A DNA stretch of 32,553 nt from Steroidobacteraceae bacterium (GTDB lineage Bacteria; Pseudomonadota; Gammaproteobacteria; Steroidobacterales; Steroidobacteraceae). The first letter of the stretch is position 1. Each line of letters starts with the position of its first letter. The stretch is from positions 1 to 32,553 of the forward strand of contig JADGHX010000036.1 in the NCBI GenBank assembly GCA_019683695.1, written 5' to 3'. Under the pieces are notes generated by a model. The model did no database searches. It saw nothing but the letters and a program-made list of their open reading frames with translations, and had not been told where the DNA came from. Shown one piece after another: positions 1 to 32,553 of the stretch. The translations under genes and the position numbers were made by a program.

Positions 1-43
1 GGGGCCGGGCGTGGCCGGGGGCCGCGCGGGACCGCGTGTGAGC

Positions 44-1393
44 TCAGGTGGGCTTCGGGTTCGGCTCGGCGACCGCGGTGCTCTGTTCGGCGGGGGCGGC
101 GGTCAGCGTTTCGTTCCGCTTGCCGAGCCACCAGCCCAGCACGCCCCATGCCGCCGCAACGAGGGCGCCGAGCACGGCGACGCCGGTTGCGCCCGCCCCG
201 GAGGCGGCCACGAGGTTGTTCACCTGCGCGGCGACGGCATCGGCTCCGCGGTAGATAGGCACGTCGACGGTGTTCTTGGCCTTGTACTTGGTCTCCTTGT
301 CGAGCGGAGCCCAGAGCATCTCGCGGCCCGGCCGGATGAAGGCGTACTCGCAGGCCCGGCGCAGCACGAACACCACCGCGAGCACACCGAAGGTGCCGAT
401 CGCCGCGATGGAGAGGAACCCGATGACCATCGCGACGGGCACCCAGGTGAGCAGCGCCTTCACGCCGAACTTCTGAGCGATGCGGCCCGTCAGGAAAATC
501 TGCGAGAGCACGGTGAGCGTCTGAACGATCCAGTCCAGGCGCGCGAACACCCGGGTGCGCTCCGTGGTCTCTGTGAAGGTGATTTCCACCAGTCGCAGCT
601 GTTCGAAGTACAGCAGCGTGTTCACGGTGGAGATGAACACCACGAAGAGCGCAATCCCGAGAATGTAGGGCGAGCGCAGAATGAGCGTCACACCGGCGAA
701 CAGATTCCCGCCGATCGGCCGATCCGGCTGCGCAGGCGCCCCACCCTGGGTCGGAGTGCGCTGGGACCAGATGCCGAGCAGCACTCGCTGGCAGATGATG
801 GCGGCCACGAATAGCGCCGCGCCCAGGTAGAGGATGCCGCTGTTCCCGATCGCTCCGACGGAGATGTCGGACACCAGCGGGCCTGCGAGCGCGCCCGCGC
901 TGCCGCCGGCAGCGATGACGCCGAACAGCCGCTTGGTCTGCCCCGCCTCGAACAGCTCCAGCAGGAAGCTCCAGAACATCGAGATCAGGAACAGATTCAC
1001 CACGCTGATGAAGACGTAGAACGTCTTGCCGAGCAGCGGGCTGATGTGCCCGCCCTGCATGGCCACGCCGATGCCGGCCAGCACCAGAGCGACGAGCCCG
1101 TAGATGGCCGGCAGGAAGATGCTGCGCCGGAACCGGGCGACGACCGCGCCGTACAGCGGAATGATGAAGATCGAGAACAGCGCGGTGACGATCCACAGAT
1201 CCGCCACCTGATCGCGCCCGAGCAGCGTCCCGATGGTCTCGCGCACGGGGCGGACGGCGAAGTAGCCCGCCCACATGAAGAAGAACAGACAGAACGCCGC
1301 GACGACCGCGGAGACCTCCCGCGGCTCGATGGGGGCGATGCGGGTCAGGAGCCGACCGAGGCCGCGGCTCGCGGCACCTTGTTCAGTGGACAT
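44..1393 (-). CDS. Npt1/Npt2-type nucleotide (ATP:ADP antiporter family) transporter-like membrane protein
   Basis: The 449-residue product is a polytopic inner-membrane protein with about twelve hydrophobic segments, starting near residue 25 (AAFCLFFFMWAGYFAVRPVRE) and ending near residue 425. The signature stretch RPGREMLWAPLDKETKYKAK (about residues 355-374) is typical of the bacterial branch of the NTT / ATP:ADP antiporter family, often annotated as MFS-like. Length fits that branch. In free-living bacteria the substrate is mostly unproven, so nucleotide exchange is inferred from family membership. The ATG at 1393 lies inside the 3' end of the upstream dehydrogenase-like gene (11-base overlap), so the two are probably co-transcribed. 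The C-terminal 25 residues are Pro/Ala-rich and probably cytoplasmic. Confidence 0.8.
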   Translation of the reverse strand: MSTEQGAASRGLGRLLTRIAPIEPREVSAVVAAFCLFFFMWAGYFAVRPVRETIGTLLGRDQVADLWIVTALFSIFIIPLYGAVVARFRRSIFLPAIYGLVALVLAGIGVAMQGGHISPLLGKTFYVFISVVNLFLISMFWSFLLELFEAGQTKRLFGVIAAGGSAGALAGPLVSDISVGAIGNSGILYLGAALFVAAIICQRVLLGIWSQRTPTQGGAPAQPDRPIGGNLFAGVTLILRSPYILGIALFVVFISTVNTLLYFEQLRLVEITFTETTERTRVFARLDWIVQTLTVLSQIFLTGRIAQKFGVKALLTWVPVAMVIGFLSIAAIGTFGVLAVVFVLRRACEYAFIRPGREMLWAPLDKETKYKAKNTVDVPIYRGADAVAAQVNNLVAASGAGATGVAVLGALVAAAWGVLGWWLGKRNETLTAAPAEQSTAVAEPNPKPT

Positions 1394-2186
1394 CGGGGCG
1401 CAGGTGATCGTACAGGCTGGCCCATTCTATGCGCGCGGAGCCGTTGTCGCCGACAATCTCGAAGGTGGTGCCGTAGAGGTCGGTGCGGCCGATCGTGCTC
1501 ACGAGCACGGCAGCGACGTCGGCACGGGAAATGCTGCCCTCGCCGTCCACAGGATCGCCCTGCATGATGCGCACGCCGCGCTGGCCACCGGGCTCATTCG
1601 TCAACGCCCCAGGGCGGACGATGGTGTATGGGATACCCGTTGCGCGCACTGCCTCTTCCCCTTTCAACTTCCACTCGAGAATGTTATCGAGCATCGCATT
1701 CAGCTGGTGCTCGGGGTGGGTGACACCCATCGATGACACAAGGATGAATTGCGAGACACCGGCGGCTTTCGCGGCTTCGGCGAGCGCCTTCACGCCCGCA
1801 TAGTCCACGCGTTCGGGACTGTTCTCCGGGTCACGCTGCACGTTGGAACCCACCGCGCAGATGACCTCGGTCACGCCCTTGACCGCCCGTTTCAGCGAGC
1901 GCGGTTGCCGCACATCGCCGACAACGTATTGCACGCGATCGCCGAAAAGCATGCGAGCCTTCGCTTCGTCGCGCACCAACGCGCGGACGCGATAGCCCTG
2001 CGCGACCGCCAGGTCCACCACCGCCTGACCCGTACCTCCCGTGGCGCCGGCCACGAGCACCAGACGCTTGCCTTCCTCCGGAGCCGACCTTGCTCCAGCC
2101 CACCCCGCCGAAAGGGCAACAACAACCAGCGCAACCCATGCCCCGAATCGATTCAGCGCGTGCACGTTCCTTCTTTCCATATGCAA
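1383..2186 (-). CDS. NAD(P)-binding SDR-family (atypical, NmrA/SDR5-like) protein with N-terminal signal-like segment
   Basis: The product is 267 residues. After a hydrophobic leader (about residues 13-31) comes a Rossmann nucleotide-binding motif, VLVAGATGGTGQAVVDLA, the GATGGTG form of atypical short-chain dehydrogenases. Further on are VGDVRQP (acidic residue of beta-3), ICAVGSN, VSSMGV, and a YTIVRPG motif typical of NAD(P)H-binding/NmrA-like proteins. The classical YxxxK catalytic pair is not evident, so activity as an oxidoreductase is uncertain. The leader could be a signal peptide or membrane anchor. That is unusual for an SDR, which normally needs a cytosolic cofactor, although similar plant and cyanobacterial proteins carry targeting leaders. 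The start is uncertain: ATG at 2186 or 2180, or the GTG at 2165 preceded by a purine-rich GAAGGA. It overlaps the downstream transporter by 11 bases. Confidence 0.8.
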   Translation of the reverse strand: MHMERRNVHALNRFGAWVALVVVALSAGWAGARSAPEEGKRLVLVAGATGGTGQAVVDLAVAQGYRVRALVRDEAKARMLFGDRVQYVVGDVRQPRSLKRAVKGVTEVICAVGSNVQRDPENSPERVDYAGVKALAEAAKAAGVSQFILVSSMGVTHPEHQLNAMLDNILEWKLKGEEAVRATGIPYTIVRPGALTNEPGGQRGVRIMQGDPVDGEGSISRADVAAVLVSTIGRTDLYGTTFEIVGDNGSARIEWASLYDHLRPDVH

Positions 2187-2623
2187 TCACCAGAGTACCG
2201 CAGAGCTGACTAGGACCGTTGAACGCGAAAGAGGTTTGACGGCGCACCCGACTCGGCAACGGGTGGGGATCGCCGGTTCGATTGCCGCACGAGGCCAGCC
2301 GGAGCTGTCGCAGACCGGAGACAGGCGACAAGCGAGCACAAATCTGACGGAGCCTCACGTAGAGCAGCGGAACACAGCGTACGTTGTCGTGATGTGCGAT
2401 CACGGTACCTGTTGTGTACGAAAGCCCTCGCCGCCGATGCACATACCGTGCCGACGCACGCGCTGCGCCGGACGCAGCGATCCACGTGGTCAACTCGGGT
2501 ACGAACCTGACGGCGGACTGCGGAAATACGCTGAAAACGGCGACAAGCGTGCAACCTCAGCGCCGGGCGCTGCATTTTCTACAGCGCGCTGCGATGCACG
2601 CTGCGTGCGCGAACCGTCGCCGA
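2187..2623. other. Intergenic stretch with no recognised gene
   Basis: This is 437 bases between the 3' end of the M20 peptidase gene and the 5' end of the dehydrogenase-like gene, both on the minus strand. It should hold the promoter of the dehydrogenase/transporter pair. Open frames cross it on both strands but their translations are Arg/Ala-rich, low in hydrophobic pattern and not recognisable. A small hairpin (CAGCGC, three-base loop, GCGCTG at 2558-2572) is present, but its T-rich side is on the plus strand, where no gene would use it. I see nothing else. Confidence 0.5.
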
Positions 2624-3943
2624 TCAGCGATTCAGGGACTGTTGGAGGTAGTCGACAGCCACCTGCGCCATGGCGCGCAAGGCAACCGGGATGCCACGCT
2701 CATCCACGTAGAAGAAATCCGAATGATTGCTGGGAGCCGAGGCAGGATCCTGGTCGGCAGGCGTGATGCCGACCTGGAAGTACATGGACGGCACCTTCCG
2801 GGCGAAAAAGGAGAAGTCCTCTGCGCCGGTGACCAGGTTCACGCGCTTCACGTGCTCTTCGCCGGCCACCCGCTGCAGCGTGGGGATCATCCTTTCGGTG
2901 AGCTCGGGATCGTTGTAGGTCACCGGATAGCCGTCGGGTTGCAGGGTGAAGGTGGCAGTGGCGCCGTTCGCTTCAGCGGTGTTCTCCACGATGCGCTTCA
3001 TGCGGGCGACGATGTCGTCGCGTTGAGCATCGTCGAACGTGCGAAGCGTACCGATCATCTCCGCGCGATCGGGGATGATGTTGTTGCGCACGCCGCTTTC
3101 GATGATGCCCACGGAAATGACGGCAGGATTCTCTGTGAGGTCCACCTGCCTGCTGACGATGCCTTGCAGGCCCGTGATGATCTGCGCCGCCGTGAGAATC
3201 GGATCGACGCCCTGCCAGGGGCGCGAGCCGTGCGCTTGTTTCCCGATGACTTCAATGCGCCAACGGTTGGAGGCTGCGTAGAACGGTCCGCTGCGCACGC
3301 CGATCTCGCCCACGCGCAGATTCGACGTCACGTGCAGCCCGAATGCCGCTCGTGGCGAATACTTGTCGAACACGCCTTCCTTCAGCATGAGGCTCGCGCC
3401 ACCTTCTTCGCCATCCGGCGCGCCCTCTTCGGCGGGTTGGAAGACGAAAAGCACATTGCCCGCAAGGGATTCCTTCAACTCAACGAGTGTGCTGGCCACG
3501 CCCATGAGCACGGCGGTGTGCACGTCGTGCCCGCACGCGTGCATCACACCAACCGTCTTGCCTCGGTAGGTGCCGGTTGCGCGTGAGCGGAAGGGCACAT
3601 CCGTCTTTTCCGTCACGGGCAGCGCATCCATGTCCGCACGCAGCGCGACAGTGGGCCCGGGCCGACCGCCCTTCAGCAAACCCACGACACCGGTGTGCGC
3701 GACGCCCGTCTGCACCTCGAGCCCGAGACGCTTCAGGTGCTCCGCCACCAGCTTGGCGGTGCGTACTTCGCGATTGGACAGCTCGGGGTGTTCGTGAATG
3801 TCTCGCCGCCACGCGATGACCTGCGGCTCGATGCTGCGCGTGAGCTGCTCGATGCGAGCGTGGTCCATCGACGCGGCATGTCCCGTCGTGATGTACGCAA
3901 GCAAGACAGGTGCGATGGCGCGCACGGCACGTGATGTGTTCAC
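2624..3943 (-). CDS. M20 (M20D) family amidohydrolase / aminoacylase-type metallopeptidase, exported
   Basis: With a GTG start at 3943 the product is 439 residues. This start is preferred over the longer frame because a strong GGGGAGGA ribosome binding site sits just upstream and the first 24 residues (hydrophobic, ending GHAA) look like a signal peptide. The longer frame would also run into the divergent glycosyltransferase gene. M20 di-metal landmarks are visible: LRADMDALPV (about 101-110), MHACGHDVHTAV (134-145, Cys and His ligands), QPAEEGAPDGEEGG (169-182, catalytic Glu and ligand) and a late HSDFFYVDE segment. The family hydrolyses N-acyl amino acids or amide conjugates such as hippurate or IAA-amino acids. 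The exact substrate cannot be read from sequence. Location is inferred to be periplasmic. It is transcribed divergently from the glycosyltransferase with about 140 bases between them. Confidence 0.9.
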   Translation of the reverse strand: MNTSRAVRAIAPVLLAYITTGHAASMDHARIEQLTRSIEPQVIAWRRDIHEHPELSNREVRTAKLVAEHLKRLGLEVQTGVAHTGVVGLLKGGRPGPTVALRADMDALPVTEKTDVPFRSRATGTYRGKTVGVMHACGHDVHTAVLMGVASTLVELKESLAGNVLFVFQPAEEGAPDGEEGGASLMLKEGVFDKYSPRAAFGLHVTSNLRVGEIGVRSGPFYAASNRWRIEVIGKQAHGSRPWQGVDPILTAAQIITGLQGIVSRQVDLTENPAVISVGIIESGVRNNIIPDRAEMIGTLRTFDDAQRDDIVARMKRIVENTAEANGATATFTLQPDGYPVTYNDPELTERMIPTLQRVAGEEHVKRVNLVTGAEDFSFFARKVPSMYFQVGITPADQDPASAPSNHSDFFYVDERGIPVALRAMAQVAVDYLQQSLNR

Positions 3944-4081
3944 GGATTCCTCCCCACATGCGCCCGCTTCGTGTGAGACCCATGGCGCATTTGTAATCTT
4001 CTTGACACCGTTGTGTCGTGAAGGTGCAATGCGGGCCCAAAGTTTGCTGCTCAACGGCCGCGCAAATCTTTGGCAGGACCC

Positions 4082-5227
4082 ATGCACCTCGTCGATACGA
4101 CCCTGTTCTATTCACCGACGAGTGGCGGCGTCAAGCGCTATCTCACCGCAAAGCACGAGTGGCTGCGCACGCACACGACGTGGCGCCATTCCATTCTCGT
4201 CCCGGGGGACGAGGAGCGTATCGAAGAGGGTGGCATCTGCAGTGTTCCCGGGTATCCGTGGCCCGGCACGTTCAATTATCGCCTGCCGCTCAATCCGCGC
4301 CGCTGGGCCCGGCTGCTCGATCAGCTCCAGCCGGATGTCATCGAGGCCGGGGACGCGTTTCATCCCGCCTGGTGTGCGTGGCAGGTGGCGCGCCGGCGAA
4401 ACATTCCGCTCGCCGCGTTCTATCACTCGAATCTTCCGCAGATCGTCGCACGGCGTATCGGTGCGCTGAGCGAGCGCGTGCTCGGGCGGTACGTGCGGTG
4501 GCTCTACGAACGCTTCGACGTGGTGTTCGCGCCGAGCCGGCACATGTGCGAATTCCTGAACCACCTCGGGGTTCGGCACACGATGCACCAGCCGCTGGGC
4601 GTGGATGCTGAAGTCTTCACACCCAAGCGCCGCACGCTGGATCTGCGTGCGCGGCTCGGGCTGCCCGAAAACACAAGACTTCTTGCGTATGCCGGGCGGT
4701 TCTCGGGCGAGAAGAACCTGAACGTTCTGCTCCATGCGTTTGCCCGTCTCGGCCACCCGTACCACCTGCTGCTCATCGGCGGCGACCGCACGGCCCGGCC
4801 CACTTCGAACATCACGATGCTGCCGTACCGGCGGGACAGCCACGAGCTCGCGCAGTGGCTCGCCTCGGTGGACGCGCTCGTGCATGCCGGAACGAAGGAG
4901 ACCTTCGGGCTCGTGGTGCTCGAGGCCATGGCCTGCGGCCGGCCCGTCATCGGTGCGCGCGCGGGCGCAATCCCGGAAATGATCGATGAAACCGTCGGCA
5001 TGCTGGCTGAGCCACTGAGCGGCGAGAGCATGGCCGAAGCGATCGCGGCGCTGTACGAGCGGGACATCGAAGCCGTGGGCGCCGCGGCGCGTGAGCGTGT
5101 GCTCAGGCACTTCACGTGGACGCAGTCCTTCACCGCGCAGCTGAACGTGTACACCAGCCTGGTGAAGGCCCGGCGCGTGCGCGTGGCCGCTCCCGCCGCG
5201 ATCGAGCTGGGCTCGCCGTCTTCGTGA
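4082..5227 (+). CDS. GT4-family (GT-B fold) glycosyltransferase
   Basis: The product is 381 residues from the ATG at 4082, which gives the family-typical beginning MHLVDTTLFYSPTSGGVKRY with its glycine-rich acceptor-side loop. A TTG four codons upstream is possible but less likely. The C-terminal half has the donor-binding landmarks of GT4: YAGRFSGEKNLNVLLHAFARL (about residues 209-229), LLLIGGDRTARP, and the EX7E motif ETFGLVVLE in GTKETFGLVVLEAMACGRPV (about 279-298). It should transfer a sugar from a nucleotide donor to a lipid, polysaccharide or small-molecule acceptor at the cytoplasmic face of the membrane. The specificity is unknown. No other polysaccharide genes lie next to it. The gene ends at a strong hairpin shared with the convergent WD40 gene. 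Confidence 0.88.
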   Translation: MHLVDTTLFYSPTSGGVKRYLTAKHEWLRTHTTWRHSILVPGDEERIEEGGICSVPGYPWPGTFNYRLPLNPRRWARLLDQLQPDVIEAGDAFHPAWCAWQVARRRNIPLAAFYHSNLPQIVARRIGALSERVLGRYVRWLYERFDVVFAPSRHMCEFLNHLGVRHTMHQPLGVDAEVFTPKRRTLDLRARLGLPENTRLLAYAGRFSGEKNLNVLLHAFARLGHPYHLLLIGGDRTARPTSNITMLPYRRDSHELAQWLASVDALVHAGTKETFGLVVLEAMACGRPVIGARAGAIPEMIDETVGMLAEPLSGESMAEAIAALYERDIEAVGAAARERVLRHFTWTQSFTAQLNVYTSLVKARRVRVAAPAAIELGSPSS

Positions 5228-5233
5228 CCTGCG

Positions 5234-5261
5234 GAAAAAGCGCTCGCGTCAGCGCTTTTTC
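5234..5261. terminator. Bidirectional Rho-independent terminator
   Basis: A perfect 11-base inverted repeat, GAAAAAGCGCT and AGCGCTTTTTC, is separated by the six-base loop CGCGTC. The A-tract on one side and T-tract on the other give a U-tail in both directions. It lies between the convergent glycosyltransferase (ends 5227) and WD40 gene (ends 5249), and overlaps the last codons of the latter. Confidence 0.85.
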
Positions 5262-6304
5262 GGTCCTTCCCCGGTCTTCACCTCGTAGATGCGAACGGTG
5301 CCTTTCGCATCCCCTGCGGCGAGCACGCGGCCGTCCGGTGACCAGCGTAACGCTGTGATCTCGCCGGAGGTAAGGTGCGCATCCACCGCCACGCGCTCCT
5401 TTCCGGGCTGCCACAGGGAAATGCGCCAGTCGCGGCCTGCGGACGCAAGGCACGCCCCATTCGGCTGGAACGCCAGAGCGGTGATGCGTTCGGTGTGACC
5501 TTGCAGTTCGAGCGGCTGCGTCCCTTCCGGGCCCTTGCCACCGAAATCCCACACCACCACGTCGTTACCCGCCGTCGTTGCGAGATATCGGCTGTTCGCG
5601 CTCCATTCAGTGAGCGTGACCTTGCTCGGATAGCCGCGCATCTGCGAATCCTTGCCTGTGGCGAGATTCCAGAAGTGCACGGTGCCATCCTGCGTGCCGG
5701 TGGCGAGCACGCGCCCATTCGGGCTATATGCCGCAGTCAGGCACGCCGCCGGCCATGCGTACCGGCGCACGCTGAACCGGGGCGGCTCGATTCGATGAAC
5801 GAACACGCCGCCCTGCACCGCCGCGGCGAGGTCGCGCCCCGTGCGGTCCCAGGCGAGCGCGGAGATGGTGGACGGCAACGGTTCGAACTGATGGATGCGC
5901 TCGCCCTTCTCGTCCCACAGGCTCAGCACCTTCCCTGTCGCGGTGGCGAGCAGGTTTCCGTTCGGTGACCAGGCAATGTGATCGGTCCACGCCGTACCCG
6001 GCCGCAAGCGGCTTCGCACAGCACCCTCGCCGCCCGGGGCGGCGGCGTCCCACACGACGACCGTGCTGTCCTGGCCCGAGGATGCGAGCACGCTCGCGCC
6101 CGGCTTCCACGCGACCGCCAGGGCCCCCATGCCGTGCTCACCGAGCACCCTGTGGCGCGGTTTCTCCGCGACGCCTTCAACGAGGATCACCGCACCTTCG
6201 CCACCCGCAACGGCCAGTGCGTTCCCATCGGGCGACCAGGCCATATCGACGACATACGTCTCGAGCGATACGGCCGCGCGTTCGTTCAGCACAGCGGTAC
6301 TCAT
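5249..6304 (-). CDS. WD40-repeat beta-propeller protein
   Basis: The product is 351 residues, made almost wholly of WD40-type repeats. Recurrent units such as [70 protein letters not shown] and [20 protein letters not shown] give about seven blades, enough for one closed propeller. No signal peptide or enzymatic domain is seen, so it is probably a cytoplasmic binding scaffold. The ATG at 6304 overlaps the TGA of the CobW gene (ATGA), implying translational coupling. An ATG three codons upstream is possible. Co-occurrence of CobW-type GTPases with WD40 proteins suggests a joint role in metal handling, but that is inference from context. The end overlaps the bidirectional terminator. Confidence 0.9.
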
Positions 6305-7719
6305 GCGATGCACGACTCGAACCCTGCCTCGATTTCGGCGCGATCCAGCTTGCGACCGATGAACACGAGGCTGTTCATGCGCGGCGTGTTACCCCAGGGC
6401 CGCTCCAGCTTTGAATCGAACATCATGTGCACACCGTGGAAGATGAAGCGTCGCTCCTCCCCTTGCACATTGAGCACGCCCTTCATGCGGAAGATGTCCT
6501 GCCCCTGGCTCTGAAGCAGATAGTTGAGCCAGTCGTCGAGCTTCTTCGGATCGAGCGGCCGCGGGTCGCTGATGGCGATCGACGTGATCTCGTCCTCGTG
6601 ATGGTGACCTGACGCGAACTGCCGCTCCGCAATCGGCTGCACGCCTCCGAACCGCAGCGAGAATTCCTGCGGCAGATGCTCGCAGAAGATGGCGTAGGTG
6701 CCCGGCTCACTCACCTTCAGCGAGAAGACCGCGCCCTCGTGCCCCACATCCAGACGGTACAGTTGAGCGCCCGGTTCGAGCGTGCCTCCGCAGGGCACGG
6801 CGATCGGGGGCTCGGCGAATGCGCGCACGGCCTGCTCGATTTCCGCATCGAGCAATGTGCTGCTCGCAGCCGGCACACGCAGGAACGTGATGCCGAGCCC
6901 CGCATGATGATGCCCACCCTCGTCCGCCTCACCGTGCTCATGCGCTCCGGCATGCGAGTCGGTGTGGTGATCGTGATGGTGGTGGTGTGCGTGATTCCCG
7001 GAGCCGGTGTGGACCGGGACCGTGCCCGCGCCCAGCGTGAACAGGCCAGCCCACTCGAACGGGTACTCGGGCTGGAGAAAGGCGCCATCCACAGCGAGCG
7101 CACGCTCGAGATCGAACGCGCCGACATTCAGCACCTGCTCGATGGGCAGTTCGGCCGCCCGGGTACGGAAGAGCTTCGCCGTGCGGTTGATGGAGCGGAT
7201 GCGCTGCTCGACGCGCGCCAGATCGGCGGCGCTCACCAGATCCGTCTTGTTGAGGAGCACGACATCCGCAAACGCGATCTGCTCGCTCGCGGCGCGCACT
7301 TCCTCGAGGTGCCGTTCGGCATGCTTCGCATCCACGAGCGTGACAATCGCATCGAGCGTGAAGTGCTCCTTGAGGTCGTCGTCGATGAAGAACGTCTGCG
7401 CGACCGGGCCGGGATCGGCAAGTCCCGTGGTCTCGACGATGACGTAATCGAACCGGTCCCGCCGCTTCATGAGCTGGCCGAGGATGCGGATGAGATCCCC
7501 GCGCACGGTGCAGCAGATGCAGCCGTTGGCGGTCTCGAAGATTTCCTCCTCGGCGCCGATGACGAGCTGATGGTCCACCCCGACCTCGCCGAACTCGTTC
7601 TCGATGACGGCGATGCGCTTGCCGTGCTTCTCGGAGAGAATTCGATTCAGGAGCGTGGTCTTGCCTGAGCCGAGAAAGCCTGTGAGAACGGTAACCGGGA
7701 CTCGGCTGTCGCTCGCCAT
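6301..7719 (-). CDS. CobW / COG0523 family GTPase (zinc metallochaperone type) with His-rich loop
   Basis: The product is 472 residues from the ATG at 7719. A longer frame to 7932 exists, but its extra residues are not family-like. The G domain shows the Walker [10 protein letters not shown] (14-22), the diagnostic CxCC metal motif as GCICC (66-70), VETTGLADP (95-103) and the NKTD specificity motif (157-160). Between the G domain and the C-terminal CobW domain lies a His/Asp/Glu-rich stretch (243-272), which is common in zinc-linked members. The family inserts or delivers metal (zinc for ZNG1-type, cobalt for CobW proper) to client proteins using GTP hydrolysis. No cobalamin genes are near, so a zinc role is more likely, by inference. 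It is coupled to the downstream WD40 gene by an ATGA overlap. Confidence 0.92.
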
Positions 7720-7798
7720 GAATTCGCCCTTGCTCGTTGAAATGGCGCCGCAGCGCCGGGGCGCCGATTCTATTTCATCAGGGCGCCGGAACGGCCGA

Positions 7799-8191
7799 TC
7801 ACCGTCCGGAGCGGCTGAGGAGCCAGCGACCCGCCGGGTGCGAGGCAAGCCCGAGCAGGGCACGCCAGAAGAGCCGCTTGCGCAAGGGCACGGGCCGCGG
7901 TGGCAGAGCCCGGTAGAACGCGCCGGCCACATCCCTGTGAAGATGGGCGGCCGCGTTCAGCACCCAGCTGCGCTCGCCGCTCGTGAGGCGGTACTGCCGT
8001 TCACCGAGCTTTTCGACGACGGCGTCTTCGAGCGCATCCGGCAGATCCGCCGGGGCCTTGCAGGAGAAGGCCAGCTGCACGGCTTCTTCTGGAGGATCCT
8101 GCGTGCGGCCGACAAGGATGAGTCCGAGCGGGCCCTCCCCATCGCGACGGCAGGAAATCCAGCCGGCAAAGCGGAGGGCACGTTCGTTCAT
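7799..8191 (-). CDS. Hypothetical protein, 130 residues
   Basis: I do not recognise this protein. It begins [20 protein letters not shown] and ends with a basic segment, [21 protein letters not shown]. It lacks a signal peptide and clear membrane helices. Its ATG lies one base after the stop of the upstream methyltransferase gene, so it is almost certainly the second gene of that operon. The frame is consistent with real coding: acidic and hydrophobic residues alternate in a plausible way ([20 protein letters not shown]) and few rare codons appear. It ends about 80 bases before the CobW gene start. Confidence 0.65.
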
Positions 8192-8192
8192 G

Positions 8193-8939
8193 CTATTTGC
8201 GTCCGACGCGCAGCGACAGCGGCCAGCACACCGCCCGAATGCGTTGGGGATCTCCCCACATCGGCGCGAGTTGCTCCGACAGCGCTACGACAGGGTCGAC
8301 ACCCGTCGCGTCGAAATAGCGCGCGCTGGCGGACCAGCTGCGCACATACCCGAGGAACTGCTCCATGTTCCAGTTCTCCCGCATGCTGAGCGAGGGACTC
8401 GGCACCTCCGTGAACGGGAACTCGAGATTGCGGTAGCCCTCTTCCACGTAGCGCCGCTCGGGCGGCCAGTACGGCCCGACCGTGTCGATGTAGTACGACT
8501 TGATGAGCGGGTCGATCTTCACATCGTTCACGCGCGGCATGCCGTACGTCCACACGGCAAGCACCCCATTCGCACGCAACACGCGCCGGACTTCGGGATA
8601 GAACCGCGAGTGATCCAGCCAGTGCAGCGCCTGCGCCACCGTGACGAGATCCATCGATTCGTCTTCGAGTCCGCTCGCCTCGGCGGGAGCGACGCGATAC
8701 GTCACGCGCGGATGAGGCTTCGCTGCCGCGATTTGCTGCGGACTGGCGTCCGTGGCGATGACGGAGTCGAAGCGCTCCGCCAAATCGAGACTGGCTTGCC
8801 CGCTTCCGCACGCACAATCCCACGCGCGCGTACGTGCGGGACTGATGCGAGCGAGGAAATCGAACAGTGCGCCGGGATAGAAAGGCCTGAATTGCGCGTA
8901 CTGCGCGGCCAGCTGCGAGAAATGGTCCTTGAACGTCAC
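8193..8939 (-). CDS. Class I SAM-dependent methyltransferase (methyltransferase type 11)
   Basis: The product is 248 residues from the GTG at 8939 (VTFKDHFSQLAAQYAQFRP, the usual beginning of this family). An ATG at 8966 would add nine residues without a better binding site. SAM-fold motifs are DCACGSGQASLDLAERF (motif I), VIATDAS (acidic end of beta-2), and DLVTVAQALHWLD (motif IV/post region), the last typical of the trans-aconitate methyltransferase / Crg1-like type 11 group. The substrate is probably a small carboxylic acid or similar molecule, by family analogy only. It leads an apparent operon with the 130-residue hypothetical gene, one base downstream. Confidence 0.87.
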   Translation of the reverse strand: MTFKDHFSQLAAQYAQFRPFYPGALFDFLARISPARTRAWDCACGSGQASLDLAERFDSVIATDASPQQIAAAKPHPRVTYRVAPAEASGLEDESMDLVTVAQALHWLDHSRFYPEVRRVLRANGVLAVWTYGMPRVNDVKIDPLIKSYYIDTVGPYWPPERRYVEEGYRNLEFPFTEVPSPSLSMRENWNMEQFLGYVRSWSASARYFDATGVDPVVALSEQLAPMWGDPQRIRAVCWPLSLRVGRK

Positions 8940-9035
8940 GTGGCAGATCCAGCAGTGGCTCCGCACGCACGAGACCTGTCACCGCGACAGACATTCTCAA
9001 CGGCTCGCTGCGACGAGGATCGCGCGCACGGACGC

Positions 9036-9620
9036 TTAGTCCCGCACGGACTCGAGATCCCAGATCGTGAGGGGCACCTCCCGCCTGAGCCAGAAGCCCG
9101 CGCCAATCTCGCGGAAGTTACGTCGTAATTCTCTGCGATACCAGTCCGCACTCCGCAAATACACAGCGGAGTCGGTGCGGCTTTGGTCGCAGTTCTCTTC
9201 CCAATCCTTTCGCGTAAGAGCAGTGAAATACAGGATGCCGCGGCACAAGCGCGCGAGATTGTCGAGCGCGCGTCGCGCAGTGGGCGCGTCGAGATACTGC
9301 ACGACGTCGTAGCAGATCACGAGGTCGAATGGCTTCTTCGCGCGATAGTCCTGAATGAGACCATGGTCCCATCCGTAGCGCTTGCACAGGTATTCGCTGG
9401 TTTCCATGCCGGTGTACTCGGCCCGCGGCAACAGCCGCAGCAACGGAGCGCGGAGCATCCCTGTCCCGCAGCCCGCGTCTAGAATTCGTCTAACCGGCAA
9501 CCCGATGTAGTCCGCATACGCGGCGATCATGCGCGCGCGATTGCGTACCTCTTCGCGCGTGGTGACCGCGGTGCGCGGGTTGAAATAGAAGCGTTGGTAG
9601 TACTCGCGATCGAAAGCCAT
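9036..9620 (-). CDS. Class I SAM-dependent methyltransferase, 194 residues
   Basis: The start at 9620 (MAFDREYYQRFYF) is chosen because the frame upstream of it has no conserved character. The SAM site is visible as ILDAGCGTGMLRAPLLRLLP (motif I), YTGMETSEY (acidic beta-2 end) and FDLVICYDVVQYLD (motif IV). It is shorter than most, with little C-terminal elaboration, and has an FYFNPRT segment before the Rossmann fold. The substrate is unknown. It lies about 100 bases upstream of the other methyltransferase on the same strand, but the two proteins share only the general fold, so recent duplication is not supported. It is divergent from the small membrane protein upstream of rimO. Confidence 0.85.
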   Translation of the reverse strand: MAFDREYYQRFYFNPRTAVTTREEVRNRARMIAAYADYIGLPVRRILDAGCGTGMLRAPLLRLLPRAEYTGMETSEYLCKRYGWDHGLIQDYRAKKPFDLVICYDVVQYLDAPTARRALDNLARLCRGILYFTALTRKDWEENCDQSRTDSAVYLRSADWYRRELRRNFREIGAGFWLRREVPLTIWDLESVRD

Positions 9621-9742
9621 GTCGTCTCGTGACCGTTCGGTTGCCTGTGCCGGCGCGGACAGTACAGCAAAGCGACTCGTCGACACAGGCTGCCACGCTC
9701 TCGGTTGCCCGTCGGGCGCACGCGGCGTAGGCTCTCGCCGCC

Positions 9743-9943
9743 ATGACGCCCGAGCCCACAACCCGCAGCACTGCCGCGCAGAGCGGACACCGCCCTGCCG
9801 TCTGGCCGTGGTTGCTCCTGCCGCTCGCGGCGCTCACGCTTTTCTTCGCACTGCGCACCGCCAAGGAATGGCCGGCACCCGCGCCTGACGTGGAGGCGAC
9901 GGCGCCCGATACCGCGCACAGCGAGCCCTTCGAGTCCCGCTGA
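9743..9943 (+). CDS. Small single-span membrane protein, 66 residues
   Basis: I do not recognise the family. A 20-residue charged/polar N-terminus is followed by one convincing hydrophobic span (about 21-41, WPWLLLPLAALTLFFAL) and an acidic, Pro/Ala-rich tail. That fits a small inner-membrane protein with the tail on one side. It ends 21 bases before rimO on the same strand, so co-transcription is plausible. No strong ribosome binding site is seen and the opposite strand also has an open frame, so the call is moderate. Confidence 0.5.
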   Translation: MTPEPTTRSTAAQSGHRPAVWPWLLLPLAALTLFFALRTAKEWPAPAPDVEATAPDTAHSEPFESR

Positions 9944-9964
9944 CGTTCCGCCCGGGTCATCTGC

Positions 9965-11287
9965 ATGCGTCAGCGCGCCCCCAGGATCGGGTTCGTCAGT
10001 CTTGGCTGTCCCAAGGCGCTGGTGGATTCCGAGCGCATCCTCACGCACCTGCGTGCCGAAGGGTACGAGGTGTCGCCGACCTACGAAGCGGCCGACGTCG
10101 TCGTGGTGAACACCTGCGGCTTCATCGACTCCGCCATCGATGAGTCGTTGGATGCCATCGGCGAAGCGTTGGAGCAGAACGGCAAGGTGATCGTCACCGG
10201 CTGCCTGGGTGCGCGGCCGGAGCGAATCCTCGAGCGGCACCCGCGTGTGCTCAAGGTCACTGGGCCCCATGCATACGAAGACGTGGTCTCGGCCGTACAC
10301 CAGCATGTGCCGCCGGCCCATGATCCATTCTTCGATCTGGTGCCGCCGCAGGGCATCCGCCTCACACCGCGCCACTACGCCTATCTGAAGATCTCGGAAG
10401 GCTGCAACAACAAATGCAGCTTCTGCATCATCCCGGCCATGCGCGGACGGCTTGCGAGCCGACCCATCGACGAGGTGCTGCGCGAGGGTGAGCGGCTCGT
10501 GAAGGCGGGCGTGAAGGAGCTGCTGGTCATCTCGCAAGACACCAGCGCCTACGGGGCGGATCTCCGCTACCGCCCGGGCACGTGGCGCGATCAGTCGTAC
10601 GAAACCCGATTCATCGATCTGGCGCGCGGGCTCGGCTCGCTCGGCGCGTGGGTGAGGCTGCACTACGTGTATCCCTACCCTCACGTGGACGAAGTCCTTC
10701 CGCTCATGGCGGAACGGCGTGTCCTGCCGTATCTGGACATTCCGTTCCAGCACGGAAGCCCGTCGGTGCTGAAGCGCATGCGGCGGCCGGCGCACGCGGA
10801 GAACACGCTGTCGCGCATTCGCGCGTGGCGCGCCGCCTGTCCGGACCTCGTCATCCGCAGCACGTTCATCGTCGGCTTCCCCGGAGAGACCGAAGCCGAG
10901 TTCGAGGAGCTGCTGAGCTGGCTCGAGGAGGCGCAGCTCGACCGGGTCGGCTGCTTCAAGTACTCGCCCGTCGAAGGCGCCGCCTCCAACGCGCTGCCGG
11001 ATCACGTTGCGCCCGAGGTTCAGGAGGAACGGTACGAGCGCTTCATGACGCTTGCGCGTGAGATCAGCGCACAGCGGCTGGCGCGCCGGGTGGGGCAACG
11101 CCTGCGTGTGCTCGTGGATTCCGTGGAGAACGGCCAGGCCATCGCGCGCACCGAGGGTGACGCGCCGGAGATCGATGGCGTCGTGCGCGTCCGCAACGCC
11201 GGCCGGCTCCGCGCGGGGGATTGGGCGGATGTCGAAATCATTGCCGCCGACGCATACGACCTCGAGGCCACGCTGACCGAGCCCTGA
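9965..11287 (+). CDS. rimO: Ribosomal protein uS12 methylthiotransferase
   Basis: The 440-residue product has the full domain order of RimO. The N-terminal UPF0004 domain carries three cluster cysteines: C15 in [14 protein letters not shown]51 in [11 protein letters not shown] and C80 in [10 protein letters not shown]. The radical SAM domain has CX3CX2C as CNNKCSFC (C147, C151, C154). A C-terminal TRAM-like region (about 375-437) follows. The wording [12 protein letters not shown] and the PYLDIPFQH segment distinguish RimO from the related tRNA enzyme MiaB. It adds a methylthio group to the conserved aspartate of ribosomal protein S12 using two iron-sulfur clusters and SAM. Length is normal. 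Confidence 0.96.
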
Positions 11288-11780
11288 CTGCTAGCACGCC
11301 TGGTGGCGTGGCAACCTTCGGGGCGATGTCGCCGTGATCGGACCGCCGGAGCCGAGATCCCACCTGGCGGGGTCCGCCTTTCCTTGGGCCGAAGGCCACG
11401 CCAGCCAGACCCGCACGCGCGGCGCGCGCATGAACAAGACTCACTCGGCTACGCTGCCGGTGGGCGATCGCTGTCGGATGCGATTTCGCCCAATCGGCGG
11501 CGCGCTCGGAAACTTCGCCAGAATGAGGCCGACGGTGGTGAGCACGTACAAAATCATGGAGGCTCGACGCCGCCGCGCCCAGCGCTGAAACGCGGAAAGG
11601 GCAGCCGGCTCTACAATTCCCCATCCGCCGGCGGAGGCATCGGGACGGCGCACGAGCTGGCGGACGGAAAGCCCGCTTGCACGCGACACCGGCAGCGAAG
11701 CCTTCGCTGTAAGGCGCAACGCTCACGGTGAACGGCCGGCGACTTGCATTGCGCGCCAGTCAGGTGCGCAAGGAGGTCAC
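11288..11780. other. Intergenic stretch after rimO, no convincing gene
   Basis: This is 493 bases. A perfect six-base hairpin (CACGCC, loop TGGT, GGCGTG, 11295-11310) directly follows rimO but lacks a T-tract, so it is at best a weak terminator. Open frames on both strands are Arg/Ala-rich and unrecognised. One short minus-strand frame starting at 11557 begins with a hydrophobic MILYVLTTVGLILAKF, but it has no clear ribosome binding site and I do not call it. The 3' end provides the strong ribosome binding site of the 56-residue ORF. Confidence 0.45.
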
Positions 11781-11951
11781 ATGATCCTCGATCTCACGGA
11801 AGCCGAGCGGAGCACCACACGCCGCGCGCTGGAGATCTATCTCGCCGATCTGCGCGAGGAGATCGTCAAGACCGAGAAGCACGAATGGCGCGAGGCGTTG
11901 CACGCCGAGAAGCAACTTCTCCAACGCGTCCTCGAGCAGCTCGGCACCTGA
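11781..11951 (+). CDS. Small helical protein, 56 residues, unrecognised
   Basis: The ORF ATG..TGA is preceded by an almost ideal AGGAGGT at 11771-11777. The protein begins MILDLTEAERSTTRRALEIY and ends QLLQRVLEQLGT. It is rich in Glu, Arg, Lys and Leu with leucines at helix-like spacing (L23, L48, L49, L53, L56), so it is probably two antiparallel helices or a short coiled coil. It has no Cys and no signal. Small proteins of this look occur widely in proteobacteria without known function. It stands alone on the plus strand about 250 bases before minC and may be co-expressed with it. Confidence 0.65.
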   Translation: MILDLTEAERSTTRRALEIYLADLREEIVKTEKHEWREALHAEKQLLQRVLEQLGT

Positions 11952-12205
11952 TCGTGCGCTAGCCGCGCGCCGAATGGAGCCGGCGAACGCGGGCGTTCCC
12001 GCGTGCCTGGCCGACACGCCGTCCGGCGGTTCGGTGTCGCCAATGGCGCACGCTCCCGGGCGGACGATGCGTTTCACTTAACGACTGCATCGAGACCTCC
12101 GTCCCGGTACACTCCGCAGCTTTTCGGGGGAGGCTCGCGCGAGTGCGCGGCCGAGGGTCCGGTGATCCACGACCGGCGTGCCGCGAGCGAAGTGCCGTTT
12201 CATTG

Positions 12206-12937
12206 ATGAACAAGCCAGCCGAAGCAGTCCGTTCACCCGCATCCACAGCACCTCTTGAAATCCGGTTCGGCCAGGTGGGCCTGGCCCAGGTGCGCATCCG
12301 AACGACCGATCCCGGCGCCATCCTCGATGAGCTGACCGGCCGCGTGGCCACTGCCCCCCAGTTCTTCGAACGCACCGCGGTGTGCCTGGACCTGAGCGCG
12401 CTCGAGAAGGAGCCGGATGTCGCGGAGGTCCGCGCGGTGATGGATGCCGTCCGGCGCGCCGGCATGCTGGCCGTGGGGCTCGCCCATGGCACGGCAGCCG
12501 TCGATGCGCTGGCGCGGGCCCTGGACGTGCCCGTGCTCACGTACTTCCGCCCGCAGAATCGCCCGCCGCCCGTGCTCCAGCCGGCGGACCCTCAGGAACT
12601 CGCCGTCCCGACCCTCATGCATCACACGCCGGTTCGCTCCGGGCAGCGCGTGTACGCGCGCCATCGGGACCTCGTGGTCACCTCCACGGTGGGCGCGGGC
12701 GCCGAAGTCATCGCGGACGGGTGCGTGCACGTGTATGGCGCCGTGCGCGGGCGGGCCGTGGCTGGGGCGCGTGGTGATGTCACGGCACGCGTGTTCTGCC
12801 AGGAGTTCTACGCCGAGCTGGTCTCGGTCGCCGGCGTGTACCGCGTATTCGAAACCATCCCCGCCGAGCTGGCGGGCAAGCCCGTGCAGGCCTGGCTCTC
12901 CGGAGACGATCTGCACGTTGCCCGAATCGGCAGCTGA
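12206..12937 (+). CDS. minC: Septum site-determining protein MinC
   Basis: The 243-residue product starts at the ATG at 12206. The N-terminal domain (about 15-105) contains the FtsZ-antagonising fold with FFERTAVCLDLSAL and AVRRAGMLAVGLAHG. A Pro-rich linker (about 113-128) leads to the C-terminal beta-helix (about 140-240) with the repeated glycine pattern RSGQRVYARHRDLVV, VGAGAEVIADGCVHVYG and ARGDVTARVFCQEFYAELVS. It blocks FtsZ assembly at cell poles when activated at the membrane by MinD. It is the first gene of minCDE, with 37 bases to minD. No strong ribosome binding site is seen ahead of it. Confidence 0.95.
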   Translation: MNKPAEAVRSPASTAPLEIRFGQVGLAQVRIRTTDPGAILDELTGRVATAPQFFERTAVCLDLSALEKEPDVAEVRAVMDAVRRAGMLAVGLAHGTAAVDALARALDVPVLTYFRPQNRPPPVLQPADPQELAVPTLMHHTPVRSGQRVYARHRDLVVTSTVGAGAEVIADGCVHVYGAVRGRAVAGARGDVTARVFCQEFYAELVSVAGVYRVFETIPAELAGKPVQAWLSGDDLHVARIGS

Positions 12938-12974
12938 CGCCTTTCGGAACTGAGAATTTGAGGAGATCACAGCA

Positions 12975-13787
12975 TTGACCGAAATCATCGTGGTGACTTC
13001 GGGCAAGGGGGGCGTCGGCAAGACGACCACCTCTGCCAGCCTCGCCTGCGGGATCGCCCGCCGTGGCAAGCGCGTCGCCGTCATCGACTTCGACATCGGC
13101 CTGCGCAACCTGGACCTCATCATGGGTTGCGAGCGGCGCGTGGTGTACGACTTCGTGAACGTGATCCAGGGCGACTGCACGCTGAAGCAGGCGCTCATCA
13201 AGGACAAGCGTATCGACACGCTGTACGTGCTCGCGGCCTCCCAGACGCGCGACAAGGACGCGCTCACGCAGGAGGGCGTGCGCCGCGTGCTCGATGAGCT
13301 CACGGCAGACGGGTTCGACTACATCATCTGCGACTCGCCGGCCGGCATCGAAAAGGGTGCGCACCTGGCGATGTACTTCGCTGATCGCGCGGTCGTCGTC
13401 GTGAACCCGGAAGTCTCCTCGGTGCGGGATTCGGACCGCATTCTTGGCCTGCTCGCCAGCAAGACGCTGCGTGCCGAGCAGGGCAACGGCGGCGTGAAGG
13501 AACATCTCCTGCTGACGCGCTACAGCCCGAAACGGGTGGCGAGTGGAGAGATGATGAGTGTCGATGACGTGAAGGAGATTCTGGGCCTCGATGTGATCGG
13601 CGTGGTGCCGGAATCACAGGACGTGCTCACGGCCTCGAACGCCGGCACGCCGGTGATCCTCAACGAGCAGAGCGACGCCGCTCAGGCCTACGAGGACGCG
13701 GTGGCACGCCTGCTCGGGGAGTCGAAGCCGCTGCGCTTCATCGAGGAGCCGAAGAAAGGCTTCTTCGCCCGCATGTTCGGAGGTTGA
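12975..13787 (+). CDS. minD: Septum site-determining ATPase MinD
   Basis: The 270-residue product starts at TTG 12975, with GAGGAG about ten bases upstream. No ATG lies near the conserved beginning [20 protein letters not shown], so the rare start is forced. The deviant Walker [10 protein letters not shown] (10-18), the [14 protein letters not shown] segment and ICDSPAGIE (switch II region) mark the ParA/MinD family. The C-terminal [12 protein letters not shown] is the amphipathic membrane-targeting helix. It dimerises on ATP, binds the inner membrane, recruits MinC and oscillates with MinE. The stop overlaps the ribosome binding region of minE. Confidence 0.97.
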
Positions 13788-13789
13788 GG

Positions 13790-14050
13790 ATGGGGTTGTT
13801 AGCGCTGTTTCGCCGCACCCCCTCGTCAGCGAGCGTCGCCAAGGAGCGTCTGCGCATCATCGTGGCGCAGGAGCGCAGCGCGCGTGGCGGCGGCCCGGAT
13901 TACCTGCCCCTGCTGCGCCGTGAGCTGCTCGAAGTGATCCGCAAGTACGTCAATGTGGATCCGGAAGCGATTCAGGTGAGCCTGGAGCGCGAGGACGGGC
14001 ACGAAGTGCTGGAACTGTCCGTCGCGCTGCCGGAACGAAAGACGGGCTGA
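13790..14050 (+). CDS. minE: Cell division topological specificity factor MinE
   Basis: The 86-residue product, of normal length, starts at ATG 13790, two bases after the minD stop, with GGAGG just upstream. It begins MGLLALFRR, the amphipathic membrane helix. The anti-MinCD region is [13 protein letters not shown] (about 20-32), and the C-terminal topological domain includes [14 protein letters not shown] and the beta-strand [10 protein letters not shown]. It stimulates MinD ATPase and drives pole-to-pole oscillation. It is the last gene of the operon, followed by a GC-rich hairpin. Confidence 0.95.
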
Positions 14051-14055
14051 CGCGT

Positions 14056-14075
14056 GGGGCGCGCGCACGCGCCCC
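14056..14075 (+). terminator. GC-rich hairpin ending the min operon
   Basis: A perfect eight-base inverted repeat, GGGGCGCG and CGCGCCCC with a CGCA loop, starts five bases after minE. Only TTGAT follows, so the U-tract is poor. It also separates minE from the convergent P460 pseudogene. Confidence 0.55.
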
Positions 14076-14127
14076 TTGATCGCCAGCCCCGCAAACGCGA
14101 CTCGCCGCCGGGTTGGGTCGCTTGCGC

Positions 14128-14729
14128 TCAGCGCGCAGGCGCGACTCGTTCCAGCGTCGGGTAGAACTGCACGAACGTCATGTCCACCGCGCCGTGACGT
14201 TCGTGGCACTCGAAGCAGTTCGACGCGGGTTGCGGCGTCGCGCGCTGCCTGTCCTTGCCGAAGTCGAAGTAGGCCCAGCCCCCCCCTTGAAACGCGCCGA
14301 GTCTTTCACCGAAACCTCGAGCACGCGTAGCTCCGACTGGAAATAGCCGTGATTGTTCGGCGGGCGCTGCGTTTCACTGCTGCGCAGCTCCAGAACGAAC
14401 ATGGTGCCTTCGGGTCACACGCCGTCGCGCAGAAACGCGTCGTACGCCTGCGGCTGCACGAAGACGTTGTCGAACATGATGTTGCCGGTGCGGGCGGCTT
14501 CCTGAGCGGCCGGGCCGTAACTCATTCCGAAACCCGTGCTGACGAAGCGCCAGTTCCGGTAGTCCACCGGCCGCTGCAGCTCGCCGTTGGTGGAAAACTC
14601 CGCGCCGGGGACCCGCGCCTGAGATGCAGGCGCCGACCCACCTGGCGCGGCTTGCAACCCGAATGCCAGCATGGCGCTGCCGGTGCCCACCAAGGTGACC
14701 ACGAGCAGGGAGTGCAGGATGAGTCGCAT
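14128..14729 (-). pseudogene. Broken cytochrome P460 family gene (in-frame TGA plus G-tract frameshift)
   Basis: Reading the minus strand from ATG 14729 gives a signal peptide (MRLILHSLLVVTLVGTGSAM) and then P460 sequence: VDYRNWRFVSTGFGMSYGPA and NVFVQPQAYDAFLRDGV. There the frame meets TGA (14417-14415) exactly where the family has Trp, and continues PEGTMFVLELRSSE. After KDSARFKGG the frame breaks in a run of eight G (14279-14286). Two fewer G, or one more, restores WAYFDFGKDRQRA, then CFECHERHGAVDMTFVQFYP with the CxxCH heme-attachment motif, and a stop at 14130-14128. P460 proteins are periplasmic c-type hemoproteins that oxidise hydroxylamine or related compounds. The copy is inactive unless the two lesions are sequencing errors. 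Confidence 0.85.
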
Positions 14730-14882
14730 GAGGGCGGAAATCAGGGGTGAGCTCTGCGGGCAGGCGGCCGCTAGGCGCCGTGCCGGTAGCACGAGTCGCC
14801 GAAGCGCACAGTGGCGCAACCGGCCCGCCACTTCCTTCCGCATCTGCCGCCCGATCCGGAATATGCGTCTCGAGTCATAAAT

Positions 14883-14912
14883 GCAAAATATGTCGTTTGC
14901 GACATTTTTTGC
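14883..14912. promoter_or_regulatory. Long palindrome upstream of hipBA, probable HipB operator
   Basis: GCAAAATATGTCG and CGACATTTTTTGC form 13-base arms with one mismatch around a TTTG spacer. It lies about 36 bases before hipB in a short AT-rich island. XRE-type HipB proteins bind palindromes in their own promoter and repress it, so autoregulation is inferred. Confidence 0.6.
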
Positions 14913-14937
14913 AGATATGACGCAAAAGGCATATCAT
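14909..14937 (+). promoter_or_regulatory. Probable hipBA promoter overlapping a second operator
   Basis: A candidate -35 TTGCAG (14909-14914), a 17-base spacer and a -10 TATCAT (14932-14937) lie just ahead of hipB. The inverted repeat GATATG, ten bases, CATATC (14914-14935) spans the spacer and -10, where a bound repressor would block RNA polymerase. Confidence 0.45.
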
Positions 14938-14947
14938 GCCGCCCGCC

Positions 14948-15205
14948 ATGCGAGCCATCCCGCTCCAGACGCCAGCGCAGCTGGCCACTCACCTGCGCGC
15001 CTTTCGCAAGGCGCGCGGCCTGACCCAGGCGCAGCTCGGCGCGCTCGTCGGTCTCGACCAGACGCGCATCGCCCGCATCGAGCGCGATCCGCGCCTGGTG
15101 AGCATGGGGCAGATCATGAAGCTGCTCTCCGCGCTGCGCGTTCGCGTGCTGCTCGAGCCGCTTTCCGAGCCGCCCTCCGCGCCACCGGACCGCGACGAGT
15201 GGTAA
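14948..15205 (+). CDS. HipB-type XRE antitoxin / transcriptional repressor
   Basis: The product is 85 residues from ATG 14948. An ATG at 14936 would lie within the probable -10 box. The helix-turn-helix is visible as LRAFRKARGLTQAQLGALVG, DQTRIARIERDPRLVSMGQI (about 16-55), followed by the HipB beta-strand ALRVRVLLEPL and a polar tail ending DRDEW, as in antitoxins that plug or contact HipA. It neutralises the adjacent kinase toxin and should repress the operon through the upstream palindromes. Its stop is six bases before hipA. Confidence 0.88.
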   Translation: MRAIPLQTPAQLATHLRAFRKARGLTQAQLGALVGLDQTRIARIERDPRLVSMGQIMKLLSALRVRVLLEPLSEPPSAPPDRDEW

Positions 15206-15211
15206 CCCCGC

Positions 15212-16573
15212 GTGCCCTCGCTTTCGGTATGGATGAATGGCGAGCGGGTCGGGGAGTGGGCCGTGCTTCCCCGGCAGGGCTCGATATTCCGCTACGAGTC
15301 TTCCTGGGTCAGCTCGCCCCGTAGCCGCGCGCTCTCGCTGTCCTTGCCCATCACCGCGAACCTCGAGGTGCGCGGCGCGGCGGTGGATTACTACTTCGAC
15401 AATCTCCTGCCGGACAGCGTGGAGATTCGACGCCACATCCGGGATCGCTTTCAGACGTCCTCGATGGATGCGTTCGATCTGCTGACAGCGATTGGGCGGG
15501 ATTGTGTCGGCGCCGTTCAGCTGCTGCCGCCGGATGAGGAGCCCGTGGGTTGGGATCGCGTTATGGCCGACCCCCTCACGCCCCGCGAGATCGAGGAGAT
15601 TCTGCGAGCGGTCCCGACCTCGCGGCCGCTGGGTCACGATGACGAAGACGGGTTTCGCATCTCCATCACCGGCGCGCAGGAAAAGATTGCCTTCCTCGGC
15701 ATGGGCGGGCGATGGTACCAGCCGCGTGGCGCCACGCCGACCACGCACATCTTCAAGCTGCCGCTGGGGCTGATCGGCGGGTTTCGTGGGGATCTCTCGG
15801 ACTCCGTGGAGAACGAGTGGCTGTGTGCGCAATTCCTGCAAGAGCTCGGGCTGCCGGTCGCGGAGACGGGCATTGCAAGATTCGGCGAGCAGAAGGTGCT
15901 GATCGTGAAGCGGTTCGATCGGCGCTGGCAGGGCACAGAGGACGCGGAAGTCCGGCGACGGCAGTTCAGACCGGGTCGGGGCGTATGGGTCGCTCGCCTC
16001 CCACAGGAGGATCTGTGTCAGGCGATGGGGCTTCCGCCGTCCAGAAAGTATGAGGCGGATGGCGGCCCCTCCATGGCCGATGTTCTCACGCTACTTGCCG
16101 GCAGCGTGCACGCGCACGCGGACCAGGTGAATTTCCTGCTGGCGCAACTCGCGTTCTGGCTATTGGCCGCCACTGACGGGCACGCCAAGAACTTCTCTCT
16201 CCAGCACCGCGCCGGTGGTGTGTACAGCATGACGCCGCTGTACGACGTGCTTTCCGCATGGCCCGTCATCGGTCACGGACGCAATCAACTTGCCTTCGAG
16301 AAGGCGACGCTCGCAATGGCCGTGCGCGGAAAGCGCGCACATTACAAGCTGAAGGACATTCACGCACGCCACTGGAAGGATCTTGCAGAGCAAACCGGAG
16401 TGGGCCGCCTGTGGCAACGAATGATCGCGTTGGTCGAGGCGGCGGATGCGGCGTTTGCCCGCCTTGAAGGCACGCTGCCCGCATCATTTCCGGAGCGGGT
16501 GTTCACGACTATTCGCGATGGGGTGCGGTCGCAGGTTCGGCGGTTTCAAGGTGGGCTCGCAGCGCTGAAGTAG
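15212..16573 (+). CDS. HipA-family serine/threonine kinase toxin (E. coli HipA type)
   Basis: The product is 453 residues with a GTG start six bases after hipB. It resembles E. coli HipA throughout: FRISITGAQEKIAFL contains the Ser (about 151) equivalent to the autophosphorylated Ser150 and the ATP loop, THIFKLPLG carries the ATP-binding Lys, ENEWLCAQFLQELGLPVAET and LIVKRFDRRW follow, LPQEDLCQAMGLPPSRKYE is a family signature, and ATDGHAKNFSL holds the catalytic Asp and Asn. All key residues look intact. The target in E. coli is glutamyl-tRNA synthetase, and phosphorylation halts translation and causes persistence. The 264 bases after it have only a weak hairpin (TCGAGC, TTC, GCTCGA, 16606-16620). 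Confidence 0.92.
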   Translation: MPSLSVWMNGERVGEWAVLPRQGSIFRYESSWVSSPRSRALSLSLPITANLEVRGAAVDYYFDNLLPDSVEIRRHIRDRFQTSSMDAFDLLTAIGRDCVGAVQLLPPDEEPVGWDRVMADPLTPREIEEILRAVPTSRPLGHDDEDGFRISITGAQEKIAFLGMGGRWYQPRGATPTTHIFKLPLGLIGGFRGDLSDSVENEWLCAQFLQELGLPVAETGIARFGEQKVLIVKRFDRRWQGTEDAEVRRRQFRPGRGVWVARLPQEDLCQAMGLPPSRKYEADGGPSMADVLTLLAGSVHAHADQVNFLLAQLAFWLLAATDGHAKNFSLQHRAGGVYSMTPLYDVLSAWPVIGHGRNQLAFEKATLAMAVRGKRAHYKLKDIHARHWKDLAEQTGVGRLWQRMIALVEAADAAFARLEGTLPASFPERVFTTIRDGVRSQVRRFQGGLAALK

Positions 16574-16837
16574 ATGCGTGACCTCGGCCGGATGTTGGAC
16601 GTCGCTCGAGCTTCGCTCGAATAGATTCGCGTGGAGCGTGCGCGGCAGTGCTAGTCTTGGCTGCGTCAGGCGCGTGCACAGCAGATCGGCAGGCTCACGA
16701 GGCCGTATCAAGATCGGCCCCCCCACGACACGGCGCGAATCTTCCGTGCGCTGATTCCGGGACCGTTTGATCGAGGGCCTCAACCTTTGCCGCTCCGTCG
16801 GTGCCGCGCGTCGTTCAGTCACGCGATTCAAAGGCAC

Positions 16838-17590
16838 ATGCAGCGCTCAGCGACCGGGCGGATCTATTTCTGGGAGGGCGGCAGCTTATGGATCGGCACG
16901 GCACATGGGTCAGCGCATTTCCATGACCATCACGCGATTCAGTTGAGTCTCGCGTTCAGCGGCCTCGTCCGATTCCGCACCCGAACGGAGGGTTGGCGAG
17001 TATATTCGGCGGTGATGATTCCGCCGCACCTCTCGCACGCGTTCGAAGCCACGTCCGACTTCATCGCCCAGATTTTCGTTGAACCCGAAACGGCGGAGGG
17101 CCGGGCACTGCTGGCGCGTTTCGGCACCGGAGGGCTCGTCGAGCTGCCGTACACAGAGCTGCGGGAACACGCCGAAGCGCTTCGCGCCACCTACGAAAAG
17201 GAGCGAACCCTCCCGCCGCTCTATGCGGCTGCCAAACGCATCATCGACGCACTAGCGGGCACCAGCGCCCCGCGCGTGCTGGATCAGCGCATCGCGCGCA
17301 CCATTCGCTTCCTTGCAGAGCGCGTCGAGAACCCGCCGAGCCTGGCGGAGGCGGCTTCCCACGTCGCATTGTCGCCGGGACGCTTCCGGCATCTTTTCGT
17401 CGCGCAAACCGGCCAGAGCTTCCGCAGCTACCTGCTGTGGTTGCGCCTGCAGCGTGCCATCGAGGTTCTGAGCGTCGGCAAAACCGCCACCGAGGCGGCA
17501 CATTCGGCGGGATTCGCCGACGCCGCGCATCTGACGCGCACCTTCCGCAGGATGATGGGGATCGTCCCCTCCTTCCTGGATATCGACTAG
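16838..17590 (+). CDS. AraC-family transcriptional regulator
   Basis: The 250-residue product starts at ATG 16838, with AAAGG a few bases upstream. The N-terminal cupin-like half contains a histidine cluster (SAHFHDHHAIQLSLAFSG) and VMIPPHLSHAFEA, as in small-ligand or metal-sensing AraC proteins. The C-terminal half (about 160-250) holds two helix-turn-helix units, NPPSLAEAASHVALSPGRFR and the diagnostic TATEAAHSAGFADAAHLTRT followed by FRRMMGIVPS. It activates or represses nearby or distant promoters in response to an unknown ligand. The next operon (lipoprotein, peroxidase, DUF3703) starts 165 bases downstream on the same strand and is a possible target. Confidence 0.9.
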   Translation: MQRSATGRIYFWEGGSLWIGTAHGSAHFHDHHAIQLSLAFSGLVRFRTRTEGWRVYSAVMIPPHLSHAFEATSDFIAQIFVEPETAEGRALLARFGTGGLVELPYTELREHAEALRATYEKERTLPPLYAAAKRIIDALAGTSAPRVLDQRIARTIRFLAERVENPPSLAEAASHVALSPGRFRHLFVAQTGQSFRSYLLWLRLQRAIEVLSVGKTATEAAHSAGFADAAHLTRTFRRMMGIVPSFLDID

Positions 17591-17591
17591 C

Positions 17592-17607
17592 AGCGCGTTG
17601 ACGCGCT
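17592..17607 (+). terminator. Weak hairpin after the AraC gene
   Basis: The six-base inverted repeat AGCGCG, loop TTGA, CGCGCT begins two bases after the AraC stop. There is no real T-tract, so it may be only an attenuating structure. Confidence 0.3.
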
Positions 17608-17755
17608 TCCGGCCCCGTCCACCGCACGCATTCCGGCCGCGCCGCCCTCCGCACACCACCGAGCCCCTTCGTTCAAGCGGCACCCCAGCCAGCGCCCGTA
17701 CTGTGCGCTCCATCGGCGGCGCGATTGTCGCGCCCGCTCATGACGGGAGAAGCGT

Positions 17756-18196
17756 ATGACCTATTCATCGACGCGCCGTGCCACGCTGGCGGCGGTTGCG
17801 CTGTTTTCGGCCTTTGCCTTCGCCGGCTGCATGATGTCCATGCCCGTGCCGGAAGATCTCGATCTCTCGACGACGCGAACGGGTGAACACGGTATCTATC
17901 AGGCGACCATCCAGCCTGAGGCATCGCAAATTCCCATCAATCAGATTCACAGCTGGACGGTGCAGCTGAAGGACGCAGCGGGGCACCCCGTCGATGCCGC
18001 GCGCATCGAGGTCGACGGCGACATGCCACAGCACCTGCACGGGTTGCCCACACGGCCGCAGATCACAGAGGCGCTGGGCGATGGCCGCTATCGCGTCGAG
18101 GGCCTGAAATTTCACATGCGTGGCTGGTGGACGGTGAGCTTCAAGGTTCACGCGGCCCCGGGCGACGACGAAGTCACGTTCAACCTGATGCTGTGA
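17756..18196 (+). CDS. FixH/YtkA-like lipoprotein
   Basis: The product is 146 residues. A lipobox (AFAFAGC, Cys about 25) follows a short basic, hydrophobic leader, so it should be a periplasm-facing lipoprotein. The mature part has the YtkA/FixH immunoglobulin-like pattern: IHSWTVQLKDAAGHPVDAAR, then DMPQHLHGLPTRPQI and a Trp-rich terminal strand FHMRGWWTVSFKV. The His/Met cluster (MPQHLHGL and LKFHMRG) is the place where copper-related members bind metal. Its role is probably to partner the di-heme peroxidase, whose ATG overlaps its stop (TGATG). Confidence 0.82.
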   Translation: MTYSSTRRATLAAVALFSAFAFAGCMMSMPVPEDLDLSTTRTGEHGIYQATIQPEASQIPINQIHSWTVQLKDAAGHPVDAARIEVDGDMPQHLHGLPTRPQITEALGDGRYRVEGLKFHMRGWWTVSFKVHAAPGDDEVTFNLML

Positions 18197-19491
18197 TGGG
18201 GCCCGTCATGGCGAAGCGGACACTCCTTGTCGCCCTGTTGATCGGCGCGTTGCTGATGGGCGCTTTCGCAGCCGGCAGGGATGCCGACGCAGGCTGGTCG
18301 AAGGACGAGATTGCGCAGCTCCAGAGCCTGTGGATCGGAAACCAGGCGCCGTTGCCGGCGGACCCGAGCAACCGTGTCGCTGACGATCCGCGTGCTCGCG
18401 CGCTCGGGCGGGCGCTGTTCTTCGACACACGCCTGAGCGCGAACGGGCAAGTCGCGTGCGCAACGTGCCACCTTCCCGAGCGGCAATTCCAGGATGATCG
18501 TGCGCGTGCGCGCGGTGTTGGCGACACCGCTCGGCGAACGATGCCGCTTGCAGGCGTGGCACATAACGCGTGGTTCTTCTGGGACGGGCGGAAGGACAGC
18601 CTGTGGTCACAGGCCCTTGGTCCGCTCGAGAGCGCCGTGGAGCATGGGATCGACCGGACTCGTGTCATGCACCTCGTCCGCAAGCATCATCTGGCGAGTT
18701 ACGAAGCGGTGTTCGGGCCGATGCCGGTGACCGGTCCTTTGCCTCAACGCGCCGGTCCGCAAAGCGATGAGGCTGGACGAGCCGCCTGGAATGCATTGCC
18801 CGACAGCGATCGCGTGGCGATCAACACCGTGTTCGCGAATGTGGGAAAAGCGATCGCGGCGTATGAACGCCAGATTCGCTTTGGGCCGTCGCGGTTCGAT
18901 CGCTATGTCGAGGCCGTCTTGCACGGCCGCGAACCTGGCGCAGACGCTCGACTGACCGCCGATGAGCGCGCAGGCCTGAAGCTCTTCATTGGCCGTGCCC
19001 AATGCACTCAATGTCACAACGGCCCGTTGTTCAGCGATTCGCACTTTCACAATACTGGTGTGCCCGCAGTGAAGGACTTGCCGGCTGACGCCGGTCGGGC
19101 GTCCGCAATCACCGCCGTGCTTGCGGATGAGTTCAACTGCCTTGGGCGCTATAGCGATGCAAAGCCGTCGCAGTGTTCGGAACTACGGTTCATGTCGAAG
19201 GACACGCACCAACTCACGCGCGCGTACAAGCCGCCGACGCTGCGTAACGTCGCCCTACGCCCGCCGTACATGCACGCAGGGCAGTATGCGACGTTGGAAG
19301 AAGTGCTGGATCACTACAGCCGCGCGCCGCAGTCACCGGCCGGGCACAGCGAGATCAAGCCGTTGCGGCTGTCTCAACGCGAGCGGCGTCAGCTCATCGC
19401 GTTCCTTGGCACGTTGAGCGGGCCAGTCCTCGTCGCACCCGAGAGTGCGCCGCAGGCGACTAAACTCAGCAGCGCGAGCGGGGGCCTTTAA
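18196..19491 (+). CDS. Di-heme cytochrome c peroxidase / MauG family protein
   Basis: The product is 431 residues from the ATG overlapping the upstream stop; an ATG at 18208 is also possible. A hydrophobic leader (7-26) sends it to the periplasm. Two heme c sites are present: VACATCHLPERQF (CATCH at 88-92) and AQCTQCHNGPLFS (CTQCH at 270-274). The family landmarks LGRALFFDTRLSANG, WDGRKDSLWSQALGPLES and PPTLRNVALRPPYMHAGQY (distal Met/His region) are intact. Members reduce hydrogen peroxide or oxidise protein residues, as MauG does. Pairing with a YtkA-like lipoprotein suggests an oxidative-modification or peroxide-scavenging unit, by inference. It overlaps the DUF3703 gene by TAATG. Confidence 0.92.
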   Translation: MGPVMAKRTLLVALLIGALLMGAFAAGRDADAGWSKDEIAQLQSLWIGNQAPLPADPSNRVADDPRARALGRALFFDTRLSANGQVACATCHLPERQFQDDRARARGVGDTARRTMPLAGVAHNAWFFWDGRKDSLWSQALGPLESAVEHGIDRTRVMHLVRKHHLASYEAVFGPMPVTGPLPQRAGPQSDEAGRAAWNALPDSDRVAINTVFANVGKAIAAYERQIRFGPSRFDRYVEAVLHGREPGADARLTADERAGLKLFIGRAQCTQCHNGPLFSDSHFHNTGVPAVKDLPADAGRASAITAVLADEFNCLGRYSDAKPSQCSELRFMSKDTHQLTRAYKPPTLRNVALRPPYMHAGQYATLEEVLDHYSRAPQSPAGHSEIKPLRLSQRERRQLIAFLGTLSGPVLVAPESAPQATKLSSASGGL

Positions 19492-19835
19492 TGAATCCGG
19501 CAGTGAAACTGGCTTACGAACGAGAGCTGGTGCTCGCAGCGCAGGCCGAGGCGTCCGGCGAATTGCAAGCCGCCTTCAGGCACCTCGAGCGCGCGCACAT
19601 CCTGGGCCAACGCAGCACGCGCGCTCACGTACGGGCGCATTGGCGGATGATTCGACTCGCTATTCGAGTGCACGATCGGCGCGAGATCGCCGGGCAGGTG
19701 ATCCGCGTCATCGCAGCGCTCCTGTTCACGCGTATTTGGGTGCCGGTTGGCAATACAGGCCGGGCGACTGTCAGGGCAACGAGGCCGATGCAGATTCCGG
19801 AGGATCTGCGGCGGGTGCTGGAAGGTCCGCTGTGA
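19491..19835 (+). CDS. DUF3703 family protein
   Basis: The product is 114 residues. It starts at the ATG overlapping the peroxidase stop, so it is the third gene of that operon. The sequence LAYERELVLAAQAEASGE, AAFRHLERAHILGQRST and HWRMIRLAIRVHDRREIAGQ fits DUF3703, a small helical family often found near metal and oxidative stress genes. Later residues RIWVPVGNTGRATVRATRPM also match it. There is no signal peptide, so it is probably cytoplasmic. No biochemical role is known to me. Confidence 0.82.
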   Translation: MNPAVKLAYERELVLAAQAEASGELQAAFRHLERAHILGQRSTRAHVRAHWRMIRLAIRVHDRREIAGQVIRVIAALLFTRIWVPVGNTGRATVRATRPMQIPEDLRRVLEGPL

Positions 19836-20055
19836 ATCCGGTGGCGCGAGGCTGTACGCGAACTCACAGCCGGCCTGAGAGCGCGCGTTCCACGCCGGCT
19901 TGCGAAACACCGATCACTGCGTTTGCGATGCCTGATCTCGCATCCGGCGCGTGTCATCCAGGCTTTGATCCACCTGCTGCTGCAACTCGGGTGAGCTGGC
20001 AGTCAGGCTTCGCACCCGCTTAGCTGGTGGACCGCATCGTCCAAACGGGCCTGCA

Positions 20056-21306
20056 TCATGGATTCGGAGCCGAGCGTTGTCGCCGATCTCCTCGGTGGCG
20101 GCATTCCAGGCGTACAAGCCCCTGGCGAATCACATCGATGAGGCGCTCGACGAACCGTCCGGCATCCTTGTGCTGCTTTCCGTAGTCGGTAGCTAGCCCG
20201 ATGGCCTTGAGAGCACCGTCAGCGACCTGCTCGAGCAGCTCGACGGCAGCCGCTTCACTTCTGCCAGTGGTCCTGCGGATGAAGCGCAGCAGTCGCGCGC
20301 GATCGGGGAACTGCTTCGAGCCGGTGAGCGTGAGTGCGAGAGAGTCCTTGGGCAGATACGGCAACGTCGAGACGATGTCGTAGGCCGGTGCGAGCTCGAC
20401 GACATCTTCGGGGTGTCGATAGAGCACACTGAAGTTCTTCAGGTGCGCATCGCCGTTTCCGATGAGACAGGCGTAAGCGACCATTCGGGCGTACTGCTCG
20501 CGAGCGCGGGCGAGTGTCGACGGAGAAATGAAATCGACCAGGCGCTGCGCGATGCCCTCGTACGAGCCGTCGTAGCGGCCGTGCGCGCGACGCCCATCAA
20601 GCACACAGAAATCCTCGACACCGAGATAGCTGCCGTCCGGCATCAGGTCAAAGCGATCGACCACCAGGAATTTTCGGTTCTCGGACAACCGCACTCGCGC
20701 TGTCTTGATGCCGGCGGCCGCAGCTCCCTGCGTGCAGATGTATTCGTTAGCGGCGAGCTCGGGGTACTCGGCGTCGAAGGTTTTCACGATGTGCGTGGCG
20801 CCCTGGTGGGTCAGCTTCGAGGGCGCTTGCGCTTCACGTACAAGAACCTTCGGCTGAATGCCGGAGATTCCAGAGTACGTCGCAAAACGCTCGAGCAGGT
20901 GCGCAAAGAGATCGGCGCTGCCGCGGTAGGTCAGGATCTCTTCGAGGTTCTGCTCCGGCACGCTCTCGTCGAGATCCTCGCTCGGTGAGTATCGCAGCCG
21001 ACCGATTTGCGCGGCACCGACGATCTGCAGCAGATCCAGATCGTCGAACTCCGGGATCACTTTTGCGAACTGCGTGCGTAATCGCTCTTTGAGCGCGCCC
21101 TCGGGAAGATTCATCTCGAAGATCGGCAGAAGTCCCGCCATCGCATCGTATGGATCGACGCGAATTGGCATGGTCAGCGACACGGCGCTCTCGTCGGAGC
21201 AGCCCGGCCGGTAGCCGAAGAGATAGGTGTCCGCTTGAACGTCCGAGCGCGCGATCGCACCGACGCGCTTTTTGCCGACGAAGACGTTCAGGGGCGGCTT
21301 TTTCAC
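20056..21306 (-). CDS. HipA-family kinase toxin, second and divergent copy
   Basis: The product is 416 residues with a GTG start at 21306, overlapping the stop of its antitoxin (GTGA). The N-terminal subdomain (LNVFVGKKRVGAI, MPIRVDPYDAMAGLLPIFE) is followed by the kinase core: SGISGIQPKVLV (P-loop with candidate autophosphorylation Ser), HIVKTFDAE (ATP Lys), ANEYICTQGAAAAGI, FLVVDRFDL, NGDAHLKNFSV (catalytic Asp/Asn) and YDIVSTLPYLP. All look intact. It differs clearly from the 15.2 kb HipA (SGIQPK versus GAQEK form), so it belongs to another HipA subfamily and probably has another target. The end RHRGDRRQRSAPNP looks like readthrough into non-conserved sequence. Confidence 0.9.
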   Translation of the reverse strand: MKKPPLNVFVGKKRVGAIARSDVQADTYLFGYRPGCSDESAVSLTMPIRVDPYDAMAGLLPIFEMNLPEGALKERLRTQFAKVIPEFDDLDLLQIVGAAQIGRLRYSPSEDLDESVPEQNLEEILTYRGSADLFAHLLERFATYSGISGIQPKVLVREAQAPSKLTHQGATHIVKTFDAEYPELAANEYICTQGAAAAGIKTARVRLSENRKFLVVDRFDLMPDGSYLGVEDFCVLDGRRAHGRYDGSYEGIAQRLVDFISPSTLARAREQYARMVAYACLIGNGDAHLKNFSVLYRHPEDVVELAPAYDIVSTLPYLPKDSLALTLTGSKQFPDRARLLRFIRRTTGRSEAAAVELLEQVADGALKAIGLATDYGKQHKDAGRFVERLIDVIRQGLVRLECRHRGDRRQRSAPNP

Positions 21307-21551
21307 GGACGACGCTCCGCCCGCAACTCATCGAGCGTCGGCCGACGTCGACGCGGCACCACGGTCAGCTCAAGGCCCACCATGTCGAGTAGGGCGGAGA
21401 GCTTCGTGAAACCGATCTCGATACATCGGCCGCTCTCGATCGCAGAAACGGTCGTACGGCTCATCCCGAGCGGCGCCGCGAGCTGCGCCTGAGAGAGCTT
21501 TGCCCTTTTTCGAGCCTGCTTGAGCAGCGCCCCGACCTCCGCGAGCTGCAT
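21303..21551 (-). CDS. HipB-type XRE antitoxin, second module
   Basis: The product is 82 residues. The helix-turn-helix is LLKQARKRAKLSQAQLAAPL, MSRTTVSAIESGR (about 9-42), then the HipB-like strand LELTVVPRRRRPTLDELRAE. Its ATG at 21551 has AGGAG about eight bases upstream (21561-21566 on the plus strand). Coupling by a four-base overlap to the HipA gene and palindromes in its promoter fit the standard autoregulated toxin-antitoxin arrangement. The gene order is antitoxin first. Confidence 0.87.
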   Translation of the reverse strand: MQLAEVGALLKQARKRAKLSQAQLAAPLGMSRTTVSAIESGRCIEIGFTKLSALLDMVGLELTVVPRRRRPTLDELRAERRP

Positions 21552-21577
21552 CGGACAACACTCCTGATGGAAGGTTG

Positions 21578-21636
21578 TTGCATTATATATGCTGCAATCA
21601 CCCTGTGGTACCTAGATCTGCAGTATTTAAGCTGCA
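21578..21636 (-). promoter_or_regulatory. Promoter and two operator-like palindromes of the second hipBA
   Basis: TTGCA, ten bases, TGCAA (21578-21597) encloses a perfect -10 TATAAT on the minus strand (21587-21582). TGCAG, eight bases, CTGCA (21619-21636) is a second, related repeat. The half-sites share TGCA. The -35 is weak. Binding of HipB across the -10 would repress its own operon. Confidence 0.5.
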
Positions 21637-21912
21637 CTTGCTTCTCTCGCCAAATTTCGGGCGCTCTGCCCCGGGCCCCGGGCTCGCCCAACGTGCGCTT
21701 CTGGCGGACTTGCTCCGCCATGCCGATGGGCGTGAGTGCCTCCTGAGACACCTGGAAGCCGTGCGAGATCAGGTTGCCTCCTCGCCGCCGACCGGGATCA
21801 GCCGCTGAACACGCCTGCGCTGCTCGTCCGGGCGAATGCGGTTTCCCGACGCACTGCCGACAGTCCAAAACGGCCTCATCTGCTCAGGCGCGACCCAACA
21901 CCTCTTTCGTAT
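21637..21912. other. Unassigned stretch between hipBA and the DUF5694 relic
   Basis: This stretch continues the AT-poor intergenic region. A minus-strand frame reads through it (including LISHGFQVSQEALTPIG and AEQVRQKR), but I recognise no family and no start. It may be decayed coding sequence. I see no RNA gene. Confidence 0.35.
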
Positions 21913-22578
21913 TCAAGCCGGCCCGCTGTCGAGGTACGCCAGCGCATCGACGACGTCGACGCCGGGCTGTTCGATGAGGCACTGACGGAGCAGATGGATG
22001 TGGTTCTGGCCGAAGAACACCACGGCCTTGTCGCCCGGTTGCAGGATCTGCAGGATGCGCGCGCAAATCGCGAGATTGCGTTCGTACCACGCGGCAAGGA
22101 GCGCGGCGCCTGGCTGATCGTCGCCCGATCCCATCCGTAGCAGGGGCGGACAAAACGCGTGGTTGCGGGCGATTCGATCCGGCTCATTCAGATCGCGCAG
22201 CACGCCGCCGGTGGATGTACGCCGCTGCAGCTCCGAGATGTGCGCAACTTCCGCAGTGGCGGTCGCCATCATCTCATCGATCTCTCCCGCCCGTCCGTGG
22301 CGCTTCGCCCACTCCACGACCGGCTCGAACGGAAATTCGCCCGCGACGTCGACGCCGTGGACGCGATCGAGGTTGCGCGCTCGCGCGAGGCGGAAGCCGA
22401 GTTGCACCACTTCGTTGCGCGACTACGGCAGCTCGTCCTTCCGGTACTGGGCCTATCGCTCGTCGACGAGTTTTGCGGGCCACTCGACCGCGATCACCGT
22501 GGGCTCGAAGCGCGCAAGACCGCGCACCACCGCGTCGATTTCGCGTTGCCGTTCGGGTGTGAGCACATCGACGGCCAT
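21913..22578 (-). pseudogene. DUF5694 family gene, 5'-truncated with two in-frame TAG codons
   Basis: One minus-strand frame reads MAVDVLTPERQREIDAVV, FEPTVIAVEWPAKLVDER, then TAG (22455-22453), AQYRKDELP, TAG (22425-22423), SRNEVVQLGFRLARA and on to the normal end (AVVFFGQNHIHLLRQCL, VDVVDALAYL). The frame is unbroken apart from the two amber codons, so these are point changes rather than indels. The usual N-terminal strand and glycine/histidine motif (LGTxH type) of the family is missing upstream of about 22578, where the sequence becomes unrelated. DUF5694 proteins are TraB-like in appearance and of unknown function. The copy is presumed dead, and I am fairly confident of the family. Confidence 0.65.
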
Positions 22579-22749
22579 CGACCCGTCAATCGACGCAAGC
22601 CGGGTAGCGACGGCAGATGCACGCGACTCAACCTCTTCCGCAAGGTCGCGCTGGTGGGTCTGCGCCACGCGAGCCGGGGCCCGAGAAGTACGATGGGTGT
22701 GGATTACAGGTCACATGCCCAAGCCAGGCTATCTGGATCGCTTTGTGAA

Positions 22750-22758
22750 CGCCTAACA
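22750..22758. repeat. Left copy of 9-base direct repeat flanking the IS3 relic
   Basis: CGCCTAACA here recurs at 23021-23029. The two copies flank the transposase remnant by about 45 and 110 bases. Confidence 0.4.
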
Positions 22759-22802
22759 TCACATCAGGTGGGGCGGCATGCGTGTCTCGGCTGCGAGGCT
22801 GA

Positions 22803-22910
22803 TTTACGAGCCTCAAGCACACCCGCGCGGTCATCGAAGCCTGTAGACGGAAGTACAACGAAGACAGACCGAAGAAATCTCTCGACAAGCTGACGCCCGC
22901 CCAGCACGCG
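22803..22910 (+). mobile_element. IS3-family transposase (orfB) C-terminal remnant
   Basis: The plus-strand frame from 22803 reads FTSLKHTRAVIEACRRKYNE and then DRPKKSLDKLTPAQHA. This is the end of IS3-family DDE transposases (consensus FTSLAHARxVIEAWRxxYNE, RPHxxLxxLTPxxYA). No catalytic DDE residues or N-terminal part remain. The frame continues 38 codons beyond the conserved end to a stop at about 23024-23026, with no recognisable content. Terminal inverted repeats are not evident. It is a relic and marks past insertion in this accessory stretch. Confidence 0.75.
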
Positions 22911-23020
22911 GTAGGCCACGAAGGCCTTTACAATCCCGGAAAACTCCAAAACCGCGCGCTTCTGAAAGCGGGTGACGTCCATCTCCACGTACGACGTCTT
23001 CGCACATGCCTGCTTGTGCG

Positions 23021-23029
23021 CGCCTAACA
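23021..23029. repeat. Right copy of 9-base direct repeat flanking the IS3 relic
   Basis: CGCCTAACA matches 22750-22758. It could be chance, a duplicated target, or recombination-site debris (the GCCTAAC core resembles integron sites). Confidence 0.4.
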
Positions 23030-23062
23030 GTGTGCGGTTTGCCCAAGGGAGTGCAGGAGAGC

Positions 23063-24244
23063 ATGTTCCGAGTCTTTATTGCTTTCGCGGTATGCATGAT
23101 GGCGGCTGTGCCCGAAACGGGAGCTGCGCAGACACGACCGCCGATCGTGTCATCGATTGATGCGTACGTTGGCGCCACGCCGGAGGTCGTCAGCATCGCT
23201 GGACGCGAACATCTGGTGTACGAGCTGCATGTCACAAACTTCAGATCGTCTCCGATCACGCTGACGCGCGTTGAGGTTGTCGACGCGGAAAAGGACGTTG
23301 GGCTTGCCAGCTTCAGTGGCGCCGTGCTCTCGAGCCGTATTGGCCGTCCGGGCGTCGCGCGCGATCTTGCGGACACGCGAGTCGTCGATGCGGGCATGCG
23401 GGCTGTCGTGTATTTCTGGCTGCCGCTCGAGCCAGGCAAGTCACCACCTTCGCGGGTGCGCCACAGTATTGGTGTCGAAGTCGATCGAGCGGGGAAGCGG
23501 ATTCCGCTGGTCGTGTCGGCGGCCGAAGCGGAGGTCCGCAAGGAGCGTCCCATCGTTCTGCGCGCGCCGCTGCGTGGTGGGCCGTGGGTGGCGCTCTACG
23601 ATCCGGCGCTCGTCGGGGGACATCGCACGGCCATGTACGCGGTAGACGGGCGGGCGCGTATTCCGGCGCGATTCGCTATCGATTTCGTGCGCCTAGAGCG
23701 CGATGGCACGCACGCGCGAGGGGATCGCAACTCGATTGCGAACTGGCACGGTTATGGGGCGGAAGTTCTCGCCGTGGCGGACGCCACGGTCGTCGATGCG
23801 CGGGATGACATGACTGAGTCGCCATCGCTGGACAAATCAGAGTCGTCGATCCCGTTGGAGAACGCCAGCGGCAACTTCATCGTTCTGGACCTGGGCGAAG
23901 GGCGTTACGCCTTCTACGAACATCTGCAGCACGGCAGCCTTCGCGTGAAGCCCGGCGACCGGGTCAAGGCGGGCGATGTCATCGCACGGCTCGGCAACTC
24001 GGGAAGCAGCTCTTCGGGCCCCCACCTGCATTTTCACGTCGCGGACGCGGCCGCGGATTTGGCTGGCGAGGGTGTCCCGTATGTTTTCGCCTCATTCGAG
24101 GCCATCGGCAAGTTCAACGACGTCGACGAGTTCGCGGCGGGTCGGCGATGGGCACCAGCTGACGCCGATGCCGCGGGAGTCCGGCGCGCCGAGCTGCCGG
24201 CACCCAATTCGGTGATCTCGTTTTGGGATCACACGGAAACGTGA
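23063..24244 (+). CDS. M23 (LytM/lysostaphin-type) family metallopeptidase, exported
   Basis: The product is 393 residues from ATG 23063 (GCAGGAGAGC just before it), with a signal peptide (1-22, MFRVFIAFAVCMMAAVPETG, then AAQ). The N-terminal part (30-165) is a beta-rich domain of unknown role. The peptidase domain (about 180-360) has RFAIDFV (203-209), YGAEVLAVADATVV, YAFYEHLQHGSLRVKPGDRV (catalytic-His region) and GSSSSGPHLHFHV (HxH ligand, 321-323). The first zinc motif HxxxD reads RFAID, with Arg in place of His, a form common in this divergent group, where an upstream GHR (187) may substitute. It probably acts on peptidoglycan crosslinks in the periplasm or as a non-catalytic regulator. 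Confidence 0.85.
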   Translation: MFRVFIAFAVCMMAAVPETGAAQTRPPIVSSIDAYVGATPEVVSIAGREHLVYELHVTNFRSSPITLTRVEVVDAEKDVGLASFSGAVLSSRIGRPGVARDLADTRVVDAGMRAVVYFWLPLEPGKSPPSRVRHSIGVEVDRAGKRIPLVVSAAEAEVRKERPIVLRAPLRGGPWVALYDPALVGGHRTAMYAVDGRARIPARFAIDFVRLERDGTHARGDRNSIANWHGYGAEVLAVADATVVDARDDMTESPSLDKSESSIPLENASGNFIVLDLGEGRYAFYEHLQHGSLRVKPGDRVKAGDVIARLGNSGSSSSGPHLHFHVADAAADLAGEGVPYVFASFEAIGKFNDVDEFAAGRRWAPADADAAGVRRAELPAPNSVISFWDHTET

Positions 24245-24393
24245 TCCTGAATCCAGGCGCGACGACAACGCGGTGAGGTGGGGGCGCACTTCTTCGCCCG
24301 CGTTTGCTGTAGCCTCAACCTCGCCAGCCGACCTTTACGTCGACGCGGCCGAATGTGAGGGTCGAACCCCCACCTAGTGCTGGAGCTATTTGC

Positions 24394-24618
24394 TCAGCCC
24401 TCGGCATACGTATGGGCAATCGGCCTCACATAGGCTGACACCGGAATACCACGAACGTATTTCGGCAAGTCGGGTAATGCATGAGAGAAGGATGGACTTA
24501 CCCAGACGAGCAACTCAAAGCCTGAAGCGGCTCCGCAGCACAGCACGGTGAATGCGTTCTCTGGCAGGCCCGAACGATTGATAAACGCTTGCACAATCCT
24601 GTGTTCGCGCGCGCTCAT
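24394..24618 (-). CDS. 74-residue protein coupled to the serine protease gene, unrecognised
   Basis: It begins MSAREHRIVQAFINRSGLPE, then AFTVLCCGAASGFELLVWVS, and ends in RPIAHTYAEG. Its ATG overlaps the protease stop as ATGA, so it is translationally coupled and functionally linked to the protease. It has a double Cys, no signal peptide and a compact alpha/beta look (helix, strand, strand). It might be a protease inhibitor, immunity partner or substrate, but that is a guess from context. About 150 bases separate it from the convergent M23 gene. Confidence 0.6.
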   Translation of the reverse strand: MSAREHRIVQAFINRSGLPENAFTVLCCGAASGFELLVWVSPSFSHALPDLPKYVRGIPVSAYVRPIAHTYAEG

Positions 24619-25706
24619 ATGTTGTGCCCGCTCACGAGCGACACACCCAGCTTGTCGAGAACCGATCGGATCGGCAAAACAAACGTGTAGTCAACGCCTT
24701 GACCCCGAGCCCCTCCAATCAGAATGCCGACAGCGTGGCGCACGCCGTCTTTAACGGCGGTGATAAGCGATCCGGAATCGCCGTGGTCTGAGAACACCTG
24801 AGCCTTCCCTTGGATGATGAAAACCGGATCGAAGTAGACATCTCCGGAGAATTCATAGTCGACCCCTTGCACAGCATACTTGATCCCGAGCGGCCCGTGC
24901 GCTTGGGCGATAACCACGCCTGTCGTGTGACCAGTGGTGCGGCCGACTTTTTCCACTTCCATGTCGGGCTCAATATCTGAGATGTGGTTGGGGGTGTCGT
25001 ACCAAGCGCCTTGGAGAGATGTAACAGTCGCTTCGTCGCGGATTTTGAAGATAGCTGCATCAAGGTTGTTGCTCACATCCGCAGTACCGGGAATCCCGGT
25101 ACTCAACGGAATACTCCTCTCGTGGTAACCGAGAGTTGTCGGGTCGAAGCCGAGGGGTGTCACGTCCAATACACCCGGAGCGAGGATAGGCATTTGCTTT
25201 GGAGCATAGTTGCAGCCACCGGTAATGTGGTTGTTGGTAAGCCCATATAGCACCCCGTCCGGATCTTTCACGAGCGCGCCCAACGTCCCGGCATCGCGGC
25301 AATTGCCGAGCGAGATCGAGCTACCGCAGGCATAGTGATCGACACCTGCTTGTTGGACGACGTAGAAAGGCTTCCCTCGGGCTTGCGGTGGCTCACTACC
25401 GATCCCCTTCGCCACCCCTTGCCGATACTCAATCTCAGATTCGCCAACTTCGTGCGGCAGCAGCGATAGCTGCTTCTTTCCGGGACGAGCCCGGCGCAAG
25501 AACACGATGATCTTGCGCTCCACTTCATTTACAGCCAAGAGCTGCACACCGCGACTTCGCAGTACGTCCTTTGCCGTTTCCGAAATCGAGGCCAGTTCTG
25601 AGGTTCGCGCCTGAGCGTCCGCGGACGGCGGGCGCACGCTTGAGGGAAACAGGTTTTCGGCAACGAGCCACGCGTGCAACACGTCGGCATCCGATTGAGT
25701 ACTCAT
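24615..25706 (-). CDS. Cytoplasmic trypsin-like (chymotrypsin-fold) serine protease
   Basis: The product is 363 residues. The catalytic triad is visible: His160 in LYGLTNNHITGG, Asp216 in NNLDAAIFKI and Ser311 in SDHGDSGSLI. Other landmarks are GSSISLGNCRDAGTLGALV before the His strand and VEKVGRTTGHTTGVV, as in bacterial Nal1-like or phage-island peptidases rather than secreted trypsins. There is no signal peptide. The N-terminal 110 residues are a separate, mostly helical region with a basic RRARPGKKQ. The gene runs leftward from a promoter back-to-back with that of the XRE regulator, and is coupled to the 74-residue gene. A role as an effector or regulated protease of the neighbouring ubiquitin-like system is inferred. 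Confidence 0.85.
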   Translation of the reverse strand: MSTQSDADVLHAWLVAENLFPSSVRPPSADAQARTSELASISETAKDVLRSRGVQLLAVNEVERKIIVFLRRARPGKKQLSLLPHEVGESEIEYRQGVAKGIGSEPPQARGKPFYVVQQAGVDHYACGSSISLGNCRDAGTLGALVKDPDGVLYGLTNNHITGGCNYAPKQMPILAPGVLDVTPLGFDPTTLGYHERSIPLSTGIPGTADVSNNLDAAIFKIRDEATVTSLQGAWYDTPNHISDIEPDMEVEKVGRTTGHTTGVVIAQAHGPLGIKYAVQGVDYEFSGDVYFDPVFIIQGKAQVFSDHGDSGSLITAVKDGVRHAVGILIGGARGQGVDYTFVLPIRSVLDKLGVSLVSGHNI

Positions 25707-25735
25707 CCGGGCACCTCTGCATGCTTGTTTATGGT

Positions 25736-25764
25736 ATAGTAATTAACCGCATCTTGGTTGACAA
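25736..25764 (-). promoter_or_regulatory. Leftward promoter for the protease operon
   Basis: On the minus strand, TTGTCA (25764-25759), a 17-base spacer and TACTAT (25741-25736) lie about 30 bases before the protease start. Its -35 shares five bases with the -35 of the rightward promoter. Confidence 0.5.
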
Positions 25765-25787
25765 GTTACTCGAACGCGTCGTACAGT
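25758..25787 (+). promoter_or_regulatory. Rightward promoter for the XRE-ImmA-Ubl/E2-JAB/E1 genes
   Basis: A perfect -35 TTGACA (25758-25763), an 18-base spacer and -10 TACAGT (25782-25787) lie in an AT-rich gap. The start of transcription would be near 25794, about 47 bases before the XRE gene. CTTG, GTTGA, CAAG (25754-25766) forms a small inverted repeat over the shared -35, a possible operator for the XRE protein. Confidence 0.55.
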
Positions 25788-25840
25788 AGAAACAAGTAGT
25801 ACGTCACAATACATGCCGTTAACCAAACGCCAGGGGCACT

Positions 25841-26197
25841 ATGACACCGTTCGGATTATTCATGCGCACGCTTCGGCTCGAGAGAGGGCTATTGCTCAAA
25901 GACGTCGCCAAACTGATGGGTGTCTCATCGGCCTATCTCTCCGCGCTGGAACATGGCGTCAAGGGTGTACCGAGTGCAGACTTTGTCTCGAAGCTCGAAA
26001 ACAATCTCAAGCTCAACGCACAACAGCGCTCACAACTGCGACGGGCGGTAAGAGATTCGGCAACGCACTTGGCAATCCCACCGAAATCGACACCGCTGGG
26101 CTTTCAAGCTGCACACGCATTTGCGCGCAAGCTGCCGAACCTTTCGGAGCGGCAGCTGCGCCAAGTCTTGGACATGCTCGATAAAGAGGAAGAATGA
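25841..26197 (+). CDS. XRE-family helix-turn-helix regulator
   Basis: The product is 118 residues. An N-terminal HTH, FMRTLRLERGLLLKDVAKLM, GVSSAYLSALEHGVKGVP (about 7-45), is followed by KLENNLKLNAQQRSQLRRAV, a helical segment common in phage-type repressors. The C-terminal part (FARKLPNLSERQLRQVLDML) ends acidic. AGGGG sits before the ATG. The stop overlaps the ATG of the ImmA/IrrE gene. In such pairs the peptidase cleaves the XRE repressor on a signal and so relieves repression. That mode is inferred here from family precedent (ImmR/ImmA, DdrO/IrrE). The likely operator is the shared divergent promoter. Confidence 0.85.
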   Translation: MTPFGLFMRTLRLERGLLLKDVAKLMGVSSAYLSALEHGVKGVPSADFVSKLENNLKLNAQQRSQLRRAVRDSATHLAIPPKSTPLGFQAAHAFARKLPNLSERQLRQVLDMLDKEEE

Positions 26198-26838
26198 TGA
26201 GCGACTGGCTACACGGTACTCGGGTGCCGCCGTTAAGCATCGCCGATTTGCGCGACACGGCGGATCTGATCCGCAGGAATTCTGGGTTGTCACCGGCCGA
26301 GCGCTTTCCGGTACTTCCGTTTCTCGAATGGACCATGCCAGCCCTTTTCGAGAACTTCGATTGGGAGATCGTGGACGCCTTACCTGATGGTGATGAAGCG
26401 CGCGCTTACCCCGACGGTGCTCCTCACTATCCAGACGGACCTTTGATCCAGCTTACGCAATCCGTCTACGATCAAGCTGCCACGAATAATGGGCGCAATG
26501 GGCGCGCGCGCTTCACGATCCTGCATGAGTGCGGCCATGTCCTGCTGCACCAGAAGGTCTCTGCGCATCGTCGAGCGTGTCGTGGTGCCGACCTGCAGCC
26601 GTTCGAGAACTCAGAATGGCAAGCGCACCAGTTTGCCGCGGAGCTCTTGATGCCCGTGGCGAGCTTCAGCGAGGACCAGGAGTTCAATGCGTACGTGACG
26701 CGAATGGGCGTGAGCCGTGAAGCGGCCTGTCGGCGCGCGATGCAACTCCATAGAACGATGAAGAAGCCTGTGCCACGAGGATGGCCGGTTCAGCGATATT
26801 CCAGTATACGAAGAGGAGAGCTCGTCATGACCGCATAA
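26194..26838 (+). CDS. ImmA/IrrE family zinc metallopeptidase
   Basis: The product is 214 residues (ATG at 26194, or the next codon), overlapping the XRE stop. The zinc motif HEXXH is HECGH (111-115) in ARFTILHECGHVLLHQ. The further ligand is probably Glu141 in SEWQAHQFAAELLMP (140-154), the second family signature. A hydrophobic core and no signal peptide indicate a cytosolic enzyme. The tail RRGELVMTA is basic. It is likely to cleave the partner XRE regulator and thereby switch on the divergent operons; an added role in the conjugation system is open. A 158-base gap with a minus-strand terminator follows. Confidence 0.9.
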   Translation: MMSDWLHGTRVPPLSIADLRDTADLIRRNSGLSPAERFPVLPFLEWTMPALFENFDWEIVDALPDGDEARAYPDGAPHYPDGPLIQLTQSVYDQAATNNGRNGRARFTILHECGHVLLHQKVSAHRRACRGADLQPFENSEWQAHQFAAELLMPVASFSEDQEFNAYVTRMGVSREAACRRAMQLHRTMKKPVPRGWPVQRYSSIRRGELVMTA

Positions 26839-26868
26839 AAAAGAAAGGCAAGCACAAGTGCTTGCCTT
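26837..26868 (-). terminator. Rho-independent terminator facing left, in the gap after immA
   Basis: On the minus strand AAGGCAAGCA, loop CTTG, TGCTTGCCTT is a perfect ten-base stem followed by the T-rich tract TCTTTTTTAT. No U-tract exists on the plus strand, so it ends leftward transcription. No leftward protein gene lies to the right of it, which points to an antisense or small RNA. Confidence 0.65.
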
Positions 26869-26872
26869 GGTC

Positions 26873-26917
26873 GACGCGTTGCCGCATCGGTGTGGTAGCC
26901 AAAGTCTGCAACGCGTC
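26873..26917. repeat. 10-base inverted repeat next to the leftward terminator
   Basis: GACGCGTTGC (26873-26882) and GCAACGCGTC (26908-26917) are perfect complements around 25 bases. With the terminator it gives a compact two-stem RNA on the minus strand, or an operator-like site between immA and the Ubl/E2 gene. Confidence 0.6.
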
Positions 26918-26996
26918 TTCTCCAAGGTCAAGCGCATTTTTAGGCACCTCTACACGGGTGCTCGTGTTCATTGCGCATTCTTCAAGGTAAACGCGT

Positions 26997-27845
26997 ATGA
27001 AGACTGTAATTCATGTGGCGGGTTGCCCGCTCGAAATCTCACCGGGTCTCCACGTCGCCTCGGACATCTATTCGCTGGCGCAAATTGACCATGCGAGCCA
27101 CTACCTACTGCTGGAGCGGAACGACGACCGTGACGTACCGCTCAAACCCAGCGACTTTCTCATTGTAAGTGGGGACGAGCGGTTGTCGGTCGCCTCCGGC
27201 GCCTATCCAGCGGAGGATGATCCGATCCTTCGTAAGCCGTTGTCTCTTGTCATCAATGAGGTACCGCTCAAGGGCGAGCAGCGCTTGTCGCACTCGAAAC
27301 TTACGTTCGACGAGCTCGCAGCCTTAGATCCACACTTTGAACCTGGGGATGGAGTGTTCATCGAGCTCGAGGACATCCCAGACGCTCAGGTGATCGCCGG
27401 CATGCGAGTGGTTGTTCAAGACCACGATCGCTTCTACACCAGCCCTGCAGGAAACGTCGGATTCAACTCGGCGCTCGCTGTGGACCTCGAGCATGTCAGC
27501 AAGCTCTACGGGGAGATTGAGCGAACGGACGAGAACGCACGAAGCTTTATCGTCGTTCGCAAGATGCCGCTACCAAGCCATTGGAATCGTGAGCATACGG
27601 ACGTGCTCATCATCGTGCCCCAAGGCTATCCCATGGCCGCACTGGATATGTTCTGGGTCACGCCTGGGCTCGCGCTCGCTGACGGCAGAGCACCACAAAA
27701 CGCGGATCTGATCGAGCAGTATGCTGGGAATTCTTGGCAACGCTTCTCGTGGCACTACCCGCCGAACTATAGGTGGCATCCGCCGAAGGACAATTTGCTG
27801 TCGCATTTGCGCTTCGTGCGTACGCGATTGAATCAGGCGCACTAG
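26997..27845 (+). CDS. Multiubiquitin-type Ubl domain(s) fused to E2-like (Prok-E2_E type) domain
   Basis: The product is 282 residues. The N-terminus (1-75, KTVIHVAGCPLEISPGLHVA, SDIYSLAQI, SHYLLLERN, SDFLIVSGD) has the strand-strand-helix-strand pattern of the multiubiquitin beta-grasp family. Residues 82-155 (LSLVINEVPLKGEQRL, LTFDELAAL, DGVFIELED, MRVVVQDHDRFYTSPAGNVG) look like a second unit ending in a Ub-like tail. The C-terminal 180-282 (FIVVRKMPLPSHWN, TDVLIIVPQGYPMAALDMFW, ADGRAPQNADL, WQRFSWHYPPNYRW) matches the prokaryotic E2 family E, with its YP-P flap. The only Cys in the protein is C10, so the E2 domain has no catalytic Cys. It is followed after 11 bases by the JAB/E1 gene and should cooperate with it. 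Confidence 0.82.
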   Translation: MKTVIHVAGCPLEISPGLHVASDIYSLAQIDHASHYLLLERNDDRDVPLKPSDFLIVSGDERLSVASGAYPAEDDPILRKPLSLVINEVPLKGEQRLSHSKLTFDELAALDPHFEPGDGVFIELEDIPDAQVIAGMRVVVQDHDRFYTSPAGNVGFNSALAVDLEHVSKLYGEIERTDENARSFIVVRKMPLPSHWNREHTDVLIIVPQGYPMAALDMFWVTPGLALADGRAPQNADLIEQYAGNSWQRFSWHYPPNYRWHPPKDNLLSHLRFVRTRLNQAH

Positions 27846-27856
27846 GAGGAAAGGCG

Positions 27857-29248
27857 ATGATGAACTACGTCGTACGGATTCGGTCGGTTCATCATCGCCG
27901 CTTTGCAGCGTTGCTGCAGGCGGCGATGCCGGCTGAGAGTGTCGCCTTTCTGCTCTGTAGACGATCCGAAGGCGCTCAGCGAATCGTTTATCTCAGCGAT
28001 GACGTTGTTGAGGTCCAGACGCACGAATACCTCAAGCGATCGGACGATATCGCCTCGGTATCCCCTGAATGTATGGCCCGAGTGGCGCGCATTGCTCGGG
28101 AGAGGAATCTAGTCGTTGTGATGATGCATGTGCATCCGATGACGGAGCGGGGGGTTGGCTTTTCTTGGGCAGATCACGCCGGCAATCGGCGTTCGTTCAG
28201 ATTCTTCCACAATCGAATCAAGCAGAGCGAACACCTCTCTATCGTTTGGAATCGCACGATAGATGAATGTGCTTGCCTTGCGTACCGAAGTGATGGCGTT
28301 ACCGATGTCGTCACGTCGGTGGCGGTGATCGATACAGATAGATGGCAACAATGCGTGGTGGCGCACGCTGAAATTGGGAATGCCTATGATCGCCAGGCGA
28401 TGCTTTTGGGCGAGGAAGGCCAGCGACAGCTGGGCCGTTTCAGTCCAATCATCGTGGGCGCCGGCGGAACGGGATGTTTGGTATCGATGGGCCTCGTCCA
28501 TCACGGTGTGCGTCGCTACAAGATCGTCGATGATCAAATGATCGATGACACGAACCTGCCGCGCATCATTAACTCAAGGCCGTCCGATGTCGGTCGCCGA
28601 CACAAAGTCGATATCGCGCGTGAGTATGCGCTGTCGCACGCTCCCGATGCCGACATCGAGGCACTATTCAACCACGTCGAGCACCAGGATGTATTGCCGC
28701 ACCTCATCGCTGCGGATCTAATCGTGGTGTGTACGGACAACACCACATCGCGCGCGCACCTCAATGAAGTCTCGCAAAAGTATCTGATCCCACTGCTCGA
28801 TGTGGGCGTGCAGTTTGCAGTGGACAAATCTACTGGAGAGATTGTCAATGAGGTGGGCCGGATCAACCTGGTGAGACCGGGGACAGCGTGCCTTTGGTGT
28901 AGCGGTCATCTGAGCGCAGCTCGGCTTGCTGCGGAAGCCACCCCAAAGCAGGAGCGAGAGCGCGAGGGGAGCTACCTGAGAGGATTTGACGATCCGCAAC
29001 CATCGATGCTCGCCTTCAACATGGAGCTCGTCGGTCGAGCGTTGCAGATTGTGATCGGCTACGTCACGGGGCTTCTCGCACAGCCCTTGCAGGCCTACGA
29101 ACAACGCACTTTCCTCAAATCGAAGGGCGGATCGTTGATCAGGCACGTTGCGAAACAGCAGTCTGCCGGGTGTTTCATCTGCGGCCTGCACGGAGTCGTT
29201 GGGCAAGGCGATGCGGTGCCCGCGACAATCACTCGGCGAGCGGTTTGA
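27857..29248 (+). CDS. JAB/JAMM isopeptidase fused to ThiF/E1-like ubiquitin-activating domain
   Basis: The product is 463 residues from ATG 27857 (AGGAGG six bases before). The N-terminal JAB domain (1-165) has an intact JAMM set: Glu27, HVHP (91-94), and SWAD (103-106, Asp106). The E1/ThiF domain (180-435) has the adenylation loop IIVGAGGTGC (198-207), Asp225, NLPRI with Arg236, Lys250 and CTDNTTSR (292-299, Asp294), and a zinc site from CLWC (345-348) and CFIC (439-442). An E1 activates the Ubl C-terminus as an adenylate; the JAB domain removes or trims Ubl. A fusion of both is typical of the multiubiquitin/E2 cassettes. It is probably last in the operon, since a strong terminator follows. 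Confidence 0.92.
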   Translation: MMNYVVRIRSVHHRRFAALLQAAMPAESVAFLLCRRSEGAQRIVYLSDDVVEVQTHEYLKRSDDIASVSPECMARVARIARERNLVVVMMHVHPMTERGVGFSWADHAGNRRSFRFFHNRIKQSEHLSIVWNRTIDECACLAYRSDGVTDVVTSVAVIDTDRWQQCVVAHAEIGNAYDRQAMLLGEEGQRQLGRFSPIIVGAGGTGCLVSMGLVHHGVRRYKIVDDQMIDDTNLPRIINSRPSDVGRRHKVDIAREYALSHAPDADIEALFNHVEHQDVLPHLIAADLIVVCTDNTTSRAHLNEVSQKYLIPLLDVGVQFAVDKSTGEIVNEVGRINLVRPGTACLWCSGHLSAARLAAEATPKQEREREGSYLRGFDDPQPSMLAFNMELVGRALQIVIGYVTGLLAQPLQAYEQRTFLKSKGGSLIRHVAKQQSAGCFICGLHGVVGQGDAVPATITRRAV

Positions 29249-29255
29249 ATTTCCA

Positions 29256-29299
29256 AAATGAAGCGGCGGCCATCGAAGGTCGCCGCAGTTGTTTCATTT
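29256..29299 (+). terminator. Strong terminator after the JAB/E1 gene
   Basis: A nine-base GC-rich stem (GCGGCGGCC, loop ATCGAA, GGTCGCCGC; one G-U pair) lies within outer arms AAATGAA and TTCATTT, starting seven bases after the stop. The T-rich 3' side gives a U-tail. Confidence 0.8.
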
Positions 29300-29436
29300 C
29301 CCCTATAGAGATGATTCGCCCGAGAATCACGTTACGCCCGTTCATGCGATCGAAAGCAAACAACCGCTAGGCAGCACATCTGGGCACGCCCGCTCGGCGG
29401 CACCAGCGGGTCGAACGGTCGGGCATGACGGAGTAA

Positions 29437-29695
29437 TTCCCTGAAGGGTTTGACCGGGGCAGAGCCAATGCGGGATACCAGCTCGAAAGCGCGTGGAACG
29501 AGCCGGCAATGGTCCGTCGATCTGGGACACTATGCGCGCGCCCGGGAAATTCCACCTACGGCGCCACGGGCGACGTGGGCGTCGATCACTAGGAACACGT
29601 GAAGGCGACGAAGGTGATCGGAGCGGATTGCATCGCTTCTCGATCTCTTGGCCACGCACCTTTCCGAACGGCACGGGACAACCGAACCGCGCGCT
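29437..29695 (+). pseudogene. GH1 beta-glucosidase 5' relic, frameshifted
   Basis: Plus-strand fragments in two frames match the first about 85 residues of GH1 enzymes in order: FPEGFDRGRANAGYQLESAW (frame 1), GNGPSIWDTMRAPGKF (frame 2), STYGATGDVGVDH then TAG and EHVKATKVIGADC (frame 1), LHRFSISWPRTFPNGTGQPN (frame 2). At least three frame changes and one stop are present. No downstream catalytic part follows. It is an old decayed fragment. It lies between the Ubl operon and the epimerase. Confidence 0.75.
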
Positions 29696-29715
29696 GTGTT
29701 CTCGATCTTCCGGCG

Positions 29716-29800
29716 CACTCAGGCGGCAGAAGGCTTCCGCTTCGTTGGCGCATCTGGCACGAAGTCTGCATCGCGCAGGCCATCACGAAAGCCCTGCGCC
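29716..29800 (-). repeat. Relic copy of the epimerase gene tail (copy A)
   Basis: These 85 bases match 29985-30069 at about four bases in five, by eye, including the identical 15-base core AGGCTTCCGCTTCGT. On the minus strand it reads QGFRDGLRDADFVPDAPTKR, then KPSAA and stop. It has no upstream epimerase sequence. Confidence 0.65.
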
Positions 29801-29953
29801 GGACACCTGCAGCTGGAAGGCGTGCGCTGCGCGCACCCGACGCATGCGATTGCATGTGGACGTGATGCCATGTGTACCCGCGATCGAAAGACCCTTCTGA
29901 CAACGCGCTGCAGACGGAAGTGACAGACCGTTCGAGTCCAACCGTTCGGCAGC

Positions 29954-31033
29954 CTACAGCGCCGCGTTCCCGCTCTTCTTGGCCCACTCAGGCGGCGGTA
30001 GGCTTCCGCTTCGTCGGCGCGTTTGCCCGCGAGTCTCCGTCGCGCAGCCGTCGCGGAAACCCTGCCGCCAACTCGACCAGCGCGGCTGCCACCCGAGCTC
30101 CCGCTTCGCCTTCTCGTTTGAGGCACCGCGAATCTGCGTCATCATCGCCACCACCGTGTCGCCGGCGACGAGGCGCGCGAGCCACGCGGGAACCTTTCGC
30201 GGCGCTTTGGCGCCGAGTGCCTCCGCCAGGTACGGCAGCCACTGGGACACTGGCGCCGGTTCGTCGTCGCAGATGTTGAACACGCCCGTGGCGCTTGCCT
30301 CGGCTGCGGCGACGGTCGCCGCCGCGGCGTCATCGATGTGGATCCACGACCAGACGCCGCTGCCATCGCCCACCAGCGGCAGCTTGCGATGCCGTATCAG
30401 CTCGACCAGCTCGTCCGAAGCACCCGGACCGTAAAAGCTGCCGTAGCGGAGCACCACGCCGTCGAGCGATGCGGAACGGACGAGCTCCTCCTGCCGGATC
30501 AGCGCGTCCAGAGTAAGGCTCATGGCCGGCGCAGGCGGGTTCCGATCGAAGGGCTCGTCCTCGCTCTTGATCGGCCTGCCGCTTCTTGGATACGGCCAAC
30601 CGGCGTAGCCCTGCGCGATGAGCCGGCGCACGCCGACCGCGTGTGCCGCGGCGAGGAGGTGCTCGGTACCGCGCGTCCGCAGCTCGTTCGTGACCGCGAA
30701 CGTGTCGTCGAAGTGCTTGAGATCGCTTGCGCCCGCGAGCGCCGTCATTTGATGAACGATCACATCCGGCTTTGCACGTGCCACCGCCTCGGCCACCGAA
30801 CCGGCGTCGAGGCCGTCCATGACAACGGCTTCGGCGCCGAGCGCACGAAGCGCGTCGAGCTTTTCGCGCTTCCTGGTCGTTGCTACGACCTCGTGCCCAC
30901 GCGCGACCAACTGAGTAACCAGGGGACGCCCGATTGCGCCGCCCGCGCCTGCAACGAACACACGCTTCTTCATCGCCTCAATGCTCTTTCGCTCCACCGT
31001 CGACGCATCCATTGGGCGCGATTCGGCGGCCAT
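29954..31033 (-). CDS. NAD-dependent epimerase/dehydratase (extended SDR), possibly with shifted C-terminus
   Basis: The product is 359 residues from ATG 31033, which has GGTGAGGAG eight bases before it. The conserved part begins at MKKRVFVAGAGGAIGRPLV (ATG 30973 is an alternative start). The Rossmann GxxGxxG is GAGGAIG; others are VMDGLDAGSV, VIVHQMTAL, LIAQGYAGW, VVLRYGSFYGPG and WIHIDDAAAATVAA. The usual YxxxK is not visible, so it may not have classical epimerase activity. The end WRQGFRDG is followed by Arg/Pro-rich sequence, and comparison with copy A suggests a one-base deletion near 30050, so the ancestral stop was probably at 29990-29988. The substrate is unknown. Confidence 0.85.
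   Translation of the reverse strand: MAAESRPMDASTVERKSIEAMKKRVFVAGAGGAIGRPLVTQLVARGHEVVATTRKREKLDALRALGAEAVVMDGLDAGSVAEAVARAKPDVIVHQMTALAGASDLKHFDDTFAVTNELRTRGTEHLLAAAHAVGVRRLIAQGYAGWPYPRSGRPIKSEDEPFDRNPPAPAMSLTLDALIRQEELVRSASLDGVVLRYGSFYGPGASDELVELIRHRKLPLVGDGSGVWSWIHIDDAAAATVAAAEASATGVFNICDDEPAPVSQWLPYLAEALGAKAPRKVPAWLARLVAGDTVVAMMTQIRGASNEKAKRELGWQPRWSSWRQGFRDGCATETRGQTRRRSGSLPPPEWAKKSGNAAL
29985..30069 (-). repeat. Copy B of the duplicated tail, inside the epimerase gene
   Basis: Paired with 29716-29800. It encodes the last conserved residues of the epimerase. Here the reading frame differs from copy A after GFRDG. Confidence 0.65.
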
Positions 31034-31206
31034 GACGGAGCTCCTCACCCGGGTTGGGAGTATGGTACGGCGGGCCGGCCGAGTGCCGTGGCGCAGCTGA
31101 GTACCGAAGCCCGAGCAGGTAGCCCGGGTGGGCGGAGAGGCAGCGGGTGTCCAAACACGCAGGGGCTGCAGCGTGCGCAATGAGTCTTCCCGTTAAGATG
31201 CGCGGC

Positions 31207-32553
31207 ATGCGATCTATCCCACCCTCGAGACGGAGCTTGCCGAGAGCGGTATTTGCCGCGCTGTCGAGCGCTGTCGTGGCCCTCTTGCTGGCGTCTGGCC
31301 GCGCCGGCGCCGAGGAGACGCTCTCTCATGGGCGCTTCACGGACGTGCACATCTTCCGGCCCGTTGGGCCCGTGCGGCACGTAGTGCTTTTTCTCTCCGG
31401 CGAAGGCGGCTGGACACACGGGCTCACGCGCATGGCCAACCTGATGGTCGCCGACGACACGCTCGTGATCGGCATCGACGTGACGCAGCTCTTCGACGAG
31501 CTCGAGGCGGACGGCGCCGAGTGTGTGCTGCCGGACGGCGATCTCGAGAATCTGAGTCACTGGGTGCAGGCGTACTACACGCTGCCGACGTACTTCCCGC
31601 CGGTGCTGGTCGGGTACTCGGCGGGTGCGTCCTTCGCGTACGCGATGCTGGCGCAGGCGCCGCCCGGCATCTTTGCGGGAGCGCTGTCGCTCTCGTTCTG
31701 CGCGGACCTCGATCTGCACAAGCCGCTCTGCAAGGGCGACGCGCTGCATTCTTCGATGCGCGCGGACAACCGCGGTGTGCGCCTTTCGCCTACCGCACAT
31801 CTGCATGCGCCGTGGGTGGCTCTGCACGGCCTCCATGACATGAGATGTCCCATTACCGATGCGCGCCACTTCGCCGCGAACACGCGCCCGGCGCGCCTCA
31901 TAGAGCTGCCGGACGTGGGCCATCGCTATGGGCGGTCCGAGCGCTGGCTGCCGCAGTTTCAGTCCGCCTATCAGTCCGTGCTGGCGCAACAGCGGGCGCT
32001 TCCCGGGCCGCCAGGCAGTCTCGCGGATCTGCCCATCGTCGAAGTGCCGGCACGCGGCCGTGGCAAGGGTGATGATCTCTTCGCCGTGCTCGTTTCCGGA
32101 GACGGCGGCTGGGCCGGTATAGACAAGGAGGTGGCGGCCGCGCTCGCGGCGCGCGGCGTTCCTGTCGCGGGGCTCGATTCGCTTCGGTACTTCTGGCACG
32201 CGCGCACGCCCGACGGGCTCGCCCGTGACATCGATCGCGTGCTTCGTTACTACGCCCAGCACTGGGGCAAGCAGCGCGCGCTGCTCATCGGCTATTCGCA
32301 AGGGGCAGATGTTCTGCCTTTCGCGGTGAACCGGCTGCCTGACTCCACGCGGTCGCTCGTCGCGCTCACGGCGCTCATGGGCATCAGTGACACCGCATCG
32401 TTTGAATTCCACGTCACGCAATGGCTTGGCAGCAGCGATGACGGCCTGCCGACGAAACCCGAGACGGACAAGCTTTCCGCGGACGACACGCTGTGCCTCT
32501 ACGGCACCGATGATTCGGACTCGCTCTGCCCCACGATCGGCGCCGCGCCCGCC
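31207..32553 (+). CDS. AcvB/VirJ-family periplasmic hydrolase, 3' end outside the window
   Basis: The frame is open from ATG 31207 through the window edge (449 codons, incomplete). A signal peptide (about 1-35, VFAALSSAVVALLLASGRAG) is followed by two related alpha/beta-hydrolase-like halves. The first half has VVLFLSGEGGWTHG and the nucleophile elbow LVGYSAGASFA; the second has AVLVSGDGGWAGIDKEVA and LIGYSQGADVLPFAVNRLP, the AcvB/VirJ C-terminal signature. In Agrobacterium AcvB hydrolyses lysyl-phosphatidylglycerol in the periplasm, countering LpiA/MprF. No such synthase is in the window. It is divergent from the epimerase, about 170 bases apart. Confidence 0.88.
   Translation, partial: MRSIPPSRRSLPRAVFAALSSAVVALLLASGRAGAEETLSHGRFTDVHIFRPVGPVRHVVLFLSGEGGWTHGLTRMANLMVADDTLVIGIDVTQLFDELEADGAECVLPDGDLENLSHWVQAYYTLPTYFPPVLVGYSAGASFAYAMLAQAPPGIFAGALSLSFCADLDLHKPLCKGDALHSSMRADNRGVRLSPTAHLHAPWVALHGLHDMRCPITDARHFAANTRPARLIELPDVGHRYGRSERWLPQFQSAYQSVLAQQRALPGPPGSLADLPIVEVPARGRGKGDDLFAVLVSGDGGWAGIDKEVAAALAARGVPVAGLDSLRYFWHARTPDGLARDIDRVLRYYAQHWGKQRALLIGYSQGADVLPFAVNRLPDSTRSLVALTALMGISDTASFEFHVTQWLGSSDDGLPTKPETDKLSADDTLCLYGTDDSDSLCPTIGAAPA

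Follow-up and report, generated by a model that had tools for sequence, protein, structure and literature searches.

The locus described here raises the question of why a serine protease gene pair, an XRE-ImmA switch and a Ubl-conjugation cassette should be arranged back to back around one promoter region, and whether they act as a single inducible system or only adjoin one another. Within the window, by which we mean the whole 32,553-nucleotide stretch of Steroidobacteraceae DNA that was analysed, a check of the ORFs found six genes present and open between 24394 and 29248. These genes and the associated sites are as follows.

24394-24618, minus strand: 74-aa small partner, predicted alpha-beta-beta-alpha-beta domain; 4-bp overlap with the protease gene
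24615-25706, minus strand: 363-aa NAL1-type trypsin-like serine protease (GDSG), from Pfam Nal1_C, PHROG 25502 and AF2 fold
25707-25840, unstranded: divergent promoter region, 134 bp, 47.0% GC
25743-25761, unstranded: candidate operator, dyad TYAACC-N7-GGTTRA, overlapping promoter-like hexamers of both sides
25841-26197, plus strand: XRE repressor, CapH-like (HTH_3, 8e-10; best PADLOC match capH, 1.3e-12)
26194-26838, plus strand: ImmA/IrrE metallopeptidase (HECGH), CapP-like (Peptidase_M78, 1.2e-11; best PADLOC match capP, 1.2e-16)
26845-26868, unstranded: perfect 11-bp inverted repeat with 2-nt loop, in the gap between ImmA and Ubl-E2
26997-27845, plus strand: polyUbl (two beta-grasp-like repeats) fused to Prok-E2_E, BubB-like, FSWH motif (PF14462, 6.3e-25)
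27857-29248, plus strand: JAB-E1 fusion, BubCD-like (ThiF, 9e-31; Prok-JAB, 5.4e-6; start ATG at 27857 or 27860)
29263-29286, plus strand: terminator-like hairpin 3' of the cassette, a consensus match only

The six genes differ in composition from the DNA around them, with 56.9% GC as against 63-66% on either side. The lowest-GC 4,855-bp segment of the window begins at 24201 (windows stepped every 100 bp), so that the six genes coincide with a low-GC stretch, which is confined to them. From this composition we infer that the island is foreign and was acquired. No tRNA was found in the window, no long repeats bordering the island were among those listed, and a neighbouring M23 gene, used as an empty-site probe, matched its own genome only, of 21 genomes. 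The divergent region had been called AT-rich, a fair description when its 47.0% GC, and the 38.2% of its core (25725-25800), are set against 64.1% for the window. Likewise, the two 4-bp overlaps (24615-24618 between the protease and 74-aa genes, 26194-26197 between XRE and ImmA) and the 11-bp gap from Ubl-E2 to JAB-E1 (14 bp with the second ATG), which holds AGGAGG, agree with the statement that three of the four same-strand junctions are tight. The fourth junction, from ImmA to Ubl-E2, measures 158 bp and contains a perfect hairpin ahead of Ubl-E2; the cassette may have a promoter of its own. Consensus matching for terminator-like sites found 6 as against 4.8 expected.

Judged from their matches to solved BubB (E 1.1e-6) and BubCD (PDB 9ea4, E 2.5e-23), the Ubl-E2 and JAB-E1 proteins are a Bub cassette. 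The Ubl half has no match in Pfam; its second repeat aligns with annotated multiubiquitin proteins (hhalign 94.5%, E 7.5e-8), the first does so weakly (49.5%, E 1.7e-4), and both repeats align with the polyUbl of another locus, L047 (99.1%, E 1.1e-18). Residues H90, H92, S102 and D105 of the JAB domain are invariant in 9 sequences. The original prediction of a multiubiquitin-type Ubl, a Prok-E2_E and a JAB-ThiF fusion is thus borne out by Pfam, hhalign and the BubB/BubCD matches. Fusion of polyUbl to an E2-like domain is already listed for some species in PMC1779556, and we identify operon type 6e of Iyer et al. 2006 with Bub. The seven ORFs 3' of 29248 gave one sub-threshold Pfam match only, to an unrelated family, and an E2_B match elsewhere in the same genome proved to be a separate locus and was rejected as part of this cassette.

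The XRE-ImmA switch, also predicted, is confirmed in identity by its CapH-CapP-like sequence matches. The ImmA protein matches CapP in the PDB (7t5t, E 1.4e-4), RmrA being second to capP in PADLOC at 5.3e-12, and, as in CapH-CapP, the XRE and M78 peptidase genes share one operon next to a putative immune operon. According to PMC13373217, CapH plus CapP responds to damage and controls immune operons nearby, CapW or the two together accompany 219 of 544 Bub operons, and no phage protection by Bub operons has so far been shown; an XRE-ImmA pair next to a Bub operon is already published and not new. An ImmA match occurs in 3 of 369 genomes of the class, its own included, and the ORF lists of the two other loci, inspected by eye, show no Ubl or protease gene; a search of viral_contigs with ImmA gave no match.

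The protease of the opposite operon is a bacterial relative of plant NAL1. It scores 33.8 bits with Pfam Nal1_C, above the cut-off of 26.1, has a match at E 6.3e-18 in a PDB profile search, and in its AF2 model (pLDDT 92.5) aligns 289 residues with rice NAL1 at Z 26.1, rmsd 3.6 and 25% identity. NAL1 entries account for nine of the ten best structure-comparison rows (Z 23.6-26.1, model residues 1-363 or 1-361), the fold covering both the N-domain and the protease domain of the model; the sequence match to NAL1 lies mainly in the C-terminal part. We read His160, Asp216 and Ser311, invariant across 29 aligned sequences, as the predicted catalytic triad from the trypsin pattern. The protein belongs to PHROG 25502 (E 7.9e-66), a phage family annotated as of unknown function. 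As a single query it had no match in viral_contigs and matched 1 plasmid record; the protease of L060 matched 4 plasmid records, and that of L061 had no match among phages. Among the papers listed by literature searches for NAL1 and for serine proteases of prophages, none deals with a bacterial NAL1 or with this protease pair.

According to ORF lists, all 9 close chromosomal relatives have a small gene 3' of the protease, and a profile built from these nine chromosomal rows located the partner downstream of the protease in 23 of 28 close viral relatives. In close relatives the gene upstream of the protease carries Peptidase_S24 in 23 of 28 cases. Protease and small partner recur as a two-gene unit that frequently sits in prophages, close to a CI repressor, and almost never with Ubl genes; the pair resembles a prophage cargo module. 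The original prediction held the protease and 74-residue pair beside such a cassette to be unfamiliar, which stands for the combination but not for the pair, recurrent as it is and a member of PHROG 25502. The partner (AF2 pLDDT 93.3) has no match in Pfam, and its fold has none at E <= 0.001 in the PDB or viral models; the best structure-comparison Z of 6.5 is of little meaning, and the alpha-lytic protease pro region is among the fold matches at E 0.57 only. The window partner alone showed no significant match to the partners of L040-L042; a 28-sequence partner profile matched them (87.4%, E 3.7e-6) and reached 50.4% with the fused domain of L048/L039. In the AF2 models the partner shares its predicted topology with the N-domain of the protease, and the corresponding sequence link is weak (hhalign 6.6%; the score is 17.4, and none of 50 column shuffles exceeded 13.9). 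It is possible that the partner serves the protease as a folding helper or as an inhibitor.

Analysis of one further locus, L058 from a Burkholderiaceae MAG, proved informative as to whether the two operons belong together. It has the same divergent block of four genes, with identities to the window of 70.3% for XRE, 61.7% for ImmA, 56.2% for the protease and 39.2% for the partner. Four genes follow ImmA, the last two being a JAB (BilC, 1.3e-12) and an E1 (BilD, 2.6e-21; E 3.4e-12 against the solved BilD structure). No informative family match was obtained for either of the first two, a putative BilA Ubl and a putative BilB E2 assigned from gene order and reading; the Ubl-like protein ends in Gly. 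Promoter-like sites occur on both strands of the window's divergent region (5 found in 24200-29500 against 2.1 expected from shuffles), and the dyad overlaps TTGACA of the XRE side (25758-25763) and TTGTCA of the protease side (25764-25759, minus strand). The sequence TYAACC-N7-GGTTRA occurs in one place in the 5.18 Mb of its own genome (reversed control 0), and TYAACC-N7-GGTTAA is present at 9898-9916 in the divergent region of L058, where the one promoter-like site detected belongs to the protease side. Among 188 loci the dyad is confined to L058 and L002, the latter being the window's own stretch, and its rarity is partly post hoc as it was found by comparing the window with L058.

The wider surveys are less favourable to a single system. 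The protease is present in 0 of 22 other JAB-E1 (Bub-type) neighbourhoods, and a Bub homologue in 0 of the 37 flanks fetched around close protease relatives, among which only L058 shows XRE-ImmA or Ubl-cassette homologues; a 20-kb scan of L037, which holds the nearest fused cassette found, gave no homologue of the protease. A weak JAB-E1 profile match in L060 was rejected as an FAD oxidoreductase. The neighbourhood search proposed with the original prediction, under which regular separate occurrence would point to a chance neighbour, therefore gave a mixed outcome: the two zero counts taken alone indicate chance, and the L058 block, with another Ubl cassette and the shared rare dyad, supports a common switch. 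The protease pair is probably not a chance neighbour of the Bub cassette, and the idea of one system around the central promoter is probably right in respect of the collinearity and shared dyad, against which the two zero counts must be set. L058 is the sole other locus with the block and has a common ancestry with the window, so that a single event may underlie the link between protease and Ubl.

We consider it reasonably likely that the locus is one inducible defence or stress island, in which a CapH-CapP-type switch governs both an exchangeable cassette for Ubl conjugation and a module built on a NAL1-type protease. The CapH-like XRE repressor would bind the dyad at the centre of the divergent promoter, thereby repressing both sides. 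DNA damage, or ssDNA made by a phage, would activate the CapP-like ImmA peptidase, which would cleave the repressor and so release the Bub-type cassette (polyUbl-E2 and JAB-E1) rightward and the NAL1-type protease with its small partner leftward. The Ubl cassette would occupy an exchangeable slot, held by Bub in the window and by a Bil-type cassette in L058. An anti-phage role of the island, and a target of the protease, are presumed in this model.

The alternative that survives best, to which we give a little less than an even chance, is that two independent modules lie behind one switch, the prophage-type protease pair being a stand-alone exclusion or toxin unit which borrows the CapH-CapP promoter and is not tied biochemically to Ubl conjugation. 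This reading agrees with a shared switch but dispenses with cooperation. It is favoured by the 36 of 37 close protease relatives whose fetched flanks have no Ubl-cassette or XRE-ImmA homologue, and by the many in which protease and partner sit close to a CI repressor, whereas the single relative retaining XRE-ImmA also retains a Ubl cassette, of another type, in the slot. Rather doubtful is a toxin-antitoxin-like pair of putatively toxic protease and 74-aa protein under XRE-ImmA, with the Ubl cassette secondary; the close overlap of the two genes and their joint occurrence are in keeping with it, but the predicted topology that the partner shares with the protease N-domain, weak as the sequence link is, would suit a subunit or folding helper equally well. 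The shared switch could be taken further, with the protease working on the Ubl system itself, for instance by freeing Ubl from polyUbl-E2, removing Ubl or degrading tagged proteins, but this seems unlikely. The protease does face two different Ubl cassettes, and with polyUbl fused ahead of E2 the Ubl C-terminus would have to be freed; however, the window cassette has its own JAB, the Ubl-like protein of L058 already ends in Gly, and L037 lacks the protease. That the genes are chance or defence-island neighbours with no control in common, for which the 22 protease-free JAB-E1 loci speak, is very improbable in view of the collinear block and rare dyad shared with L058 and the low-GC stretch coinciding with the six genes.

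Two different bacterial Ubl cassettes are thus seen in one regulatory slot facing the same protease module, which offers a specific case, open to test, of a protease that may act together with, or next to, Ubl conjugation in bacteria. PHROG 25502 gains a fold, that of plant NAL1, a partner gene and, because the pair is often found in the prophage repressor region, a hint of its role, which would tie the much-studied rice leaf and yield protein NAL1 to phage-bacteria conflict. It is a bolder and rather improbable suggestion that a two-output CapH-CapP-type switch drives a prophage-derived NAL1-type protease and a plug-in Bub/Bil cassette, protease and Ubl tagging together giving damage-induced 'tag and cleave' immunity, with plant NAL1 a descendant or cousin of a phage-conflict protease.

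Most parts of the island, namely the Bub cassette, the CapH-CapP-like pair and the recurrent protease pair, are known, and it is the combination that is new. The cassette is like the Bub pathway in its polyUbl, E2_E and JAB-E1 fusion, and differs in the protease pair on the opposite side and in that the seven ORFs scanned 3' of 29248 include no gene of the metal-binding/DUF6527 or phosphotransferase kind. Bil (BilABCD), with separate Ubl, E2, JAB and E1 genes, is absent from the window, and a Bil-type cassette fills in L058 the slot that Bub holds here. As in CapH-CapP, an XRE protein and an ImmA-type peptidase adjoin a putative immune operon, but the present pair, whose repressor cleavage and response to ssDNA are putative, faces two divergent operons, one of them with a protease. 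The protease pair is like prophage exclusion genes such as rexAB of lambda in its position, which in many prophage loci is 3' of an S24-type repressor gene; the RexAB proteins are not known to be related to those of the pair. Finally, the protease has the full-length fold of plant NAL1 (NARROW LEAF 1), N-domain included, and a Nal1_C match above the cut-off, and is distinguished from it by its bacterial and phage setting, its 363 aa and the separate gene of its small partner.

The six reading frames predicted at 24394-29248 were all found and are all open, with the protease and 74-aa partner on the minus strand and XRE, ImmA, Ubl-E2 and JAB-E1 on the plus strand. Tight spacing, originally claimed for three of the four same-strand junctions, is borne out by two 4-bp overlaps (protease/74-aa gene and XRE/ImmA) and an 11-bp gap, containing AGGAGG, between Ubl-E2 and JAB-E1. 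The fourth junction, ImmA to Ubl-E2, is a 158-bp gap holding a perfect 11-bp inverted repeat with a 2-nt loop (26845-26868), which has a T-run downstream in the minus-strand reading only. GC content of the island is 56.9%, against 63.2% in the left and 66.4% in the right flank, and among 4,855-bp segments taken in 100-bp steps the minimum starts at 24201; this coincidence of low GC with the block suggests that the six genes were horizontally acquired as a unit. Two HipA-family kinase genes (HipA_C, 1.1e-47 and 1.2e-44) lie approximately 3-9 kb left of the island:

15212-16573, plus strand, HipA-family kinase
20056-21306, minus strand, HipA-family kinase

Judged by its sequence, the right-hand operon is a cassette of the Bub (bacterial ubiquitination-like) pathway. 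The 282-aa protein has an E2 half that resembles Prok-E2_E (6.3e-25) and solved Citrobacter BubB (1.1e-6), and for the JAB-E1 fusion the match is to Citrobacter BubCD (2.5e-23). Two Ubl repeats make up the first ~155 residues of the 282-aa protein, the second matching annotated multiubiquitin proteins well (hhalign 94.5%) and the first more weakly (49.5%), while both align to the polyUbl of another locus, L047 (99.1%). A serine lies within the motif [FW]S[WR]H in 12 of 12 aligned E2 domains, and in our reading it probably replaces the E2 cysteine. The same architecture appears in PMC1779556 (2006) under the name operon type 6e; there the E2-like domain is termed inactive, and in some species the polyUbl is fused to it. 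The best PADLOC match of the XRE protein is capH (1.3e-12). ImmA has capP as its best (1.2e-16; RmrA next, 5.3e-12) and, among solved structures, CapP as a match (1.4e-4). Two IMG/VR contigs (L138 and L139, one of 143 kb) also carry E2 and JAB-E1 genes of the Bub-like kind. In L182 and L183 Bub cassettes adjoin a 1,137-1,157-aa protein whose N-terminus resembles, by eye, an ImmA-type peptidase. A CBASS-like region elsewhere in the window's own genome (L187, C205: 24000-40000) has, by eye, patatin-like and nucleotidyltransferase-like ORFs near a weak E2_B match.

The protease matches Pfam Nal1_C (33.8 bits, cut-off 26.1) and phrog_25502 (7.9e-66), a PHROGs family of unknown function. A profile of 29 protease sequences retrieves rice NAL1 from the PDB (6.3e-18), chiefly through profile positions 262-349, and His160, Asp216 and Ser311 do not vary across 29 aligned sequences. 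The AF2 model (pLDDT 92.5) matches NAL1 over its full length including the N-domain (Z 26.1, rmsd 3.6, 289 residues, 25% identity) and the best non-NAL1 structure over the protease domain only (Z 22.5), these Z scores coming from a re-comparison restricted to Foldseek's own matches. The best 80 of 111 relatives from the genome scan comprise nine close, full-length proteases (L058-L066, 38-56% identity), the other 71 being more distant; NAL1-like proteases of the distant kind are found in many Geodermatophilaceae genomes (L067-L137). The viral scan gave 36 loci, 28 of which (L140-L167) we counted, by our own judgement, as close. Thirty-five proteases, the window's included, form 27 clusters at 90% identity. 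The protease is broken in two in Paraburkholderia mimosarum (L066), where the small partner is still open, and in L165, where another ORF separates the pieces.

A small gene follows the protease in all nine close chromosomal relatives, as read from ORF lists; the partner profile was built from these nine and the window, and its matches there add no proof. The profile finds the gene in 23 of the 28 close viral loci (missing in L160-L164; weak in L165 and L167, 2e-3 and 4e-3); of the 71 distant loci among the best 80 of 111 relatives, 30 have it too, mostly actinobacterial Geodermatophilaceae. Across 26 measured junctions, partner and protease frames typically overlap by 4-35 bp, L063, L064 and L166 being the exceptions. 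L039 and L048 apparently have a similar domain fused to the protease N-terminus rather than a separate one, and the partners of L040-L042 match this fused domain (hhalign 55.9%, E 1.1e-4). In AF2 models the 74-aa protein folds as alpha-beta-beta-alpha-beta (pLDDT 93.3), the same order of elements as in protease residues 43-96, to which its sequence link is weak. It may be a trans-acting relative of the protease N-domain that serves as folding helper or inhibitor.

Protease and partner recur together as an uncharacterised module that is common in prophages; this viral setting is partly due to selection, since 28 of the 37 close relatives were drawn from a viral collection. The nearest plausible gene within ~900 bp upstream of the protease, scanned at 28 of the 37 loci (23 viral, 5 chromosomal), has Peptidase_S24 in 23 and HTH_3 in 17; in many prophages, therefore, the pair sits downstream of an S24-type repressor, the position at which lambda has rexAB. 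Outside that scan were L153 and L155, where the protease is at a contig edge, and L058, L063, L064, L066, L162, L163 and L165, in whose ORF lists no CI-like gene was noticed; instead, L058 has the block's own XRE and L162 a short HTH-like ORF. For L142 a prophage context is confirmed by the PHROG matches surrounding the pair: NinB/Orf, replication initiation and CI-like genes.

Whether the six genes belong together was to be judged, in the original prediction, from JAB-E1 neighbourhoods. Apart from the window's own, 22 were examined (6 from a class sample, 9 plasmid, 2 viral and 5 from a phylum sample), mostly with 7-10 kb per side and some shortened by contig ends. An E2 match is present in 20, the exceptions being L046 and the IS-broken L053. 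The protease and small gene are in none of the 22 (profile search, E 0.01). XRE and ImmA lie near at least three of them: L037 by Pfam, where a single DUF2188 gene intervenes, and L052 and L056 by annotation. From the protease side, a search with XRE-ImmA and Bub/Bil-type queries only, at loci some of which are short (e.g. L062, L164), found homologues in one of nine close chromosomal loci (L058), none of 28 close viral loci and none of 71 distant loci among the best 80 of 111. By the original prediction's own rule, the absence from all 22 and near-absence at protease loci would point to chance neighbours. We do not accept this, because L058, a Burkholderiaceae MAG contig, keeps the block with another Ubl system in the slot.

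In L058 the divergent layout is the same, XRE and ImmA (70.3% and 61.7% identical to the window's) lying opposite protease and partner (56.2% and 39.2%). Downstream of ImmA are four non-Bub genes: a small Ubl-like protein with a C-terminal Gly and an E2-like protein, both assigned from gene order and reading as neither has an informative family match, then a JAB protein (BilC, 1.3e-12) and an E1 (BilD, 2.6e-21 by PADLOC; 3.4e-12 against solved BilD). An E1 of Deinococcus aetherius, 39% identical to it, likewise follows three small hypothetical genes. The slot after ImmA in the conserved block thus appears to be filled by another type of Ubl conjugation. Prok-E2_E occurs in 6 of 398 sampled genomes, the window's own included; with genomes assumed to be 4.5 Mb, we estimate from this that a random 20-kb stretch would hold a Bub cassette about 7 times per 100,000, a figure weakened by defence-gene clustering and by the window having been chosen for holding such a cassette.

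The divergent regions of the window and L058 are barely alignable except for TYAACC-N7-GGTTAA (25743-25761 and 9898-9916, respectively), an inverted repeat and candidate operator. The wider TYAACC-N7-GGTTRA occurs at one place in the 5.18 Mb of the window's genome (reversed control 0), and the pattern is found among 188 fetched loci only in L058 and L002, the window's own stretch; since it was derived from these two sites, its rarity is supportive rather than an independent test. In the window the dyad overlaps the hexamers of two promoter-like sites, TTGACA on the XRE side and TTGTCA on the protease side, in a scan that found 5 such sites in 24200-29500 against 2.1 expected; in L058 the same scan gave the protease-side site only. 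A repressor at the window dyad would shut both promoters.

A CapH-CapP-type switch over a NAL1-type protease module and an exchangeable Ubl cassette is our preferred explanation. By family, ssDNA would activate the ImmA-type peptidase and the repressor would be cleaved, as PMC13373217 reports for CapH-CapP. Both divergent operons would then be induced jointly, the island might serve an anti-phage or damage response, and the partner might restrain or fold the protease. Three alternatives are compatible with such a switch. That there are two independent modules, the protease pair merely sharing the switch without a Ubl link, is almost an even prospect. It is a tentative possibility that protease and 74-aa protein form a toxin-antitoxin-like pair to which the Ubl cassette is secondary. 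An integrated pathway, in which the protease acts on the Ubl system, for example by processing the polyUbl-E2 fusion, is unlikely, as the cassette brings its own JAB and the closest fused cassette found, L037, shows no homologue of the protease over the 20 kb covered. Chance neighbours without common control, which alone would exclude the switch, are very improbable.

In the literature examined we found no description of this protease pair facing a Ubl cassette across a shared switch, of Bub/Bil exchange in one slot, or of the full-length NAL1 fold of phage family phrog_25502. According to PMC13373217, phage protection by Bub operons has not been demonstrated so far, and CapW or CapH plus CapP adjoins 219 of 544 Bub operons, so that a Bub cassette with an XRE-ImmA switch is a known combination. 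The parts of the island are ordinary and their assembly is unusual.

Follow-up and report, generated by a model that had tools for sequence, protein, structure and literature searches.

The pathway that includes operon type 6e is now called Bub, a name reportedly given to it later by the Corbett group, and the mechanism of Ye et al. 2026 is said to proceed through oxyester intermediates. Structures of Citrobacter BubAB and BubCD are present in the PDB (9eae, 9ea8, 9eav and 9d59), and we take them to be those of Ye et al. 2026 and Gong et al. 2025. Operon type 6e itself was described by Iyer, Burroughs and Aravind (2006; PMC1779556) as polyUbl joined to an E2-like domain without Cys beside JAB-E1, and in the same work such Cys-less domains were judged to be catalytically inactive. 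A total of 544 Bub operons has since been reported, 219 of which possess CapW or CapH+CapP, with no anti-phage activity of Bub shown so far (EMBO J 2026, PMC13373217).

The locus studied here lies in a window of 32,553 nucleotides, by which we mean the whole stretch of DNA that was analysed. It is the bubAB-bubDC pair of a Bub operon (type 6e of Iyer et al. 2006) and an ordinary member of a known family: tandem Ubl repeats are present and the neighbouring gene encodes a JAB-E1 fusion, although the usual DUF6527 gene is missing. The features are listed in Table 1.

Composition of the gene pair and its surroundings

Table 1 Features of the bubAB-bubDC locus and their positions in the window
Feature	Position	Strand	Evidence
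CapH-like HTH regulator, 118 aa	25841..26197	+	PADLOC capH E 1.3e-12; HTH_3
CapP-like M78/IrrE peptidase, 214 aa	26194..26838	+	PADLOC capP E 1.2e-16; Peptidase_M78 E 1.2e-11
Perfect 11-bp inverted repeat between capP and bubAB	26845..26868	.	Sequence inspection
bubAB fusion gene, two Ubl repeats and Cys-less E2, 282 aa	26997..27845	+	ORF call, Pfam, local HMM, model, fold matches
Ubl repeat 1, residues 1-67, contains C10	26997..27197	+	Local Ubl HMM E 1.8e-5; strand/helix pattern of model
Ubl repeat 2, residues 80-155	27234..27461	+	Local Ubl HMM E 1.2e-3; model; multi-ubiquitin structures among top fold matches
Internal Ubl tail RFYTSPAGNVG, residues 145-155, ending at single Gly G155	27429..27461	+	Comparison of free and fused BubA junctions; ends of the Citrobacter BubA and BubB chains in the PDB
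Predicted JAB cleavage point G155/F156, in low-confidence linker 154-157	27459..27464	+	Inferred; junction comparison, PDB chains, model
Prok-E2_E (BubB) domain, residues 159-282	27471..27842	+	Pfam PF14462; 9eae_C Z 18.8, rmsd 1.6 Å over 121 residues
Invariant Ser251-x-His253 (TCG TGG CAC), candidate acyl acceptor and base	27747..27755	+	Ser and His shared by 97/97 distinct domains
bubDC, JAB protease and E1 fusion, 463 aa	27857..29248	+	Prok-JAB and ThiF (Pfam); best PDB match Citrobacter BubCD E 2e-23
JAB/BubD domain, intact JAMM residues E27, H91, H93, S103, D106	27878..28330	+	Alignment with relatives
E1/BubC adenylation domain with CxxC...CxxC pair	28385..29221	+	Pfam, alignment
Terminator-like hairpin, 15 bases past bubDC stop	29263..29286	+	Sequence

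The bubAB reading frame begins with ATG, and the sole Cys among its 282 residues is C10 (codon 27024-27026), which lies in Ubl repeat 1; the original prediction had placed it in the Ubl part. That prediction had also placed a Cys-less E2-like domain at residues 180-282; the absence of Cys held true, whereas the start did not, because the domain begins near residue 159. The translation of residues 159-282 contains no Cys, and the catalytic Cys of a Bil-type E2 is accordingly missing. Two tandem Ubl-like repeats (approximately residues 1-67 and 80-155) were delimited using the structure model and a local Ubl HMM built from relatives, which matched at 7-59 and 86-152 in the numbering of the stop-to-stop frame; the Pfam scan of the protein gave no match to Multi_ubiq. 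A separate free Ubl gene, already said to be lacking, was found neither in the window nor, using PF14452, in the organism's own genome, where the search is a weak test because PF14452 also misses the Ubl repeats of bubAB itself.

A Shine-Dalgarno sequence, AGGAGG (27844-27849), precedes the ATG of bubDC by seven bases. The JAMM residues of bubDC are all in place and are conserved across 98 relatives, and invariant residues of the E1 adenylation domain, such as R236, K250, D294, R299 and D315, are present. The alignment of E1 relatives revealed no invariant Ser, Thr or Cys in the region of the usual E1 catalytic Cys, the conserved Cys residues being those of two CxxC pairs and a CTDN core; with such an E1, Ubl might pass from the adenylate straight onto the E2 Ser, or some other nucleophile might take part. 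The nearest JAB-E1 relative of the window is 33% identical. Since the terminator-like hairpin directly follows bubDC, the operon seems to end there.

Upstream of bubAB, the CapH+CapP-like pair represents a regulator feature that is common in Bub operons and non-defining for them. The inverted repeat behind capP may serve the CapH-like repressor as its operator, or it may terminate transcription in either direction. Beside capH, a divergent gene (24615-25706, minus strand) encodes a Nal1-like trypsin-type serine protease with a GDSGS motif; it was considered as a substitute for DUF6527 and rejected, as no homologue occurs near any other Bub locus. The window also contains a HipA-type toxin kinase gene (20056-21306, minus strand). 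Elsewhere in the same genome (contig C205), L131 is a CBASS-like locus in which a CD-NTase-like gene precedes one for a small E2-like protein whose motif HLNPDGTLCL contains a Cys.

The E2 domain and its candidate nucleophile

In the Pfam search, the match to PF14462 (Prok-E2_E) covers residues 163-280 of bubAB (E 6e-25, 87.8 bits against a curated cut-off of 25). The AlphaFold model has a mean pLDDT of 81, rising to about 90 in the E2 part and falling to its minimum at residues 154-157, as in a flexible linker. A fold search with the model identified Citrobacter BubB as the closest solved structure of the E2 part (Table 1), while eukaryotic UBC/UEV/E2 folds reached Z values of only about 8.5-10; the best UBC-fold matches after BubB were non-catalytic Tsg101 UEV structures. 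The multi-ubiquitin filament structures 9d59 and 9d5b were also among the fold matches.

A central question is whether the missing Cys is a local loss or a trait of the whole family. The original prediction had proposed aligning the family at the position of the E2 Cys, and 97 distinct Prok-E2_E domains were collected from a scan of bacterial genome contigs, whole-genome HMM searches and plasmid searches. S251, H253, W260 and D217 are identical in all 97, and no displaced or otherwise conserved E2 Cys column appeared in this alignment: the column richest in Cys held it in 25/97 domains, none exceeded 26%, and 23 domains contained no Cys at all. One of the contig search patterns included the Ser, and the 31 rows that did not match this pattern were checked separately; Ser and His were kept in every one (31/31). 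Therefore, Prok-E2_E is a family without a catalytic Cys, and bubAB follows the rule. According to the alignment, the lack of Cys in its E2 is a family trait and not a local loss. Neither of the two results named beforehand as refuting the original prediction, a family Cys elsewhere or a free Ubl gene close by, was encountered in these searches. The statement that a cysteine thioester relay on the E2 cannot work was thus correct, while the arrangement that had been treated as an anomaly, a Cys-less E2 together with an internal tail, is what the Prok-E2_E/Bub family normally shows.

Another nucleophile on the E2 had been among the options offered, and it is one of the two best-supported answers; the residue had been left unnamed, and it is the alignment that points to S251 with H253. 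In the model, S251 comes immediately after strand 245-250, ahead of helix 267-280. By topology, this would correspond to the place of the E2 active-site loop, between the fourth strand and that helix. The window motif is SWH, whereas most relatives have SRH. Profile-profile comparison of Prok-E2_E with Cys-bearing bacterial E2s was tried as a means of placing S251; the YP region alone aligned and the S251 region was not reached. A very divergent E2-like protein located before JAB-E1 (L126:6231-6614, minus strand), with a weak Prok-E2_E match (E 0.07), keeps a Ser and has SRR in place of S-x-H, with one Cys nearby.

Internal tail, proposed mechanism and alternatives

The Ub-like tail had been described as internal and devoid of a terminal GG, and this is what we observed: RFYTSPAGNVG runs on into the E2 domain with no GG after it. 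Its reading as an anomaly did not survive the comparison with BubA junctions and PDB chains, as a single Gly is the normal tail end of the Bub family. The Ubl repeats are fused to E2 in 45 of 98 distinct operons and BubA and BubB are separate in the other 53. Fused junctions read TTEG, TTAG, NNG, NYG or similar and are internal, and in separate BubA genes the stop often comes directly behind TTTEG or a few residues later (INPGQN, TFGL). With the slash marking the matching split point, the junction is FYTSPAGNVG/FNSA in the window and SSPPANYG/DG in a relative (L105). The natural Citrobacter fusion was split accordingly in the PDB, where the BubA chain ends at G229 and the BubB chain starts at the next residue, E230. 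Given this tail homology, the Citrobacter split at Gly, the low-confidence linker and the intact JAMM residues, a cut after G155 by the adjacent JAB is the simplest and most likely reading of the junction. Cleavage of the internal tail by JAB, another of the options originally listed, is the second of the two best-supported answers, although the cut itself is predicted from the sequence comparison.

Thus, the following scheme can be suggested. The JAB domain would cut after G155, so that the E2 becomes a protein of its own and the tandem Ubl is set free with one Gly at its C terminus; the E1 domain would adenylate G155; Ubl would be transferred to the E2, forming an oxyester with S251 with the assistance of H253, and would then pass to a target lysine, from which JAB could remove it again. 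Expression would probably be induced by DNA damage via CapH+CapP. As a whole explanation, the combination of Bub identity, JAB cut, adenylation, S251 oxyester and lysine transfer appears probable to us, even with the divergence of the window protein, its SWH in place of SRH, the missing DUF6527 and the inactive-domain verdict of Iyer et al. 2006 counted against it. Both the lack of Cys and the internal position of the tail are settled as family features, and S251, H253 and G155 are named as residues with which the chemistry can be tested.

That verdict forms the core of an alternative put forward by Iyer et al. 2006 (PMC1779556), in which the E2-like domain is an inactive RWD/UEV-like scaffold that binds Ubl, and the E1 transfers Ubl from the adenylate straight to targets. 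The prominence of non-catalytic Tsg101 UEV among the fold matches after BubB is consistent with such a role, as is a family in which Cys is conserved nowhere. However, an invariant Ser-x-His in the loop after the last strand, retained also in the pattern-free rows, exceeds what a scaffold needs, and in the structure 9eae the E2 is seen bound to the E1-JAB protein (the BubCD of 9eae and 9ea8 carries D104A), as expected for a charged E2. We therefore consider the scaffold unlikely. It is more improbable still that the fusion stays uncut, with the tethered Ubl acting in cis or in a non-covalent assembly. Multi-Ubl proteins do form filaments, as in 9d59 and 9d5b, and nearly half of the operons have kept the fusion, but the remainder encode BubA and BubB separately, free BubA often ends at the same Gly, the JAB fused to E1 has all of its catalytic residues, and the Citrobacter fusion was split for structures at the corresponding Gly.

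A similarly low probability is assigned to the locus being a decaying copy. DUF6527 is gone from both the locus and the whole assembly, and the divergent sequence is remote from every relative included in the JAB-E1 tree; yet all frames are open, spacing is tight with a strong Shine-Dalgarno sequence, the JAMM residues and most invariant E1 residues are retained, a terminator-like hairpin lies right behind bubDC, and a second operon without DUF6527 (L107) exists in a genome of the same family. The cut at G155 followed by oxyester transfer through S251 remains our preferred explanation.

Absence of DUF6527 and comparison with known systems

No DUF6527 gene follows bubDC, and none was found in the whole assembly, which is 97.65% complete. 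In the set of 87 loci whose downstream sequence extends for 1500 bases or more, DUF6527 is present in 84 and missing in the window, in L107 and in L015, a viral contig with a Bub-like E2 and a JAB with a shortened E1 frame. DUF6527 was treated as accessory to Bub/type 6e because Iyer et al. describe two or three partner genes. L107 belongs to G618, a single-contig genome from the same bacterial family as the window, and this genome likewise lacks DUF6527. Like the window, L107 encodes a BubAB fusion with two Ubl repeats, a QRFSWH motif and the tail ANYG, together with JAB-E1; in contrast to the window, no CapH+CapP-like neighbours were recognised, and its JAB-E1 is 33% identical. Tentatively, these two loci may represent a stripped-down Bub, in which BubAB and BubDC alone make, charge, conjugate and remove Ubl without DUF6527, a possibility to which we give somewhat less than even weight. 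If it is true, they offer a compact system in which to ask about the role of DUF6527 and about how small a functional ubiquitin-like pathway can be.

In the JAB-E1 tree, the window is distant from all relatives and falls into a clade of ten members (support 0.98) in which FSWH, not WSRH, is the usual E2 motif. Several members of this clade carry a phosphotransferase-like gene ahead of DUF6527; in the Bub operons L120, L121, L122 and L123, this gene (TCAD9/APH) lies between E1 and DUF6527. Gene order differs in L100, where a Ubl-like gene comes after DUF6527 and not before E2. Phage records contained no match to the bubAB fusion, and viral contigs yielded one relative (L015) by E2 alignment and none by the window JAB-E1 or the L105 fusion.

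Among the known systems, Bil (BilABCD) likewise unites Ubl, E2, E1 and JAB in one operon, but its genes are separate and BilB has a catalytic Cys (PMC11354881). Type 6e of Iyer et al. shares with the window JAB-E1 and polyUbl, the latter in some cases joined to an E2-like domain that lacks Cys, and differs in its metal-binding protein (now DUF6527), which the window is missing. Citrobacter BubAB/BubCD has three Ubl repeats instead of two and is followed by a DUF6527 gene, and its plasmid homologue is preceded by a winged-HTH gene, whereas CapH+CapP occupies this place in the window. In both, Ubl repeats are fused to a Cys-less Prok-E2_E domain with Ser-x-His, the internal tail ends in a single Gly, and a JAB-E1 fusion follows.
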